Source: an uncultured Kordiimonas sp. (GTDB lineage: Bacteria; Pseudomonadota; Alphaproteobacteria; Sphingomonadales; Kordiimonadaceae). Taken from it: a DNA stretch of 64,000 bases. The first letter of the stretch is position 1. Each line of letters begins with the position of its first letter. The DNA lies in NCBI GenBank assembly GCA_947503575.1, contig CANNDZ010000001.1, positions 434,001 to 498,000 on the forward strand, read 5' to 3'. Made by a program: the position numbers and the translations under genes. Under the pieces are notes generated by a model. That model ran no database searches and was not told the origin of the DNA. It saw only the letters and a program-made list of their open reading frames with translations. Below are positions 1-64,000 of the stretch, in pieces.

Positions 1-829
1 GGAAATACGCAAGTTCCATGATGAATGTGGCCCGGTTCTCTTTATCGCCCATCATCTGAACCAATACTTGCTCATGCATTAGAAATTCTGCGATCAACTG
101 ATCCAGAATATCCATCACCCACCGTGGTCGGTTGGCCGTCAGGAATATGATGATGCGGCCCAGCTTGTCGCTCAGTGTTACGGCGGGCCGCAGATAATCG
201 ACAATCGAACACGTCAGCAGAAAGCGTTTGTTTGGTTTCTTTTCCAGGTCAGCAATCAGCGGTGCCAGCCGACCAGTTTCAAGTGATGGGATACTGTCTT
301 TGGTCGACTTCATAATGTCGATCGACAGGTCAATAACCTTATAGATTTTGCGCATCCGCTCTTGAATGGATCCTTCTTCTGATTCGAAGGCAACAGCTGT
401 GCGTTGTACCGCGTTCTGCAGGCGTGTCCCTGCGTTATACAGGCGGTAATAGTGATCAAGAGAATGCAATAGCTCGGTCGGTGTTATGCGCCATTCTGTA
501 AGACTGGCGTGCATCAAATCCCAAATCGACCGGCGGCCATCCGGGCCATACAGGTCATCGGGCGTCAGGCAAGGCGATATGGTACCAGTTTCGTCATACT
601 TGGATTTTTTGCGATTGCTGCCCCGGGCATAAATTTCGACAGAGGTGATCTCGTTTTCTGACTTGTCAAAGCTTTCTTTGAGAACCCGCACACCGGTATA
701 TTGCCGGGTCTTCCACAAGTTTTCCGCGTGCGCGGTTGCTGCTTCGCGGTCTTTCTTGACATCAAGAATGGTCCAGCCGCTTCCGCGACGACCCAAAATC
801 TCATAATGAATATTTACACCGTATGCCAA
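1..829 (-). CDS. Conserved hypothetical protein, 3' end cut by window edge
   Basis: An uninterrupted minus-strand frame runs off the left edge, so the C-terminus is missing and about 276 residues are visible. I do not recognise a family. The N-terminus reads MAYGVNIHYEIL if translation begins at TTG 829. An in-frame ATG at 862 with an AGGTGA ribosome-binding site six bases upstream would add 11 residues and is a real alternative. The visible part is mixed alpha/beta at first, then charged and apparently helical, with no signal peptide, membrane segment or obvious catalytic motif. It is probably cytoplasmic. It is divergent from the MFS gene, and the two upstream regions overlap. Function is not inferred. 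Confidence 0.7.
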   Translation of the reverse strand, partial: MAYGVNIHYEILGRRGSGWTILDVKKDREAATAHAENLWKTRQYTGVRVLKESFDKSENEITSVEIYARGSNRKKSKYDETGTISPCLTPDDLYGPDGRRSIWDLMHASLTEWRITPTELLHSLDHYYRLYNAGTRLQNAVQRTAVAFESEEGSIQERMRKIYKVIDLSIDIMKSTKDSIPSLETGRLAPLIADLEKKPNKRFLLTCSIVDYLRPAVTLSDKLGRIIIFLTANRPRWVMDILDQLIAEFLMHEQVLVQMMGDKENRATFIMELAYF

Positions 830-978
830 AAGGACCCCCGTCGGCAGCACACACAAACCCATGCCATCACCTAAAGGCGACGACACTCTTTTATGCTTTT
901 CCATCAAAAGCGTTAAGAAACGGTGTTTTTTTAGTAAAATTCAGCCTAAGCATGGCCACTTGGTCACAAGAGGGTTCG

Positions 979-2214
979 ATGGGCTTTATCGCACGCAACA
1001 GCCGCTTTTTGGGATTTGGTGTTTTGCTCGCCTTTTTGTCGAGCTTCGGCCAAACCTATTTTATTGGTGTTTACAGGCCCCCGATCGCGCAAGAGTTTGA
1101 CCTTAGCAACAGTGATTTTGGCTTATATTATCTGCTGATCACAATCGTCAGTGCTGTTGGCCTCAACCGATTGGGGCATATCATTGATCGGGTGTCTCTG
1201 GTGCCTTACACGCTGGCTTTGCTGGCGGCCACTGCACTTGCGTGTGTTGCGGTTGGCTTGTCTTATGTCTTTCCGGCAGTTGTTTTGGCGCTCATGGCGG
1301 TGCGTCTGATGGGGCAAGGTATGCTTACTCACGCCGCAATGACCAGCATGTCGCGGTATTACGATAATAACAGAGGCTTGGCTGTTGCTATCGCGGGGCT
1401 TGGGTTTCCGCTGGGGCAGGCGGTATTGCCACCGCTCGCGGTTTTTCTCATGGAAGGCCATGCGTGGCGAACAGGTTGGTTGCTGTTTGCAGGTGCGCTT
1501 CTTGTGGTGGCTGTGCCGCTCGTTATCTGGCTTCTTGCGGGCCATGAAAACCGCCATGCAACCTGGCTCCATCAGCAACAGATGGACGATAATGCCAGCA
1601 AGGGCGGGGATTTTGTGCACCACCGCCGCCGCGATGTCCTGCGCGACCGGCGTTTTTACCTGATGTTGCCCGCGCTTATTGCTGGACCCTTCTGGATTAC
1701 AGCGGCTTTCTTTTTTGCGGCTGAATTTGGGGTGCATGCTGGCATGGGTCTTTCTGCCTACACCCAATATTATGGATTTTACGCCGCAGGGTCTGTGGCG
1801 GCGCCGTTTTTGGGCGGTTTGTTGGTCGACCGTTTTGGCGGGCGGCACCTTATGCCATTGTATCCGCCGCTGTTTGGTGCGTCGTTGTTGGTTATTATGC
1901 TGTTTCCGGGGGCAGTCGGTGTCGTTGCTTTTATGGCGATCATGGGGCTCGGTGCGGGTATTACGTTGCCCATCAACAATGCGGTCTGGGCCGAACTTTA
2001 TGGCACACGATATTTGGGGGAAATAAAGTCACTTGCCACGTCGCTTGTGGTGGTGTCCACGGCGCTGGCACCATTTTTGGTTGGTGTGACGCTTGATATC
2101 GATATCTCGCTACCAACTATCATGCTGTATGGGGCGGTCTATTGTTTCCTTGCCACCATTCTTGTTGTGCCTGTGGCGCTTCAGTCAGACAGCGCGCCGG
2201 TTTCCCGTAAATAA
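979..2214 (+). CDS. MFS transporter
   Basis: A 411-residue, strongly hydrophobic protein with the spacing of a 12-helix major facilitator. Two six-helix halves are joined by a charged loop (His/Arg-rich, roughly residues 195-215). The loop after helix 2 has the MFS-like pattern GHIIDRVS, and the second half repeats it as GGLLVDRFGGR. The frame extends upstream to 823, but ATG 979 is chosen because AGAGGG lies just before it and the hydrophobic core begins at once; the extension would run into the divergent neighbour. The substrate cannot be told; the layout resembles small-anion or monocarboxylate permeases. The last 34 bases overlap the convergent SDR gene. Confidence 0.85.
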   Translation: MGFIARNSRFLGFGVLLAFLSSFGQTYFIGVYRPPIAQEFDLSNSDFGLYYLLITIVSAVGLNRLGHIIDRVSLVPYTLALLAATALACVAVGLSYVFPAVVLALMAVRLMGQGMLTHAAMTSMSRYYDNNRGLAVAIAGLGFPLGQAVLPPLAVFLMEGHAWRTGWLLFAGALLVVAVPLVIWLLAGHENRHATWLHQQQMDDNASKGGDFVHHRRRDVLRDRRFYLMLPALIAGPFWITAAFFFAAEFGVHAGMGLSAYTQYYGFYAAGSVAAPFLGGLLVDRFGGRHLMPLYPPLFGASLLVIMLFPGAVGVVAFMAIMGLGAGITLPINNAVWAELYGTRYLGEIKSLATSLVVVSTALAPFLVGVTLDIDISLPTIMLYGAVYCFLATILVVPVALQSDSAPVSRK

Positions 2215-3164
2215 GCTATGGCCTCATCCACAGATTGTTCCAGCGGTACGTCTCTGTATCCCAGTTCTCGTATCGCTTTGTCATAGTTAACGGTGTAGCT
2301 TTGGCAGGCGAAATACGCTTCCTCCCGCGTTATCTGCGGTCGGTTGCCGGTGATTTTGGAGGTTGTCTCCATCACCGCCGCCAGCAACTTCAAGATCCAG
2401 CGGGAAATCGGTTTTTTGGGCTTTGGCCTGCCAAGTTTTGCTGCTGCCAGGCTCAGGAAATCATGAAACGTGGCATAAGGCCCGCCCAAAATGTAGTTTT
2501 CACCGGCTTTGCCTTTTTTGTAGGCCGCCAGAACTCCCTCGGCCACCGCACGTCCGTTAGCAAAATTGCCATTTCCGGGAGGGACGGCAGGTAGCGTGCC
2601 ATCCGCCACCATTTTGATCATGCGGACCCAATTTTGGTCATCATAACGCCCGACAACATCGGTTGGGTTGACAATCACAGCATCCAGGCCGCGATCAAAG
2701 GCTTCTTTCACTTTCCGTTCGGCGTAGGCTTTGGTGTTTATGTAGCTAACCCAGCTTGTTGCGCCAAGGCGGGGTGTTTCATCGCTGATAGTGCCTTCGT
2801 GCTCGCCGTAGGCAACAATGGAGGAGACATGCACCATGCGTTTTGCGTCCCGGTCAACAATTGCCTGCAACAGGGCGGCCGTGCCGATTACGTTTGTCTG
2901 ATACTGCCTGTCATTGTCTTTTGACCATGTACCAACATCAGCCGCAACATGGAAAACGCAGTCGACGCCGTCTGGCAAAGCATCCTTTACAGACAGTGGT
3001 TCGGTCAGGTCGGCCCGGCGAATATCAATATCATCACCAAGCAGCTTTTTTGCTTTTTCCGGGTTGCGTACGGCGGCAACAATTGTCCAACCATCTTCGC
3101 GCAGAACATCAATAAGGTGCCTGCCGATAAACCCTGTAGCGCCGGTGACAAACGCTAGTGGCAT
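2181..3164 (-). CDS. NAD-dependent epimerase/dehydratase (extended SDR)
   Basis: A 327-residue cytoplasmic oxidoreductase of the extended short-chain dehydrogenase family. The N-terminus carries the nucleotide-binding motif TGATGFIG. Further on are the FHVAA segment, the catalytic Ser stretch HVSSIVAYG and a Tyr-x3-Lys pair (YINTK), followed by NPTDVVG. Together these resemble dihydroflavonol-reductase or 3-beta-HSD-like members. The start is ATG 3164, preceded by GGAGG six bases away; an earlier in-frame ATG lacks such a site. The gene converges on the MFS gene and overlaps it slightly. The substrate is unknown. Sugar-nucleotide or isoprenoid-linked substrates are both possible for this family. 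Confidence 0.85.
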   Translation of the reverse strand: MPLAFVTGATGFIGRHLIDVLREDGWTIVAAVRNPEKAKKLLGDDIDIRRADLTEPLSVKDALPDGVDCVFHVAADVGTWSKDNDRQYQTNVIGTAALLQAIVDRDAKRMVHVSSIVAYGEHEGTISDETPRLGATSWVSYINTKAYAERKVKEAFDRGLDAVIVNPTDVVGRYDDQNWVRMIKMVADGTLPAVPPGNGNFANGRAVAEGVLAAYKKGKAGENYILGGPYATFHDFLSLAAAKLGRPKPKKPISRWILKLLAAVMETTSKITGNRPQITREEAYFACQSYTVNYDKAIRELGYRDVPLEQSVDEAIAYLRETGALSD

Positions 3165-3263
3165 AGTGTTCCTCCACTCTTTTCCCTTGTCAGACAAAGG
3201 CTATACCGTTAGATGACGGGCCAATCAATTGGGGTCGCGAAAATTACTGGATGGATTAATAGT

Positions 3264-4250
3264 ATGAGCAGGCACACTCCTAAACAAGTCAAGACGTTGA
3301 TGGCGGCCTTTGTTGTTGCCACAGGTCTTGCAGCCACGCCTGTGCTGGCAGATGCGCCGGCGGGCTTGGAAGATATGCTTAAAACGGCTGTTGCGACCGG
3401 CGATGAAGCTGCGTTTGACAAGCTGGTGGAAATGGCCCTGGAAACATGGCCTGCCAGTCGGTTGGAAATTTTACAAGCCGCAGGTGACATTCAGCGTGAA
3501 TGGGTGTCCAAGCCTATGCTGGCTGAGGTTAGGAAAGCGGAATTGGCAGAAGCTGAAGCGGAACGCAAGTCCCGCGCCCGCGGTATCATCTATTTCCTTG
3601 ACCCAACGCTATGGAATACAACCGCGCAGTTTGGCGCAGCGACCAGTACAGGTGATACGGATGAACAGTCTGTTGCCCTGGGTATTGCCATGAGCCGCGA
3701 TTTTGGCGAAAAGTGGGAACATGATTTCAATCTGGACTTTGACTTTGCCAGAAGCCAGGGCGCAACAACACGCCGCCGTATTCTGACCCGGTTTAACACG
3801 ACGTACAAAGCATGGGACAAAATGTTTTTGTCCAACTATTTTGAAGCAGACTTCAACCGCTTTTCCGGCTTTGACTACCGCATTCTTGATAGCATCGCTC
3901 TTGGGACACGGTTGATTGATAACGCACGCCACAAACTGCGCATCGAAGGGGGCCCTGGTGTGCGGTTCAACGCATTTGAAAACTCAGATGAAACAGAAAC
4001 GGAGTTTCTTGGCCGCGTGTCATCCACATATGAATTGAAGCTGATGGACAATATCGACTTCAAAGATCAGGCATCAATGATTTTTGGTACGGGCTCTATG
4101 ACGTTTGACAACCGCGCCAGCGTTGGCGCGCAGATCAATTCTGCCTTGTCAGCACGTTTGGCGTTTCAGGTGCAGTATGACTCTGATGCTCCTATTGGTG
4201 CAGCAGCATGGGATACGCTGACCCGCGCAACCCTGGTCTATAAGTTCTAG
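3264..4250 (+). CDS. DUF481-family (YdiY-like) outer-membrane protein
   Basis: A 328-residue secreted protein. Residues 1-30 form a signal peptide ending near VLADA. About 80 residues of charged, helical sequence follow, then a C-terminal region of alternating beta strands (LWNTTAQFGAATSTGDTD, later FDFARSQGATTRRR) ending in an aromatic residue (LVYKF), as outer-membrane barrels do. The pattern matches the DUF481 family, described as salt-induced outer-membrane proteins in other bacteria. The helical insert between signal peptide and barrel is unusual and may face the periplasm. ATG 3264 is preferred over the upstream frame start because it gives a clean signal peptide. The gene stops three bases from the convergent yjbQ stop. 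Confidence 0.75.
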   Translation: MSRHTPKQVKTLMAAFVVATGLAATPVLADAPAGLEDMLKTAVATGDEAAFDKLVEMALETWPASRLEILQAAGDIQREWVSKPMLAEVRKAELAEAEAERKSRARGIIYFLDPTLWNTTAQFGAATSTGDTDEQSVALGIAMSRDFGEKWEHDFNLDFDFARSQGATTRRRILTRFNTTYKAWDKMFLSNYFEADFNRFSGFDYRILDSIALGTRLIDNARHKLRIEGGPGVRFNAFENSDETETEFLGRVSSTYELKLMDNIDFKDQASMIFGTGSMTFDNRASVGAQINSALSARLAFQVQYDSDAPIGAAAWDTLTRATLVYKF

Positions 4251-4253
4251 CGA

Positions 4254-4694
4254 TCATTCCCCCAACAGATGGCAGGCGATGCGGCGTATGTGGCCGCGTT
4301 GCCCGAAATGTGCACCATATCTGTGCTCCAACAGATAGATACCTTGCCAAGTGCCCAGCCGTAATGCGCCGTCCAGCACGGGGATGGCCAGCGTGGTGCT
4401 GGTCAGGGCTGATTTGATGTGGGCGGGCATGTCGTCCGGCCCCTCTGCATTGTGGCGGTATAGCTGTCCGTCCTCTGGGGCAAGGCGCGCCAGCGCATCA
4501 AGAAGGTCTTTGTGCACGTCCGGGTCGGCATTTTCCTGAATGGTCAGCGACGCTGAAGTATGTTGCACTAACAAGTTAACCAAGCCTGTATGAATAGCAC
4601 ATTGGCGCACAAAGCCCGCAACATCGGCTGTAAACTCATATGCGCCGCTGTTTGCCGTTGCCACCTCAAAGGTTGTTTCAAACTGGCGTAGCAC
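4254..4694 (-). CDS. yjbQ: YjbQ/UPF0047 family protein
   Basis: A 146-residue cytoplasmic protein matching UPF0047 across its full length. Features include LLVQHTSASLTIQENADPDV in the first half, DMPAHIKSALT in the middle, and LGTWQGIYLLEHR near the end. The family has been reported to have weak thiamine-phosphate-synthase activity, but its physiological role is unsettled. It starts at GTG 4694 just after AAGGG and follows the Hsp20 stop by five bases, so the two genes are almost certainly co-transcribed. All conserved His and Asp positions I would expect are present. Confidence 0.85.
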   Translation of the reverse strand: MLRQFETTFEVATANSGAYEFTADVAGFVRQCAIHTGLVNLLVQHTSASLTIQENADPDVHKDLLDALARLAPEDGQLYRHNAEGPDDMPAHIKSALTSTTLAIPVLDGALRLGTWQGIYLLEHRYGAHFGQRGHIRRIACHLLGE

Positions 4695-4699
4695 GACCC

Positions 4700-5110
4700 T
4701 TACCCGCGAATAGGTATGGTTTTTATGGCCTGCTCAGGTTCTGGCCGGTGCAGGTCAATGTGCAACAGGCCGTTCTCCATAAAAGCATCTGTTACCTCCA
4801 TACCATCTGCCAGGACAAATTTGCGCACAAACTGGCGTGCTGCGATGCCTCGATGCAAAAAGTCCTTGCTGCCGGTATCATCATTTTGCTTGCCGCGAAT
4901 GATCAACTGATTGGCTTCCAAGGAAATCGCGACGTCATCGCGGGTGAACCCCGCCACAGCAAGTGAGATACGGATATCTTCATCACCCATATGTTCAATA
5001 TTGTAGGGTGGATAGCCTTCGCCGGCATTTTTGGCAACGCTATCCAGGATGTCTTCCAGTTGGTCGAAACCAAGCAAAAATGGGCTGTTAAAAACCGACA
5101 TACGGGTCAT
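4700..5110 (-). CDS. Small heat-shock protein, Hsp20/IbpA family
   Basis: A 136-residue alpha-crystallin-domain chaperone that would bind unfolding proteins in the cytoplasm and hand them to DnaK/ClpB. The N-terminus has the alphaproteobacterial IbpA-type opening (FNSPFLLGFDQLEDILD) and YPPYNIE. The crystallin domain spans roughly residues 35-125 and ends with NGLLHIDLHR, followed by the C-terminal I-x-I anchor (IPIRG). The start is supported by a strong AGGAGGTG. Upstream, the minus strand contains CTTGAAG near 5240, like a sigma-32 -35 element, but I could not find a convincing -10, so heat control is expected but not shown. Confidence 0.9.
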   Translation of the reverse strand: MTRMSVFNSPFLLGFDQLEDILDSVAKNAGEGYPPYNIEHMGDEDIRISLAVAGFTRDDVAISLEANQLIIRGKQNDDTGSKDFLHRGIAARQFVRKFVLADGMEVTDAFMENGLLHIDLHRPEPEQAIKTIPIRG

Positions 5111-5274
5111 GGGCGCACCTCCTGTTGAGCATGAGCAACCTTCAGGCCTGTCTTGGTCCGGCCTATTTGAACCAGTATCACCAGCCCCTCACAGGGCACC
5201 AGCGACGCTAAGTCCCAGTGTGCGCGCTCCATTCGGTGTCTTCAAGTGGTTTTATAGAAAAGCATGCGCCTTTG

Positions 5275-6612
5275 TCAGCGGCTGGCGTCGGTGTCCGTCT
5301 GTGCTGCTGCCACCGAGGAGGTGTCAACAGGATCGGGCAGCTTGCCCTCAGTGGTTTCCGGCGGACGAATCCAGCAGCGTGTGCCACGCGCTTTCAACTC
5401 ATCACACATGGTGCGAGCTTCCGCCAGCGTTTTCAACGGGCCTGCATTCAAGCGATAATAGAAACCAGAAGGTCCGTCTTCGCGTGTGCCAAAGTCCATT
5501 TCTGATCGGCGCGGGGGAATGTCTGAAAGGATATCAATATTGCGCTCATATAGGATGTCCCATCCGCGCATTAGCCTTTCAATCGAACGGTAAGCACCGA
5601 TTTGCAAGGCCCACCCTTCGGGTTCCAGTAGGGGGGGTATATCGCCCTTTTTATAGTCGGCTGGCACAACTTCTTGCTGGACGGGTTCAGGCGTGGGTGC
5701 TTTGGCAATTAGTTTCGGCTCCGAAACAAATCGTTGTGCTGCCAGCTTTCTGTCCTCTGTGTTTTCCAGCGTCAGGTTTGCTGTGTTCTGCCGCGACCAG
5801 GCGGGGTCAATGGTGCCGGTCACCAAAGCCTGCATACGCTCTGACATCTCCAGGCTTTCAAGCGAACGGTAAAAAGTGAAGGTGGCGTCTACACTGGCGG
5901 CATCCAGATCTAGCCGCGCGACCTGATACGCTTTGTCTTCCCGGCCGGCCAGCAAATAGGCCATAGCCAGGTTTTGGCGATCGCGGGCTTCGGCCCGACC
6001 GCTTGACAACAACGGCTCCAGAATATCAATGGCTGCATCTGGCGCACCACTTGCCGCGAGCACCAAAGCCTTGTTGGACAGACTGGATGAATCGCTGGCA
6101 CCATCAAGCTCTTTTAGGGCCTGCATGGTATGTCCGGTGGCTGCAAGCGCAATGGCCTTGCCGGACCGGGGGCGCGGGTCGCTGGGCAACAAGGCGGTGG
6201 CTCTTGAAAATCCGCTCAGGGCCGCTTCAAATTCACCAAGCGCCAGCGCCGCCTTGCCATAGCTGTAGTAAACCATACCTGGTAGTGGAGTGGATTGGTC
6301 TCTCACCAGCGCTTGCAACATGCTAAACGCGTTTTCCAGGTTACCCATGGACATTTGGCTCTCAGCAAGGCCGGTTATCGCCTGCGGAGATCGTGTGGTT
6401 GCTGCCAGATGCCGAAAAAGCGGGATTGCCCCTTCATGGTCGCCCTTTGCTGCCATGTCGGTCGCCAGGGTATATAGATTGCTGTTGCCGCCTGCTGCCG
6501 CGCTTTTCGCGACCGCAACGTCGGACGCCGTTCCCGTACTGTAAGCGCATGCCGCCAGCGTCAGTGCGCAGGCACTTGTCATCATCGGTTTTAATACACG
6601 TAAAATTGCCAT
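5275..6612 (-). CDS. TPR lipoprotein with C-terminal SPOR-like domain
   Basis: A 445-residue lipoprotein. The signal peptide ends in a lipobox (LAAC, Cys at about residue 22). Residues 45-270 are helical repeats of TPR type. A linker near residues 300-340 leads to a SPOR-like domain opening with WALQIGAYRS, passing GFYYRLNAGPL and closing with MCDELKARGTRCWIRPP. SPOR domains bind denuded peptidoglycan at division sites. Proteins of this layout are often annotated as TadD-like, but no Flp pilus genes are nearby. The C-terminal block, including its Cys pair, is shared with the divergently transcribed Sel1 protein at 6815. Function inferred: envelope or cell-wall role. Confidence 0.75.
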   Translation of the reverse strand: MAILRVLKPMMTSACALTLAACAYSTGTASDVAVAKSAAAGGNSNLYTLATDMAAKGDHEGAIPLFRHLAATTRSPQAITGLAESQMSMGNLENAFSMLQALVRDQSTPLPGMVYYSYGKAALALGEFEAALSGFSRATALLPSDPRPRSGKAIALAATGHTMQALKELDGASDSSSLSNKALVLAASGAPDAAIDILEPLLSSGRAEARDRQNLAMAYLLAGREDKAYQVARLDLDAASVDATFTFYRSLESLEMSERMQALVTGTIDPAWSRQNTANLTLENTEDRKLAAQRFVSEPKLIAKAPTPEPVQQEVVPADYKKGDIPPLLEPEGWALQIGAYRSIERLMRGWDILYERNIDILSDIPPRRSEMDFGTREDGPSGFYYRLNAGPLKTLAEARTMCDELKARGTRCWIRPPETTEGKLPDPVDTSSVAAAQTDTDASR

Positions 6613-6644
6613 TTTTTTGCCTGAGTGGTTTGTTCTATTTAGGG

Positions 6645-6670
6645 TCGAAACGGTCTGCCAACCGTTTCGA
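6645..6670. promoter_or_regulatory. Perfect 26-base palindrome between divergent SPOR-domain genes
   Basis: Arms TCGAAACGGT (6645-6654) and ACCGTTTCGA (6661-6670) are exact reverse complements separated by CTGCCA. The element lies 33 bases before the start of the leftward TPR gene and about 145 before the rightward Sel1 gene. No T-run follows on either strand, so a terminator is unlikely. It may be an operator for both genes or a 5' UTR hairpin for the leftward one. Confidence 0.6.
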
Positions 6671-6814
6671 TCCTGAGTTCATTTGCCTAATATCTTTGAC
6701 AAGGTTAGTCTCTCAGGCGTGAAATAACGTTTAAGGAAACGGAGCGCTTTTAGCTGTGTTTGAGTCAATTTTTAGCAATTGCGGTGGCCTTTTTTGACCA
6801 AGTTGAGACTTTTT

Positions 6815-7789
6815 ATGCGTGTTTTCGGTAAATATTGCGCCGTTTTTGGCCTGGCAATAGGCCTGCACGCGTTTGTGTCCGCTTCTTTGCAGGCACAGGA
6901 TGCATCTAGCGATGCTGACCAGCAATCTGTTGAGGATGCCCTAAACGCCATTCGTGATGGTGACATTAAAACTGGCCGCGCGATCCTGCAGCACCTTTCA
7001 GAACAGGCAAACGGTGAAGCCTTCTATCACCTGGCAGAAATGTCTCGGCTTGGCATTGGCGGTGAACAGTCGATGTCGATAGCGGTGATGTATTACCGCC
7101 TTGCCGCGAAGCTCGGTAACCCAAAAGCCGCAATGAAACTGGCTAATATCCTGTATTTTGAAGGCGAAAAAACCCCTGCCGACATAGCGGAAGCCTTCGC
7201 CACATGGCAGACATACGCTTTGCGTGGGAACCCGGAAGCAGCGTATTTGCTGGGTTTGATATATTGGAACGGTGAAAATGGACGAGCGCCCGACCCGGTG
7301 CGCGGCTACGGGTTGGTGTGGCGCGCTGCGCAAGCGGGGTATGAACTGGCGATCCCAGCAGAATTGGAGATGCGGAGCCTACTACCGGGAGAGGCGCGAA
7401 CAGCAGGTCAATCCTACGGTCAACAGCTTGAATCTCTGGGCTTTTCGGATGACCACATGAACATTGAGATGTTGGTGGAAGGCTGGAAGCCGGACGAGAA
7501 GGACGAAGACGAAAAGCCCGCTGAAAAACCGGAAGACTGGTCAACTGTTTGGCATCTGGAAGTTGGCTTTGCCATGCGGGAAGCTGATGCTGTTGCCATG
7601 CTTGAACGCATTCAAACAGAACATGCTAATATCATCGAGGGTTTGCATAGTGAAATGGTGCAGTCTGCAAACCGCACCGGTCGCTACAAGCTGGTTTTTG
7701 GACCGATGGGTGGCATGCACCCCGCAGTGCGGCTGTGCGTAGACCTGAAGCGCGCAGGCTTTGACTGTTTTGCAAGGCCGCCCGGTTAG
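6815..7789 (+). CDS. Secreted Sel1-repeat protein with C-terminal SPOR-like domain
   Basis: A 324-residue exported protein. The signal peptide ends around ASLQAQ, and there is no lipobox. Roughly residues 35-200 contain Sel1-type repeats, for example AMKLANILYFEG, AAYLLGLIYWNGENG and YGLVWRAAQAGY. An acidic, Lys-rich linker (DEKDEDEKPAEKPED) leads to a C-terminal SPOR-like domain ending in LCVDLKRAGFDCFARPP. That ending has the same Cys-x2-Leu-Lys-x2-Gly-x2-Cys-x2-Arg-Pro-Pro pattern as the divergent lipoprotein at 5275-6612. ATG 6815 gives the best signal peptide; a TTG 36 bases upstream is possible. A periplasmic, peptidoglycan-associated role is inferred. Confidence 0.75.
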   Translation: MRVFGKYCAVFGLAIGLHAFVSASLQAQDASSDADQQSVEDALNAIRDGDIKTGRAILQHLSEQANGEAFYHLAEMSRLGIGGEQSMSIAVMYYRLAAKLGNPKAAMKLANILYFEGEKTPADIAEAFATWQTYALRGNPEAAYLLGLIYWNGENGRAPDPVRGYGLVWRAAQAGYELAIPAELEMRSLLPGEARTAGQSYGQQLESLGFSDDHMNIEMLVEGWKPDEKDEDEKPAEKPEDWSTVWHLEVGFAMREADAVAMLERIQTEHANIIEGLHSEMVQSANRTGRYKLVFGPMGGMHPAVRLCVDLKRAGFDCFARPPG

Positions 7790-8045
7790 CGACTGTCAGG
7801 ATATAAAGATCGGTTTTGCTGCCACGCTTTCCGCTCTAATCCTTGTTTGCCTGCTTTCCCGCTTCCCCCTTTCCCTACTTCCGCGGGCCCCTTAATGACA
7901 TGCGCGGGAGCTAACCGAGCTTTTCAGCCCCCGCGCAAACGAAGCTGCGCTAAAATGTCTTGGCCCGCAAGGGCCACCGTCATCAAGCGCAACATCGCCC
8001 CAGACTGATGGAGATCAGTATGGATGTGTCTTTACACTGGCAGCA

Positions 8046-8453
8046 TTATCGCCGTCCGCAGACGCACTCGCCGCTTGCAACCATCTTTTCCAGATAGTCT
8101 GTTACCGCTTGTTCCAGCAGCTTTTGCTGGCTAACACCTTCCCGGGCAGCCAGTATTCTCAGATCGCGGTCCGCCACACTGCCCAGCCGCAGGTGCTTTT
8201 TGTGGGGTTTTTTTGTTGCACTATACCGGTTCGAGGACGCGCCTGCGGTTTTGGGTTGCAGGGCGGTAACTGCTGACAGCCCGCGCGTTGTGCTGGGCGT
8301 GCCCGATGGGCTTTGGTTATTTGGCACACCCTGGGTATTTACCGTGCTGTGTGCGTTCGGCGTGGTCGGGTTGCTGGGTGCCGGAATATTGGGGGTCGGA
8401 TGGGCCGTTCCCTTGCGGGCCAACAGGGATGCATTCAGGGAAGCCATGGTCAT
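8046..8453 (-). CDS. Small RHH-like protein paired with ParA
   Basis: A 135-residue protein. The first ~80 residues are low-complexity (Pro, Thr, Ser, Asn) and probably disordered. A basic patch (KKPHKKHLRLGS) is followed by a short domain (VADRDLRILAAREGVSQQKLLEQAVTDYL split over two helices) that looks like a ribbon-helix-helix DNA-binding or dimerisation unit. AGGAGA lies upstream of ATG 8453. It follows the ParA gene by 72 bases on the same strand, as small centromere-binding partners follow ParA genes on plasmids. No ParB gene is present. The RHH assignment is by pattern only. Confidence 0.6.
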   Translation of the reverse strand: MTMASLNASLLARKGTAHPTPNIPAPSNPTTPNAHSTVNTQGVPNNQSPSGTPSTTRGLSAVTALQPKTAGASSNRYSATKKPHKKHLRLGSVADRDLRILAAREGVSQQKLLEQAVTDYLEKMVASGECVCGRR

Positions 8454-8525
8454 GGTCGTCTCCTATCAAATAAAGGCATATAGGGATGAGCTCTGGGTCT
8501 CACCCATAATGATTTGTTTGCCAGG

Positions 8526-9245
8526 TTAGTAGGCCGATGGTTGTGGAGCCGGTTCAATGATCTGTTGTCGATTGCCAAATCCGACGCGCGGTGTGCCAAG
8601 GCTTTTAAACTGGGCTTTCATCGGTAGCCGTTTGATCCGGTCAGTGATGTAAGTCCACAATAGTTCCACTTCCTGTGCAGACTTGCCGCTGGCATTTGCT
8701 TCCATCACGGTGCGGCCATCTATCATGCTTGCGGCAAAATCCTGCCGGTTGTGCAAAATGGTTGGTGCAACCGTGCCATGCTGCGACAGTGCAATCGCTG
8801 CTTCTCCGGTGAGCCGCGCGCGCGCCGTCGCGCCGTTGACGACAAACACCAGCGGTTTGCCAGCGCGCTCCACCAGTTCAACGGTTTTCCCCGCTGCCCG
8901 CAGGTCATGGGGGCTGGGCCGCGTTGGGATAATCACCAGATCAGATTTAGTGACAACAGACTGGATCGCGCCAGTAATGGCGGGAGGTGTGTCGATAAAC
9001 ACCAGCCGGATACCCTCATCGCGCAGGGCGGCAAGGTCCGTATCCAGCGTTGCCAGCGTTGCCTGGGCAAAAGCAGGATCGCCTGCCTCGCGCTCGTTCC
9101 ACCAGTCGGACAAGCTGCCTTGCGGGTCTGTGTCAATAAGAGCCACGGGTTCGCCACTTGTGCGGGCGGCTTCCACTGCCAGGTGGCCGGTTATGGTTGT
9201 TTTTCCTGAGCCGCCTTTTTGCGACGTTACTGCGATAATGCGCAT
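8526..9245 (-). CDS. ParA/MinD-family ATPase
   Basis: A 239-residue cytoplasmic ATPase with the deviant Walker A motif KGGSGKTT (residues 10-17), carrying the signature first Lys. The switch I-like DTDPQGSLSDWW and the Walker B segment LVFIDTPPA follow. The length matches small, orphan ParA proteins that lack the N-terminal DNA-binding domain. Such proteins position plasmids, chemoreceptor clusters or other large cargo on the nucleoid. The start has GGAGA nine bases upstream. The following gene encodes a disordered, RHH-like partner. The cargo is unknown; nothing nearby suggests a plasmid origin. Confidence 0.85.
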   Translation of the reverse strand: MRIIAVTSQKGGSGKTTITGHLAVEAARTSGEPVALIDTDPQGSLSDWWNEREAGDPAFAQATLATLDTDLAALRDEGIRLVFIDTPPAITGAIQSVVTKSDLVIIPTRPSPHDLRAAGKTVELVERAGKPLVFVVNGATARARLTGEAAIALSQHGTVAPTILHNRQDFAASMIDGRTVMEANASGKSAQEVELLWTYITDRIKRLPMKAQFKSLGTPRVGFGNRQQIIEPAPQPSAY

Positions 9246-9637
9246 GCCTGATCTCCATGCCAGTCGCCGGGGGCGGCGACGGGTTGAATGGGGCCTGCGC
9301 CTGATGTTCAGTTTTGGTGCCTGCCCGGGTTGCCTGAAAAGACACCATGCAGAAGGGACGTGAACATCCCTTTAAGAACTGGAATCATTTTTGCTCTAAC
9401 ACCCTGAAAATAAGAGAAAAATAAACAGACAATCTTAGTAAAATCATCATGGACTTTAATGCGTCTGGTGCCCGGAGCCGCTGGTCAAAAGCAAAAAGAA
9501 ATCCAGAGAGTGCAGGACGCGATAGAACCACCAAAGCCCAGACCTCGACCCGGACCTTCACCCCCTATCGATTTGGAGCGGGCTGCCGTAAATCGTATCA
9601 GGCGCGCTTGCGGCGAAAAAGTATCAGGTGCGTCTTG
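9246..9637. other. Gene-free stretch between parA-like and amidohydrolase genes
   Basis: This 392-base stretch separates two leftward genes. Bases 9370-9450 are AT-rich and could hold the promoter for the ParA-RHH pair. A weak dyad (AAGGGA at 9353-9358, TCCCTT at 9367-9372) sits beside it. Forward reading frames here are short, Pro/Arg-rich and run into the antisense of the amidohydrolase gene, so I do not call a gene. Confidence 0.5.
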
Positions 9638-12600
9638 CTAATGCTGCGTCTCGTCCCACCACCAGAAGGGCGCCATTTCTTTGCGCACTGGCCATACTTG
9701 CGTCAGCGTATCGCCTTCATACAGTTCGCCGTTTTTCATTACCCAGCGCACGCTGTTGGTGTTTCTGATATTCTCGAGCGGATTTGCGTCCAAAACCACC
9801 AGATCAGCCAATTTTCCAGTTTCCAGCGACCCCAGGTCTTCGCTGATGCCTATGATGTGGGCACCATCGATAGTAGCGGCGCGCATCACCTCGGCGGGTG
9901 TCATGCCGCCCATGGCAAACGACCACATTTCCCAATGATAGCCAAGACCCTGTAATTCGCCGTGACCGCCAACACCAACCAGCCCGCCTGCGCGCTGCAA
10001 AGCAGCTGCAGAACTTGCGATTTCATCGACAGTAAATTCGTCGTCCCGTGCCCACACAGTGCGGCGGCTTGCCAGTTCGTTCAAACGGTTACGCGGATAA
10101 AAGCGGTTTAACTTCGGGTCATTAAGAATTTCATCCCGCGTGAAGAAATAATGCACCATGCTGATACCGTTATATTGCACCACCAGAGTCGGCGTGTAGG
10201 CGGTTTTGGTTTTGGCATAAAGTTCCAGCACATCCTTATACATGGGCGCGATGGTTAACGTATGTTCGTTCCCGTGCATGCCATCAATCGCATGAGTGAT
10301 ATCCATCCGCATATCACCGCCGCCTTCCGTGGTTGGCAGCAGCCCCAGTTCTTTTGAGGCTTTGATAACCCAATGGCGCTGTTTGCGGTTGCCAGTTAGG
10401 TAGGCTTTGATGTTTTTGGTGCGATAATGGTCTGAATAGCGCTTCAGATAAGCGTAGGCCGCATCATAAGACTGGAAGTCTGTATCGCCGAATATGCCCC
10501 GGCCGGTCATGAAGGCGCGCTGGCCCAGGGACTGGCCTGTTTCCACCATGTCGCGGTAGCTGAAATAATCATGATACGCGGTTTGCACATCAAGGCCCGC
10601 AGTGACCCCGTAAGCCAGGTTGGCGACCAAACTCCAGTTCCGGGGCTCCAGCACATCATTGGTGCGAAACTCCCAGTGTGCATGTGTATCAATAAATCCG
10701 GGCACAATATATTTGCCGCTAACGTCTTGCGTGGCAGTGCCTTCGGGCACTGTGATGGCGCTGCTCGGCGCGATTGCGGCGATGCGGTTATCAGTGACCA
10801 ATATGTCATGGTTTTCGCGCACCATGGTCATATCATCCGTGGTGTCGCCCGCCATGGTGATGACGTGCGCACCCGTTAACAGAACAGAGCCTGACGGCGT
10901 TTTGCGCGGTGCCTCTACTACAAACGTACGTTTGGTGATGGCATCATTATCTTCGAGGATTTCTGGTTTTTTTTCAGGCTCACTTTCGGAGTTTTTCGGA
11001 GCATCATCGGTGTCACCTTCTTCGCCAGAATCTGTTTCTGCGTCGCCTTTGTCCTCTTTATCCTCGTCTTTTTTACGAAACTCGACTGTGTCAAACGGCA
11101 GGCTGTAAAGCGTATCACCGATAGCCCAGCGGATCGTGTTACCACCATCAGCCCAGCCGAAGAAATCCGCTCCAATGCTGGTGAGTTGTTTGGCGGGTAC
11201 AGATGGCCCCCTGAGCGTGACAGTTGGTGTTTTGCCGCCCAGTTGAGGCACCGGCATAACCCAGACCTGCTTTTGTGCAAACGCAAGTGCATGCCGCCCA
11301 TCTGGGCTGATGCGCATGGACTCAGCCTTTGGTGGTTCCGGGCTGAATTGTCTATTACCGCGCGGGTGCACCACGATCAGATGTTCGCGTTTGTCGGTGC
11401 CATCATACTTCATCGAATACAGCGCTGTGCCGGAATACAGATAAACTCTGTCGTCCTCGGGGCCGAAATGCGGGGACCGGGCACCATCCGCACGGGCAAT
11501 CAGCGTAGTATCGCCGCCGTCCGAAGGCAGCCACACCACATCAAGCGGCATGTTCAGGCCAAAAAATTCACTGAAAAGCTGACGCCGTTTGTAGGCGTTG
11601 CCACGCAGACCAACAATGCGTTCTCCGTCCGGGCTGAAAGCTATCTCTGTATAAAAAGCAGGGTGTTCGGTCAGCTTTTGCGGTCTGCCACGTCCGTTGC
11701 TGCGGGTTTTCCAGATGTGCCCTTCGCCGTCTGCCGACCAGGTGACATAGGCAATCCAGCGGCCATCGGGTGACCACACTGGCTTGAATTCCCAAGCGTT
11801 GCCTGATGTCAGGCGCTGTGGTGTTGCCCCGTCTTCGTTATCCATCAGGTAAATTTTGGTCAGGACAGACGCTGCGATGCGTTTGCCGTCTGGCGACGCG
11901 ACAGGGTCGTGCACAATGGTTGCCTGTACTGGCCCCTGTGGCACACGGTAAGGCGACGTGAGGTCTGGCCCGATGTCCAGATCAACGGTTGCGTTGAAGG
12001 CGATTTTACTGCGCGCGCCGTCGCTCATTTGAATGCGTTCAAAAGCACCGCCCGTGTTCAAAATAATAGCGTCACCTTCGGCGGTGAAGGCGTAGCTTGG
12101 GTAATAATCACGGCTTGGCATGCGCCCGGCTTCTTGGGCATCGCGCTGGATCGGCGAAGCGATCATGCGGTCACTACCACTAACCAGGTTCCGCACGCGG
12201 ATGCCGGTTTCGGTTTCCTTACGAGATAGGTAAACCAAAGTGCGGCCGTCAGGCGAGATCGCAGGCCGGACACCGCCGCCCTCGCCCTGGGTTATGCTGT
12301 CCACCTCGCCGGTGCGCCGATCAAAGCGGGCGATATGCCCAGCCGGGAAACCACGTCCGCCCGTCGGCTGTGTGAAATAGATGTAGCGGCCATCAGGTGA
12401 GAAAACGGCCCCAACCCCTGCCAGTGGTTTTTTGCCATCGTCTGTTGTCAGCGTAACGCCGCTGCCGCCGTCGATGTGGTACATCTTGATTTTGGTTTCG
12501 CGGCCCCCTGTGGTCATGACCACATACTGGCTGTCTGGTGACCAGGCCGGGGATACAAGGCGGGTATGTTTTTCGCCCGATAGCTTGCGCGGTTTGCTGC

Positions 12601-12982
12601 CATCCCGGTTTGTAACCCAAAGGTTGTCATCGCCGTCGCGGTCGCTGATGAAGGCAATATACTGGCCGTCCGGGGATACGCGCGGCATGCTGTCATAACC
12701 CATGCCTTCGGTCAGGCGGGTTGCGGCCCCGCCTGTAGCAGGCATTTCATACAAGTCGCCCAGCAATTCAAATATGATATGCTGTCCATCAGCCGTGACA
12801 TCCAGCGACATCCATGTGCCTTCGGTGGTATCAAAGGTCAGCTTTTGTGTGCTGCCTTCCAGCGGCAGGGCAGGTTTTTTCTTGTCGTCAAGCGCGTGCG
12901 CGCCTGGTTGCAGGCCCTGCACGAGAAGAAGTGTCAGGCTTGTCATCGCCATCAGTATTGGATTGCTAAAAAACGTCCGCAT
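9638..12982 (-). CDS. Secreted beta-propeller (PD40) and amidohydrolase fusion protein
   Basis: A 1114-residue exported protein. After a signal peptide (to about residue 30) come TolB/PD40-type beta-propeller blades with repeated S-P-D-G motifs (VSPDGQYIAFISDRDG, WSPDSQYVVMTTGG, FSPDGRYIYF). A very acidic linker lies near residues 630-680. A metal-dependent amidohydrolase domain fills the C-terminus, with FIDTHAHW as the metal-binding HxH, a later GMHGNEH, and the closing LGSLETGKLADLVVLDANPL typical of the superfamily. The usual catalytic Asp motif near the end reads VGGHGELQG. Substrate unknown; a peptidase- or cyclic-amide-like activity in the periplasm is plausible. GGGGGA precedes ATG 12982. 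Confidence 0.85.
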   Translation of the reverse strand: MRTFFSNPILMAMTSLTLLLVQGLQPGAHALDDKKKPALPLEGSTQKLTFDTTEGTWMSLDVTADGQHIIFELLGDLYEMPATGGAATRLTEGMGYDSMPRVSPDGQYIAFISDRDGDDNLWVTNRDGSKPRKLSGEKHTRLVSPAWSPDSQYVVMTTGGRETKIKMYHIDGGSGVTLTTDDGKKPLAGVGAVFSPDGRYIYFTQPTGGRGFPAGHIARFDRRTGEVDSITQGEGGGVRPAISPDGRTLVYLSRKETETGIRVRNLVSGSDRMIASPIQRDAQEAGRMPSRDYYPSYAFTAEGDAIILNTGGAFERIQMSDGARSKIAFNATVDLDIGPDLTSPYRVPQGPVQATIVHDPVASPDGKRIAASVLTKIYLMDNEDGATPQRLTSGNAWEFKPVWSPDGRWIAYVTWSADGEGHIWKTRSNGRGRPQKLTEHPAFYTEIAFSPDGERIVGLRGNAYKRRQLFSEFFGLNMPLDVVWLPSDGGDTTLIARADGARSPHFGPEDDRVYLYSGTALYSMKYDGTDKREHLIVVHPRGNRQFSPEPPKAESMRISPDGRHALAFAQKQVWVMPVPQLGGKTPTVTLRGPSVPAKQLTSIGADFFGWADGGNTIRWAIGDTLYSLPFDTVEFRKKDEDKEDKGDAETDSGEEGDTDDAPKNSESEPEKKPEILEDNDAITKRTFVVEAPRKTPSGSVLLTGAHVITMAGDTTDDMTMVRENHDILVTDNRIAAIAPSSAITVPEGTATQDVSGKYIVPGFIDTHAHWEFRTNDVLEPRNWSLVANLAYGVTAGLDVQTAYHDYFSYRDMVETGQSLGQRAFMTGRGIFGDTDFQSYDAAYAYLKRYSDHYRTKNIKAYLTGNRKQRHWVIKASKELGLLPTTEGGGDMRMDITHAIDGMHGNEHTLTIAPMYKDVLELYAKTKTAYTPTLVVQYNGISMVHYFFTRDEILNDPKLNRFYPRNRLNELASRRTVWARDDEFTVDEIASSAAALQRAGGLVGVGGHGELQGLGYHWEMWSFAMGGMTPAEVMRAATIDGAHIIGISEDLGSLETGKLADLVVLDANPLENIRNTNSVRWVMKNGELYEGDTLTQVWPVRKEMAPFWWWDETQH

Positions 12983-13139
12983 TGTACTTATCCCCCTTGT
13001 GTCACCCCCAAGGAGGCGTATCCAAATGCATTAAACGATAATTGGCCCATAGATGCAATTCGGGGACGCGAAATCAATCCTTATGCCAGGGTATGGGTGC
13101 GTGTAAAATGAAACCACTATCCGATGTGAAGGAAACGCC

Positions 13140-13535
13140 ATGAGCACTCAAAACCCCGGCCCCGGCTACAAGCAACACCCCGATCACCGTGTTGATTTGA
13201 AGCCCATTACTGCAGATGTTCGCGTTGAGGCGTTGGGGCAAACCATTGCTCAATCATCGCGCGCCATCATGGTTCAGGAAACCCGCTATGCGCCGGTGGT
13301 CTATATACCGTGCAGTGATGTAAATTTTGCGCTACTGCAAGAAAATGCCGAACAAACATATTGCCCCTTCAAAGGGACTGCCCGCTACTGGAACATTCGG
13401 ATTGGTAATGATACTATCGGTAACGCCGTTTGGGGATATGATCAGCCTTATGATGAAGTGAGCGACCTTGCCGGTCATGTGGCGTTTTACAAAGATCGGG
13501 TTGATGCAATTTACCTGGACAATCAGGCAACCTGA
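13140..13535 (+). CDS. DUF427 family protein
   Basis: A 131-residue cytoplasmic protein of the DUF427 family. Typical blocks are VRVEALGQTIAQSSRAIMVQET, the middle segment VVYIPCSDVNFALL, and the conserved CPFKGTARYWNI, followed by AVWGYDQPYDEV and a closing VAFYKDRVDAIYLD. The fold is a small beta-barrel; no enzymatic role is established. A GGA-type ribosome-binding site precedes ATG 13140. It is divergent from the amidohydrolase gene and stops eight bases from the convergent barrel gene. Nothing in the context assigns a role. Confidence 0.85.
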   Translation: MSTQNPGPGYKQHPDHRVDLKPITADVRVEALGQTIAQSSRAIMVQETRYAPVVYIPCSDVNFALLQENAEQTYCPFKGTARYWNIRIGNDTIGNAVWGYDQPYDEVSDLAGHVAFYKDRVDAIYLDNQAT

Positions 13536-13542
13536 TCGTGTT

Positions 13543-14742
13543 TCAGAAATAGCGCTTAACGCGCAGGGTGATGTGGCTGTCGCGTCGGAAAACCGACAAA
13601 AGGTTGCCACTGTCTGTGTTGGCAAAAAACCGGCCTTCCAAGTCAAAAACCCAGTTGTCCCCCACCCGGCGTGAGGCTTCAACAAGGCCCGACAGGGAGC
13701 CGTCTTCCATATCAGTGACGACACCCGCTAGAAAATCAGTATCCTCTGCATCGTTGAGCGCCAGTCGTGCGCCAACAAACAGGTCATTGTTTGCAATGGT
13801 GGGAGCTGCCAGCAGAAAATCGTCCGAACGGTCATCATACTGATATTCCATCAATACCCCTAGGTCGGCGCCTGCGTCTGTTACGCCGTAAAACGTATAT
13901 TCAAAACCGCCAACGGCCGCCGTGAATGTCTCAAACGGTGTGTCACGGATAATGCCCTCAAATTTCCATAGCCACGCGTCTTTTGTATACTGAAGGTCAA
14001 TACCGACCTGTGTGATGTCATCATAAAAAGGCACAAATACATCAGGGGCCGGCCCGGATAAAAGCCGGGGTTCGCGGCTAGCGCCGTGGAAAAAAGACAG
14101 ACCCACGTCCCAGTCCCCAATATAGTGGCTGTAGCGCAGAGCAAAATCTACGTCTGCATCGTCATCCGCCCCTTCGTCAAAACGGGCTAGGTCATTATCA
14201 ACACTACCCGGAAACCTCAGTCTGCCGTCAAGTCCAGGGAAGGTGCGTTTGCGAAAAAACGGCATGACATAGCCAGTGATTTGACCCCAGTCACGGATCG
14301 TCGACACCTCAATCATCGGCTGACCCAATTTATCTTCTTCGTCGATGTCCTCTACCGTATCGAATTGGTTAATGATATCGACAAGGTGACGGCTTTCTGC
14401 CACCCCCCAGAAAACCTTGGTCAGGCCGGCACGTACTGTCCAGTCGTCGCCTGCCCAGCGCACGTAAGCTTCGCGCATGTCAAAATGGGTGCGTCGGTCA
14501 TCCTGGCCATCGATACGGGCATAAGGAACAATCACCAAGTCCCAGGCACCGCCCTGGCTTTGCCAGCGCACATCTCCCTCAAGCTGCATTGAGGGTTGAA
14601 ACGTTTCTAGCTGCCCTGGAAACGCGCCATCTTGGAAGAAGGTGCGTAGTTCAGTGCCGACAGAGGCACCGATATCCAGATCACCCGCGAGAGCAGGCAA
14701 GCTCTCTCCAAGAAGCGCAGCTGATAGCATCAGTTTATGCAT
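13543..14742 (-). CDS. Outer-membrane beta-barrel protein of RND operon
   Basis: A 399-residue protein with a signal peptide ending near LPALAG. Many amphipathic beta strands follow, spaced by Asp/Gly-rich turns, ending in LRVKRYF with the terminal Phe recognised by the Bam machinery. Segments such as FDMREAYVRWAGDDWTVRAG and VFWGVAESRHLVDIINQ resemble DUF1302-type barrels. It is the last gene of a three-gene operon, 11 bases after the LolA-like gene. The ribosome-binding site is weak, suggesting translational coupling. I infer it is the outer-membrane component or endpoint of an RND-driven transport path; this is not shown directly. Confidence 0.75.
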   Translation of the reverse strand: MHKLMLSAALLGESLPALAGDLDIGASVGTELRTFFQDGAFPGQLETFQPSMQLEGDVRWQSQGGAWDLVIVPYARIDGQDDRRTHFDMREAYVRWAGDDWTVRAGLTKVFWGVAESRHLVDIINQFDTVEDIDEEDKLGQPMIEVSTIRDWGQITGYVMPFFRKRTFPGLDGRLRFPGSVDNDLARFDEGADDDADVDFALRYSHYIGDWDVGLSFFHGASREPRLLSGPAPDVFVPFYDDITQVGIDLQYTKDAWLWKFEGIIRDTPFETFTAAVGGFEYTFYGVTDAGADLGVLMEYQYDDRSDDFLLAAPTIANNDLFVGARLALNDAEDTDFLAGVVTDMEDGSLSGLVEASRRVGDNWVFDLEGRFFANTDSGNLLSVFRRDSHITLRVKRYF

Positions 14743-14753
14743 TGACCGGCTTT

Positions 14754-15587
14754 CTAGCGAATGCGCTTCAGGATGCCTTTGACAAAGTCTTTGTCGGCAA
14801 GGCCGGTTTTAAATGCATAGTCACCATAGGCAATGGTGGTTGATTTGCCGGTTTGATGGTTTTCCATGGACATCAGATGAGGCCGCCAAACACCGCCCTC
14901 ATATTCGCGGTAGTCACTGAGCGTCAGGGTTTTCAGCAAACTGTCCTTGCGGTCATAGAAGTCTATCTTGCGAACTTGAAAGACATCCTGGTCGACCAGC
15001 GATACTTGCCGCGTGTAGCCAGAATTTTCATAGCGTGGCAGCCGTTCGACCACATCAACTGTCATGCCATCAAACGTGTCTTCACCGACATAGCGGTAGC
15101 TGTATTTATTCAATTCCGTCGATGTGAAATCTTCAAAGGCAAACTCTGATCCGACAAAGGGGCCGGATTTGTTGGCGCTTGAAATGCGTTTTACCCGTTT
15201 CAGCGCTGGCAGGTACAGCCATTGATCGTCCGCTTCCAGAATTTTAGCATGACTCAAAAGGGCTGTACCTTGCACATCGCGGGGGGTTTCAAACACGGTT
15301 AGGGACTTGTCGCCAACGTCTTCGTTTTCGCGCTCGAGGGTTTTGAAATACAGCTCGCGCGTGCTGGTGCGACCGGCCGCATTGGTCAGTGTCATCACCG
15401 CCGTAACCTCTGAGCTTTCAAAGCCGGTGTCAGATCGGTCAGACCGTGCCGCAATCTCAAACCCTTTGTCTTCAGCGGCCGTGTTTTGTGCTGTCGCTGG
15501 TTCATGCGTCAGACCGGCTAGCAAGCCGATGAGCAGACCGGCCGCTATTGCGGTTCGTGATGTGGTGTTATGCTGTTTGGTCAACAT
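14754..15587 (-). CDS. LolA-like outer-membrane lipoprotein-sorting protein
   Basis: A 277-residue periplasmic protein with a signal peptide ending around ATAQ. The body matches the LolA-like family (COG2834/pfam17131 type): strands containing VMTLTNAAGRTSTRELYFKT, LLSHAKILEADDQWLYLPAL, KRVKRISSANKSGPFVGSEF and FTSTELNKYSYRYVG. The fold is a half-barrel with a hydrophobic groove for lipid-like cargo. ATG 15587 is chosen because AAGGAG precedes it; a TTG 18 bases earlier is less likely. It overlaps the end of the RND gene by 20 bases. Role inferred: periplasmic carrier between the permease and the outer-membrane barrel. Confidence 0.85.
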   Translation of the reverse strand: MLTKQHNTTSRTAIAAGLLIGLLAGLTHEPATAQNTAAEDKGFEIAARSDRSDTGFESSEVTAVMTLTNAAGRTSTRELYFKTLERENEDVGDKSLTVFETPRDVQGTALLSHAKILEADDQWLYLPALKRVKRISSANKSGPFVGSEFAFEDFTSTELNKYSYRYVGEDTFDGMTVDVVERLPRYENSGYTRQVSLVDQDVFQVRKIDFYDRKDSLLKTLTLSDYREYEGGVWRPHLMSMENHQTGKSTTIAYGDYAFKTGLADKDFVKGILKRIR

Positions 15588-17934
15588 GGTCAGTGTCTCC
15601 TTCAAGGGCTTTGCCGGTGAATAATTTGTCTGCGCCCATCATCATCAGGGCGGGTAGGAAAAGAAAATCGAACAATAGGGCCAGTGCGATGGCAAGCGCC
15701 GTGAGCAGACCCAGGTCCGAGTTGATTTTGAAATGCGATGTAGCAAGATAAGCAAAGCCAATCACCAGCACGACGGTGTTGACGACAAGTGCCATGCCCA
15801 CCATTTCAAATGCATATTTGATAGCACCTGCTGCGTCATAGCCTTTTTCCCGCATGCCGCGCACGAACTTGGACAAGAAGTGCACCGTATCATCAACAAC
15901 AATACCTAGCGATACACTGGCCACCGCCGCGACAGAAAACCCAACCGTGCCGACCAGCAGCGCCCAAGCACCAAATGCCGCCACAATAGGCAACCCGTTC
16001 GGCACAATAGACAAGGCGCCCAGTCTTGCAGATTTCAATGCCACCATCATCACAAGTGCGATGGCGATGACGGCAATAATATTGCCAGCAATCATGCTCT
16101 CCACATTGCGCTCCGCGACATAGGTGAACATGACCTGTGCACTGGTTGGAACGGTTGCTTGCATATAGTCCGGCGCGTTTTCGGCAATCCACTGCCGGGA
16201 GGCATCAAGAAATGCTTTGGTTTCAATGGTTGACGTGTTGGTCAGTGTTGCTGTGACCCGGGTGGCAGACTTGTCGATATTGACCCGGTCATTCAGGTCC
16301 AGACCATAGGGAAGAGACAATTCATATAACAGCAGATACTGTGCAGACAGTTCCCTGTCATCCGGCAGACGGTTCCAGGTTTCATCGTCGCCGTGCAAGT
16401 TTTTGTTCAGCCGCTTCATAATGTCGGACAGCGAGTAGACGTGGGTAACATTTGGCTGTGCGCGCAGAAATTCGGTAAAATCATCCAGCGTCTGCAAATA
16501 GTCGGGGTCGCTGACGCCCCCTTCACCGTTTGCCTGAACGGAGAATTCAATTGGATAGAATCCGAAATACTCTGTCGCATAATCCGAGTCGCGCCTGAAT
16601 TCGATGCTTTCATCAAAATACTCGGTCCACTGGTCGTTAAATTCAATTCTTGGGACCGCTGCTACAAGCAGAATACCGAGCGCGCCAATGCCGTAGAAAA
16701 GCTTCTTGTGGTTGCCGACAACAAAATCCGCCAGTCGCGCCATGCCGCTTTGCCTAACACCTTCAATGGGCTTGGGCGCGCGCATCGGCAGCATACTCAT
16801 CATTGCTGGCAGGAACGTGACCGATAGTATCCAGGCCATCACAATGCCAATTGCTGAAATATTACCAAGGTGCCAGAAGGGCGGCGCATCAGAGAAATTG
16901 AGCGCAAGAAACCCTATGGCTGTGGTCAGTGATGTTACCATTACCGCAAGAAAGTTTACACGAACCGCTTCAATAATTGCGGCGCGTTTGTCCATGCCGC
17001 TTCTCATGCTGTTGCGCATCGTAATCAGGATATGCACCGCGTCAGCAATGGCGAGTGTGAGGATGATTGTCGGCGCGGATAACACTATGGGGTCAATTGC
17101 AAGACCCATATAACCGGCGGCCCCCATGCCAATCGACGACGCGAAGCCAATCATAAGAAGGGTAACAAAAGTGCCGGAGATAGACCGCACTGTTACCATC
17201 ATCAGCACCAATAGAAGTACATACATGAAGGGTATCATGGTCATGGAGTCAGCCATGCCTGCTTCCTGAAAGGCATTGTTCAGCATGGAAACCCCAATCA
17301 TGCGAATTTCATGATCTGGGTATTTGGCCTGAACCGTATCGCGGATTTCCCGTGCGTAGGAGACCGCTTCTGGCACTTCGTCCAAAGATTTTTCGGGGTA
17401 TTGTACAACCACATTGACGGCTGTTGCTGCGCTGTTTCCTGTTACAATTTGATCTCGCAACAGGGGTTCCGCAACCGCGATGGCGCGCACGCGCTCCAAC
17501 TCAGTCGCCGATAGCGACGCGGCACCGGTTACCAAGTTTTCGACAATCAAGTCATCGTCTTCGGCTTCTGTATGCTGGAAATTGGTTAGCGAATCCACCC
17601 GGATGGAATAGGGAATTTGCCACGCTTTCTCAGTTAGCTCTTCAACCAATGCCAGGGTTTCATTGGTGAATACATCACCATCTGGCGGCACAATTGCGTA
17701 AAAAACATTATCGTTCTTAGTGTAAGTGCTTTGCAGGTCTTCAAATGCCTGCAATTCCGGGTTCGCTTCGGAGAAAAAGTCGCGATAATTGTTGGAAAAC
17801 TTCAGATACTGGGTTCCACTCGCTGCTACAATAGTAACAATAAGCGTGGCTAAAATCACCAGCCAGCGGAAACGAATAACACTATTGGCGAGTTTGACAG
17901 CAAACTCATCCATCGCAGTCATGGTTTTGGGCAC
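15568..17934 (-). CDS. RND-superfamily permease (MMPL/HpnN-like)
   Basis: A 788-residue inner-membrane transporter with two repeated halves. Each has one N-terminal helix (the first near residues 22-42), a large periplasmic domain, and a block of five helices. The first block contains the acidic membrane motif ALAIADAVHIL, and the second VSLGIVVDDTVHFLSKF, both candidate proton-relay sites. The lack of a canonical TolC/MFP partner and the LolA-like and barrel genes downstream point to lipid or hopanoid/sterol-type cargo rather than drug efflux. GTG 17934 has AGGGGAG upstream; ATG four codons later is an alternative. Probably controlled by the divergent LysR gene. Confidence 0.88.
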   Translation of the reverse strand: MPKTMTAMDEFAVKLANSVIRFRWLVILATLIVTIVAASGTQYLKFSNNYRDFFSEANPELQAFEDLQSTYTKNDNVFYAIVPPDGDVFTNETLALVEELTEKAWQIPYSIRVDSLTNFQHTEAEDDDLIVENLVTGAASLSATELERVRAIAVAEPLLRDQIVTGNSAATAVNVVVQYPEKSLDEVPEAVSYAREIRDTVQAKYPDHEIRMIGVSMLNNAFQEAGMADSMTMIPFMYVLLLVLMMVTVRSISGTFVTLLMIGFASSIGMGAAGYMGLAIDPIVLSAPTIILTLAIADAVHILITMRNSMRSGMDKRAAIIEAVRVNFLAVMVTSLTTAIGFLALNFSDAPPFWHLGNISAIGIVMAWILSVTFLPAMMSMLPMRAPKPIEGVRQSGMARLADFVVGNHKKLFYGIGALGILLVAAVPRIEFNDQWTEYFDESIEFRRDSDYATEYFGFYPIEFSVQANGEGGVSDPDYLQTLDDFTEFLRAQPNVTHVYSLSDIMKRLNKNLHGDDETWNRLPDDRELSAQYLLLYELSLPYGLDLNDRVNIDKSATRVTATLTNTSTIETKAFLDASRQWIAENAPDYMQATVPTSAQVMFTYVAERNVESMIAGNIIAVIAIALVMMVALKSARLGALSIVPNGLPIVAAFGAWALLVGTVGFSVAAVASVSLGIVVDDTVHFLSKFVRGMREKGYDAAGAIKYAFEMVGMALVVNTVVLVIGFAYLATSHFKINSDLGLLTALAIALALLFDFLFLPALMMMGADKLFTGKALEGDTDHVDQTA

Positions 17935-18009
17935 GGTGATGCTCCCCTAATGCCGTTTTCTTTTTTAACGACGGTTTGAACCCTTTGGTTCTGCGTTTTT
18001 ACCAAACTT

Positions 18010-18030
18010 TCCTGACAGGATATGTCAGGA
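18010..18030. promoter_or_regulatory. Palindromic operator between RND operon and lysR gene
   Basis: Exact inverted repeat with arms TCCTGACA (18010-18017) and TGTCAGGA (18023-18030) and spacer GGATA. It sits about 76 bases upstream of the RND start and 97 upstream of the LysR start, where a shared regulator of divergent promoters would bind. LysR proteins usually recognise dyads of this size. Binding by the adjacent LysR protein is inference. Confidence 0.65.
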
Positions 18031-18126
18031 GCCTTGTTTGACCGTCGATCGTTATGATCTTGCGCCTATATGATGGTTTAAGTACTATTTAGGAAATTGA
18101 TATTTAAAACTTTGGATATTCATTTC

Positions 18127-19074
18127 ATGAATTTGGCAGGTGTAGATCTAAATCTTCTTTTGGTATTCGATGCAGTAATAACCGAACGCAATGCTACCCG
18201 TGCTGGTGACAGAATTGGTATGTCTCAGCCAGCAGTTTCCAACGCCCTTAATCGCTTGCGCCATGTTTTGAAAGATGAGCTGTTTTTGCGCGGCCCCGAT
18301 GGCATGAGGCCAACTGCGCGGGCGCTGGAACTGGCAAAGCCAGTCAGGCAGGCGCTCACCGAAATAGAAAATGCATTGCAGCCAACGGTTTTTGATCCGG
18401 CGACCGCCAAACGAACCTTTACGGTGGCCACTACGGATTATGCATCGCTCACGCTGTTGCCTTATTTGGCAAGGTATCTGATGGAAGAGGCCCCTGGCGT
18501 TAATTTACATACAATACCTATTGATGGGCGATTGTATGAAAAGCTGGATGCACGTGAGGCAGACTACGGCCTGACCGCTTTAGGGAAGGTGCCCAGCCGG
18601 TTTGGTCGGGCAGACATCGGGACAGACCGTTTCGTGTGCATGATGCGCACAGATCATCCACTCGCGAAATATTCGGAGATACCCCTTAATGAATTTGCTG
18701 CCGCGCGCCACCTTCTGGTAACGCCTCGCGGGGATGCCCATGGTTTTGTGGACGATTATTTGAAGGACCGTGGCTTGTCGCGGCAGATTGCCATGACAGT
18801 AAACGGGTTTGGCTCTGTTCCTATGATCGTGGAAGCCAGCGACTTAATCGCCTCCATCCCGAGCATCATGGCCGAAAAATGCAGCGAATTTTTTGACCTG
18901 AAGCTTTTACCATGCCCTGTGCCAAGCCCGGAAGGTATTGTTGGTGAAGTGTTGGTGTGGCACGAGCGCCTTGCCGACCATCCTGCTCATTCCTGGTTTC
19001 GGGAAATGGTGAAACGCGCAGGCGCGGACCTGAATATGAAAGGCATAAGTTGGCCTGTTCAGCCTGTCTCTTGA
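18127..19074 (+). CDS. LysR-family transcriptional regulator
   Basis: A 315-residue DNA-binding regulator. The winged helix-turn-helix spans residues 1-65 (DLNLLLVFDAVITERNATRA, then MSQPAVSNALNRLRHVLKDE), and the effector-binding domain opens with the FTVATTDYASLTLLPYLA block. The N-terminal MNLAGVDLNLL opening groups it by eye with NodD/SyrM/LeuO-like members. ATG 18127 is chosen on that resemblance; an in-frame TTG at 18097 would add ten residues. Its position divergent from the RND/LolA-like/barrel operon, with a palindrome between, suggests it controls that operon and itself. Confidence 0.88.
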   Translation: MNLAGVDLNLLLVFDAVITERNATRAGDRIGMSQPAVSNALNRLRHVLKDELFLRGPDGMRPTARALELAKPVRQALTEIENALQPTVFDPATAKRTFTVATTDYASLTLLPYLARYLMEEAPGVNLHTIPIDGRLYEKLDAREADYGLTALGKVPSRFGRADIGTDRFVCMMRTDHPLAKYSEIPLNEFAAARHLLVTPRGDAHGFVDDYLKDRGLSRQIAMTVNGFGSVPMIVEASDLIASIPSIMAEKCSEFFDLKLLPCPVPSPEGIVGEVLVWHERLADHPAHSWFREMVKRAGADLNMKGISWPVQPVS

Positions 19075-19132
19075 AATTTGATCAAATGACTGCCTTATTA
19101 GGACTATCTGAAAACAAAGCTTGGCGTAACCA

Positions 19133-19831
19133 ATGCTAACCGACATTATCAGAGCCTTGGTACTGGGTGCAACGCCCGTTGGTGCCTTCACTTTTCTTGT
19201 GCTGCAATGGTCTGTCGCGGCAGGTAAGTTGCAACCATTTGCCGACAGCAAATCCCTTGATAAGCAGATTAATGCACAAAAAAAGGCAAAATCTGCGGCA
19301 AAAAAAGCTGCCAAGTTAGCCGCCAAGCAGGCCAAGGCGGCAAAATCTGAGAGCGCGGTAGCCGAAGATGCGGTGCCCGCAGAACCAGCAAAGTACAAAA
19401 ATCCATTCCATAAAGACGCAGGCCGAGACTTTTTCCACAGCAAAATCATGTTCTTTGGCGGTGGGTTTTACGGCACTATGGCCTTGTTCGCCTACACCGT
19501 GATTGAGATGGGGGAAATCTGGCAGTTCTTGGGGGTTGTCTTCACGCCGGGAGAATGGTTTAGGAATTTAGGTTTTGATCTGATCATTCAGTTTTTGATC
19601 AATTCTATAATGAATATTGTTGCCGCCTTCACCTGGTTTATGACCCTTCCGAGGTATGTTGATATTGGCAACGGATGGATTTGGTTGGGGGCAGCGTATG
19701 TTGGCTATATCGCTGGTGTGCGCCTGGTTGCAGAGGCGGGCGAAGAGGTTTGGGCTGCGTTGACCACTTGGCGGGACAGTGCCTTTCGCGCGTTCGGCGA
19801 GCGGGTCAAGCGGATCAAAGAAAAGCCCTAG
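19133..19831 (+). CDS. Hypothetical membrane protein with Lys/Ala helix
   Basis: A 232-residue protein without a recognised family. A membrane helix near residues 8-30 is followed by a strongly basic, Lys/Ala-rich predicted helix (about residues 45-75). Further membrane segments follow near 108-128, 145-170 and 180-200. The C-terminal region is charged. The Lys/Ala helix resembles a coiled coil or nucleic-acid-facing stretch, but no motif is diagnostic. It ends 34 bases before the convergent tRNA-Ala gene. No role is inferred. Confidence 0.7.
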   Translation: MLTDIIRALVLGATPVGAFTFLVLQWSVAAGKLQPFADSKSLDKQINAQKKAKSAAKKAAKLAAKQAKAAKSESAVAEDAVPAEPAKYKNPFHKDAGRDFFHSKIMFFGGGFYGTMALFAYTVIEMGEIWQFLGVVFTPGEWFRNLGFDLIIQFLINSIMNIVAAFTWFMTLPRYVDIGNGWIWLGAAYVGYIAGVRLVAEAGEEVWAALTTWRDSAFRAFGERVKRIKEKP

Positions 19832-19865
19832 ACTACGAAAATATGATTAATGGTATTTTGGGAAA

Positions 19866-19941
19866 TGGTGGAGCCGAGGGGGCTCGAACCCCTGACCTCT
19901 ACACTGCCAGTGTAGCGCTCTCCCAGCTGAGCTACGGCCCC
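19866..19941 (-). tRNA. tRNA-Ala (anticodon GGC)
   Basis: A 76-base minus-strand cloverleaf with encoded CCA. The acceptor GGGGCCG pairs with CGGCTCC (one G-U). The D-arm has AGCTCAGCTGGGAGAGC, the anticodon stem CTACA/TGTAG encloses CTGGCAG with anticodon GGC, and the T-arm has GGTTCGAGCCC. It decodes GCC. Confidence 0.97.
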
Positions 19942-20047
19942 ACGTGTCTGGGTAAAATCAGCGCGGACTATAGTGTCCGCGCCGGGTCTCTGCAAGTGAA
20001 TTTCGCGGCTTCGGAAACTTAATTATTTTGAACCTTTAACGGCTTTG

Positions 20048-20926
20048 TTAACGCCAGTATTTGCGCAGTTTCTGTGATTTAATGTGGTAAATCAGATAGT
20101 AAACAGCTCTAAAAAACCCTGTGGTTGCCGCCTTTACAAGCGTTGAGCGGTGTATGAGGGGCATATATTTCATTGCCGCTTGCTCAAGGTCCCGCACCTT
20201 CTGCGTCCAGGATCGTGCATGCCTGAAATCGGCTGGTTTGTCGGTTAGACCGTCATTTACCAGCAGGCGACTGTCGAAGCAACGGCGTCTGTCAATGTCG
20301 AAGGCAATAACAGAATCATACGCACGCACGGAGCAGGCGTATTTCAGTATTGGGTTTTTCAGAGCTGGTACCCTTGGATAGCGACCATTCATTCCGTCTA
20401 TCATCCGTTTTGCAAAGTTTGCAAAGGAGCGGCGCGACGGGTTTCCAAAGTCCCGGAAATAACTTGTATGCACATCTTCTATTATCAACAAGCCACCGTC
20501 TTTGATGTTCGGTGCGCAGGCCATCGCCGTTACAATTTGTTGTTCATTGGTGTGGCCGCCATCGTCCAGAACCACATCAACGGGGCCCACTTCTTCGAAA
20601 AACGTCCGCCAAAATTCAGGGTCTGATTGATCGCCGATGAAAATTTCAAACCCATGATCGCGCCATTTTTGGGCAGCGGGATTAAACTCTACGCCGATGA
20701 TTCGCGCATGGGGGCCAAGGTAATCGCGCCACATAAAAAGGGACCCGCCGCTCAAGATGCCGACTTCAACAAACACAACGGGCCGTTGACGGAAGCGGCC
20801 CAGAAGGTCTTCGTAGGTAAAAAAATAACTGTCTACTTTGAGCGACTTATATGGCGACGCCTTAAAACTCTTGTATATGTCGAGCTTCTCTAAGGCGGGG
20901 TTTACGGCGTCGGACGAGTTTTCCAT
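20048..20926 (-). CDS. Class I SAM-dependent methyltransferase, CmcI-like
   Basis: A 292-residue protein with a Rossmann-type methyltransferase core. The SAM-binding strand and Gly loop are VVFVEVGILSGGSLFMWRDY, followed by IIGVEFNPAAQ (acidic end of strand 2) and VDVVLDDGGHTNEQQI. The last is typical of the cephalosporin-hydroxylase/CmcI-like and rhamnosyl O-methyltransferase group. LLIIEDVHTSY follows. The C-terminal 100 residues are basic and probably specific for the substrate. No surface-polysaccharide genes are adjacent, so the substrate is open. The ribosome-binding site before ATG 20926 is weak. Confidence 0.75.
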   Translation of the reverse strand: MENSSDAVNPALEKLDIYKSFKASPYKSLKVDSYFFTYEDLLGRFRQRPVVFVEVGILSGGSLFMWRDYLGPHARIIGVEFNPAAQKWRDHGFEIFIGDQSDPEFWRTFFEEVGPVDVVLDDGGHTNEQQIVTAMACAPNIKDGGLLIIEDVHTSYFRDFGNPSRRSFANFAKRMIDGMNGRYPRVPALKNPILKYACSVRAYDSVIAFDIDRRRCFDSRLLVNDGLTDKPADFRHARSWTQKVRDLEQAAMKYMPLIHRSTLVKAATTGFFRAVYYLIYHIKSQKLRKYWR

Positions 20927-21018
20927 GAAAAAGGCCTGAAGTTATTGCACTAACTACAAGCCTTTTAGCATGTTCTCGTGTTTGCGAAAGCAACTCATAA
21001 AATTGGCTTACCGCCAAT

Positions 21019-21327
21019 CTATGTGTCTTCTTTATCCGTCAAAGATGTGTCGACAATCGCGGTTACTTCGTCGTCGTCATCGTCATCCAGGCTAACGTTG
21101 TCGATATCATCGTCGTCCAGATCGATGTCATCGTCATCATCTTCCTCTGGCTCTTCTTTTTCTTTTTCTTTTTCGACCACAATTGGTTGCTTGGTCTTCA
21201 AGATAGGTTCAGGCACCCATACCTCGCCGCAGGCGATGCATGTTACCGGATCGTCTTTTCCAAGGTCGTAAAAGCGCTCGCCACATTTTGGACAAGTGCG
21301 CTTTGTGCCCCATTCAGGTTTTGCCAC
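21019..21327 (-). CDS. TIGR02300/FYDLN acid-tail zinc-ribbon protein
   Basis: A 102-residue small protein common in alphaproteobacteria. It opens with AKPEWGTKRTCPKCGERFYD, giving the FYDLG-type motif the family is named for. Two Cys pairs (CPKC, CIAC) would form a zinc ribbon. The last 50 residues are extremely acidic, with long Asp runs. GTG 21327 is chosen because AAGGAGA precedes it and the conserved domain begins there; the frame extends upstream without a good site. It is divergent from aroA, a neighbour it has in many alphaproteobacteria. Function is unknown. Confidence 0.88.
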   Translation of the reverse strand: MAKPEWGTKRTCPKCGERFYDLGKDDPVTCIACGEVWVPEPILKTKQPIVVEKEKEKEEPEEDDDDDIDLDDDDIDNVSLDDDDDDEVTAIVDTSLTDKEDT

Positions 21328-21447
21328 GTTTCTCTCCTTGCTATTTAACGCGGTTTGCAGCAAAGAATTCGGCGCATCCCTTGCCATGATCAAACGCGCC
21401 TGTCAAAGCTTAACTGATGTCATGGTCCATGAAGCGGAACGGTAAGC

Positions 21448-22773
21448 ATGTCCAAACTCATCGCTAGGTCCAACAAGCCCGTGTCGGGAGACGTGTCCGT
21501 TCCCGGCGACAAGTCGATTTCGCATCGGGCCTTGATGCTGTCTACCCTCGCGGTCGGTCGGTCGGAGGTGACAGGCCTGCTTGAGGGTGAGGATGTGATG
21601 GCTACAGCCGCGGCCATGCGCGCCATGGGCGCAACGATTAACCGGCTGGGCGAGGGGCACTATGAAGTGTTCGGTGTTGGTGTTGGCGGCCTTCTGGAGC
21701 CGGACAATATTATCGATATGGGCAACTCTGGGACCTCAACCCGCCTGCTGATGGGGCTTGTCGCGAGCCATGACATCACAGTTACTATGACGGGGGACGC
21801 ATCGCTGCGTAGTCGGCCAATGGGGCGTGTGATTGATCCGTTAACCCAAATGGGGGCACAGATCACGGCGCGGGATGCCCGGTTTTTGCCGGTCATGACT
21901 GAGGGGACGCCAGAAGCTCTGCCGATTGATTATACGCCGCCGGTTGCCAGTGCGCAGGTCAAATCTGCCATCTTGCTGGCAGGTTTGAACACCCTGGGTG
22001 AAACGGTTGTGCGCGAAGAAACCGCGACTCGGGACCATACGGAACGCATGCTGACGGCCATGGGGGCGCGCTTGCACATCGAAGAGGATGGTACAGGCCG
22101 CATCATCAGGCTGCAGGGCCTGCCAGAGCTTTCGCCGGTAAGTTTTCAGGTGCCAGGAGATATTTCTTCTGCAGCATTTCTTATGGTTGCCGCATCCATT
22201 GTGGTCGGCTCCGACGTTACCTTGCGGCGCGTTGGCTTAAATCCATTAAGGACCGGTATTGTTTCGGCCCTTCTGTCGATGGGGGCGGACATTCAAATAG
22301 GTAACGAAACCACGCTTGGCGGCGAACCAGTAGGCGACATTCATGTTCGTGCTGCCTCTCTCAAGGGCACCAGCAATATCGGGGTGGATCCGTCTACTAT
22401 GATTGACGAGTTTCCCGTTTTGTTTTGTGCGGCCGCGGTGGCAGAAGGAACCAGCCATTTTATGGGGCTGAGGGAATTGCGGGTAAAAGAGTCAGACCGT
22501 TTGGCCGCCATGGCCAAGGGACTGGCTTCGTGCGGTGTGACAGTTGAAGAAACCCCGGACGGCTTAACAGTCCATGGCATGGGCGGCAAAATTCCCGGTG
22601 GCGGCCTTGTTGAAACGCATCTGGATCATCGGATCGCGATGGCTTTTTCTGTGCTTGGTCAGGTGGCCGAAACGCCCATCATAATTGATGACGCCGCGCC
22701 TATTCAAACCAGCTTCCCAAGCTTTATTGATCTGATGACCGGCCTTGGTGCCGGCCTTTTACTTGACGGCTAA
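21448..22773 (+). CDS. aroA: 3-phosphoshikimate 1-carboxyvinyltransferase (EPSP synthase)
   Basis: A 441-residue cytoplasmic enzyme joining shikimate-3-phosphate and phosphoenolpyruvate in aromatic amino-acid synthesis. Motifs include GDKSISHRA near the N-terminus, GNSGTSTRLLMG, DASLRSRPMGRVIDPL, VASAQVKSAILLAGLN and the C-terminal LRVKESDRLAAMAKGL. By eye it is closer to the class II enzymes than to the E. coli type. In the PEP-site loop it has Gly (N-S-G-T) where the glyphosate-tolerant CP4 enzyme has Ala, so sensitivity would be expected; that is inference. The stop codon abuts the convergent VOC gene, and cmk and rpsA follow on the same strand. Confidence 0.97.
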   Translation: MSKLIARSNKPVSGDVSVPGDKSISHRALMLSTLAVGRSEVTGLLEGEDVMATAAAMRAMGATINRLGEGHYEVFGVGVGGLLEPDNIIDMGNSGTSTRLLMGLVASHDITVTMTGDASLRSRPMGRVIDPLTQMGAQITARDARFLPVMTEGTPEALPIDYTPPVASAQVKSAILLAGLNTLGETVVREETATRDHTERMLTAMGARLHIEEDGTGRIIRLQGLPELSPVSFQVPGDISSAAFLMVAASIVVGSDVTLRRVGLNPLRTGIVSALLSMGADIQIGNETTLGGEPVGDIHVRAASLKGTSNIGVDPSTMIDEFPVLFCAAAVAEGTSHFMGLRELRVKESDRLAAMAKGLASCGVTVEETPDGLTVHGMGGKIPGGGLVETHLDHRIAMAFSVLGQVAETPIIIDDAAPIQTSFPSFIDLMTGLGAGLLLDG

Positions 22774-23214
22774 TTACTCCGCCGCCTCTTCGCTAAACTC
22801 GGCGAATGTAATTTTATGACCACCCGGACTGGTGATGCCTATTTCATCAGCGCCGTAAAAAGTTTTTCGGCGTTCCATAAACACAGGCTCGCCTGCCAGG
22901 GCGGTTACAACAGCATCCAGGTTTTCAACAATGATAAACAACAGCGTTGTCGTGGCACCTTCTGCCAACATGGTGGGCGCATCATTTTGAATGCTTTTGA
23001 TACTTTGCACCATCAACTGGCACTTGTCGTTTTTCATAATAACGAAGCCAAGCGGCGTTGACGGGTCGGCAGGGTCTTCGCTGACTTCGCTGTCGCGGCT
23101 AAAGCCTACTTTTTCAAAGAAGCGGGCCGAGAGCTCAACATCATGCACGGGTAAAACGGCGTTGATGCTGATGGCTGATGGCGCGCTTTGGGTGTCTGGG
23201 GTTTTCTCGGTCAT
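22774..23214 (-). CDS. VOC/glyoxalase-fold protein
   Basis: A 146-residue single-domain vicinal-oxygen-chelate protein. The fold is indicated by INAVLPVHDVELSARFFEKV at the start, the middle strand FVIMKNDKCQLMVQS, and the end segment ERRKTFYGADEIGITSPGGH. Family members include glyoxalases, dioxygenases and bleomycin-binding proteins; nothing here distinguishes them. ATG 23214 follows GAGGA, while the frame extension upstream lacks one. It lies alone between aroA and cmk in opposite orientation, interrupting an otherwise conserved forward block, which suggests later insertion in this lineage. Confidence 0.82.
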   Translation of the reverse strand: MTEKTPDTQSAPSAISINAVLPVHDVELSARFFEKVGFSRDSEVSEDPADPSTPLGFVIMKNDKCQLMVQSIKSIQNDAPTMLAEGATTTLLFIIVENLDAVVTALAGEPVFMERRKTFYGADEIGITSPGGHKITFAEFSEEAAE

Positions 23215-23428
23215 TTTATCCTCGGCAAAAAAGGGTGAACTGTGCAGTAACATCACTATTAAAGGGCAATCAGCGATTTTGCCTTTGCAGGCATCAGATC
23301 ATGCCCCGCATGTTCACTATATGTTCTATACTATATAATTGCCAAATCTGAGTCGAGTCATATCTTTCTGGCGTCTGCGGATATGCTTTTCTATAAGTGT
23401 GCGTGTTTCGGATGAAGGGTGATTCGCT

Positions 23429-24070
23429 TTGATTATTGCGATTGACGGGCCAGCGGCAGCAGGCAAAGGCACTTTAGCGCGCCGCCTGGCAGACCATTTT
23501 GGTTTTGCCTATCTGGACACGGGCAGTTTGTACCGGGCTGTTGGCCTTGCGGTTTTGCGCGCTGGCAAAAAACCAGACGACCCCAACGCTGCACAGTATG
23601 CATCGCTGAACCTTGATCGTGGGTTGTTGCGTGACCCTGATTTGCGGGAAGAACGCACGGGCATCGCAGCGTCCAAAGTTGCAGCGATGCCGGAGGTTCG
23701 GGCTAACCTGCTGGAATTTCAGAGAAATTTTGCCAGCCAGCCACCAGGCGGAAAGCCTGGGGCTGTGCTTGATGGCCGCGATGTGGGCACCGTTGTATGC
23801 CCGCAAGCGAACCTGAAGCTGTTTATTACCGCCAGTCCTGAAGTTCGTGCCAAGCGGCGGTGCCTCGAAATTCAGGCCCGTGGTCACACGGCGGAGTTTG
23901 AAGAAATTCTGGCCGATGTGCGGGCCCGCGATGACCGTGATATGAACCGCGCCGACGCGCCTATGAAGCCTGCGGAAGATGCCCTCTTGCTAGATACCAG
24001 CGAATTGGATATAGACGCGGTGTTTTTACGGGCGGCCGCTCTTGTTACCGAACGGCTTAAGCCCCAATAA
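23429..24070 (+). CDS. cmk: Cytidylate kinase
   Basis: A 213-residue nucleoside monophosphate kinase phosphorylating CMP and dCMP. The P-loop is GPAAAGKGT (residues 7-15). YLDTGSLYRAVGL forms the start of the CMP-binding region, followed by DGRDVGTVVCP, KLFITASPEVRAKRR and the lid-region Arg residues in RDDRDMNR. Translation begins at TTG 23429, supported by AAGGGTG six bases upstream, with no ATG available before the P-loop. It is followed by rpsA, a classic cmk-rpsA order. Confidence 0.95.
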   Translation: MIIAIDGPAAAGKGTLARRLADHFGFAYLDTGSLYRAVGLAVLRAGKKPDDPNAAQYASLNLDRGLLRDPDLREERTGIAASKVAAMPEVRANLLEFQRNFASQPPGGKPGAVLDGRDVGTVVCPQANLKLFITASPEVRAKRRCLEIQARGHTAEFEEILADVRARDDRDMNRADAPMKPAEDALLLDTSELDIDAVFLRAAALVTERLKPQ

Positions 24071-24270
24071 CCGAAGACGCCGCATAAAGCGGGCCACATG
24101 CATCTGGTATTCTAAATGAAGTATCAGCGGCATGGTGGCTTTTTATTGTTGTGTTAGAGGCTTCCGGACCACGGAAAAGGACGGGATGGTCCCGTGCTTG
24201 AGAAACCCGGAAGAAGACCGCCGGAAACAACCGGCCGGCACGCAAACAAGAGTATTTGAAAGGACACTGC
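24071..24270 (+). promoter_or_regulatory. rpsA leader with two hairpins
   Basis: The cmk-rpsA gap holds two perfect stems: ACGGGA (24181-24186) with TCCCGT (24190-24195) around TGG, and GCCGG (24220-24224) with CCGGC (24231-24235) around AAACAA. The second ends 35 bases before the rpsA start. S1 represses its own translation through leader structure in E. coli; a similar role here is inference. Confidence 0.4.
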
Positions 24271-25971
24271 ATGTCTGAGATGACTGCAACGCCAAGCACC
24301 TCCGATTTTGAGGCGCTACTGAACGAAACCATGCCAACGGATTCCGGCTTTGAAGGCCAAGTTGTAAAAGGCACGGTTGTTTCTATCGAAAACGATTTCG
24401 CGATCATTGATATTGGCCTCAAGGCTGAAGGTCGCGTTCCCCTTAAAGAATTTGCGGCACCTGGCCAGGAAGCTGAACTAACGTTCGGCGACGAAGTTGA
24501 GGTGTATGTTGACCGCGTTGAAAACGCGCTCGGTGAAGCGATCCTGTCACGGGATAAGGCGCGCCGCGAAGAAGCATGGACCGACCTTGAAAAAGCCTTT
24601 GAAGGCGATGCCCGCGTCGAAGGTGTTATCTTTGGTCGTGTCAAAGGTGGCTTTACAGTTGACCTGAACGGTGCCGTAGCCTTCCTGCCAGGCAGCCAGG
24701 TTGATATCCGCCCGATCCGCGACGTAACACCGTTGATGAATATCAAGCAGCCCTTCCAGGTGCTGAAGATGGATCGTCGCCGCGGTAACATCGTTGTATC
24801 ACGCCGCGCTATTTTGGAAGAAGATCGTGCAGGCCAGCGCGCTGAGCTGATGAACCAGATCAAAGAAGGTGACGCAGTTGATGGTGTTGTTAAAAACATC
24901 ACTGACTATGGTGCCTTTGTTGACCTTGGTGGTATCGACGGCCTGCTGCACGTGACTGACATTTCATGGCGCCGGGTCAATCACCCAAGCGAGGTTCTGT
25001 CCATTGGCGAAACGGTTAAAGTTCAGATCGTTCGTATCAACCCTGAAACTCAGCGTATTAGCCTTGGCATGAAACAGCTTGCTGATGATCCATGGGATGC
25101 CATTGAAGCCAAATATCCTGTTGGCGCCAAGTTCCAGGGTCGGGTTACAAACATCACTGACTATGGTGCGTTTGTTGAGCTTGAGAACGGTGTTGAAGGT
25201 CTGGTTCACGTTTCTGAAATGAGCTGGGTGAAGAAGAACGTACACCCGGGCAAGATCGTGTCTACCAGCCAGGACGTTGAAGTGATGATCCTTGAAGTTG
25301 ATCCAGCCAAGCGCCGGATTTCTCTTGGTCTCAAGCAGTGTGGCGACAATCCTTGGGAAGCGTTTGCTGCCAAGTACCCGCAAGGCACCGAAATCGAAGG
25401 CGAAGTCAAAAACGTTACCGAGTTTGGCCTGTTTATTGGCCTCGAAGGCGACGTCGACGGCATGGTTCACTTGTCCGATCTGAACTGGGACCGGTCCGGC
25501 GAAGATGCCATTCAGGAATACAACAAGGGCGACATGGTTAAAGCTGTTGTTCTTGATGTGGACATGAAGAAAGAACGCATCAGCCTTGGTATCAAGCAGC
25601 TTTCTGGCGATCCGTTCCAGGATGTGTCTTCCAAGAAGCGCGGCGAAACAGTTACCTGTGTTGTTAAAGTTGTTAACGATAACGGTATCGAGGTTGAAGT
25701 TGGCGAAACTGGCGCATCAGCCTTTATCCGCCGCAGCGACCTGTCACGCGATCGTGGTGACCAGCGCCCAGAGCGCTTTGCTGTTGGTGACAAAGTTGAT
25801 GCCATGGTTACGGGTGTTGACCGGTCAAGCCGCAAGCTCAACTTGTCAATCAAGGCGCTTGAAGTTGCCGAAGAAAAAGCTGCTGTTGAGCAGTATGGCT
25901 CCACCGACTCTGGTGCCAGCCTCGGTGACATTCTTGGTGCTGCGCTTGAGAAAGCCAAAGAAGACACTTAA
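24271..25971 (+). CDS. rpsA: 30S ribosomal protein S1
   Basis: A 566-residue RNA-binding ribosomal protein that captures structured mRNA leaders. Six S1 (OB-fold) repeats are visible, beginning VVKGTVVSIENDFAIIDIGL and continuing through copies such as GVVKNITDYGAFVDLGGIDG and GRVTNITDYGAFVELENGVEG. The middle repeats carry the conserved GLLHVTDISW / GLVHVSEMSW pattern, and repeats 5 and 6 are more divergent, as usual. ATG 24271 follows AAGGA. Third-codon choice is strongly biased, as expected of a highly expressed gene. A strong terminator follows. Confidence 0.98.
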   Translation: MSEMTATPSTSDFEALLNETMPTDSGFEGQVVKGTVVSIENDFAIIDIGLKAEGRVPLKEFAAPGQEAELTFGDEVEVYVDRVENALGEAILSRDKARREEAWTDLEKAFEGDARVEGVIFGRVKGGFTVDLNGAVAFLPGSQVDIRPIRDVTPLMNIKQPFQVLKMDRRRGNIVVSRRAILEEDRAGQRAELMNQIKEGDAVDGVVKNITDYGAFVDLGGIDGLLHVTDISWRRVNHPSEVLSIGETVKVQIVRINPETQRISLGMKQLADDPWDAIEAKYPVGAKFQGRVTNITDYGAFVELENGVEGLVHVSEMSWVKKNVHPGKIVSTSQDVEVMILEVDPAKRRISLGLKQCGDNPWEAFAAKYPQGTEIEGEVKNVTEFGLFIGLEGDVDGMVHLSDLNWDRSGEDAIQEYNKGDMVKAVVLDVDMKKERISLGIKQLSGDPFQDVSSKKRGETVTCVVKVVNDNGIEVEVGETGASAFIRRSDLSRDRGDQRPERFAVGDKVDAMVTGVDRSSRKLNLSIKALEVAEEKAAVEQYGSTDSGASLGDILGAALEKAKEDT

Positions 25972-25995
25972 GTCTTTTGCTAACCCAATTGAACG

Positions 25996-26024
25996 AGGCC
26001 GCTCTTTGGAGCGGCCTTTTTTTG
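25996..26024 (+). terminator. Rho-independent terminator of rpsA
   Basis: A nine-base perfect stem, AGGCCGCTC (25996-26004) with GAGCGGCCT (26009-26017), closes a TTTG loop and is followed by a run of seven T residues. It lies 25 bases after the rpsA stop. Confidence 0.93.
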
Positions 26025-26304
26025 TTTTGGGGAACGATACCAGAGAGAATCACCCCCGCGAGCCTGTACAAAGTATGGGCTTTTTTTTATCTCTGTGTCG
26101 TTGTTTTCGACAAAATGGCGACAGATTCATAACAAGTTTACGAAAAATACTACAACAAGGGCACAAAACTGCATTAAAACCCCTTTTCTTTGAAAGGCTT
26201 ATCTTGACGGACGCGTAATCAAATGGCACGCTCCTACACAGTCATAAAGGTGCCCTTGTGTTGAGTGGGGAAATAATAAAGGGCCCGCATGCGGGAGGAC
26301 ATTT

Positions 26305-26583
26305 ATGATCAAGTCGGAATTGATTGCAAAAATTGCGGACGCTAATCCGCATTTGTACTACCGCGATGTGGAACGCATTGTTTCCAAAATTTTCGATGAA
26401 ATTACCGATGCCTTGTCACGTGGTGACAGAGTAGAGCTTCGGGGGTTTGGTGCCTTTTCTGTCAAGGATCGTCCAGCCCGCGTTGGACGCAACCCGCGCA
26501 CTGGCGAAAAAGTGGAAGTGGCTGACAAGCGTGTGCCTTACTTCAAAACAGGCAAGGACCTGCGGGAACGTCTCAACACTTAA
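26305..26583 (+). CDS. ihfB: Integration host factor beta subunit
   Basis: A 92-residue nucleoid-associated DNA-bending protein of the HU/IHF family. It opens [17 protein letters not shown], has the dimer-core segment [16 protein letters not shown], and the DNA-contacting arm signature [12 protein letters not shown] ending in [11 protein letters not shown]. The arrangement NPRTGEKV with Pro at the intercalating position marks it as IHF rather than generic HU. GGGAGGA precedes the start. That site partly lies in a CCCGCATGCGGG palindrome (26284-26295) that could pair and limit initiation. The rpsA-ihfB order matches other proteobacteria. Confidence 0.95.
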
Positions 26584-26622
26584 CTTAACAGGGCTGTTTT
26601 TATATCTTAGCCGCCTGTAGGA

Positions 26623-26653
26623 AAAGCCTCCTTGTTTATTGGGGGCTTTCTTG
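26623..26653 (+). terminator. Likely terminator after ihfB
   Basis: AAAGCCTCC (26623-26631) pairs with GGGGGCTTT (26641-26649) through one G-T wobble across a nine-base loop, followed by a modest T-rich stretch. It lies 40 bases after the ihfB stop. Confidence 0.6.
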
Positions 26654-26724
26654 ATTCTGGCTTCCCTGATTCCGGCTTCCTGCTTATATTAGCAGACCTA
26701 GCTGACGCATAAGAGGTTCATTTC

Positions 26725-27081
26725 ATGCTTGCTAACACCTGGAAACTTCTGCGCCGCTTGTGGTGGTTTGTGTTTGCGGTTTTGATCGTTACCTTTTCCA
26801 TATTCAACCGTACAGGCGTTGCACTGTCTTTGGGGCCTTTGGGGTCTATTGACGGGTTCCCGGTTTATCTGATTTTCTTTCTTGGGGTGTTTGTCGGTCT
26901 TATTACGGCGGCTGCCGTTACCGGTTGGCTCAGGTTGCAGGGTTTTGCCAAACGCCGTAAGGCAGAGCGGCGGTCCCGGTATCTGGAAGGTCAGGTGTCA
27001 GCCCTGTCGGAAAATGCACACAAACAGCATGCACGCCAAGCGCACGATGCGGCCAGTGATACCAACGCTATTGCGCCCTAA
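26725..27081 (+). CDS. lapA: LapA-domain (DUF1049) membrane protein
   Basis: A 118-residue inner-membrane protein with two hydrophobic helices, near residues 15-30 and 48-68. The LapA-like spacing is visible, including FSIFNRTGVALSLGPLG between them and YLIFFLGVFVGLITAAAV in the second. A basic coiled C-terminus follows (RKAERRSRYLEGQVSAL). In E. coli, LapA with LapB tunes lipopolysaccharide synthesis; no LapB is adjacent here. Placement after ihfB and before pyrF is the conserved order in many proteobacteria and supports the call. Confidence 0.85.
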   Translation: MLANTWKLLRRLWWFVFAVLIVTFSIFNRTGVALSLGPLGSIDGFPVYLIFFLGVFVGLITAAAVTGWLRLQGFAKRRKAERRSRYLEGQVSALSENAHKQHARQAHDAASDTNAIAP

Positions 27082-27165
27082 AATTGATTGGGGCTGTTCT
27101 TGCTTGTGTGTTCTTTTCTTTGACGTTACCACCTCTTGTACCTGATGCAGTTAGTGGAGCCCGCC

Positions 27166-27888
27166 ATGAAAGAAGACTTCAAACAAGCGAGTGACCGGAT
27201 TTTCTGCGCGCTGGATACGACCGACACAAGTCATGCGGTTTCTCTTGCCCAGTCTTTGAAGGGCACCATCGGCGGCGTTAAGCTGGGGTTGGAGTTTTAC
27301 TGCGCAAACGGATCAGACGGTTTCAAGGCAGTAGCCGATACCGGCATGCCGATTTTCCTGGATCTGAAATTCCATGATATCCCCAACACGGTCGCAGGGG
27401 CTGTGCGGGCGGTAATGCCGCTGGCTCCAAAAATTATGACCATCCACACCCAGGGTGGCCCCGAAATGATGCGCCGGGCCGCCGATGAAGCCGCGGACCA
27501 GGCGGCAAAACTTGGGGTGCCAAGGCCCTGGATTGTTGGTGTTACCTTGCTGACAAGCCTGGATGATAGCGACCTGAAAGCCTGTTCGGTAAACGGTACA
27601 ACCAGCTCGGTCGTGCCAAAACTTGCTGTACTGGCGCAGCAGTGCGGTTTGGACGGCGTTGTTTGTAGCCCCAAGGAAATCAGCCTTGTGCACGGCGCTA
27701 CAGGTAGCGATTTTAAACTGGTTGTCCCGGGTATTCGCCCAGCGGGCAGTGCCGCCGGGGATCAGAAGCGTGTCATGACACCGTTTGACGCCGTTGCCGC
27801 CGGGGCAAGCGTTCTGGTTATTGGCAGGCCCATCACGCAGGCCAGCGACCCTGCCGCTGCCGCGAAGGCTATTGCCGCAAGTCTTTAG
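27166..27888 (+). CDS. pyrF: Orotidine-5'-phosphate decarboxylase
   Basis: A 240-residue TIM-barrel enzyme giving UMP in pyrimidine synthesis. The catalytic Asp/Lys tetrad lies in FLDLKFHDIPNTVAG. Other signatures are ALDTTD at the N-terminus, VGVTLLTSLDD in the middle, DGVVCSPKEI, and the phosphate-binding VPGIRP and VIGRPIT near the end. ATG 27166 follows GTGGAG; an upstream in-frame start lacks support. It follows lapA after 84 bases and converges on a LysR gene. Confidence 0.96.
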   Translation: MKEDFKQASDRIFCALDTTDTSHAVSLAQSLKGTIGGVKLGLEFYCANGSDGFKAVADTGMPIFLDLKFHDIPNTVAGAVRAVMPLAPKIMTIHTQGGPEMMRRAADEAADQAAKLGVPRPWIVGVTLLTSLDDSDLKACSVNGTTSSVVPKLAVLAQQCGLDGVVCSPKEISLVHGATGSDFKLVVPGIRPAGSAAGDQKRVMTPFDAVAAGASVLVIGRPITQASDPAAAAKAIAASL

Positions 27889-27931
27889 CCTTGGTTAGCC
27901 TGTTGCCGAGGCTCCGAAGCTTTAAGGGGAC

Positions 27932-28843
27932 TTAAGTCAGCGGTATATTAAGCGGGCGGGTCACGTTACCGCGCTCTCCTTCAAAAAACGGTCGATCAGC
28001 TACCAGCTTGTCCCGCAGGAACCGGGTGAATGTTCGTACGCGCTGGTTTCGCCGCATGCTTTCATGCATTAACAGCCATAATTGCATACGATGATTGGGT
28101 ACCAGCTTTCTCAGACACAGGAACTTCTCATCCTGCGCGGCGCTTTTGCATGCCATATGACCAATCCCGATGCCTGCTCGCATCGCTTGCAATACCCCGT
28201 TTGCGGTGCTTACGCGCATGATCCGGCGCGGTGCAAGACCCATTTCGGCCATCCAGTCATCGGACCAGCCATCGCTCCAAAGCACCCATGGGAGATCATT
28301 GAGCGGCGTCCCCGGTGCATAGCGGTTGATCAGGTCTGCGGTGCCAAAAATACCGAAAGCATGATCAGCAATCTTATAGCCCACATAGTTTTCCGGCGGT
28401 TGATTGGTGGCGCGCAGTACCACGTCTGCTTCGCCGCGGTCGAGATCAACTATAGTCTGACTAAGGCACAAATCGATCACCACTTCGGGATGACGGTCGC
28501 AAAAGGCTTTTAGGTGCGGCATCACGCCAATGCCTGACGCGTCGATGGTTTCAAACCGGATACGGCCCTTTAGCGTGCCTTCATCTTCGGACGTGTTGCG
28601 GATCGCAAGAGCTGCGACTGCCATGTCGCGTGCCTCTGCGCTGATTTTGGCACCTGCATCCGTGAGCGAAATTCCAGAAGCGGTCCTGCGTAGCAATGTG
28701 GTTTGTAAATCGTTTTCCAGCTGGGTCATGCGGCGCGAGATGGAGCTATGGCTCAGGCCCAATTCAACAGACGCTTTTGCGAAAGAGCCGGTGCGCGCGC
28801 AGCATTCCAAAATTCGAAGGTTATCCCAGTTCATGCTGTGCAT
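27932..28843 (-). CDS. LysR-family transcriptional regulator
   Basis: A 303-residue regulator with the N-terminal winged helix (MNWDNLRILECCARTGSF, LSHSSISRRMTQLENDL) and the effector domain beginning around residue 90. The ISLTDAGAKI block is typical. Start 28843 (ATG) or 28834 (second ATG) cannot be separated by ribosome-binding site. It is divergent from a secreted two-domain protein at 28939, the likely target. A palindrome covers its start codons, suggesting autoregulation. Confidence 0.88.
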   Translation of the reverse strand: MHSMNWDNLRILECCARTGSFAKASVELGLSHSSISRRMTQLENDLQTTLLRRTASGISLTDAGAKISAEARDMAVAALAIRNTSEDEGTLKGRIRFETIDASGIGVMPHLKAFCDRHPEVVIDLCLSQTIVDLDRGEADVVLRATNQPPENYVGYKIADHAFGIFGTADLINRYAPGTPLNDLPWVLWSDGWSDDWMAEMGLAPRRIMRVSTANGVLQAMRAGIGIGHMACKSAAQDEKFLCLRKLVPNHRMQLWLLMHESMRRNQRVRTFTRFLRDKLVADRPFFEGERGNVTRPLNIPLT

Positions 28844-28852
28844 ATTTGCACA
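28837..28852. promoter_or_regulatory. Palindrome over lysR start codons
   Basis: TGTGCA (28837-28842) and TGCACA (28847-28852) form a perfect dyad around TATT, overlapping the ATG at 28843 of the leftward LysR gene. A bound protein would block initiation of transcription or translation. The adjacent LysR protein is the natural candidate. Confidence 0.5.
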
Positions 28853-28938
28853 TCCGGTGTGTGATGTCAGCTCTTCATTTTGGGGTCGAAACGCCCTTAG
28901 TCTGCGGCACCAACGACAGATACATGAGGAATCATCTG

Positions 28939-29649
28939 ATGAAAAAACTGTTCACTCTTGCCGTCACCTGCCTGTGGTTACTGGCCCCGCAGACCCTTGT
29001 GGCTGCGGAAGACACGAAAACATACACTTTTACCAAAGGACAGGTGCTGGATGTGCTGTATCTGATCCGCCGCCCCGACACAGGCGCAGCGCTGCAAGAC
29101 TATTTCAAAACCGCTGGACCGATTGCTCGAAAGCTCAATTATTCGCCGCATGGAGCGTTGCGCGTGGCAGGCAAGCCGCAGCAAGGTAACTTTTCTCCCG
29201 ACGTCGTTGCTTTCGGTACCTGGCCGGGGGATTTTGCGGACCGCGACAGCGCCTACCAGCAGCTCTTGGCTGAACTACCAGACCTGCAGAGCCGCCGTAT
29301 GGACATATGGTCCAGTTTTAATATGACTCAGTATGAAATCCCTGAGGACATCACCCTCACCATGGATAAGGCCAAACACTATGTATTGACGGCTTATTGG
29401 CTGGAGGATGCGGACGATTTGGGTGCTTTTCAAAAAACGTTTCTGCAGATGCTCAACACCACATCAGGCACAAGTAAACTGCTGCTGACCGGCGGGCGCT
29501 CGCCGTTTGGGTACGCCTTCACGCCTGACTTGATGGTGGTCAGTGAATGGGACAATGTACTTGATGTTGCCAAGTTTACTGATGCCAGCAAAGCCCTTAA
29601 CTCTCGCGGTGTGCTACATGTGAATCAGTTCCCGGTGGCAGCCCCTTAG
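28939..29649 (+). CDS. Secreted protein with duplicated alpha/beta domain
   Basis: A 236-residue exported protein with a signal peptide ending at TLVAAED. The mature part falls into two related halves of about 100 residues. Each begins with a strand (VLDVLYLIRRPD / YVLTAYWLEDAD) and ends with a matching block (SPDVVAFGTWPGD / TPDLMVVSEWDN). That pattern suggests ferredoxin-like dimeric barrel domains as in DUF1330/Dabb proteins, but I do not recognise a specific family. AGGA precedes ATG 28939. Divergent from the LysR gene, so probably regulated by it. Confidence 0.7.
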   Translation: MKKLFTLAVTCLWLLAPQTLVAAEDTKTYTFTKGQVLDVLYLIRRPDTGAALQDYFKTAGPIARKLNYSPHGALRVAGKPQQGNFSPDVVAFGTWPGDFADRDSAYQQLLAELPDLQSRRMDIWSSFNMTQYEIPEDITLTMDKAKHYVLTAYWLEDADDLGAFQKTFLQMLNTTSGTSKLLLTGGRSPFGYAFTPDLMVVSEWDNVLDVAKFTDASKALNSRGVLHVNQFPVAAP

Positions 29650-29682
29650 GGGTGCTATATCAGGTAGATATCGCACCCCTAA
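29646..29682. terminator. Dyad between convergent genes, containing both stop codons
   Basis: TTAGGGGTGC (29646-29655) and GCACCCCTAA (29673-29682) are perfect complements. Inner arms ATATC (29657-29661) and GATAT (29667-29671) extend the stem across a one-base T/C mismatch. The stops of the converging genes (29647-29649 and 29681-29679) lie in the two arms. There is no T-run, so it may act as a barrier or RNA-stabilising hairpin rather than a classic terminator. Confidence 0.6.
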
Positions 29683-30146
29683 CGTAAACAAAACTCCAGT
29701 TCCGGGAGCAGCCTTCCCGGGATGGAACCAGATTGCACCTGCCCAACCTTTACAGCACCCATTTTTTTGTAAAATGGCTCGGCGCCTGGGTCTGCTTCAA
29801 TCATGAGTTTTGCCGCGCCTGCCGCTCTGGCAGTGTGTGCTGCCCATTCGAAAAGAAGGCGTCCTGCCCCTAAATCCATATGGTCCGGGTCAACGAACAG
29901 CTTTTCCAGGTGGGCGGTATCACGCTCAATCGAAACCTCGGCCACGCCTACCGCGCGCCCGTTTAACGTAGCCGTGATGAATTGGGCTATGTCCAGCAAC
30001 TGTGCCGTCACTTTGAGTTCTCTCTCGCAGGCTTTCATAAAGGCTTCATCATACCCCCAAAAGGCTTTGGACCGAAGAATGAGGGCATTCAAAATATCCA
30101 GCTCGCTTGGCGCGGGTCGCACGAGTTTGAGCTTGGGTCTTGTCAT
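29679..30146 (-). CDS. GNAT-family N-acetyltransferase
   Basis: A 155-residue acyl-CoA-dependent transferase. The GNAT core is seen in VAEVSIERDTAHLEKLFVDP, followed by the acetyl-CoA pyrophosphate-binding loop DLGAGRLLFEWAA (G-x-G type) and AKLMIEADPGAEPFYKKMGA. Substrate unknown. ATG 30146 shares one base with the stop of the preceding DUF3052 gene (TGATG), implying coupled translation. A longer reading frame upstream would overlap that gene and is not preferred. Confidence 0.87.
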   Translation of the reverse strand: MTRPKLKLVRPAPSELDILNALILRSKAFWGYDEAFMKACERELKVTAQLLDIAQFITATLNGRAVGVAEVSIERDTAHLEKLFVDPDHMDLGAGRLLFEWAAHTARAAGAAKLMIEADPGAEPFYKKMGAVKVGQVQSGSIPGRLLPELEFCLR

Positions 30147-30541
30147 CAACGCAGCTCTTTTCGGATCATTAGCTTGAGGCCAGACCAAACCTCGTCAACG
30201 GCACAGACCTTAACGTCCACGAGCCCAATAGGCAAAGCCACGTCGCGGATCACATCCTCAGTCATGCTGGTGGGCACCTTCGATGCTTTCTTGGGCCATG
30301 AAACCCAGATCATGCCGTCTCGGTCCATCTGCTCCATCAGGCCAGCTAGTTCGGCTTCAAAATCGGCTCGCTCACTGTAAAAAGCATGCTGAAACTTGAA
30401 GTAGGCTTGTGCAAAAGAAACACCCTCAGGCAAAGGGCCGAGCAAGTCTTTATAATGGTTAGGCGCATGGATAAAGCGGATGCCCATACCTTCTTTGATG
30501 CCCAGCTTTTTGATCAGCGGTGTGCCCGAATATCCTGCCAT
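30146..30541 (-). CDS. DUF3052 family protein
   Basis: A 131-residue cytoplasmic protein. It opens with GYSGTPLIKKLGIKEGMGIR, as DUF3052 proteins do, and has the GMIWVSWPKKASKVPTSMTE block and GLVDVKVCAVDEVWSGLK near the end. No catalytic activity is known for the family. It is translationally coupled to the GNAT gene downstream, so both may act on one substrate, though nothing identifies it. Confidence 0.88.
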   Translation of the reverse strand: MAGYSGTPLIKKLGIKEGMGIRFIHAPNHYKDLLGPLPEGVSFAQAYFKFQHAFYSERADFEAELAGLMEQMDRDGMIWVSWPKKASKVPTSMTEDVIRDVALPIGLVDVKVCAVDEVWSGLKLMIRKELR

Positions 30542-30573
30542 GCTCTATCTCGCTTCCCGACAAAAGACCAAAT

Positions 30574-30601
30574 CTGACAATAGTCCACGCTTGCATATCA
30601 T
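30574..30601 (+). promoter_or_regulatory. Candidate promoter for secreted 5'-nucleotidase
   Basis: CTGACA (30574-30579) and TATCAT (30596-30601) are spaced by 16 bases and lie 42 bases before the ATG at 30644. The match is moderate, and the region also holds the start of the leftward DUF3052 gene. Confidence 0.3.
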
Positions 30602-30643
30602 GGAAAAACTTTGTTTCCTTGTTCCCATACAGGGGAACTCGAC

Positions 30644-32203
30644 ATGCATTCTGGATTAAGACTGATCGCAAGCGCTTTGGTTGTTGCCATGGCAATCACG
30701 GTGCCCGCTTCAAGCGAAGATAAAAAAGTCACGCTGTTGTTTACCAACGATGTGGAAAGTGCCTACGACCCTATCCCCGCTTTTTGGCTGGATGATCTGG
30801 ACCGCATCGGCGGCCTTGCTGAAATGACCACGCTCATCAATGAAGTCCGCGCAACAAACACGCGCACCTTTTTGTTCGACTCAGGTGATATTTTCACCGG
30901 CGCGCTGGCAAAGGAAACACAAGGCGCGCTGGCGTTCGACCTGATGGCCTTGATGGGATATGACGCGCTGGCGATCGGCAACCATGAATTTGAATATGGT
31001 GTCGAAGTGTTCGGCTGGCAGAAAAACCGCGCGCCTTTCCCGGTACTAGGGGCGAACTTCTTTTATAAAGACACCAACCATCCCTTTGCACAGGCCCACA
31101 CGATCATCGAGCGCGACGGTGTGCGCATCGGGGTGGTTGGCATCATGGGCCGTGATGCAGTATCGGCGATCATTCCTGCCTTCATTGCCCCCCTTGATGT
31201 GACAGAAGAAGCCGCGGCAGTTCAGAAATCCGTAGACGCGATACGCGATGAGGTCGACCTTGTCGTGCTCCTGACCCACATGGGCAAAACCGCGCCGATG
31301 CAGACAGATGCAGAAACTGATCCGATGACCCAGCGCGATATTGATGCGGACATCGCTCTTGCGGGTGCTGTAACCGGGGTTGATGTGCTGTTTGGTGGGC
31401 ATGCGGACGCAGGCACCCCAAAACCCGTCGTGCATCCAGAGACCGGCACGCTCATCATGCAAACGTACGGGCAGGCAACCCATCTTGGTTTTCTGGAACT
31501 TATATTGGATGACGAAACCGGGCGGATCATGGGGTATGATGGCAAGCTTATTCCGGTGGACGCGGACCGCTATGCACCGGATGCCGTTGTTCGTGCGCGA
31601 ATCGAAGCAGCGCGGGCCGCAGCGCCCGAACTGTTTGAGGTTATCGGCACATCCGATAGTTACATGAACCGCAAATATGTTCGCGAATCCACACTGGGGA
31701 ACCTGTTTGCCGACATCTTCCGGGAAGCTGGCGGCACCGACATTGCCTTCATTCATCCAGGCAGCCTGAGGAAGGACCTGCCTGCAGGGCCCATCCGGCG
31801 GGTCGATGTTTTGGACGTCTATCCCTTCATTGATCACGTGCTGACGATGACCTTGAACGGCCGGCAACTCCGTGACCTGATTGAACAGTCACTGACCTTT
31901 GAACGTGGGTTGCTGGAAATCTCAGGGTTTGAAGTCACTTATGATCTCTCAAGGCCAGAGTATCAGCGGCTTCTTACGCTGACACACGGCGGTGTACCGA
32001 TTGAGCCTGATGACGAATTTACTGTGGGTGCCCCCACCATTATCGCCAATGGGGCGGACCTTTTCACCACATTTACCGAAGTAGAAAAAACAGGGAATGC
32101 TGGTCTTATTTCAGAGATTCTTCTGGATTACTTTGCAAACACTGACCTGGTAGTGGCACCGCCGCTTGGTAGGCAGCGTGATATGACACCAAAATCTCGA
32201 TAA
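30644..32203 (+). CDS. Secreted 5'-nucleotidase / metallophosphatase
   Basis: A 519-residue exported hydrolase. After a signal peptide (VPASSED) comes the metallophosphoesterase domain, with LLFTNDVES, the metal motif FDSGDIFTG, AIGNHEFEYG and the His motif LLTHMG and GGHAD. The second half is a 5'-nucleotidase C-terminal domain, with ESTLGNLFADIFREAGGTD as its typical opening and FEVTYD later. Family members release phosphate from nucleotides or related esters in the periplasm for scavenging. The first metal motif reads TNDVES where many have D-x-H, so the metal site may differ. ATG 30644 follows AGGGGA. Confidence 0.9.
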   Translation: MHSGLRLIASALVVAMAITVPASSEDKKVTLLFTNDVESAYDPIPAFWLDDLDRIGGLAEMTTLINEVRATNTRTFLFDSGDIFTGALAKETQGALAFDLMALMGYDALAIGNHEFEYGVEVFGWQKNRAPFPVLGANFFYKDTNHPFAQAHTIIERDGVRIGVVGIMGRDAVSAIIPAFIAPLDVTEEAAAVQKSVDAIRDEVDLVVLLTHMGKTAPMQTDAETDPMTQRDIDADIALAGAVTGVDVLFGGHADAGTPKPVVHPETGTLIMQTYGQATHLGFLELILDDETGRIMGYDGKLIPVDADRYAPDAVVRARIEAARAAAPELFEVIGTSDSYMNRKYVRESTLGNLFADIFREAGGTDIAFIHPGSLRKDLPAGPIRRVDVLDVYPFIDHVLTMTLNGRQLRDLIEQSLTFERGLLEISGFEVTYDLSRPEYQRLLTLTHGGVPIEPDDEFTVGAPTIIANGADLFTTFTEVEKTGNAGLISEILLDYFANTDLVVAPPLGRQRDMTPKSR

Positions 32204-32221
32204 AAAACCCGCTGAATCTGC

Positions 32222-32250
32222 TTGCAAAGCGCAGAAAACCCCCCTATACA
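32222..32250 (+). promoter_or_regulatory. Promoter of rpmI-rplT operon
   Basis: TTGCAA (32222-32227) and TATACA (32245-32250) are separated by exactly 17 bases, a good sigma-70-type promoter 86 bases before rpmI. The leader between has no strong stem that I could see. Confidence 0.65.
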
Positions 32251-32336
32251 CCGCCATTCATCAAGCGATCCGGCCAGATAAAGGGCTGCCGAGGTTGCTT
32301 AAAACGATCACTCTTTACGCAATGTGAGGACAGAAA

Positions 32337-32534
32337 ATGCCCAAGATGAAGACTAAGTCGAGCGTGAAAAAACGCTTTAAGCTCACGGCCTCTGGTAAGG
32401 TTCGTTCTGCTCAGGCTGGCAAACAGCACGGCATGATCAAACGCACCAACAAGCAAATCCGCAACCAGCGTGGCACCACCATCCTTTGTGATGCTGATGC
32501 GACCATCATCAAGAAGTTCATGCCCTACGGCTAA
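32337..32534 (+). CDS. rpmI: 50S ribosomal protein L35
   Basis: A 65-residue, very basic ribosomal protein. The opening [20 protein letters not shown] is diagnostic, and the C-terminus has the usual short segment (KKFMPYG). GAGGA precedes the start. It is followed after 32 bases by rplT. infC, which often precedes rpmI, is not in this position; a nucleotidase gene is there instead, so infC must be elsewhere. Confidence 0.98.
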
Positions 32535-32566
32535 CGCCGGGGCCCTTCAGGTTTAGGAGAAATACC

Positions 32567-32926
32567 ATGGCACGTGTTAAACGCGGTGTAACATCGCACG
32601 CTCGTCACAAGAAGGTCCTTGAGGAAGCCAAAGGCTACCGGGGCCGTCGTAAGAATACCATTAAGGTTGCTCGTCAGGCTGTTGAAAAAGCCGGTCAGTA
32701 CGCATATCGCGACCGTAAGGCACGCAAGCGTAACTTCCGCGCTTTGTGGATCCAGCGTATTAACGCTGGTAGCCGTCAGCTCGGTCTGCCTTATGGCCAG
32801 TTTATGCATGGTCTGAAACTCGCAGGCGTCGAGCTGGACCGCAAAGTACTGAGCGATCTCGCTGTACGCGAACCAGCTGCTTTTGAAGCGCTTGTGGATC
32901 AGGCTAAGGCTGCCCTTGCTAACTAA
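32567..32926 (+). CDS. rplT: 50S ribosomal protein L20
   Basis: A 119-residue basic protein needed early in 50S assembly. Hallmarks are [20 protein letters not shown] at the N-terminus, [31 protein letters not shown] and the C-terminal domain with [16 protein letters not shown]. In E. coli, L20 represses its own operon; I see no obvious pseudoknot here. AGGAG precedes the ATG. Confidence 0.98.
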
Positions 32927-32961
32927 AGCTGGTACGCGCAAGCGACCAAGTGACCATTAAA

Positions 32962-32999
32962 AAGGGGGCCTGGCCTGGCGGCTGGGCTCCCTTATTTTA
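32962..32999 (+). terminator. Terminator or attenuator between rplT and pheS
   Basis: AAGGGGGCC (32962-32970) pairs with GGCTCCCTT (32985-32993) with one wobble, followed by ATTTTAT. It could end rpmI-rplT transcripts or reduce readthrough into pheST. No Phe-rich leader peptide like E. coli pheM is present between it and pheS. Confidence 0.7.
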
Positions 33000-33043
33000 T
33001 TGTCCCCCAATAGTAACGACATCAACAGGGTTCGGATACCGGA

Positions 33044-34123
33044 ATGCAGGAACAGATTGCATCATTGAAGGCAGAGATCAGCGCGCAAATTGCCGCCGCT
33101 GACACCATCACTGCGCTTGAGGACGTGCGCGTGGCGACCTTGGGCAAAAAAGGCAGTGTCTCAGGCTTGATGAAAAACCTGGGTGGCATGAGCCCGGATG
33201 AACGCAAGGTCATGGGCCCGGCACTGAATGGCCTTAAAACCGAAGTGGCCAATGAACTTGCGGCCCGTAAAGACGTGTTGGAATCAGCCGAGCTGGAAGC
33301 CCGTTTGGCGGAAGAACGCGTTGACGTAACATTGCCGGTGCTTGATCACCCGCAAGGTAGCATCCACCCCGTTAGTCAGGTGATGGATGAAATCGCGGAA
33401 ATTTTTGCAAACCTTGGGTTCGATGTTGCCGAAGGGCCAGACATTGAAAGTGATTTCCATAACTTCACAGCGCTGAATATCCCGGAAGAACATCCGGCTC
33501 GCCAGGACCATGATACATTTTATCTGAAGCCTGACGCAGACGGGAACCGCAAGGTGCTGCGCACGCACACGAGCCCGGTACAGATCAGGACGATGCTTAG
33601 CAAACAGCCGCCCATCCGCATTATTGCGCCCGGTCGCACATACCGGTCTGATTCCGACGCAACCCACACGCCTATGTTCCATCAGGTGGAAGGCCTTGTG
33701 ATTGACAAGGACACGCACCTTGGGCACCTGAAAGGCACGCTGGAAGCATTCCTCAAAGCATTCTTTGAAGTGGACGCGGTAACGCTGCGTTTGCGGCCAA
33801 GCTATTTTCCGTTCACGGAACCATCCATGGAAGTGGACGTGCAGTGCAGTTTTGAAGGCGGCAGCGTTAAAATCGGTGATGGCAATGACTGGCTGGAAAT
33901 TTTGGGGTCCGGCATGGTCAACCCGCGTGTGCTTGAAAACTGCGACCTGGACCCGACCGTGTATCAGGGTTTTGCGTTTGGCTGCGGGATAGACCGGTTG
34001 GCCATGCTGAAATACGGCATGAATGACCTGCGCGCCTTCTTCGACGGTGACCTGCGCTGGCTTCGGCACTATGGGTTTCGCGCCCTTGATCTTCCCACAC
34101 TGGCAGGAGGGCTAAGCCGATGA
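33044..34123 (+). CDS. pheS: Phenylalanyl-tRNA synthetase alpha subunit
   Basis: A 359-residue class II synthetase subunit. An N-terminal coiled coil (about residues 1-85) is followed by the catalytic core. The core holds [17 protein letters not shown], motif 2 around [10 protein letters not shown] and [20 protein letters not shown], and motif 3 near [16 protein letters not shown]. The stop overlaps the pheT ATG by four bases (ATGA), the usual coupling for the two subunits. Confidence 0.97.
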
Positions 34124-36519
34124 AATTTTCCCTAAGCTGGCTGAAAACCTATCTGGATACGGAAGCCTCCGTAGATGAAATCGTCAAAACCCTGAACGCC
34201 ATCGGGCTTGAGGTCGACACGGTTGAAAACCCCGCCGACAGGCTTGCGCCCTTCACGGTGGCAGAGGTGCTGGCTGCGGAAAAACACCCGGACGCCGATA
34301 AGCTGAAGGTATGCCGCGTGTCTGACGGCGAACGCGAAATGCAGATTGTTTGCGGGGCGCCAAACGCGCGCGCCGGCATCAAGGTGGTTCTGGGGCAACC
34401 TGGTGACTATGTGCCCGGCATTGATGTAACGCTCAAAAAAGCGACCATCCGCGGCCTCGAATCAAACGGTATGATGTGTTCCTATCGGGAACTGGAACTG
34501 GGCGATGACCATGATGGCATCATCGAGCTTGATGAGGACGCGGTTGTTGGTCAGTCGTTTGTAGAGCACGCAAAGCTTGATGATCCGGTTGTTGATATCG
34601 AGATCACGCCAAACCGGCAGGACTGTCTGGGCGTGTATGGTATTGCGCGCGATCTGGCGGCGGCTGGCCTGGGTACACTGAAACCACGCGACGACGTAAA
34701 AGTGGAAGGCTCTTTCGATAGCGATGTTACTGTGTCGATTGATGAAACACTTCAGGAAAATAGTGCTTGCTCTGTGTTTTTCGGTCGTAAGTTTACTGGC
34801 GTAAAAAACGGCTCGAGCCCCAAATGGTTGCAGGACCGACTGACATCCATCGGCCTGCGTCCGATCTCTGCGCTTGTGGACATTACCAATTTCATCACAC
34901 ACGATCTGGGGCGCCCGCTGCATGTGTATGATGCCGCGAAGCTGACTGGTAACATCCGGGTGCGTGAAGCAGAAGCCGGTGAGACGTTCCTCGCGCTTGA
35001 TGACAAGGAATACACCACTGTTGGCGGCGAAACCATGATCGCTGACGATGCTGGTGTGCTTGGCTTCGGCGGTATCATTGGCGGTGACGCGTCCGGTTGC
35101 CAGTTTGACACAACGGATGTTGTGCTTGAGTGCGCGTTGTTTGATCGCATTAAAACCGCCGAAACCGGTCGGGCGCATGGCATTAATTCCGATGCTCGCT
35201 ACCGGTTCGAGCGCGGTGTTGATGCCCTGTTTGCGCAAACCGGTTTTGAAATTGCGAGCCAGATGATCATTGACCTTTGCGGCGGGACGCCGAGCCATGC
35301 CTTTTCTGCTGGTGCGGTACCGGCATGGGATAAGGTAGTGACCTTCAGGCCAGACCGTGTGCGCACGCTGGGCGGGCTTGATCTATCAGCCGCAGACTGT
35401 GCGGCTATCCTTGAGAAGCTTGGTTTCCATGTGTCCGGCGAGGGATCTTTCAGTGTGAAAGTGCCAAGTTGGCGCGTTGATATTGATGGTGAAGCCGACC
35501 TTGTGGAAGAGGTTTTGCGTATTCAGGGGTATGACGATATTCCCTCCGCGCAACTGCCTGCCACAGACCACAAAGCGGGCACGACCTTGAGCCCGCGCCA
35601 GAAGCGGGCACGCGCAGTAAAACGCCGGCTGGCTGGTGTAGGTCTGCACGAAGTTATGACCTGGTCTTTCATGGGTCGCGAGCACGCGGCGGTGTTTGGT
35701 GGCGATGACGACAGCATGGTTGTGGATAATCCGATCTCCAGTGAATTGGATTATATGCGCCCCAGCATTTTGCCCAATCTGATGCAGGCGGCGCAGCGCA
35801 ATAAGGATCGCGGTCAGGCAGGCATTGCCTTGTTTGAAGTGGGACCTGTATATGCCAATGATACCGAAACCGGCCAAAGCCTTGTGGCTGCTGGGTTGCG
35901 CGCGGGCGCAAATGGCAACCGTCATTGGTCGCGCGCCCAGGCATCTGTTGATGTGTTTGACGCCAAACGTGATGCGCTTGCCGCCTTGGAGGCTGCGGGC
36001 GCGCCGGTGGCGAATCTGCAAGTGTTTACCGAGTCGGCAAGCTGGTATCATCCGGGGCGCTCTGGAACATTACGGTTGGGGCCAAAAAACATTCTGGCAA
36101 GCTTTGGCGAACTGCATCCAGCAGCCTTGAAGGCGATGGATGTGGATGGCCCTATGGTCGGCTTTGAGGTGAACCTGGATGCGATACCGGGGCGTGCCAA
36201 AAAATCGGCAACCAAGGGTGCGCTTTCGCTGTCGAACCTACAGTCTGTGGAGCGGGATTTTGCGTTCCTGATTGACCGTGATGTTGCGGTTGCTGATTTG
36301 TTACGGGCGGCGAAGGGTGCAGATAAAGCCCAAATTGCGGCCGTATCGGTCTTTGATGTTTACGAAGGCAAGGGTGTCCCCGAGGGGCAGCGTTCGGTCG
36401 CGATTTCAGCTGTTTTTGAACCCAAGGACGAAACCTTCTCGGATGAACAGATTGAAGCCTTGTCCCAGAAAATCTGTGCGGCAGCCCACAAGGCTGTTGG
36501 GGCCATATTGCGGTCTTAA
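34120..36519 (+). CDS. pheT: Phenylalanyl-tRNA synthetase beta subunit
   Basis: A 799-residue subunit of the alpha2-beta2 enzyme. In order it carries an N-terminal tRNA-binding OB domain ([20 protein letters not shown], about residues 45-150), the B3/B4 editing domain ([21 protein letters not shown] region, roughly 210-380), B5, the catalytic-like core ([14 protein letters not shown]), and a C-terminal anticodon-binding domain ending about residue 795 ([19 protein letters not shown]). Length and order match family norms. Confidence 0.97.
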
Positions 36520-36631
36520 CACGAAGGTCCGTTAAGGAAATTAAAAGGTTTGTGCCTTGTAATAGGGCGCGATTCGGTTGATTTTAACCGATACGTGAGA
36601 GGTATGGCGCGGGGGGTCGCGTCAGTTAAGA

Positions 36632-37642
36632 GTGTGGATTCTGGATTTGCCTGCTAAGTCCAAAAATAACGCACAAGCAAAAATGCCGCTTGGACTGCGC
36701 CTAAAGGCGTGGTGGGAAGGCTATGACCCGGATGACATTAAAAAGCGCATCCAGGAAAGGGATACCTCTGCCCAACCGATCGTTGAAGAGCCTGCCGAAC
36801 AGCCGAAAAAGCAGGTTCCCTCTGCAGACACTATTGACCCATGGGACGAAGAAACCATTGATATTGCGCAATATATCTGGGGCAAGGGCTTTTGCGGACC
36901 CGGTGGCCCGGAATATATCGTTGCGCTTTCCAAACTTCTGGCTCTTAGCCCCGAGATGTCGATGCTCCAGCTTGGTGCTGGCATTGGCGGTCCTGCACGC
37001 GTGCTGGCGGACAGGTTTGGGGTTTGGATAACCGGGTACGAGGCGTCGGAAAGCCTCGTCGAAAAAGGTAACAAGCTCTCCAAAATGTCCGGCATGGAGA
37101 AGAAAGCCGCCCTGGAATATTACGACCCCGAAAATGTTGAAAGTTTTGGACGCAAATTTGACCGCGCCCTCTCTAAGGAAGCGTTGTTTGCTATTCAAAA
37201 CAAAAACAATATCATCGCGAACATTGAAGATAAGCTGAAGCCCGGCGGTCTGTTCCTGATGACCGAATATGTCCTTGGGTCCGACGCTGTTGTCGGCAAG
37301 GACCGCTATAAAGAATGGATGGTGGGCGAACGTATGCACCCTTATCCAATTCTGGCTGACGAACTGGTCGATATGGTGAAGGCAAACCGTTTGCAAGTGC
37401 GCGTGTCAGAAGACATTTCCATGCAATATATAGAGATGATCAATCAGGCATGGTCCGGAGCCGATGAGGTTGCCGCCAAGCTTGCGCGCCAAGATGACGG
37501 CACTCAGAAAATACAAACCCTGATGCGGGAAGCAGAGTTCTGGACCCGACGCAAAAAACTGCTGGAAAGCGGCGACCTGAAAATGTGGCGGATTGTTGCG
37601 AACAAAAAGTCTTCCGGTCCGTCAATGATGTCCGACTGGTAA
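36632..37642 (+). CDS. SAM-dependent methyltransferase
   Basis: A 336-residue protein. An N-terminal variable region (about 1-75, charged) precedes a class I methyltransferase core with the Gly-rich motif MLQLGAGIGGPARVLA, the acidic ITGYEASESLV, and the motif-III-like KPGGLFLMTEYV. The substrate cannot be read from sequence. Translation probably begins at GTG 36632; a TTG five codons on and an ATG at 36683 are possible, and none has a strong ribosome-binding site. It follows pheT after 112 bases with no terminator, so could be read through. Confidence 0.8.
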   Translation: MWILDLPAKSKNNAQAKMPLGLRLKAWWEGYDPDDIKKRIQERDTSAQPIVEEPAEQPKKQVPSADTIDPWDEETIDIAQYIWGKGFCGPGGPEYIVALSKLLALSPEMSMLQLGAGIGGPARVLADRFGVWITGYEASESLVEKGNKLSKMSGMEKKAALEYYDPENVESFGRKFDRALSKEALFAIQNKNNIIANIEDKLKPGGLFLMTEYVLGSDAVVGKDRYKEWMVGERMHPYPILADELVDMVKANRLQVRVSEDISMQYIEMINQAWSGADEVAAKLARQDDGTQKIQTLMREAEFWTRRKKLLESGDLKMWRIVANKKSSGPSMMSDW

Positions 37643-37658
37643 CCGTGCCCTGATGGCG

Positions 37659-38531
37659 TTATCCGCGCCGCGACAGCCATATTCCACCCAGTATCAAGAC
37701 ACCACCTGCGATATGCAGCGGGCCCAAGGCTTCGGCAAAAATGACCCATGCCAAAATGGCGGCAACAACGGGCTGTATCAGCAAACCAACGGCACCAACT
37801 GCGGCTGGAATATGGGCAAGACCATAGACAATCAGTCCTTGTCCCAGCACATGCGTAATCAGCGCCAGGCCGATCAAGGGCAGCCAGCCTTCTGCTTCTG
37901 TCGGCACAAAAGCACCCTCCGAGAGCAACGCCGCAGGCAATAACAACACCGCAGATACAACCGCTGATCCAAACATCAGCACCGACGTCGGAACCCGAGA
38001 CCGGGTTTTGGCCGCCGTAATCATATAACCAGTTAAGGCAAGTGATGTCATCAAGCCCAGAAAGTCGCCAAAAAGATACTCGGGTCTTAAAGCCGCGTTT
38101 TGACCCACCAGCGATGCTGCCCCTAACAGTGCGAGCGTCAATCCGGCTAAAAATATTTTTGAAACCCGTTCCCGAAACAGAATAAACCCGGCCACCACGG
38201 TAAAAACTGATGCCAGATTGGCCAGAAGCGTCGCGTTGGCAACGGTGGTTTGGTCAACGGCCCAGTGCCAGAAAAACAGATCAACCGCAAACCAGAACCC
38301 AACCAGAAAAACCAGCCGCCAGTCTGCGCGTGACAGGGTGGCCATTTGCTGCTGCAAAGAAGGGGTGATCAACACCATCGTCAGAAACACCGGCACGCTC
38401 AGGGCCATCCGCCAAAAGGCTGCGGCAGACGGCGCCACCGGTGACAGGCGCATGAAAATCGCGGCAGAGCCGATGGCAATACCACCCAGCAGAATTGCTG
38501 AAATACCCAAGCTTGTGCCACTGGCCCGCAT
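37659..38531 (-). CDS. EamA/DMT-superfamily transporter
   Basis: A 290-residue inner-membrane protein of about ten helices in two EamA repeats. Repeat 1 contains SAAIFMRLSPVAPSAAAFWR and VANATLLANLASVFTVVAGF; repeat 2 contains IGLALITHVLGQGLIVYGLA and PVVAAILAWVIFAEALGP. These are the usual metabolite-exporter signatures. Substrate unknown. It converges on the methyltransferase gene and is divergent from acs. Confidence 0.9.
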   Translation of the reverse strand: MRASGTSLGISAILLGGIAIGSAAIFMRLSPVAPSAAAFWRMALSVPVFLTMVLITPSLQQQMATLSRADWRLVFLVGFWFAVDLFFWHWAVDQTTVANATLLANLASVFTVVAGFILFRERVSKIFLAGLTLALLGAASLVGQNAALRPEYLFGDFLGLMTSLALTGYMITAAKTRSRVPTSVLMFGSAVVSAVLLLPAALLSEGAFVPTEAEGWLPLIGLALITHVLGQGLIVYGLAHIPAAVGAVGLLIQPVVAAILAWVIFAEALGPLHIAGGVLILGGIWLSRRG

Positions 38532-38578
38532 ACTGTCGCTTTCTGTAACTGGGTCGACGGAAAGTAATCGTTGGAGGA

Positions 38579-38607
38579 TTGACCTTAGGCGATATCATGT
38601 CTGATAC
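38579..38607 (+). promoter_or_regulatory. Candidate promoter of acs
   Basis: TTGACC (38579-38584) and TGATAC (38602-38607) are 17 bases apart and lie about 83 bases before the acs start, in the divergent gap with the EamA gene. Confidence 0.4.
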
Positions 38608-38689
38608 TTGCACACAATGTGGGGGAGATGTAGCAGCGTGAATGCCCGCTATCGAATGCGCCCAGACCAGAACCAAAAGGAAGGCCTTT

Positions 38690-40627
38690 ATGACGGATAG
38701 TCAGACGTTCCCAGTGCCAGACAGTGCCGCCCAAAACACCCTATGCAACGACGAAAAATATCAAGCGCTGTACGCCCGGTCGGTCAACGACCCAGACGGT
38801 TTTTGGCGAGAACACGCTGCGCGCATTGACTGGATGCGGCCCTTTACCAAAGTGAAAAATACGTCTTTTGAAGGCGACGTCAGCATCAAATGGTTTGAAG
38901 ACGGCACCTTGAACGCCTGTGTGAACTGTGTGGACCGGCACTTGCCGCACAAGGCCAATGATGTTGCGCTGATCTGGGAAGGGGACGATCCTTCTGTGTC
39001 TGCTGATATCACTTACCGGGAACTCTATGACAATGTGTGCCAGCTTGCTGGTGGCTTGCGTGCGCGCGGCGTCAAAAAAGGTGACCGCGTCACCATTTAC
39101 ATGCCCATGGTGCCAGAGGCCGTTTATGCCATGCTGGCGTGTGCCCGCATAGGGGCTGTGCACAGCGTTGTGTTTGGCGGGTTTTCGCCGGACGCGTTGG
39201 CAGGCCGTATTCTGGATTGTGCCTCTACAACTGTGATTACGGCCGATGAGGGTTTGCGCGGTGCAAAAGCAATACCGCTGAAGGCCAACGTGGATAAAGC
39301 GCTAACCAAATGTCCGGATGTGGATACTGTTATTACCCTCAAACGCACGGGCGGCAGCATAGACTGGGTTGAAGGTCGCGATGTTTGGTATCATGACCTA
39401 ACGGCAAACCAGCCGACCGACTGCGCGCCAGAGGAAATGGCAGCAGAAGACCCGCTTTTCATCTTGTATACCTCTGGCTCTACGGGCAAACCCAAAGGCG
39501 TGTTGCACACCACGGGCGGCTACATGGTCTGGACCTCCATGACCCATGAATATGTGTTTGATTATAAACCCGGCGAGATTTACTGGTGCACAGCTGACGT
39601 TGGTTGGGTTACAGGACACAGCTATATCGTCTATGGCCCCCTTGCCAACGGTGCAACCAGCCTGGTGTTTGAAGGCGTGCCCACATACCCGGATGCAGGC
39701 CGGTTCTGGCAGGTTTGCGAAAAGCACAAGGTTAATATTTTTTATACCGCGCCAACAGCGATCAGGGCGCTTGAGCGTTTCGGCGACGAACCCGTCAAAA
39801 AGCATGACCGGTCTTCCATCCGCTTGCTGGGCTCTGTCGGAGAGCCAATCAACCCTGAAGCCTGGTTATGGTATCACCGTGTGGTTGGTGATGGCCGGTG
39901 TCCGATAGTTGACACATGGTGGCAAACCGAGACGGGCGGCGTGATGATTGCTCCGTTGCCAGGGGCAACGCCGCTGAAGCCCGGTTCCGCGACCCGGCCC
40001 TTTTTTGGGGTTCAACCTGCCCTTGTGGACGGCGAGGGCAGTTTCCTTGACGGGGCTGCTTCTGGCAATCTGGTGATAACCGATAGCTGGCCAGGGCAGA
40101 TGCGTACCGTTTACGGCGACCATGATCGCTTCATCCAAACCTATTTCAGCACCTACAAAGGCTTCTACTTCACCGGGGATGGCTGCCGCCGTGATGAAGA
40201 TGGTTATTACTGGATTACCGGGCGTGTTGACGATGTGATCAATGTATCCGGTCACCGGATTGGTACAGCAGAAATTGAAGCCGCCCTTGATGCACACCCA
40301 GATGTCAGTGAAGCCGCCGTTGTCGGCTACCCACATGACATTAAGGGCCAGGGGATATATGCGTTTGTTACCTCTCCGCTGGGTGTGGAGCCGGATGAAA
40401 CTCTGCGGCGGGCTCTTGTCCAGTGGGTACGCAAGGAAATTGGCCCTGTTGCAACGCCGGACCTGATCCAATTTGCACCAGGGTTGCCGAAAACCCGGTC
40501 TGGCAAAATTATGCGGCGTATTTTGCGCAAGATCGCAGAAAATGAATTTGGCAATTTGGGCGATACATCAACACTGGCGGAACCAGCCGTGGTTGATGAT
40601 CTGGTTGAAAACCGTCTGAACCGTTAA
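38690..40627 (+). CDS. acs: Acetyl-CoA synthetase
   Basis: A 645-residue AMP-forming ligase converting acetate, ATP and CoA to acetyl-CoA. Motifs are the phosphate-binding [27 protein letters not shown], the adenine-binding [30 protein letters not shown] at the domain hinge, and the acetylation-site segment [16 protein letters not shown] near the C-terminus, whose Lys is the regulatory target in other bacteria. Length is standard. ATG 38690 follows AGGAAGG; the frame extends 48 bases upstream without a site. Confidence 0.97.
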
Positions 40628-40749
40628 GCTTGCGGGCTTATGGGCCAAAAGAAGCAAGTATGAAGGTGGGGCGTCATATTTGTGTCACGGCCTAAGGCCA
40701 TGGTTGCAAAACGCAGACATATTTTGCGTGAAACGGCTAAAGGGTTTTG

Positions 40750-41274
40750 ATGAAGACATTATATTTTTTACGGCATGCCAAATCAGACTGGAGCGATTAT
40801 TCCCTGTCTGATCATGAGCGGCCACTGAATGCCCGGGGCCGCCGCGCCTGCATCAAAATGGGCCGTGAGATGCACCGCTTGGCGGTCGCCCCTGATATGG
40901 CTTTATGTTCAACCGCGACACGCGCCCAGGAAACGCTTGAGCGGGTCATGTCTGCCGGTGATCTTTCATGGCCTGTCACATCTGAAGGCAGCTTGTATGG
41001 CGCCAGTGCTGACCGCATCCTAAGCTTGATCCGCCAACAATCCGACGATCACGACAGTCTCCTTCTTGTTGGTCACAACCCTGGCTTTCATGACCTGGTG
41101 GTTGGACTGTCTGGCTCGGAAGCTGACGAAGGCTTGCTGGCGCGCGCTCTGCGCAAGTTGCCCACGGGTGCGTTCGCGCAAATCAGCTTCTCTGAGAACA
41201 CTTTTCAGACCATTGGTCTGGGCGGGGGACGTTTAGTCCGCTTCCTAAAGCCCAAAGACAAAACCATCGTTTAG
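40750..41274 (+). CDS. sixA: SixA-type histidine phosphatase
   Basis: A 174-residue member of the histidine phosphatase (phosphoglycerate-mutase-like) family. The catalytic RHA motif is LYFLRHAKSDW at residues 4-14, and the second catalytic His is in LLLVGHNPGFHDLV. The short form without a cap matches SixA, which removes phosphate from His residues of phosphotransfer domains. AGGG precedes ATG 40750, and a TTG just before it could also serve. Upstream, about 120 bases separate it from acs. Confidence 0.87.
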   Translation: MKTLYFLRHAKSDWSDYSLSDHERPLNARGRRACIKMGREMHRLAVAPDMALCSTATRAQETLERVMSAGDLSWPVTSEGSLYGASADRILSLIRQQSDDHDSLLLVGHNPGFHDLVVGLSGSEADEGLLARALRKLPTGAFAQISFSENTFQTIGLGGGRLVRFLKPKDKTIV

Positions 41275-41439
41275 TTTCGCCCCAACACAGTTCGTTATAG
41301 GGTAACACCGACAGGCGCTTTCCCTTAGGGGGTTGGTTTTGCCACTACGGTGTCTTTTGGGTATATTGTTTCTGGTCTTGTTTCCTCAGGCGCAAATTGC
41401 GCTGGGGCAAAGCCTTTGAAAGATGTGTATGGAAAAACC

Positions 41440-41928
41440 ATGAAGACACTTATTATCAGGATGCTTGCTTTATATGCTTGTTGTTTGCTCGCCGGGCCAG
41501 CCGTTGCGGACCCATTCGAGATCGTGCTTCAACCATCTGAACTTTTGCAGCAAGGCAATAGCTATCTGGAATCGGGAGAGATTGATAAAGCGAAAAAAGT
41601 GCTCACCCGCGCCTTGAATAGTGATCTGACAGAAAAACAAATGGCAAATGTCCACAACAGCATGTGTGTTGCTCACATTAAAGAAGAAGCTTGGCAGACC
41701 GCTTTGAAGCATTGTGATGCAGCAATCAAAATCGTGCCGACCAATTGGCGGTTTCATAATAACCGCGGCAATGTCTATTTTGGCATGCGCAATTACCGGC
41801 AAGCGATGGAAAACTACCAAAAAGGGCGGAAAATCGCGCCAAAATCACAAACAATCGCTGCCAACATTGAAATGTTGGAAAGCTACCTGAAGCGCGTAAA
41901 ACCCGCCGTTGCATTGGAGCCGACATAG
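41440..41928 (+). CDS. Secreted TPR protein
   Basis: A 162-residue exported protein with a signal peptide (LACCLLAGPAVA-type, ending near residue 22). Two or three TPR units follow: LLQQGNSYLESGEIDKAKKV, VHNSMCVAHIKEEAWQTALK, and RFHNNRGNVYFGMRNYRQAM. Such small TPR proteins act as periplasmic scaffolds. The mature part has two Cys (in SMCVAH and LKHCDA) that could pair. ATG 41440 gives the signal peptide and is chosen for that reason. Confidence 0.8.
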   Translation: MKTLIIRMLALYACCLLAGPAVADPFEIVLQPSELLQQGNSYLESGEIDKAKKVLTRALNSDLTEKQMANVHNSMCVAHIKEEAWQTALKHCDAAIKIVPTNWRFHNNRGNVYFGMRNYRQAMENYQKGRKIAPKSQTIAANIEMLESYLKRVKPAVALEPT

Positions 41929-42041
41929 CCATTGATATCGGGCGTCAGCCTGCTTACCTATTGATAGAAAGAAGACTCGCCACTTTATGTGGCTAAAATG
42001 ATAGCGAGCCAAGGGACATAAAACAGTCAGTTATAAAATAT

Positions 42042-42689
42042 GTGTCAGTCATCATGCTGATGCTGGTCGCGGCCTGTGATGCCGTTGAGCCTGTCCCTGC
42101 CGAGCCAGGGGCGCTTGTTGGCACGCGCGCCAACATCAAAATGCATGGCCAGGATGTGGTAGCAGAAGTGACGCGCGTTCTCGATAAGTTGGTGACAATG
42201 GAATTCCGGGATTGGCGCGGTGGTATTCTGCGCGAAGTTAACCTGTATCGCGGTTTGTTTCCGGTTAGTGGCACGGACCAGGGGCTGAGATACGAATCCG
42301 ATTTTGATGAAAGCGCGCTTGAAGGCCTTTTCCCGCTGCAGAAAGGCAAAAGCATAGGCGTGTCCGGTACAATGTTTTATGTCGATGGCGGCGAGTCAGC
42401 AGATTTTTATACCCATGTGGAAGTTATCGGTGAAAAAACGGTTGATTTGAAAAGCGGCCCGCGCCGTACTTTTGTGGTGCAGTTGGAATGGGAATTTAGC
42501 TGGAACGGCATAACCCGCCGCAAAACCGATACAGTGTATTTTGACCCTGAAAGTTCAATGGTATTGAAATCCGTTGTTCGAGGGCAGAATTTCCAAAACT
42601 ATTGGGTCGTGGTGTCGGTTGACGCACCTGAAAACCCGAACCAGCGGCGTGAACCGCGCAATCGTCGCTCTGGCACGGTAATGATTTAA
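42042..42689 (+). CDS. Putative lipoprotein, start uncertain
   Basis: A roughly 215-residue protein whose N-terminus has a lipobox (LVAAC). It contains no family I recognise. The mature part is beta-rich with Gly and charged residues (WRGGILREVNLYRG, KGKSIGVSGTMFYVDGG), and the end is Arg-rich. The start is a problem: GTG 42042 gives only about 11 residues before the Cys with no positive charge. A better signal sequence (IKQSVIKY then the hydrophobic run) would require initiation at a non-standard AUA near 42018, just after AAGGGA. Confidence 0.65.
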   Translation: MSVIMLMLVAACDAVEPVPAEPGALVGTRANIKMHGQDVVAEVTRVLDKLVTMEFRDWRGGILREVNLYRGLFPVSGTDQGLRYESDFDESALEGLFPLQKGKSIGVSGTMFYVDGGESADFYTHVEVIGEKTVDLKSGPRRTFVVQLEWEFSWNGITRRKTDTVYFDPESSMVLKSVVRGQNFQNYWVVVSVDAPENPNQRREPRNRRSGTVMI

Positions 42690-42709
42690 CCGAAGGCGAT
42701 GAAGCGGGT

Positions 42710-43093
42710 TTAAGCGCTGTATACTGCTCCATCCCGTATGGTCACGGCAATCGCCCGCAAATATTCACCCTTACATGGCCCCTGCAAACATTTCCCGCTG
42801 AGGGGATCAAATGAAGCGCCGTGCGTACGGCACAAAAGGCGCTTTCCCCGCAGGTCGAGAAAGCGGTCATTAAACATGTTCAGTGGTGTTCCGGCATGGG
42901 GGCAGTGATTTAAAAAAACAGCGACATCTTCGTCAATTTTCTGAACAAAAATGCTGGTCCGAAATCGGCCTTCTGTGAAAATAATTTCTTTGCCGCCATG
43001 ATCCGGCAGCTCATTCAGTCGACATAAAAGCGTGCCTTTAGGCGGGGTAGCTTCCAGGTCGGACAGATCCAGCGGTGCAGGGGCGGTTGTCAC
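42710..43093 (-). CDS. Rieske [2Fe-2S] protein
   Basis: A 127-residue soluble ferredoxin-like protein. The two ligand motifs are CPHAG (within FLNHCPHAGTPLN) and CRTHG (within LLCRTHGASFDPLSG), giving the Cys-x-His / Cys-x2-His pattern. There is no membrane anchor, so it resembles Rieske ferredoxins, or subunits of nitrite reductase, rather than the bc1 protein. GTG 43093 shares one base with the TAG of the upstream EVE gene. It is the last gene of the tsaD-gpsA-yciI-EVE operon; its electron partner is unknown. Confidence 0.88.
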   Translation of the reverse strand: MTTAPAPLDLSDLEATPPKGTLLCRLNELPDHGGKEIIFTEGRFRTSIFVQKIDEDVAVFLNHCPHAGTPLNMFNDRFLDLRGKRLLCRTHGASFDPLSGKCLQGPCKGEYLRAIAVTIRDGAVYSA

Positions 43094-43500
43094 TATAGCC
43101 CCGACATCTCGCAGATTTTGCGAAAAGCATCCAGATCAAGCGGCATCACTGACAGCCGAGCCTGACGCACAAGGGGAATGCCTGCCAATGATGGCTCGGC
43201 CTTTATGGCGGTAAGTGTTGCAGGATGGTCTGCTGTTTTTTTTGCGGCAAGATCAACCAGGCAAAACCGGCCTGTTTCGTCGTCCGGGTCCGGGTAAGGG
43301 CCAACAGCCACATGGCACAGGCCAACGACGGCCCGTTCCTTGCCGGAATGATAAAACAGAACCTCGTCGTCAACGGACATGCTGCGCATATTTTTCTGCG
43401 CCTGAAAATTACGCACACCGTCCCACGGTTCTTTTTCGACGCCAAGCTGATCCTGCCAAGACCAGTCACCAGGTTCAGATTTCACGAGCCAATATGCCAT
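43093..43500 (-). CDS. EVE-domain protein
   Basis: A 135-residue protein opening with MAYWLVKSEPGDWSWQDQ, the signature of EVE domains that recognise modified bases or nucleotides. The body contains WDGVRNFQAQKNMRSMSVDD and EVLFYHSGKERAVVGL as expected. ATG 43500 follows AGAGGG; an ATG three bases earlier is equally possible. It starts 11 bases after the YciI stop. Its role here is unknown; the gpsA-yciI-EVE grouping is common in alphaproteobacteria. Confidence 0.93.
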   Translation of the reverse strand: MAYWLVKSEPGDWSWQDQLGVEKEPWDGVRNFQAQKNMRSMSVDDEVLFYHSGKERAVVGLCHVAVGPYPDPDDETGRFCLVDLAAKKTADHPATLTAIKAEPSLAGIPLVRQARLSVMPLDLDAFRKICEMSGL

Positions 43501-43511
43501 CATGCCCTCTT

Positions 43512-43811
43512 TTAGCTGTCGGCGCCCCAACTGCCTGTAACCCTGCGCCAAGGGTGGATATCGACCTGCTCAAAAAGGCCAGCGCTGGCATAAGGGTCAT
43601 TTTCCGCAAAAAGCTGAACCGCTGCTTCGCTTGCTGCATCCACAATCAGCATGCTGCCAATCGGTCCACCGTCTTCGCCCGGCCCTAAAAGTGGCCCGCC
43701 CAACTTTACCCGGTCACCCGCATCGGCCAGATACTCCAGGTGCGCGGGTCGGGTCGCTTGGCGAATGCCGGCGCTGTCTGGTTTGTCGTAGCAAAAAATA
43801 GCGAACAGCAT
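43512..43811 (-). CDS. YciI-like protein
   Basis: A 99-residue ferredoxin-like-fold protein. MLFAIFCYDKPDSAGIRQA, the catalytic-type His of the family in RPAHLEYL, and the segment MLIVDAASEAAVQLFAENDP are clear YciI features. AGGAGA, which overlaps the gpsA stop, precedes ATG 43811. Function in the cell is not known. Confidence 0.92.
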   Translation of the reverse strand: MLFAIFCYDKPDSAGIRQATRPAHLEYLADAGDRVKLGGPLLGPGEDGGPIGSMLIVDAASEAAVQLFAENDPYASAGLFEQVDIHPWRRVTGSWGADS

Positions 43812-43821
43812 CTGGTGTCTC

Positions 43822-44814
43822 CTATTGGGTTTCGTCGGTGAAAGGCCGCGCCAGCAAATCATCCATCACGTCGCGCGCGTCCTTGCCTTCTTTCAAAATA
43901 CGGTACACCGCTTTGGTAATCGGCATATCAAGGTTTTTTTCAAGGGCGATTTTATAAACAATATCAACGGTATGGGCACCTTCTGCGACAGAATTTCGTT
44001 CTGCCATTATCTCGGTGAAAGATTTGCCTTCGCCGATTGCCTTGCCGAGCGACATGTTCCGGGACTGGGTGCTGGAACACGTGAGGATCAGGTCACCGAG
44101 CCCCGACAGCCCCATCAGCGTTTCTGGGCGGGCGCCGTATAAGGCCCCAAAACGGACAACTTCCGCCAGCCCGCGCGTTATAACCGCGGCCCGGGCATTT
44201 TCTCCGGTGCCAAGCCCGGCTGCAACACCCGTTGCAATGGCGAGCACGTTTTTGACCGCTCCGCCAATTTGTGCACCGACAATATCATCGCTTAGGTACG
44301 GCCTGAAAGTTGGCAGGCCAAGGGCATCCATTAGTTTCGTGCCCAATACCGGGTCTTCCGCTGCCAGGGTCACAGCGCACGGCAAGCCGCGCGCCACCTC
44401 AGCAGCAAAGGTCGGTCCGGATAACACACAAACGGGGTGGTTTGGCGCAGCCTCTTCAATGGCAGTGCTCAACAAGCTACCGGTCGCGACCTCAATACCT
44501 TTGGAGCAAATCACCAGCGGGACGCCAGGGCGCAAAAACTCTGCCAGGGATGCAGCCATTGCCCGGGTGAACTGGGCGGGGGCCACCATCAATATGGCAT
44601 CCCGGTCCGCAAGATCCGCCAGCTCGCTTGTTGCTTTCAAGGCAGGGTTCAGCGCCACACCTGGCAAAAACATTGTGTTTTCATGGGAGGTGTTGATCGC
44701 GGCGACAACATCAGTTTCCCGCGCCCACAACAGGGTATCGCGCCCCGCTTGTGTGGCCGCTGCCGCTAAAGCAGTGCCCCAAGCACCGCCCCCAAGAATT
44801 CCGATCTTGTCCAC
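43822..44814 (-). CDS. gpsA: Glycerol-3-phosphate dehydrogenase [NAD(P)+]
   Basis: A 330-residue enzyme reducing dihydroxyacetone phosphate to glycerol-3-phosphate for phospholipid synthesis. The dinucleotide motif IGILGGGAWGTALA is at the N-terminus. Further motifs are VICSKGIEVATG, LSGPTFAAEVARGLP and the catalytic region GGAVKNVLAIATGVAAG, with LMGLSGLGDLILTC after it. GTG 44814 follows GGAGG; a longer frame upstream is not favoured. It follows tsaD by 86 bases and precedes yciI by 10. Confidence 0.96.
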   Translation of the reverse strand: MDKIGILGGGAWGTALAAAATQAGRDTLLWARETDVVAAINTSHENTMFLPGVALNPALKATSELADLADRDAILMVAPAQFTRAMAASLAEFLRPGVPLVICSKGIEVATGSLLSTAIEEAAPNHPVCVLSGPTFAAEVARGLPCAVTLAAEDPVLGTKLMDALGLPTFRPYLSDDIVGAQIGGAVKNVLAIATGVAAGLGTGENARAAVITRGLAEVVRFGALYGARPETLMGLSGLGDLILTCSSTQSRNMSLGKAIGEGKSFTEIMAERNSVAEGAHTVDIVYKIALEKNLDMPITKAVYRILKEGKDARDVMDDLLARPFTDETQ

Positions 44815-44900
44815 GCGTGTTTCCTCCGTCCTTACTAACACTGCCCGGCGGGCGTCATGACTGCAAGTCTCTTGTGCCGCAGATTTTCAGGTGTCAGGCT

Positions 44901-46001
44901 TCAGGCTTTGGGCCCTTTGCGCCCCGAGCCCACTTTGGGGGCGGCACTTTCGTCAAGGGGCCAACGCGGACGCGGGGCCACATCCTGATCGTCCAGGGTC
45001 GGATCACGGACCAGGCGCTCCACCCCTGCCCACGCGATCATGGCACCATTGTCGGTGCATAATGCCATTGGTGGTGCATGAAATGTCATGGTGTTCGCAG
45101 CTGCTACATCCTGGATGCGCGCTCGTAAATACTGGTTTGCTGCAACGCCGCCCGCGACCACAAGCGGCATGGGCTTATCACCTGTCTTACCGCGAAAAAT
45201 CTGAATGGCCTTTTCAAGCCGGTCAACAATACAGCGGCCCATGGCTTGTTGGAAAGCAGCACAAATATCCGCCCGGTCGTCCGGAAAAAGAGCACCGCGT
45301 TCGGCAACGCAGGCTTCTGCTGTTCGGCGTACGGCGGTTTTCAGGCCTGAAAAGGAAAAATCACAGCCGGGTCGCCCTAACAACGGCGTTGGCAGGTCAA
45401 ATCGGTCCGGATTGCCGTCCTTGGCAGCGCGCTCGACGGCGGGTCCGCCCGGGTAGGGCAACCCCAGCAGTTTGGCCGTTTTATCGAAGGCTTCGCCGGC
45501 GGCGTCATCAATCGTGCTGCCAAGCCGCTCGTAGCTGCCAACGCCGTATGTCGCCAGCAACTGGCAGTGACCGCCAGACATCAACAGCAGTAGGTACGGG
45601 AACTCTATGTCTTCCACCAGCCGCGCAGTCAGGGCATGACCTTCCAAATGATTGACCGCCACAAAAGGTTTGCCGCTTGCGGCGGCGATTGCCTTGGCTG
45701 TCATCACACCCACCATCAGACCACCCACTAGTCCCGGCCCCGTGGTCGCGGCAATGGCGTCCAGGTCGTTAAAGGTTTTGTCTGCGTCCAGCAGTGTTTT
45801 GCGGATTAGATGATCCAGACCCGAGATATGCTGCCGCGCCGCAATTTCCGGGACTACACCCCCATACTCGGCATGGTCATCAATTTGTGACAGAACATTG
45901 TGTGCGTGGATGGTGCGCTTGCTGTCCACAACCGCGACCGCTGTTTCATCGCAACTGGTTTCAATGCCCAGCACCAGCAAATTATTTGTTTCTTTGCTCA
46001 C
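44901..46001 (-). CDS. tsaD: tRNA N6-adenosine threonylcarbamoyltransferase
   Basis: A 366-residue ASKHA-fold protein that attaches threonylcarbamoyl to A37 of ANN-decoding tRNAs with TsaB, TsaE and TsaC. Motifs are [16 protein letters not shown] at the N-terminus, metal-binding [30 protein letters not shown] and [15 protein letters not shown]-terminal basic tail (GSGRKGPK) extends past the core. Divergent from hemC. Confidence 0.97.
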
Positions 46002-46101
46002 AACCTAATCAACTTTATGGGGATCAAAGTCTGGTATTTGAGGCGACTTTCCGCTTAGCCCCGTCCAAGTCCTGAAGGCTTTCGCTCCCTCTCCGGGTGA
46101 C

Positions 46102-46130
46102 TTGGCTCTTTACAGTCCCGCTTCTATACG
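46102..46130 (+). promoter_or_regulatory. Candidate promoter of the hemC operon within an inverted repeat
   Basis: TTGGCT (46102-46107) and TATACG (46125-46130) have 17-base spacing, 60 bases before hemC. The arms ACTTGGC (46100-46106) and GCCAAGT (46130-46136) are perfect complements that frame the two elements 30 bases apart, so a dimeric regulator could cover the promoter. Confidence 0.45.
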
Positions 46131-46189
46131 CCAAGTAACAAAAAGAGAAGAAGTTATTGCTGGCTGTTAATGTACAAGAAGGGGTGATT

Positions 46190-47149
46190 GTGGCGACAAA
46201 ATTGCGAATTGGGACGCGGGGCAGCCCTTTGGCTTTGGCGCAGGCGGAAATGGTTCGTGATCTGCTTATTGCGGCCCACGAAGACCTGACAGAAGATTCC
46301 ATCGAAATTGTTGTGATCAAAACCAGCGGAGACCGCATCCTCGACCGGCATTTGATGACAGCTGGCGGCAAGGGTTTGTTCACTAAGGAAATTGAAGAAG
46401 CCCTGTTGGACAGTGACATTGATTGCGCTGTGCATTCCAGCAAGGATATGCCCACCGCGTTGCCTGACGGGTTGGAACTGTCGGTATTTTTACCGCGCGA
46501 AGACCCCCGAGACGCTTTTGTAAGTGCAAAATTCTCGCATTTTCTTGATCTGCCCCATGGGGCCCTTTTGGGAACCGCATCGCTGCGTCGCCGCGCTCAG
46601 GCGCTCAGGCTGCGCCCGGACCTCAAGGTGGTTACGTTTCGCGGCAATGTGCAAACCCGGATGCGCAAACTTAAAGACGGCGAGGCCGACGCAACCTTCC
46701 TGGCTCAGGCCGGGCTAAACCGCTTGGGCATGGCTGACGCTGCGGCAGAAAAGCTGTCATTGGAAGATTTTCTTCCGGCCCCGGCCCAAGGTGCCGTTAC
46801 GGTCGAAGTGCGGTCAAACGATACGCGCATGAAAGATTTTCTCGCACCCTTGCATCACGCTGATACAGCGCTGGCCGTGGCGGCAGAACGCGCACTTTTG
46901 GGGGCGCTTGATGGGTCTTGCCGCACGCCAATTGCAGCGCATGCGACACGGCAGGGCAAAACGGTTATGATGCAGGCAATGTTATTGTCGCTGGATGGCA
47001 CAACTGTGTTTGATGCAAACGGGTCTTCGCCCGCAACACTGGATGACGCCCGAGAGCTTGGTTCAGCCTTGGGAGCGAAGATAAAAGAAGACGCCGGGCC
47101 GCAGTTTTTCAAGGAGCTTGCGGCGCAGGTGGAAGCGGAGTTTGAATGA
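46190..47149 (+). CDS. hemC: Hydroxymethylbilane synthase (porphobilinogen deaminase)
   Basis: A 319-residue enzyme polymerising four porphobilinogens in heme synthesis. Motifs are LRIGTRGSPLALAQAEMV, the active-site Asp region DCAVHSSKDMPTALPDGL, GTASLRRRAQALR, and the dipyrromethane-linking Cys in LLGALDGSCRTPI. GTG 46190 is chosen, with AAGGGG six bases before it; an upstream TTG frame start lacks support. The stop overlaps hemD by four bases (ATGA). Confidence 0.95.
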   Translation: MATKLRIGTRGSPLALAQAEMVRDLLIAAHEDLTEDSIEIVVIKTSGDRILDRHLMTAGGKGLFTKEIEEALLDSDIDCAVHSSKDMPTALPDGLELSVFLPREDPRDAFVSAKFSHFLDLPHGALLGTASLRRRAQALRLRPDLKVVTFRGNVQTRMRKLKDGEADATFLAQAGLNRLGMADAAAEKLSLEDFLPAPAQGAVTVEVRSNDTRMKDFLAPLHHADTALAVAAERALLGALDGSCRTPIAAHATRQGKTVMMQAMLLSLDGTTVFDANGSSPATLDDARELGSALGAKIKEDAGPQFFKELAAQVEAEFE

Positions 47150-47859
47150 AAACAATTCTGGTAACGCGCCCGATCACCGAGGCTAATGTAACGGCAGAAA
47201 AACTCGAAGCCGCCGGCAACAGAGTGGTTATTGCGCCTGCGCTTCAGGTGGAACCGGTCTCGTTTGAAATACCAGATGAGAATCGTAGCATCATAATCAC
47301 CAGCCAAAACGGTGCCCGTATGGGCCTTGCCAATATTGGCAACAAGACGCGGCCAATTTTTGCGGTGGGGGATAAAACCGCTGATGAGGCTCGCAAGCTT
47401 GGCTTTACCAATATTACCGTTGGCCCCGGCACAGCGCGCCAGATGGTGCCGCTATTGTTGGAATGCGGCGTAACAGAAACCCGGAAGTATACGCACCTTT
47501 GTGGCAGCACGCTTGCCTACAATATCTGTGACGTGCTTCGGGGCGAAGGATTGGACGCTGAAACCACAGTGACGTACCAGACGCGCGCCAACCGCAACTT
47601 GAGCATGGGGGTGCAGGAAGCGCTGGATGAGGGCGAAATTGATATTGCGCTCTTTTATTCACCGCGCACTGCCACCATCTTTGAAGAAGTGGTCGCGGAT
47701 TATGGCCGGTCAGATTGGCTTCATAAGATCGATGCCTTGTGCTTGTCGACACGGGTTGCCGACAATCTATTGGGCCCCTGGCGCAGCAAGTCTTATGCTG
47801 TGATACCCACAGAAAAAGCCCTGCTCAGCCTGATTGATCATGTTGAGCAGCCGGACTAA
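47146..47859 (+). CDS. hemD: Uroporphyrinogen-III synthase
   Basis: A 237-residue enzyme that cyclises and inverts ring D of hydroxymethylbilane. Sequence in this family is poorly conserved. Recognisable parts are ILVTRPITEANVTAEKLEA at the start, IIITSQNGARMGLANI, FAVGDKTADEARKLGF and LFYSPRTATIFEEVV. It overlaps hemC by four bases and is followed by the Mic60-like gene after 24 bases. Confidence 0.92.
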   Translation: MKTILVTRPITEANVTAEKLEAAGNRVVIAPALQVEPVSFEIPDENRSIIITSQNGARMGLANIGNKTRPIFAVGDKTADEARKLGFTNITVGPGTARQMVPLLLECGVTETRKYTHLCGSTLAYNICDVLRGEGLDAETTVTYQTRANRNLSMGVQEALDEGEIDIALFYSPRTATIFEEVVADYGRSDWLHKIDALCLSTRVADNLLGPWRSKSYAVIPTEKALLSLIDHVEQPD

Positions 47860-47883
47860 TCGCTGTTGCCGGAGAAAGAGACC

Positions 47884-49140
47884 GTGGCAGGTAACAAAGC
47901 AGACAATAAAAACGATCCATCGGTTGATCCCGAGATAGACGTCGTGGACGCGGAGATCGTTGAAGATAACGAAGCGAACCGGGGCACACCGTCGCCGAAA
48001 CCAAAGCCCGTGGAAGCTATCCCAGAAAAAGCCAAATCAGGCGGCAAGATGGGTTGGGTGTTTGCTGGTTTGCTAGCCGCCTTTGTCGGTGGGCTTTTTG
48101 CTGCGCCCTATGCGCAAAACGGATTGCGTACTCTTGGTCTTTTGCCTGCGTTGCCAGCGCCTGCGGCGGCAGGCGGCGGGGAAGCATTGGCACCCTTGTT
48201 AGCGGACATCGAAACCCGGTTGGGAGACACAGCGCTGTCGCTGGAACGCCTGCAAGTTATTTTGGCGCAGCATGAGCAGGGCCTGGAAGATGCCGCTGCC
48301 GCCCGCGCGCTTATCAGCAATGATGTTGCGCTTCTGGCCAGTCAGAATTCAGGCCAAACAGCAGGAACCGGCGGCGGCACCGCAGCGGCAGATGTTCAGG
48401 CCCTGCGCGACAGGGTTACGGCCTTGACCGATGAAGTTGCGCGGCTTGCCGCGCTTTCAAGCGAACAAAACCCCGAGGTGGCTGGCTTAACGGGGGCTGT
48501 TGCGCTCGCGCGGGCCGAAGCGGCACAACTGAAATCCAAACTGGAAAACCTTGAAACTGTCGTTGTCGACCTGCAGGCAGGGGCGCTGGACGTGTCGCCG
48601 CGCGGTCGTATGTTGGTGTCTGTTGGTCGGTTGAAAGACCAGGCCCTGCGCGGTATGGCTTTTGGCGGAGAGCTTGTTGCCCTGCGTGCAGAAATTGCAG
48701 TCATGCCCGCATTGGATCAGCAAATGATTGGCGCAGATGTCGCCGTTCTGGCACGCCATCCTCAGGGTATCAGCCCTTATGAAGCGCTCGTTCGGGATTA
48801 TGGAACGGCGGCAAGTGCTGCGAAATTGGCGCAGGAAAAAACCGACGGTAGTTTGCTTGCCAGCCTGTTTACCGTGCGGCGCACCGATGACGGTGCCACA
48901 GGCATAGATGCTGTGTTATTAGAGGCAGAGCGTCGATTGCTGGCGCGTGATGTTGCGGGGGCGCTTGAAACGCTCGCTTCGCTTAGTGGCACGGCGGCGG
49001 ATGCAATGGCTGCATGGCGCACATCAGCAGAAGCGCATGTCGAGGTGACGGAAGCGCTTGATCGGTTACAGCGCGCTATCGCCAGTTCTCCCTCGATAGA
49101 AATGTCATCAGAAATTTTATATGGGGGAGGTCGCAGTTGA
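47884..49140 (+). CDS. Mic60/mitofilin-like membrane protein
   Basis: A 418-residue protein with an acidic N-terminal tail, one transmembrane helix (GWVFAGLLAAFVGGLFAAPY, roughly residues 56-75), a long coiled coil with heptad Leu/Ala, and a C-terminal domain ending near DRLQRAI. Position between hemD and hemY is where alphaproteobacterial Mic60 homologues lie; those shape intracytoplasmic membrane junctions and are relatives of the mitochondrial MICOS subunit. GTG 47884 follows GGAG. The stop overlaps the next gene. The family call rests on layout and operon rather than a strong motif. Confidence 0.85.
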   Translation: MAGNKADNKNDPSVDPEIDVVDAEIVEDNEANRGTPSPKPKPVEAIPEKAKSGGKMGWVFAGLLAAFVGGLFAAPYAQNGLRTLGLLPALPAPAAAGGGEALAPLLADIETRLGDTALSLERLQVILAQHEQGLEDAAAARALISNDVALLASQNSGQTAGTGGGTAAADVQALRDRVTALTDEVARLAALSSEQNPEVAGLTGAVALARAEAAQLKSKLENLETVVVDLQAGALDVSPRGRMLVSVGRLKDQALRGMAFGGELVALRAEIAVMPALDQQMIGADVAVLARHPQGISPYEALVRDYGTAASAAKLAQEKTDGSLLASLFTVRRTDDGATGIDAVLLEAERRLLARDVAGALETLASLSGTAADAMAAWRTSAEAHVEVTEALDRLQRAIASSPSIEMSSEILYGGGRS

Positions 49141-50486
49141 CCCGCCTTGTTTTCTGGTTTTTTGGTGTTCTGGTACTTGCGGCATCTGCAGCCTGGCTCG
49201 CGGACCATCCCGGCAACGTCAGTATTGAATTTCAGTCTTATGCGATCGACACCAGCTTTGCAGCATTGACGCTGCTTGTTGTGCTGGTTGCGGCCCTAGC
49301 GGCGATTGGTGTGTGGTTTGTGGGGTGGCTGCGCCGGGATATGCCCATATTCGGCAGCAATCAGGTGATCAAGCGCCAAAGCCGGGGGTTCAAGCTGTTG
49401 AACCAATCGCTTGTGGCACTATCGTCCGGCGACTTTAAGCGCGCCCGCACGCTGGTTGAACAAGCGGAGGTTCTGCTGCCGCCGCAACCGATGGTGCATT
49501 TGATTGCGGCTGAGGCTGCGACACGCGGGGGTGATTTTACCGCGGCGTCCAAACGCTATGCCGCGCTGGAAGACACAGATGACGGCAGGCTTTTGGGCTT
49601 GCGCGGATTATTGGTCGAAGCACGCCGTACCGGTCATGACAGCGAAGCGCTCAGGCTTGCTCGTGTGGCGTTTGAAGAAAACCGCAAAAGCCCCTGGGTT
49701 TTAAAAACCCTGTTTGCGCTGGAGGTGGGGGCTGGCAACTGGCGCGATGCCGAAGCGGCGCTTGATAAAGTTGCGCGTGAAAAGCTTTTGGAGCCCGATC
49801 AGGTTACCCGCCATCGGGGGGCGCTTTTGTATGCGGAAGCAACAGAGCTTAAGTTAAGCGGAGAAAAAGCGGCTGCCCGTAAAGAATTGAAGAAAGCAAT
49901 TTCCACACGACCTGGTTTTACGCCTGCCGTGGTTTCGCTTGCGCGGCTTGAGCGCGGCGAGGGCAATAAAACCAAAGCCAGCAAAGTCATCATGGATGCC
50001 TGGGCAAAAGGCCCGCATCCAGCGCTTGCATCAGCATTAAAGGAACTTGATTCTGCTGAAGCTGCCGCCGACTGGTTAAAGCGTGTGCGCGGCTTGATAA
50101 AGCCAAATACCACTCACCCGGAATCACGACTGGTGCTGGTGGACGCCATGATGGATGCAGGCGATTATGATGCCGTTAAGCCGATTCTCGACAGCCTATT
50201 GAATGACGCACCATCGCGGGCAGCATGGCAATACAGGCTTGCGCTTGCCCATGTTCTGAAAGAAGACCCGGACCCGATTGAAACAGCGCTAAAGCATGCG
50301 GTCGATGATGCGCGCTGGCGCTGTAGCACTTGTGGTCATCAGCCAAACGGGTGGTCGCCTTTGTGTCCGTCATGTGGGTCGTTTGACACCTTGTCCTGGA
50401 GCGCAAAAGAAGGTGTGGTTGAACCGGCCGAAGCGTTTGAGGCGGACAGCACAATCGCCCTGTTGGCGGACAGTACCCAGCGATAA
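49137..50486 (+). CDS. hemY: HemY-like TPR membrane protein with zinc ribbon
   Basis: A 449-residue protein. Two membrane helices near residues 3-22 and 38-62 match the HemY N-terminal domain (DHPGNVSIEFQSY between them). TPR units follow, for example ALSSGDFKRARTLVEQAEVL and the segment near residue 245. Residues ~395-420 contain Cys pairs (CSTCG and CPSCG, 16 residues between), a rubredoxin-like or zinc ribbon also seen in LapB. TTG 49137 overlaps the preceding stop (TTGA) and has GGAGG upstream. The role is not proven; HemY proteins are linked to heme synthesis in some bacteria. Confidence 0.88.
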   Translation: MTRLVFWFFGVLVLAASAAWLADHPGNVSIEFQSYAIDTSFAALTLLVVLVAALAAIGVWFVGWLRRDMPIFGSNQVIKRQSRGFKLLNQSLVALSSGDFKRARTLVEQAEVLLPPQPMVHLIAAEAATRGGDFTAASKRYAALEDTDDGRLLGLRGLLVEARRTGHDSEALRLARVAFEENRKSPWVLKTLFALEVGAGNWRDAEAALDKVAREKLLEPDQVTRHRGALLYAEATELKLSGEKAAARKELKKAISTRPGFTPAVVSLARLERGEGNKTKASKVIMDAWAKGPHPALASALKELDSAEAAADWLKRVRGLIKPNTTHPESRLVLVDAMMDAGDYDAVKPILDSLLNDAPSRAAWQYRLALAHVLKEDPDPIETALKHAVDDARWRCSTCGHQPNGWSPLCPSCGSFDTLSWSAKEGVVEPAEAFEADSTIALLADSTQR

Positions 50487-50491
50487 ATCTG

Positions 50492-50520
50492 TTGTCTGGT
50501 TTTTACTTTTTCGCTATGAA
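50492..50520 (+). promoter_or_regulatory. Candidate promoter of tRNA-Thr
   Basis: TTGTCT (50492-50497) and TATGAA (50515-50520) are 17 bases apart and lie about 50 bases before the tRNA. A closer TTGACA at 50543 has no usable -10. Confidence 0.35.
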
Positions 50521-50570
50521 CGCCGCCGTTGCAGGTATGCAGTTGACATTGAGGGCTGCTGCATCGATGC

Positions 50571-50646
50571 GCCGCTTTAGCTCAGTTGGTAGAGCACATC
50601 ATTCGTAATGATGGGGTCGTGGGTTCAAGTCCCGCAAGCGGCACCA
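50571..50646 (+). tRNA. tRNA-Thr (anticodon CGT)
   Basis: A 76-base cloverleaf with encoded CCA. The acceptor GCCGCTT pairs with AAGCGGC, the D-arm is AGCTCAGTTGGTAGAGC, the anticodon stem CATCA/TGATG encloses TTCGTAA (CGT), and the T-arm is GGGTTCAAGTCCC. It decodes ACG. Confidence 0.97.
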
Positions 50647-50713
50647 CTCTTCAAGACATGCGCTTTGCGACAGCAATCAAAACCGGCACCCGAACGGTAC
50701 TGCAATTCTCTTT

Positions 50714-51127
50714 TCAGCGGCCTTGCGTATTTATCAGCGTATCACACTCTTCGCTGACTGTTGTTTCCTGCGCCGTGATGTTGATGACATCGGGGTGCCC
50801 TTCGCGGTAACCAAGCGATAAAAGTCGATCCTTCACGCTGCGAATTTCTGACAGGCGCACCATACAATGACTGATTTCCTGATCTGTTGATGTTGCATCC
50901 GCCGTGTGCTGCGATGCTTTTGTCACCCCTAAAATACCGCGAATACCAGCAAGCTGACTTTCCAGTGTTTCGTTCATCGTGCTTAGCCGTTCTATTTGGG
51001 CCTTCAGGGTTTTAACCTGTGCTTCAAGGGTGGCAATGCGGTCATGGCTGTTTTCCTGTGCGACAGTTGGCAGGCTGGCAACAAGCGTAAAAAGCATGGC
51101 TGCAATCGAGAGAATAGAACGGGTCAT
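50714..51127 (-). CDS. Secreted coiled-coil protein
   Basis: A 137-residue exported protein with a signal peptide ending around LPTVAQE. A heptad coiled coil of about 35 residues follows (RIATLEAQVKTLKAQIERL, then LESQLAG). The last 50 residues form a separate part with two Cys (SHCMVRLSEI and SEECDTL), possibly a disulfide. No family is recognised. AAGGAG precedes ATG 51127. It stands alone and points toward the tRNA-Thr gene. Confidence 0.75.
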   Translation of the reverse strand: MTRSILSIAAMLFTLVASLPTVAQENSHDRIATLEAQVKTLKAQIERLSTMNETLESQLAGIRGILGVTKASQHTADATSTDQEISHCMVRLSEIRSVKDRLLSLGYREGHPDVINITAQETTVSEECDTLINTQGR

Positions 51128-51264
51128 GGTTTTGGCTCCTTCAGGCACGCGCGCATTGGGATGGCGGGTAGATAGGGAAACCTAACACGCTCTGGCGCAC
51201 CTGCAAACTGAGAGATACCGTACTCGCCCGTTTGGCAATCGGACCACGCAATATGTAGCTGTGT

Positions 51265-51702
51265 CTAATCTGTTTTTTCAGTGCCGACAGGCATAATTGT
51301 TCCGGTTGCGGTTGCAATCATTTTTTGGTCGCTACCGTTTAGGGCAAAAACTTCAGCACGGGTAACAATTTGGCGTCGGCCCGCCTTGATCACATGGCCC
51401 TGCCCGATAAACCGCTCCCCCACACCGGGTGCCAGAAGGTGCACGCGAAACTCCGCCGTCAGGACATCGCCCGCCACAGAAGCAGCCGCCCAGCTCATGG
51501 CGGTGTCTGCCAAAAACCCGACCAGTCCGCCATGCAGGAAACCATGATGTTGGCCAAAGCATTTCCGGAACGGCATGGTGATTTCTGCAAAACCATCTTT
51601 GCATGCCGTCACATCGCTGCCCGTGAGCCCATTAAATGGTGATGCGGCAACCACCTTTTTCATGATGTCCAGGGTTGCAACCGGGCGCGTGGGTGCGCTC
51701 AT
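51265..51702 (-). CDS. PaaI-family (hotdog) thioesterase
   Basis: A 145-residue acyl-CoA thioesterase. The hotdog core is FGQHHGFLHGGLVGFLADTA, with the catalytic-region HGG followed by the helix, then LTAEFRVHLLAP and FALNGSDQKMIATATGTI. Such proteins clear unwanted or dead-end CoA esters, for instance in phenylacetate breakdown, but no such pathway is adjacent. It is divergent from a LysR gene across an AT-rich region, so it may be that regulator's target. Confidence 0.9.
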   Translation of the reverse strand: MSAPTRPVATLDIMKKVVAASPFNGLTGSDVTACKDGFAEITMPFRKCFGQHHGFLHGGLVGFLADTAMSWAAASVAGDVLTAEFRVHLLAPGVGERFIGQGHVIKAGRRQIVTRAEVFALNGSDQKMIATATGTIMPVGTEKTD

Positions 51703-51813
51703 TTTACCAACAGCCCAGATAGTCGAATTTTCATTGCTGTGTGATTTTTCATCATTATCAAAAACATGTTTTCTCTAAATAATTATTATATATGATTTTA
51801 TAGTTTATGTAAT

Positions 51814-51848
51814 TTCCGTTATAGGAATATTATATTCCGTATAAGGAA
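51814..51848. promoter_or_regulatory. Tandem TTCC-N6-GGAA operators before lysR
   Basis: Two copies of TTCC-N6-GGAA lie at 51814-51827 and 51835-51848. Their centres are 21 bases apart, two helical turns. Each contains the T-N11-A pattern that LysR proteins prefer. The second copy reaches the AAGGA site of the LysR gene, implying self-repression; the first points to the divergent thioesterase. Confidence 0.6.
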
Positions 51849-51860
51849 AACATAATAACT

Positions 51861-52721
51861 ATGAATGATGTTCAAACACTGGTCGCGGTTGCTGAAAGCG
51901 GCACTCTATCGCGCGCGGCGGAGGCTCTGTCTACGTCTGTCTCCACTGTTGGGCGGCGGCTGGATGCGCTGGAGCAATCACTTGGCCTGACGCTCGTGGT
52001 GCGCACTGTTGATGGCGCATTTTTTACCGATGACGGCGAGCGCCTGTTGCCGCGTGCCCGGGAAAGTGTGGAGGCTGTGCAGGCATTTGAACGGGCAGCT
52101 GTTGCTCTGCGTGATGGCACCGGCCGAGAGCCCGTGCGTATTTCTGCGACCGAACCCATGATCAGCGATATCCTGGCGCCTGCGCTGGCCGACCTTAGTA
52201 AGGTCAGCCCCAACACCATCCTGCAATTGACGTCTTCCAATGAGCCAGCAAGTCTTGCCCGGCGCGAAGCCGATATGGCTCTGCGGTTGGTGCGACCGAC
52301 GGGCGACAGCCTGATTGCGCGCCGCTTGCCCGACATTCAGCTTGGGTGTTTTGCCAGCGATGCGTTTCTTGCGGGCCGTGACCCAAAGCATATCAATATC
52401 GCAGATGAGAATCTGCTGGCCTTCGACAACAGTTTTGGTGACATAGCCGAAGTGCGCTGGCTGCGGGAGCACGATCTGGAGCCCAATGTTACCGTGAAAT
52501 CTTTGAGTTCACGAACGCTTACAAACGCCGCTGCCGCCGGCGTGGGCGTGGCGATTGCACCCAAATTTCTGGCGCGGCGAGCCGGCCTTGTTGAAGTGAA
52601 CGCACCGGATATTCCGGTACGGCAGGTATGGCTGGTTTTGCACCGCGATCTGCGCCACAACCGCGAGATGCAGGTGGTCCGTAACTGGGTTGCCACAACG
52701 GTTCGGTCTGCCCTCGTTTGA
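51861..52721 (+). CDS. LysR-family transcriptional regulator
   Basis: A 286-residue regulator. The helix-turn-helix lies in residues 1-60 (MNDVQTLVAVAESGTLSRAA and LSTSVSTVGRRLDALEQSL), and the effector domain begins near residue 90 with EPVRISATEPMISDILAPAL. AAGGA lies 13 bases upstream of the ATG, inside a repeat of the operator described for 51814-51848. The PaaI thioesterase is the divergent neighbour and the likely target. Confidence 0.9.
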   Translation: MNDVQTLVAVAESGTLSRAAEALSTSVSTVGRRLDALEQSLGLTLVVRTVDGAFFTDDGERLLPRARESVEAVQAFERAAVALRDGTGREPVRISATEPMISDILAPALADLSKVSPNTILQLTSSNEPASLARREADMALRLVRPTGDSLIARRLPDIQLGCFASDAFLAGRDPKHINIADENLLAFDNSFGDIAEVRWLREHDLEPNVTVKSLSSRTLTNAAAAGVGVAIAPKFLARRAGLVEVNAPDIPVRQVWLVLHRDLRHNREMQVVRNWVATTVRSALV

Positions 52722-52853
52722 TGTCTGCAGGTCAGCGCCGGGAGAAGAATTCAAAAATCGCACCGTCCGGTGACGTGAGTGAAAACATCTCCAGCATACC
52801 GTATGGTTGAACCTATGCTGGCGCTGGCTATTGTCTGCCCTTAAAGTGGTGCG

Positions 52854-53276
52854 ATGATCCGTATTACTGATAGTATCAGCCTTCATGAGCAAGACCTTGC
52901 CTTCAGCTTTATTCGGTCGCCCGGACCGGGTGGGCAGAATGTCAATAAGGTCGCCAGTGCGGTGCAACTGCGATTTGATGCCAAAACGGCGGGCAACATC
53001 AACGCCGCCATGTTTGCGCGCCTTGCACGGTTGGCCGGTAGCAGGATGACCCGTGAAGGGGTGATCGTCATCTCTGCGCACCAGCACCGTACGCAAGCCA
53101 TGAATAAAGACGATGCCGTCAACCGGCTTGTTGCGCTTCTCAAGGAGGCAGCAGTCCCGCCGCGCAGGCGGGTTGCCACCAAACCATCGCGCGCCGCAAA
53201 AGAAAGACGGTTAGAATCGAAACGCAAAGCAAGCAATATTAAGAAAGCGCGTGGCCGGGTTTCCTCAACAGACTAG
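52854..53276 (+). CDS. arfB: Peptidyl-tRNA hydrolase ArfB (ribosome rescue)
   Basis: A 140-residue release-factor-like protein. The GGQ motif is in FIRSPGPGGQNVNKVASAV, followed by REGVIVISAHQHRTQ. A basic tail (KPSRAAKERRLESKRKASN) would enter the empty mRNA channel of stalled ribosomes. Full-length and intact. The ribosome-binding site before ATG 52854 is weak. Confidence 0.93.
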   Translation: MIRITDSISLHEQDLAFSFIRSPGPGGQNVNKVASAVQLRFDAKTAGNINAAMFARLARLAGSRMTREGVIVISAHQHRTQAMNKDDAVNRLVALLKEAAVPPRRRVATKPSRAAKERRLESKRKASNIKKARGRVSSTD

Positions 53277-53453
53277 TTGGCTGCCCTGCCTCAAGCGGGT
53301 CGGTGAAACCTTGCCGCAAAACCCATGGTGTGTTGATGATTGTTTCATCGTCAACGACTGGCCATTTCAATAGACAATAAGTTCGTTGCAGGCGTTGCCA
53401 GTAATCGTCACAAGGCTTTAGTAAATAATGAGGTGCACTACGGCGTGATCACT

Positions 53454-53481
53454 TGTTCATACAAAACCGTTATTGTATAAC
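53454..53481 (+). promoter_or_regulatory. Promoter overlapped by Zur-like palindrome
   Basis: TTGTTC (53454-53459) and TATAAC (53476-53481) are separated by about 17 bases. The -10 lies in the dyad GTTAT-TGT-ATAAC (53469-53481), close to the Zur box known from alphaproteobacteria such as Paracoccus. A transcript beginning seven bases after the -10 would start at or next to the ATG at 53489, giving a leaderless mRNA. Zur binding is inferred from the motif and the genes that follow. Confidence 0.6.
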
Positions 53482-53488
53482 CTTTTCC

Positions 53489-53836
53489 ATGAAAGCCCGT
53501 AATGCACTGTCACTGAACAAGCAAAGACTATTGCCGCGCGTTGCTGTTGCAATCGCTGTGTGGGTTAGCGCCTTTTTTCTGCTGATACAGGTTATGTCTG
53601 GCTTTCACAGCCATGATGATCTGGATCATCGGTTAGCGGAAGACGGCGACCTTACGGCGGAATGCTCTTTTTGTTTTGTTGCGGCGCAGTCCGTTTTTGA
53701 TATCCCTCCCGCGCCGTACTATCTGGGTACCAGCGAAAAACCCTCGTTTTCGTCAGAAGCACTGCACACTGAGCAACGGTTGGTTCAGGCCAGCGTTTAT
53801 GACGGGCCGCGTGCGCCCCCTTTCCTGCAGAATTAA
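53489..53836 (+). CDS. DUF2946-like small membrane protein
   Basis: A 115-residue protein with one N-terminal helix (AVAIAVWVSAFFLLIQVMSG, about residues 18-38). A short His- and Cys-bearing segment follows (FHSHDDLDH, later ECSFC), then a tail of little character. The layout matches the DUF2946 group, often found in metal operons. The His/Cys segment could bind zinc in the periplasm. It is the first gene behind the Zur-like promoter, and its ATG has no ribosome-binding site, consistent with leaderless translation. Confidence 0.7.
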   Translation: MKARNALSLNKQRLLPRVAVAIAVWVSAFFLLIQVMSGFHSHDDLDHRLAEDGDLTAECSFCFVAAQSVFDIPPAPYYLGTSEKPSFSSEALHTEQRLVQASVYDGPRAPPFLQN

Positions 53837-53859
53837 ACACACCCTGATTGTTTGCGCCA

Positions 53860-53875
53860 CCGGTTGATCAACCGG
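53860..53875. promoter_or_regulatory. Palindrome between DUF2946-like gene and cobW-like gene
   Basis: CCGGTTGATCAACCGG is a perfect 16-base palindrome, flanked by CA and GTG that nearly extend it. It lies in the 84-base gap and may be an intercistronic hairpin or an operator. Confidence 0.4.
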
Positions 53876-53920
53876 GTGAGCGAGATACTACCCTTTTAAT
53901 TCTGTGAGGACCTGCACACC

Positions 53921-55150
53921 ATGCAACCCCAACAAAACCAAGACAACCGCTTGCCGGTTACTGTGCTATCCGGTTTTTTAGGTGCCGGAAAAACCACGCT
54001 TATGAACCATGTGCTCAACAACCGTGAAGGTCACCGCGTCGCGGTTATTGTGAACGATATGAGCGAAGTCAATATAGATGCTGACCTTATCAGTGAAGGC
54101 GCGGACTTTTCGCGCACGGACGAAAAGCTGGTGGAAATGACCAACGGCTGCATCTGTTGTACGCTTAGGGATGATCTGCTCAAAGAGGTTCGGCGTCTGG
54201 CGGATGAGAAGCGGTTTGATTATCTGCTGATCGAGTCCACTGGTATTTCGGAACCGCTCCCGGTTGCGACCACATTTGAATTTCGCGATGAAGACGGCGA
54301 GAGTCTCTCCGACGTTGCGCGCCTTGATACTTTGGTGACGGTTGTTGATACGCAAGCGTTGCTGAAAGATTATTCAAGCCATGACTTCTTGCGGGATCGC
54401 GGCGAAAGCCTAGGGGATGAGGACAATCGCTCGATTGTCGATTTGCTGGTTGATCAGATCGAATTTTCTGACGTTGTTGTTCTTAACAAGTTTGCCGAAG
54501 CAGGCGCTGAAAATCAGGACGCTGCGCGCAAGATTGTTACCTCGCTCAACCCCGATGCCCAGATTATCGAAACTGATTATAGCACTGTAGCTGCTGATCG
54601 GATTTTCAATACCGGCCTGTTTGACTTCGAAACCGCCCATGATCATCCGCTCTGGGTGAAAGAGCTCTATGGTTTTGCTGATCATAAGCCGGAAACGGAA
54701 GAATATGGGGTTTCTTCTTTTGTTTATCGTGCGAAGCGGCCATTTCATCCGCAAAAAATCCACGACATTCTGACCGGCGACCTGCCAGGCGTCATTCGCG
54801 CCAAAGGACATTTTTGGGTGGCAACAAAACCTGATTGGGTGGCGGAATATTCGCTTGCGGGCGCTGTGACCAGCGTAAAGCCACTTGGCACCTGGTGGGC
54901 TACTGTACCACGAGAACGATGGCCAGAAGACTCGCGCGCTTTGGCGCATGTCAAACAGTTCTGGGAAGAACCATACGGCGACCGGCGGCAAGAACTGGTG
55001 TTTATCGGCGCAGACATGGATAAAGAAAAGCTAACAGCACAACTGGATGCGGCGCTGATCCAAGGGGCGCAAGTCTTTGACCCCGCCAAGTGGGAAGACC
55101 TTCAAGATCCGTTCCCCCGTTGGCGTCGCGCGGATGGAGAGTCACAATGA
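53921..55150 (+). CDS. CobW/COG0523 metal-chaperone GTPase
   Basis: A 409-residue G3E GTPase. The P-loop is [15 protein letters not shown], the metal site is the CxCC in [12 protein letters not shown], and VVLNKFAE is the NKxD-like motif. The C-terminal domain (about residues 270-400) is that of COG0523 proteins. Members such as ZigA and YeiR deliver zinc under starvation, in contrast to cobalamin CobW. Context here, behind a Zur-like site and beside a His/Cys membrane protein, favours zinc. The stop overlaps DUF1826 by four bases. Ribosome-binding site GAGGA. Confidence 0.93.
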
Positions 55151-55785
55151 CCCATGCAGCTGTAAAAGTATTGCAAAGCGCCAACATGGTGATTGAATGC
55201 AGTGAGCTGGACGACATGCGAGCGATCTGGTCATCAGAGGCGGCCATGGCCATCTGTAATCGCCCGTACGACAGCGGTTTGCATCAGTGGCTTGAAAACC
55301 TTCCGCCTGAGAAACTACCAAAAGGGCGTTTGTCCCTTACTCTTGAAGACGTTGAAGAGACGGTTATTGGTCTTTTCGATGACCCTGATGTGGCGCAGGC
55401 GTCCTATGTTCAGATGCTTGCCAGCGATGTTGCCGCCCAGGCAAAGGCTTTTGTGGGCATCATGGACGTCAAGCGCTTCACGATGCGTTTTGACGTGGTC
55501 ACCAACAACGCCTGCAGAAAGTTTCATCAGGATAATGTTACGGCGCGCCTTTTGTGTGCTTACCGCGGGCGCGGTACGCAGTATGGTATCTGCAACGGTG
55601 CACCGGAACCGGATGTTATTCATGAAATGCAAACCGGGGCTGTGGGCTTATTTAAGGGTCGGCAATGGCCTTCTTATCAAGCATCCACAGTTTATCACCG
55701 ATCGCCGCCTATTGAGGGCACGGGCGAGACAAGACTGCTGCTGGTGATCGACACATCAGTCTGTGGCGACGATTGCTGTAACTAA
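55147..55785 (+). CDS. DUF1826 family protein
   Basis: A 212-residue protein with the DUF1826 pattern: [15 protein letters not shown]-type beta strands, the segment [19 protein letters not shown], the TQYG segment and [19 protein letters not shown] near the end. The family is of unknown function and is repeatedly found with COG0523 GTPases under zinc control. His-Cys residues around the FHQD segment and the end (CGDDCCN) could bind metal. It overlaps the GTPase stop by four bases. Confidence 0.85.
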
Positions 55786-56109
55786 TTCAGCCTTAAAAAT
55801 ACTTTCGATTCGTGTTTTGTTCTTCTAATTTAAGTTGCGATATACGCATTTTTGTTGGGTATAACCGTCTGAATTTGCGGGAAAAGTGGAAAGTTATCCA
55901 CAATATGTAGCGGTTGGGCAGTTTTTGCCTACTAACGGTAGACTCGTTTCTTGGTATTTGATAAAACGAAAGACGCAGCAGGACGGCAATCCTGCTGCGT
56001 TGAGTATGAAATCGCCGTGAACTGGCGACATCTGAGAATTCTCATCGTGTTTTTTACATAGGTGCATTCTTAAGTCAAGCCAGTAGCGGCCAATTGAAAG
56101 GGCCGAATT
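55786..56109. other. Gene-free stretch with DnaA-box-like site and dyads
   Basis: This 324-base, AT-rich stretch holds three things. A perfect match to the E. coli DnaA box, TTATCCACA, lies at 55894-55902. A hairpin has arms ACGCAGCAGGA (55973-55983) and TCCTGCTGCGT (55990-56000) around CGGCAA. A palindrome TGAGAATTCTCA lies at 56033-56044. No reading frame is convincing. One DnaA box alone does not make an origin. Confidence 0.5.
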
Positions 56110-56367
56110 ATGGCTACCATGACTGCCGCATTAGTGCGGAAACAGGGCGTTACCTTCGCTGTAGCGCTAGCAAAAGATCACGTAATTTCCAATCCTACTA
56201 AGGCATCTCAGTTGATTGCAACTGTTATGCAAATAGTAGGGTGTTCCCTTGTTGTTTTGATGGGTGAACGTTCGAGAAAGTTACGTGGAAATCGTCGAGA
56301 TGTCGTTGACTTCGTCGCAAGTGTGCACCCCTCCAGGCTCCCCTGGCGGAAATACACGCTCAGTTAA
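56110..56367 (+). CDS. Small hypothetical protein
   Basis: An 85-residue protein opening ATMTAALVRKQGVTFAVALA and ending in VHPSRLPWRKYT. The centre contains a hydrophobic strand (GCSLVVLMGE). The layout suggests a compact alpha/beta fold; I have an impression of similar small proteins in other proteobacteria but cannot name a family. AAAGGG seven bases before the ATG supports it as a real gene. It is followed after 20 bases by the KTSC-like gene. Confidence 0.6.
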   Translation: MATMTAALVRKQGVTFAVALAKDHVISNPTKASQLIATVMQIVGCSLVVLMGERSRKLRGNRRDVVDFVASVHPSRLPWRKYTLS

Positions 56368-56387
56368 TCGGCGAGGAGTTTTGAGTA

Positions 56388-56615
56388 ATGTTTAAGTATG
56401 CAGACCTCGACTTTGACTCAGGAGTCGATGCTTATCAGCCGTTTGAGAATGGCATAATGGTCCAATTCAAAAACGGTTCTCAATATGAGTACACTACATT
56501 TAGCGCTGGGAAGTATCATATCGATATGATGAAGAAGTTGGCGCGAAATGGGGACGGGCTCAATGCCTATATCAACAGGCATGTGAGAATGGGGTACTCG
56601 CGAAAAATCCGTTAA
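56388..56615 (+). CDS. KTSC-like small protein
   Basis: A 75-residue protein with the pattern of the KTSC domain: strand GIMVQFKNGSQYEYT, then a helix with MMKKLARNGDGLNAYINRHV. The KTSC domain is associated with RNA-polymerase- or lysyl-tRNA-linked proteins, but single-domain forms have no known function. GAGGAG precedes the start at nine bases. It ends before a clear terminator. Confidence 0.6.
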   Translation: MFKYADLDFDSGVDAYQPFENGIMVQFKNGSQYEYTTFSAGKYHIDMMKKLARNGDGLNAYINRHVRMGYSRKIR

Positions 56616-56636
56616 TATACGGACCACAAAACTCAG

Positions 56637-56669
56637 CGCGGAGGGCACGTAAAATGCTCTCTGCGTTTT
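56637..56669 (+). terminator. Terminator after KTSC-like gene
   Basis: CGCGGAGGGCA (56637-56647) pairs with TGCTCTCTGCG (56655-56665) through two G-U wobbles, followed by TTTT. It lies between this gene and the convergent sufA gene; on the other strand the wobbles become mismatches, so it favours rightward transcripts. Confidence 0.75.
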
Positions 56670-56672
56670 AGC

Positions 56673-57002
56673 TTAAACGTGGAAGCTTTCGCCGCAACCG
56701 CAGCGGCCTTTTTCGTTCGGGTTGGTGAAAGTGAATCCGGTTGAAAACATGCTATCTTCCCAGTCCATACGGGTGCCAAGGATGAACAGCAAGGACTTGC
56801 GGTCAACAAAAACCTTCACGCCCTTGTCTTCCACCAGTTCGCACTCCGGGTCTTCTTCCGTCAGGTAATCAACCGTATAACCAAGACCCGAACAGCCATG
56901 CGTTTCGGTGCCCAGCTTGATGCCGATGGCGTCACCGTTTTTTGCCAGAAGCGAGCGGATATGGTCTGCTGCGGTATCGGTAATTTCAATTGCTGATGCC
57001 AT
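56673..57002 (-). CDS. sufA: Iron-sulfur carrier SufA/IscA family
   Basis: A 109-residue A-type carrier. The three Cys ligands are in ETHGCSGLGYTVDYL and GRCGCGESF near the C-terminus. It transfers Fe-S clusters from the SufBCD scaffold to apoproteins. Last gene of the suf operon, 11 bases after the DUF59 stop, so co-transcribed. Confidence 0.95.
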   Translation of the reverse strand: MASAIEITDTAADHIRSLLAKNGDAIGIKLGTETHGCSGLGYTVDYLTEEDPECELVEDKGVKVFVDRKSLLFILGTRMDWEDSMFSTGFTFTNPNEKGRCGCGESFHV

Positions 57003-57013
57003 GTCGTTTGCTC

Positions 57014-57550
57014 CTAAAGTAGACCCAGTTCAAGCCGGGCTTCGTCGGACATTTTAGTCATATCCCAAGGCGGTTCCCACACCAGATCGACCTGACAGCC
57101 GTTCACGCCCTCAACAGAGTTTACCTTCATTTCCACTTCGCCGGGCATACTTTCTGCCACCGGGCAATGCGGGGTCGTCAGGGTCATGGTAACGCGGGCC
57201 GAAAAATCCTGTGCCACATCAACGCCGTAAATCAACCCTAGCTCGTAAATATTGACCGGAATTTCCGGGTCAAAAATTTCGCGCAAGGCTTCCACAATAT
57301 TGTCTTGCAGTTCTTCACTGGTTGCAGGCGCTGATGCTTTCGCCGGGGGGGTATCAGCACTTTGCGCGTCGCCAGCATCAGCCGCGGCATCCCCCTTCTG
57401 ATCGAGGAATTTATCCAGAAAATAGGCCCCTTCCTGAGGGCTTACGGTTGGGCGCTCAGCCTGCACAGGCTGATTTTCCGCCGGAATGCTCTGCTCATTC
57501 GCATCCGCTGGGGCGCTTACGTCCATCACATCTCTTTTGCTGTCTGTCAT
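57014..57550 (-). CDS. SUF-operon DUF59/MIP18 protein (SufT-like)
   Basis: A 178-residue protein. The first ~85 residues are acidic, Ala/Pro-rich and probably disordered. The C-terminal DUF59 domain is clear: DNIVEALREIFDPEIPVNIYELGLIYG, then TLTTPHCPVAESMP, with the conserved Cys, and CQVDLVWEPPWDMTKMSDEAR. The family helps Fe-S maturation. It overlaps the sufS stop by four bases (ATGA). The disordered N-terminus is longer than usual. Confidence 0.9.
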   Translation of the reverse strand: MTDSKRDVMDVSAPADANEQSIPAENQPVQAERPTVSPQEGAYFLDKFLDQKGDAAADAGDAQSADTPPAKASAPATSEELQDNIVEALREIFDPEIPVNIYELGLIYGVDVAQDFSARVTMTLTTPHCPVAESMPGEVEMKVNSVEGVNGCQVDLVWEPPWDMTKMSDEARLELGLL

Positions 57551-58800
57551 CCGAAGATATCCACTACTTTCTTTAGGCCTTCGATGAGCCGGTCTACATC
57601 TGTCCGGTCGTTATAGATACCAAAACTTGCGCGCACCGTCCCGGGAATTCCAAATCTTTCCATCACCGGCTGTGCACAGTGGTGCCCAGCCCGTACGGCA
57701 ATGCCCTGCCGGTCCAGAATGGTGCCAATATCATGCGGGTGCGCGGCTTCCATCACAAAACTGATAATCGCGCCTTTGCCTTCCGCTGTGCCAATCAGGC
57801 GAACGCTGTTTGATCCCATCAATTGCTCGGTGGCATAATCGCGCAGGTCGGCTTCATGGGCGGCAATACGGTCAAACCCGATAGCAGAAACATACTCCAG
57901 CGCATGATGCATCGCGATCCCGCCAGAGATATTGGGCGTGCCCGCTTCAAACTTATGCGGCAAATCATTGTAGGTGGTTTTTTCAAACGTGACAGTCGAA
58001 ATCATATCGCCGCCGCCTTGCCACGGCGGCATGGCATCAAGCAATTCTTCCTTGCCGTAAATCACGCCAATGCCTGTCGGGCCATATACCTTGTGGGCGG
58101 AAAAGGCGTAAAAGTCAGCGTCCAGTGCCTGCACATCAATTGCCTCGTGCGGCGCAGCCTGACAGCCATCAAGCAACACTTTCGCCCCGGCGGCATGGGC
58201 TTTGCGGATCATCTCTTCAACCGGCAGGTGGGTGCCGATAGAATTGGAGATATGAGCCACAGCTACCAGCTTGGTCCGCTCGCTCAGCAGGGTTGCATAC
58301 ACATCCATATCAACCGAGCCATCATCCAATAGAGGCACAACCTTAATGGTCGTGCCTTTTTCTTCTGCCAGCATCTGCCATGGTACAATATTGGAATGGT
58401 GTTCCAGCTCAGTCAGGATAATTTCGTCGCCTGCGCCCACATGTGTGCGGCCCCAGGTTTGTGCCACCAGGTTGATGCCTTCGGTGGCACCACGCACAAA
58501 AATACATTCGCGGGACCGACGCGCATTAATGAAGGCCCGCACGGTCTCACGGGTGCGCTCATATGCTTCGGTTGCGTCCTGGCTAAATTTATAAACACCG
58601 CGGTGGATGTTGGCGTAATAATGCTCAAACAACTCCCGTTCGGCATCTATTACAACGCGGGGCTTCTGGGCGCTGGCCGCCGAATCCAGAAACGTCAATG
58701 GTTTGCCGTGCACCGTTTCACTCAGGATCGGGAAGTCAGCTTTGATCGCAGCAACATCTAATGGTGCAGGGCCAGCAATATGTTCCGCAGCGTTGCTCAT
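57547..58800 (-). CDS. sufS: Cysteine desulfurase SufS
   Basis: A 417-residue PLP enzyme releasing sulfur from cysteine. The PLP Lys is in FSAHKVYGPTGIGVIYG, and the active-site Cys is in RAGHHCAQPVMERF, as in the SufS rather than IscS group. ATG 58800 shares a base with the sufD TGA. No sufE is in the operon; another partner must accept the sulfur. Confidence 0.95.
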   Translation of the reverse strand: MSNAAEHIAGPAPLDVAAIKADFPILSETVHGKPLTFLDSAASAQKPRVVIDAERELFEHYYANIHRGVYKFSQDATEAYERTRETVRAFINARRSRECIFVRGATEGINLVAQTWGRTHVGAGDEIILTELEHHSNIVPWQMLAEEKGTTIKVVPLLDDGSVDMDVYATLLSERTKLVAVAHISNSIGTHLPVEEMIRKAHAAGAKVLLDGCQAAPHEAIDVQALDADFYAFSAHKVYGPTGIGVIYGKEELLDAMPPWQGGGDMISTVTFEKTTYNDLPHKFEAGTPNISGGIAMHHALEYVSAIGFDRIAAHEADLRDYATEQLMGSNSVRLIGTAEGKGAIISFVMEAAHPHDIGTILDRQGIAVRAGHHCAQPVMERFGIPGTVRASFGIYNDRTDVDRLIEGLKKVVDIFG

Positions 58801-60086
58801 CAGGCAGCTTGTCCTTCCAGCGTGTGGTTTTGCATCCACTGTCCGACTCGGGCACGAATCGAATCGGCAAGTGATTCGTTTCCGGTGCGGGCGAAGGCTT
58901 CGTCGCTGAAGGCTTCAACCAGCATCTGGCGCGCCGTCGCCGGGTCAATACCCCGTGACGTCAGGTAAAACAGTGCTTTGTCATCCAGTTCACCAACCGT
59001 CGCACCATGACTGCATTTGACATCATCAGCAAAAATTTCAAGTTCTGGCTTGGCATTTGCCTCTGCCGTGCGGTCCAGCAACAGCGCTTTGAAAGACTGG
59101 TCTGCGTTTACCTGCTGTGCGCCTGCAGCCACCGTTACCTTGCCTTGGAACGACGTTTTGCCGCGCGCATCTGCAACAGTGCGGAAAACCTGATCGCTGG
59201 TGGTGTTGGGCATACGGTGGTCTACGTGTACCAGCATGTCATGGCTTTCGCCCGTACCTGCCAGCGCAACACCATCAACGGTGGCGTTCGCTTCGTCCGC
59301 CAGCAGACGCACGCGCGCTTCAAACCGGGACAGGTTGCTGCCCAGTGAAATGTTGGTTGCATGGTAGTTGCCGCCTGCACCGACACTAACAATGGCGGTG
59401 GCAGTGTGGGTTGCCGCAGGGCCTTCTTCCTGCATCCGAATGTGGGTCAGGGTTGCGCCTTCGGTAACGCGCGCCTGCAGCAGGCTGTTCACCCAATAGG
59501 CGCTGTCGTCGCCGACAAACCGCTCTAGTAGCGTGGCGCTCGCGCCTTCACCCATTTCAACCAGATGGCGTACATGCGCGGCCGCATGGTCGGCGCCAGC
59601 GGATACATGCACAATTTCAATCGCTTCGTCGATTTCAATACCCGCCGGAATGGATAAAACAAAACCGTCCCGCATCAGCGCTGTGTTCAACAAGTTGATA
59701 CTGTCGCTGCCGAGGTTCAGCTCGTCGACCCGTTCTGCATTGGCCATCAGGTGATTAGCCAGCGGGCGCACGGAAGCCGCCTGCAACAGGTCGCCCATAT
59801 CGCTCAGGCTTTCCTGAAACCGGCCATTGACGAACACAAGCCGTGCTGCAACGTCTGTTAGTGGGGCAGGCAGGTCAGGTGCCTGCATGGGTGCAGCCAT
59901 CTGGTCAAAGGGTGTGGTGCGCAGTGTTTTGATGTCGCTGTAGCGCCAGTCTTCATGGCGAGTAGACGGAAAACCCGCACTGGCGAATTTATTGAGCGCA
60001 CGTTCCCGCACGCCGTCGAGGCCGGGCAGAGTGCCGATCAGCCCCCAGAGTTGGTCTCGGTATGCATCAATGATTGCATCAGGCAT
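58800..60086 (-). CDS. sufD: Fe-S assembly protein SufD
   Basis: A 428-residue member of the SufBCD scaffold. It has the SufD/SufB beta-helix core (HIRMQEEGPAATHTATAIVS region) and the C-terminal helical domain with the SHGATVGELDDKALFYLTSRG, then ARQMLVEAFSDE, shared with SufB. ATG 60086 has AGGAG six bases upstream; the GTG frame start that overlaps sufC is less likely. Position between sufC and sufS is standard. Confidence 0.92.
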   Translation of the reverse strand: MPDAIIDAYRDQLWGLIGTLPGLDGVRERALNKFASAGFPSTRHEDWRYSDIKTLRTTPFDQMAAPMQAPDLPAPLTDVAARLVFVNGRFQESLSDMGDLLQAASVRPLANHLMANAERVDELNLGSDSINLLNTALMRDGFVLSIPAGIEIDEAIEIVHVSAGADHAAAHVRHLVEMGEGASATLLERFVGDDSAYWVNSLLQARVTEGATLTHIRMQEEGPAATHTATAIVSVGAGGNYHATNISLGSNLSRFEARVRLLADEANATVDGVALAGTGESHDMLVHVDHRMPNTTSDQVFRTVADARGKTSFQGKVTVAAGAQQVNADQSFKALLLDRTAEANAKPELEIFADDVKCSHGATVGELDDKALFYLTSRGIDPATARQMLVEAFSDEAFARTGNESLADSIRARVGQWMQNHTLEGQAA

Positions 60087-60100
60087 GATTTGCTCCTGTG

Positions 60101-60838
60101 TCACGCAACGTCGGCGTAGCCTTTTTCTTCAAGCTCTACCGCCAGTTCCTTACCGCCGGTTTTCACGATCTTGCCGTCAATCATCACATGCACCACATCG
60201 GGCTGAACATAGTCCAGCAACCGCTGATAGTGGGTAATCAGGAGGATTGAGGTGTCGTCGCGGCGCTGGGCATTAATACCATCTGCCACTGTTTTCAGGG
60301 CGTCGATATCCAGGCCTGAGTCTGTCTCGTCCAGTATGGCAAGCTTGGGGTCAAGCACGGCCATCTGGACCATTTCGTTGCGTTTCTTTTCACCGCCAGA
60401 AAAGCCAACATTGACGAAACGCTTCAGCATATCCGTGCTCATTTTCAGGTCGGCTGCTTTAACGCGCACCAGCTTCATAAACTCAGCGGCAGACATTTCG
60501 TCTTCGCCCCGGTACTTACGCACACCGTTTAGCGCTGTCCGCATAAAGTTGAGGTTGGACACACCCGGAATTTCCACCGGATACTGGAAGCCAAGGAACA
60601 TGCCTTCGCCGACCCGCTCGTGGGGTTCCAGTTCCGTGACGTCCTTGCCTGCAAACTCAATAGAGCCCGACGTGATCTCATAGTCGTCCCGTCCGGCAAT
60701 GGTGTTGGCAAGTGTGGATTTGCCCGCACCGTTCAGGCCCATGATGGCATGCACTTCGCCGGGATTAATGGTGAGGCTGAGCCCTTTGATGATTTCTTTT
60801 TCGTCTACGCTGACGTGGAGGTCTGTAACTTTTAACAT
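60101..60838 (-). CDS. sufC: Fe-S assembly ATPase SufC
   Basis: A 245-residue ABC ATPase that drives SufBCD. The Walker A is GLNGAGKSTLANT, the signature is GFSGGEKKRNEM, the Walker B is KLAILDETDSGLD, and the H-loop is LLITHYQRLL. The length and lack of membrane partners fit SufC. It follows sufB after 13 bases. Confidence 0.97.
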   Translation of the reverse strand: MLKVTDLHVSVDEKEIIKGLSLTINPGEVHAIMGLNGAGKSTLANTIAGRDDYEITSGSIEFAGKDVTELEPHERVGEGMFLGFQYPVEIPGVSNLNFMRTALNGVRKYRGEDEMSAAEFMKLVRVKAADLKMSTDMLKRFVNVGFSGGEKKRNEMVQMAVLDPKLAILDETDSGLDIDALKTVADGINAQRRDDTSILLITHYQRLLDYVQPDVVHVMIDGKIVKTGGKELAVELEEKGYADVA

Positions 60839-60851
60839 ATTTCTGGCCTGT

Positions 60852-62321
60852 TTATCCGACGCTACCTTCGAGGGAGATACCCAGAAGCTTTTGGGCTTCT
60901 ACGGCAAATTCCATCGGAAGGTGCTGCATTACTTCTTTACAAAATCCGTTTACGATCATGGCGACCGCTTCTTCTTCATCGAGCCCGCGCGCCCGACAGT
61001 AAAACATCTGGTCCTCGGAAATTTTCGAGGTGGTGGCTTCGTGCTCTATTTGTGCAGTCGGGTTTTTGACCTCGATATAGGGCACGGTGTGCGCCGCACT
61101 TTCACTGGACACCAAAAGCGAGTCGCATTGGGTGTAGTTGCGCACGTTTTCTGCGCCCGAGAGCACTTTAACAAGGCCGCGGTAGCTGTTTTGGCTGCGG
61201 CCTGCCGATATACCCTTTGAGATAATCGTTGAGCGTGTGCCCGGTGCCATATGGATCATTTTGGTGCCGGTGTCGGCCTGTTGCAGGTTGTTGGTGACAG
61301 CAACCGAGTAGAACTCTCCGACGCTGTTTTCTCCCGCCAGCACACAGCTTGGATATTTCCAGGTAACGGCGGAGCCGGTTTCAACCTGGGTCCAGCTTAC
61401 CTTGGAGTTTTTGCCTTTGCACAAAGCGCGCTTGGTTACAAAGTTATAGATGCCGCCTTTGCCGTCCTTATCGCCAGGGTACCAGTTTTGGACGGTGGAG
61501 TATTTGATCTCTGCATCATCCATTGCGACAAGTTCAACAACAGCGGCGTGAAGCTGGTTTTCGTCGCGCATCGGCGCGGTGCAGCCTTCAAGGTACGACA
61601 CATAAGAGCCCTCATCCGCCACAATCAGCGTACGCTCAAACTGGCCTGTATTTTCCGTGTTGATGCGAAAATAGGTCGACAGCTCCATGGGGCAGCGTAC
61701 GCCTTTTGGAATGTAGACAAACGTTCCATCCGAAAAGACCGCGCAGTTGAGAGCGGCAAAATAATTGTCGCGCTGCGGTACCACAGTGCCCAGATATTTT
61801 TTTACCAGTTCAGGGTATTCATGCACGGCTTCTGAAATCGACAGGAAGATAACGCCCGCTTTTTTCAGTTCTTCGCGGAAGGTGGTAGCAACAGACACGC
61901 TGTCAAACACGGCATCAACGGCAATTTTGCGTGCGCCTTCCACGCCAGCCAGCACTTCCTGCTCCGCCAGCGGGATGCCCAGCTTTTCATAGGTGCGCAG
62001 CAGCTCAGGGTCCACTTCGTCCAGGCTTTTGGGTTTGTCCTGGCTTTTGGGCGCAGCGTAATAATAGATGTCGTTATAATCGATTTTGGGGTAATCAACC
62101 TTTGCCCAGTCGGGCTCTTCCATTTTCAGCCACGCGCGGTATGCCTTCAGCCGCCACTCCAGCATCCATTCCGGCTCTTTTTTCTTGGCCGAAATAAAGC
62201 GCACAATGTCCTCAGACAAGCCTTTGGGGGCCATGTCCATATCGACATCGGTAACGAAGCCATACTTATATTCGCCGGTGATTTCGGCGACGTGGTCCTG
62301 GGTTTCCTGAGTGCCCGCCAT
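60852..62321 (-). CDS. sufB: Fe-S scaffold protein SufB
   Basis: A 489-residue scaffold subunit. Motifs are [12 protein letters not shown] at the N-terminus, [15 protein letters not shown], the core [21 protein letters not shown], and the C-terminal [21 protein letters not shown] with the conserved Cys, which resembles the ligand region of family members. AAGGAG precedes ATG 62321. It is the first structural gene of the operon and follows the Rrf2 gene after 79 bases. Confidence 0.97.
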
Positions 62322-62400
62322 GGGGGTCAGCTCCTTGTTTTTGTGTCCGGTCTTGTTTGCTTTTTTTCAGGGCGTTTCCCTGACTGGGTATGACCGGGGG

Positions 62401-62859
62401 TTAGTTTGCTGTGGCGGCTTGCGCCTCGAATTGTGCGGCAAGTTCTTCGCCGGTCATGGGTGTGATCAGCGACGCCAATGTTACATTTTCAAGGGCACCA
62501 CGAACCGCTCCGTTAATGACCTGCCATTTCGGCCGCATGAAACAAATCTCGGTGTAGCCGCAGTTCGTATTATCTTGTGGTTCGGTGCAGTGGGTCAGGG
62601 CTATGGGTCCGTCGATTGCTTCCACAATATCAGCGACTGTGATGTCGGCCACACCGCGCGCAAGAGCAAACCCGCCCTTGAGGCCTCGGTGAGATACCAA
62701 AAGGTTACCGCGACCCAGTGCATTAAGTATCTTCGATACGGTGGGTACAGGAATGCCGGTGCTGGCAGACAGGCCCTGAGCGCTCACGCGGTCTGGCGCG
62801 TTGGCAACCTCGCACATCAGTACAACAGCATAGTCGGCAAGATTTGTGAGCCGTATCAT
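62401..62859 (-). CDS. Rrf2-family Fe-S-sensing regulator of suf (SufR/IscR-like)
   Basis: A 152-residue DNA-binding protein with a winged helix (MIRLTNLADYAVVLMCEVAN and TGIPVPTVSKILNALGRG). The three ligand Cys appear in HCTEPQDNTNCGYTEIC with spacing 8 and 5. In IscR and RirA relatives these hold an Fe-S cluster that reports Fe-S supply. The gene precedes sufB on the same strand, so it probably controls the operon and itself. AAAGGG precedes the ATG. Confidence 0.92.
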   Translation of the reverse strand: MIRLTNLADYAVVLMCEVANAPDRVSAQGLSASTGIPVPTVSKILNALGRGNLLVSHRGLKGGFALARGVADITVADIVEAIDGPIALTHCTEPQDNTNCGYTEICFMRPKWQVINGAVRGALENVTLASLITPMTGEELAAQFEAQAATAN

Positions 62860-62902
62860 TGGTGTAGCCCTTTCCGTAAGGATCGAAGAGTGACTGATTT
62901 AA

Positions 62903-62927
62903 ATATATGACTAAAAAAGTCAAGATT
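62903..62927 (-). promoter_or_regulatory. IscR-type-1-like box before the Rrf2/suf operon
   Basis: The dyad TGACT-N5-AGTCA (62908-62922) matches the core of the E. coli IscR type 1 site (YYGACT-N5-AGTC with flanking AT). It includes TTGACT on the minus strand, which could serve as the -35 for the leftward operon. It lies about 45 bases before the Rrf2 start, so autoregulation is likely. Confidence 0.6.
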
Positions 62928-63085
62928 ACATATGGGAGGTATTTGCAGCGGAGTCAATCAACTTCGCCTGAGTAAGCAAAATGGGGTACCAAAGGTTTGT
63001 ATCCCGACACAATATGCTGTGACAATTTGGCGACAGGTTTATGTCAGGTCACGATGTTGTCGCTGACTTGATCAAAGGGTAATTC

Positions 63086-63226
63086 ATGGCATGGCTTATC
63101 CGTCTTTTTGCACAGGTCTTCGTCCCTTTTTTGCAATTCTTCGTAAATTTTTGGTCGTTTTTCGTCTCTTTTTGCTGGCGTTTGCATGGTTTTTTCACGC
63201 TGGCGAACGGTTTCTTCATCGTGTAG
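63086..63226 (+). CDS. Candidate 46-residue Phe-rich membrane protein
   Basis: A 46-codon frame from ATG 63086 to TAG 63226. Thirteen residues are Phe, and the whole is hydrophobic (MAWLIRLFAQVFVPF, then alternating F, V, W). AAAGGG lies six bases upstream, and the stop is ten bases from the next ATG, as in an operon. It could be a small membrane protein or a leader peptide. The opposite strand has an open, Lys/Glu-rich frame (63044-63244) that may be the real gene instead; it lacks a ribosome-binding site. The call is tentative. Confidence 0.4.
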   Translation: MAWLIRLFAQVFVPFLQFFVNFWSFFVSFCWRLHGFFTLANGFFIV

Positions 63227-63236
63227 GGGTAAAACC

Positions 63237-64000
63237 ATGAGCAAAACTGCCTTACATCACTATCAGCGTTGCTGCTTTATTCGCGCTTTTGAATCTGCGA
63301 TCGCCACTCAAGCCGCGGCGGGGAATGTGCCTGGTCTTGTGCATCTCAGCACCGGATCAGAAGTGGCGGATGTGGTGCTCGCCAGCCATTTGGACAGCCG
63401 CCTTGATCAAGTGACGGGATCACACAGAAGCCATGGCATTGCACTGGCATGCGGCGCAGAACCCCTTGAAGTTGCAAAAGAAATTCTCGGTAAAGAAGGC
63501 GGTCTCTCGGATGGTCTTGGCGGCACACAGCATTTGATTGCCCCGGAGGCAGGCTTCCTGACCTCTAACGGTATTGTGGGCGCACAGGTGCCAATGGCGG
63601 CTGGAGCCGCCTTAAGCGCCAAAACCCGGGCTGACGGCGGTATTGGTGTTGCGGTCTTTGGCGATGGTGCTGCCAATCAGGGCGCGGTACTGGAGACAAT
63701 GAACCTCGCTGTTGTTCTCAAATTACCGATGCTTTTTGTTATGTATAACAATGGCATGGCACAAACTACAGCGGCCGCCACCGCGACGGGAGGTAGCCTT
63801 ATCGCGCGCTCGGAAAGCTTTGGCCTCGAAGCCTACACGACCGATAGTGCCGATTACGCCGACTGTATCAGGGTGTTTGGAAAAGCGGTACAAACTGCGC
63901 GCCGGGGCACCGCCGCATGTGTTGATGTGGCCGTCACACGCGATCACGGCCATTATTTTGGCGATGGGGACGCCGATGATTTTCAAGCATCAACAGCAAT
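63237..64000 (+). CDS. ThDP-dependent dehydrogenase E1 alpha, 3' end cut by window
   Basis: The first ~254 residues of a pyruvate- or acetoin-type dehydrogenase E1 alpha subunit. The ThDP-binding signature is clear: VFGDGAANQGAVLE, then the NN pair in MYNNGMAQTT. The substrate region includes GSHRSHGIAL and GLGGTQHLIAPE. AGGGGT precedes ATG 63237. The rest, and any beta subunit, lies outside the window. Whether it uses pyruvate, acetoin or a branched-chain 2-oxoacid cannot be told. Confidence 0.85.
   Translation, partial: MSKTALHHYQRCCFIRAFESAIATQAAAGNVPGLVHLSTGSEVADVVLASHLDSRLDQVTGSHRSHGIALACGAEPLEVAKEILGKEGGLSDGLGGTQHLIAPEAGFLTSNGIVGAQVPMAAGAALSAKTRADGGIGVAVFGDGAANQGAVLETMNLAVVLKLPMLFVMYNNGMAQTTAAATATGGSLIARSESFGLEAYTTDSADYADCIRVFGKAVQTARRGTAACVDVAVTRDHGHYFGDGDADDFQASTA

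Follow-up and report, generated by a model that had tools for sequence, protein, structure and literature searches.

A conserved operon of RND permease, LolA-like carrier and outer-membrane barrel in Kordiimonas: a candidate shuttle-type export path

How Gram-negative MMPL-type pumps pass lipids to the outer membrane is a question on which a compact three-step gene set may bear. Such a set lies in the stretch of DNA analysed here (the window, 64,000 nucleotides from an uncultured Kordiimonas sp., whose nearest named relatives are Kordiimonas), where genes for a permease, a periplasmic carrier and a beta-barrel stand together. Do their products form the inner-membrane, periplasmic and outer-membrane parts of one transport path, as the sequence-only reading had proposed, and if so, what does the path carry and in which direction?

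Gene order and conservation of the trio

The genes concerned and the elements around them are as follows.

13543..14742, minus strand: outer-membrane beta-barrel, 399 aa (AlphaFold2 model; no Pfam family above cut-off)
14754..15587, minus strand: LolA_like periplasmic carrier, ATG start at 15585-15587 (PF17131, 200.5 bits)
15597..15602, minus strand: ribosome-binding site AAGGAG for translation of the carrier, lying within the reading frame of the permease
15568..17934, minus strand: RND permease of the MMPL family, 788 aa, GTG start (Pfam MMPL, 111.4 bits)
17935..18126, no strand: divergent intergenic region, candidate promoter/operator with conserved stretches in 10 aligned loci
18127..19074, plus strand: divergent LysR-type regulator (PF03466, PF00126)

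The likely start of the carrier is the ATG at 15585-15587, which, with the permease ending at 15568, makes the two genes overlap by 20 bases; a gap of 11 bases (14743-14753) separates carrier from barrel. The open reading frame list and its translations agree with the sequence-only reading on all three genes, their coordinates and both spacings, and its assignment of the products is borne out by Pfam for the permease (MMPL) and the carrier (PF17131) and by the AlphaFold2 model for the barrel. The trio is flanked by the LysR gene and a DUF427 gene, and the operon holds no AmeC-like fourth subunit. For LysR, the reading frame as listed opens with a TTG at 18097, but translation more probably begins at the ATG at 18127. 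Within the candidate promoter/operator, CTTGCGCCTATATG at 18059-18072 and AAATTGATA at 18094-18102 fall in stretches conserved across the 10 aligned loci.

We compared the gene neighbourhoods of homologues in three samples. At the 80 related loci, which are the best 80 of 394 carrier relatives and were thus chosen by carrier similarity, the permease was directly upstream of the carrier or fused to it in every case (80/80), and the barrel was directly downstream in 77, the remainder comprising one contig end and two loci without a barrel. A barrel-profile search of 299 Pseudomonadota genomes returned 32 barrels, 31 of them preceded on their own strand by a carrier at a distance of no more than 1.2 kb; 30 of these 31 barrel-linked carriers had a permease within 230 bases upstream. 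The class sample of 240 genomes contained a carrier match in 40, and its 36 strong matches divided into 23 with both partners, 6 with the permease only (3 of them at contig ends), 1 with the barrel only and 6 with neither. Of 64 permease matches in the same sample, 30 lacked both carrier and barrel within the chosen limits; genes of the wider permease family often occur by themselves. The order permease, carrier, barrel recurs in Alpha- and Gammaproteobacteria and in a few other groups. This linkage is far beyond chance, and the trio is a real module. The sequence-only reading had itself named rarity of such neighbourhoods as a point on which it would fall; the three families are neighbours, so that this objection falls away, and its view of them as the inner-membrane, periplasmic and outer-membrane parts of one path gains support.

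Regulators vary around this constant core. Across 81 loci (the 80 and the window), 13 were dropped, 7 with the permease at a contig end and 6 without a permease call; at the 68 judged, the gene beside the permease belonged to a TetR cluster in 42 (an assignment tested by Pfam on one cluster member), to a LysR cluster in 11, the window included, and to other groups in 15. The alternation between TetR and LysR types gives a starting point for identifying the inducer.

Fold and conserved features of the three proteins

The permease exceeds the Pfam gathering cut-off for MMPL (PF03176, 20.5 bits) by a wide margin. Its best NCBIfam match is the HAE3 model TIGR00921, at 158.3 bits against a cut-off of 351.9. 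Calling it 'HpnN-like' was right as to distant kinship (TIGR03480, 99.5 bits) but goes too far for the family itself, whose curated cut-off is 751.85; a second HpnN model, NF052374, gave 30.5 bits of 1100, and the BstA model 26.9 bits of 1400. Both permease repeats carry an invariant Asp across 28 sequences (D298 with H301, D681 with H685), and by analogy with RND pumps these residues are expected to carry protons. A structure model of a relative's permease-carrier fusion, used for its permease only since the carrier domain is partly of low confidence, was closest in Foldseek to MmpL4, MmpL5 and MmpL3; its best 50 matches were all RND-type proteins or their relatives, with the carrier domain absent among them. 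The mycobacterial MmpL4, MmpL5 and MmpL3 are exporters of lipids or siderophores.

For the carrier, which lies well above the PF17131 cut-off of 30 bits, a LolA-type fold is predicted because it matches the experimental structure 3bk5 at 258 bits (E 6.4e-76); it also matches 9tp6 (107.7 bits) and, in Pfam, DUF1329 (44 bits). A signal peptide can be read from the sequence, no lipobox is seen in it, and the invariant aromatic or hydrophobic residues include W129, F150, F155, F157 and F160. Canonical LolA (PF03548) is not among its Pfam families at E up to 1.

The AlphaFold2 model of the third protein is a beta-barrel (mean pLDDT 87.4) in which we counted 18 strands, and its Foldseek matches are porins and AlgE. 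A long loop between strands 5 and 6 (residues 109-140) is the most conserved of the barrel segments measured (0.85, mean 0.63). In the model the barrel resembles porins and seems to be lined with charged residues: the less hydrophobic face of its strands is 35% charged, a figure whose polarity is partly built in, as this face was taken to be the inward one by choice and no hydrophobic-lumen control barrel was used. No Pfam entry matches the barrel family above its cut-off. Membership of DUF1302 was rejected, with only 1 of 56 barrels matching it (E 0.17), profile comparison against 10 of 17 DUF1302 proteins staying below 2% probability and no DUF1302 match found in the window's genome. Kinship with Porin_O_P (matched by 11 of the 56 barrels with E no higher than 0.5) and with Wzi (12 of 56, same limit) was likewise set aside as falling below the cut-offs. 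A W-G motif lies at a like place in the barrel and in DUF1302 proteins, a resemblance that is suggestive only.

Direction, cargo and permease-carrier fusions

With the three genes, their fold classes and their conserved order established, the reading that we prefer, at about an even chance of being right, is that the operon provides an inducible, self-contained, proton-driven route by which a hydrophobic or amphiphilic compound leaves the cell, working by shuttle rather than by duct. The MMPL-type permease would extract this compound from the inner membrane, powered by the proton gradient; the LolA-fold carrier would shield its hydrophobic part and ferry it across the periplasm; and the barrel would take it over and release it outside or into the outer leaflet. 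A shuttle is suggested by the content of the operon, which has no adaptor protein or TolC-like duct: among the families of the trio and its next neighbours we found no membrane fusion protein or TolC-like channel of the kind that marks an HAE1 tripartite system. An amphiphilic cargo is suggested by the charged inner face of the barrel model, and induction would come from a ligand of the neighbouring regulator. The likeness of a relative's permease to the MmpL exporters and the precedents AmeABCD and ApeL/M/N also speak for this reading, as do distant relatives that neighbour polyketide synthase and galE genes and a locus (L148) where permease and barrel flank a cytochrome P450 gene.

Traffic in the opposite direction, with long alkanes, aromatics or other hydrophobic growth substrates entering through the barrel and passing by carrier and permease to the inner membrane, strikes us as unlikely. 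To our knowledge, RND pumps of known direction export, which speaks against it, as does the inner face of the barrel, which looks charged and not FadL-like. The nearest expression precedent points the other way: in the alkane degrader Thalassolituus oleivorans, passages of PMC6304351 report TOL_3187 up 42-fold and the porin TOL_3188 seen only on n-C28, and its authors favoured alkane uptake, although the fused systems are not all of the trio kind (see below). Uptake is also favoured by an MMPL/DUF1329/porin 'Nanopod' cluster described, in part of PMC13101534, as highly expressed in a benzene degrader, and by genes for CoA ligase, CoA transferase, aldehyde dehydrogenase or P450 near parts of the trio in some genomes. 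If export is right but the cargo is one particular natural product or glycolipid, synthesised by genes elsewhere in the genome and then secreted, the trio would be a dedicated exporter of the kind proposed for ApeL/M/N (PMC8253772, in the passages available). Distant relatives on a Sulfitobacter plasmid do have a type I polyketide synthase and galE as neighbours, with glycosyltransferases further off, and a carrier relative of 27% identity on a Leisingera plasmid sits inside a biosynthesis-like cluster; yet such enzyme-linked relatives share only 27-40% carrier identity and have no barrel directly downstream. At the window and its 80 closest loci, no enzyme or biosynthetic cluster turns up repeatedly beyond a few of them, which tells against this reading and led us to abandon gene neighbours as a guide to cargo; we regard a dedicated exporter as rather improbable.

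Two further cargoes were weighed. Placement of hopanoids or sterols in the outer membrane, in the manner of HpnN or BstA and hinted at by the sequence-only reading, draws on the shared permease superfamily and on a cyclase in 15 of 34 barrel genomes of the class sample against 51 of 206 others (Fisher p = 0.024, uncorrected for kinship); 19 of the 34, however, have no cyclase match. The scores given above miss the HpnN and BstA cut-offs by far, and the window's genome has no match to squalene/hopene cyclase (SQHop_cyclase_N, PF13249). On these grounds the hint was rejected for this genome and is very unlikely at large; if the cyclase search is complete, self-made hopanoid cargo is refuted in this strain, an argument that does not extend to imported sterols. 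Lipoprotein sorting to the outer membrane, suggested by the PF17131 family name and the LolA fold, was also rejected and is the most improbable of all: a separate canonical LolA is encoded outside the window (PF03548, 73.5 bits, the genome's one match, at 318106-318591 of contig C1), the partner of the carrier is an RND permease and not LolCDE, and presence in a minority of the class genomes is unlike an essential sorting route.

Fusions bear on how the preferred shuttle might work. Permease and carrier are continuous in one frame at 11 of the 80 loci, L039, L049 and L076 being among the fused ones, whereas Sessilibacter-like relatives and the Colwellia locus L101 are unfused. In 8 of 9 in-frame fusions the signals for making a free carrier, a ribosome-binding site and a start, are still present. 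Since these signals are kept, one fused gene may yield two carrier forms, one anchored to the pump through a thirteenth hydrophobic segment, which would act as loader, and one free, which would act as ferry. Not every fusion has such an internal start. Of three more distant Kordiimonas fusions, which form a second type, two have Met in the corresponding position but lack a GGAG-type site, and the third has none. Two of these three paralogous fusions are followed by a barrel scoring only 28-35 bits in the barrel profile, so the fused systems are not all of the trio kind. We tentatively suggest, as a possibility more doubtful than probable, that the trio is a distinct, widespread class of shuttle exporter with its own barrel family, in which one set of lineages merged permease and carrier in frame and one gene gives both tethered and free carrier. 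If true, loader and ferry would explain how lipids pass from an RND pump of this type to the outer membrane without a duct, and fusions retaining the start codon should produce both forms. Because the set is compact and its gene order constant across groups, the three steps are open to deletion or purification one at a time.

Comparison with known systems

In its outlines such a system is already known; the barrel family has no name so far. The open-licence PMC literature yielded no functional study of the trio, T. oleivorans coming nearest, and the view that this exact trio has no established role was nearly right, short of the reported induction of TOL_3187/TOL_3188 on n-C28 alkane. As described in part of PMC6304351, TOL_3187 is an MMPL permease that includes a LolA-like domain, and the gene directly after it, TOL_3188, encodes a porin in which no conserved domains are recognised; the permease and carrier thus form a single protein in that species, and the likeness to the trio is one of description. 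ApeL/ApeM/ApeN, proposed for aryl polyenes in passages of PMC8253772, likewise combine an RND permease with a LolA-like carrier for proposed transfer of a lipid-linked product to the outer membrane, but end in a LolB-like lipoprotein with no barrel and sit in a biosynthetic cluster. HpnN and MmpL3/4/5 share the permease fold, with the model cut-off separating HpnN from the trio permease. The 9tp6 structure matched by the carrier is LolA3 of Porphyromonas gingivalis (PMC13103446, in part), and in operons of Bacteroidetes a LolA-type protein is encoded together with an MMPL permease (PMC13103446; PG1175-81, PMC10434189); alongside these lie genes for ABC transporters and a TetR protein, and the available portions of both sources mention no such barrel. 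AmeABCD of Castellaniella defragrans, whose deletion reduced monoterpene tolerance, unites an HAE3-type permease, a LolA-superfamily DUF1329 periplasmic protein and an outer-membrane barrel in one gene set (PMC6394551, in part). Its AmeA is a 605-aa DUF1302 barrel and AmeC a fourth subunit, whereas the trio has a 399-aa barrel of no significant DUF1302 kinship and no fourth subunit; AmeABCD is a functional cousin of the trio.

Gene order and linkage of the three families

The three genes were recovered in an ORF listing of the window where the sequence-only reading had placed them.

Genes of the trio in transcription order
17934-15568, minus strand: MMPL-type RND permease, first
15587-14754, minus strand: LolA_like periplasmic carrier, second
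14742-13543, minus strand: outer-membrane beta-barrel ("barrel"), third

The carrier ATG, preceded by AAGGAG, sits 20 bases within the permease gene, and 11 bases separate the carrier stop from the barrel start, a layout suggesting that the three genes probably form a tight, partly coupled and cotranscribed operon. The genome carrying them is 3.6 Mb in size, and the closest named relatives are Kordiimonas. Nearby, the window also holds a gene whose 1114-aa product combines an amidohydrolase domain with PD40 propeller repeats (9638-12982, minus strand), adjoining a DUF427 gene (13140-13535, plus strand), and a ParA-like ATPase gene, judged by eye from its P-loop (8526-9245, minus strand), with a small gene alongside (8046-8453).

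Among the best 80 of 394 loci with carrier relatives, the permease was fused to the carrier or directly upstream of it in all 80, and the barrel lay directly downstream in 77; the exceptions were L037, which stops at a contig end, and L063 and L071, which have no barrel. Since these loci were selected through the carrier, genomes were also sampled evenly. Across 240 genomes of the same class, the barrel was found in 34 (E<=1e-3), the carrier in 40 (E<=1e-3) and the permease in 36 (E<=1e-60). The 36 strong carrier matches in this sample had both partners nearby in 23 cases, only the permease in 6 (3 of them at a contig end), only the barrel in 1 and neither in 6. For 38 barrel places the corresponding counts were both partners in 26, carrier only in 3, permease only in 1 and neither in 8 (2 at a contig end), and for 64 permease places they were both in 24, carrier in 7, barrel in 3 and neither in 30. 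Within 299 Pseudomonadota genomes, 32 possessed the barrel (E<=1e-30), with the carrier just upstream in 31 (the exception, G450, is a 65% complete genome) and the permease no more than 230 bases upstream of the carrier in 30 of these 31. The proposal that the three families are neighbours among homologues was thus borne out; the barrel-carrier tie is tight, and the permease family extends beyond the trio system.

The three proteins

The permease matches MMPL (Pfam, 111.4 bits). Its earlier description as HpnN-like holds as distant kinship but not as membership, the HpnN model scoring 99.5 bits against a cut-off of 751.85. Each half keeps one aspartate, D298 and D681, in an alignment of 28 sequences; proton-driven RND pumps keep such aspartates. 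The carrier belongs to LolA_like (200.5 bits), has a weaker kinship to DUF1329 (44 bits; both Pfam) and matches the solved structure 3bk5 (E 6.4e-76). A signal peptide is predicted from reading its sequence, and a simple hydrophobicity scan at a threshold of 1.6 found no segment.

For the barrel, no family in Pfam or NCBIfam scored above cut-off. An AlphaFold2 model built from 56 relatives is good (pLDDT 87.4, pTM 0.82), with 18 strands by our count. Foldseek matched it to general porins by E-value and, at about 10% identity, to AlgE and chitoporin by TM-score (0.55-0.58 on the query). These matches indicate a barrel type, rather than close kinship, in common with these proteins. Assigned by strand parity, the less hydrophobic strand face is 35% charged versus 6% for the other, a contrast partly built in because the inward face was defined as the less hydrophobic one. 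Of the segments measured, the loop at 109-140, which joins strands 5 and 6, shows the highest conservation (0.85 versus a mean of 0.63), and classical porins carry a constriction loop at the matching position. Model confidence is low here (blocks of 56-65); speculatively, a partner may order this loop.

Fusions and rearranged loci

A single permease-carrier ORF was found at 11 of the best 80 of 394 carrier loci, 9 of them full length. In all nine, what was once the signal peptide persists as a hydrophobic segment between the permease and carrier domains, so that the carrier would sit in the periplasm, and all nine have an ATG or GTG ahead of this segment. In eight, a GGAG-type site lies 4-16 bases before this start, against a same-gene background of 3-8% (chance probability 5e-10, on an assumption of independence that does not hold for the nine). 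L094, among these eight, has the site in a different codon register. We infer that such genes may still yield free carrier. The site is absent from three more distant Kordiimonas fusions, which counts against a general rule. Some Kordiimonas genomes encode a second permease-carrier fusion of distant kinship (1062-1085 aa; L177:6138-10655, L178:11891-15148, L179:5203-9723), followed in L177 and L179 by a gene that is barrel-like at 28-35 bits. Near the fusion is a regulator of the AraC type (Pfam on L178), with relatives at all three loci.

On a small Pseudoalteromonas plasmid (L181:7225-18123), gamma-mobile-trio (gmt) recombination genes stand beside the permease, carrier and barrel, the last (425 bits) upstream on the opposite strand; the module can therefore move. 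Elsewhere, a cytochrome P450 lies between permease and barrel (L148:7256-12621, genome G180), the G180 carrier being on a separate contig beside fatty-acid-type enzymes. At L155:226-5744 (genome G084), two tandem permeases of the trio's family, perhaps a hetero-oligomeric pump, precede a single carrier, with a TetR gene alongside. A carrier-less permease subfamily (about 600-700 bits; L172:7719-13156, and alike in L146, L148, L170, L171, L173 and L176) adjoins, at 7 loci, an unnamed 480-500 aa protein with a methyltransferase-like domain by eye, and often a histidine kinase.

Regulation and possible cargo

At 68 assessable loci (13 of 81 were dropped), the next gene upstream belonged to a TetR cluster in 42, was a divergent LysR in 11 (the window and 10 close relatives) and was something else in 15, several of these likely being spurious ORFs. 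Two stretches of the window's intergenic region are conserved among 10 aligned sequences. No enzyme cluster beside the trio was common to more than a few of the 80 closest loci; together with the regulator beside the permease, this suggests an inducible pump more than a pathway component.

The best reading of the sequences, to which we give about an even chance, is a putative exporter of an amphiphile. Its main rival is an uptake path for hydrocarbons, as proposed by the T. oleivorans authors (PMC6304351). The hopanoid handling hinted at earlier is unlikely, because a profile search for squalene/hopene cyclase gave no match in the window's genome, and 19 of the 34 barrel genomes likewise have none; a mild cyclase excess in the class sample (15/34 barrel genomes versus 51/206 others, p 0.024, kinship ignored) speaks for it. 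A good site for finding the cargo is a Sulfitobacter plasmid (L183:9916-23772), where a type I polyketide synthase gene is followed by permease and carrier, with the barrel after galE.

In the open-licence PMC literature searched, we found no description of the barrel family, the strict trio or start-keeping fusions. Already published (PMC8253772, PMC6394551, PMC6304351 and PMC13101534) are lipid systems that pair an RND permease with a LolA-like protein, and hydrocarbon systems that add a barrel to such a pair.
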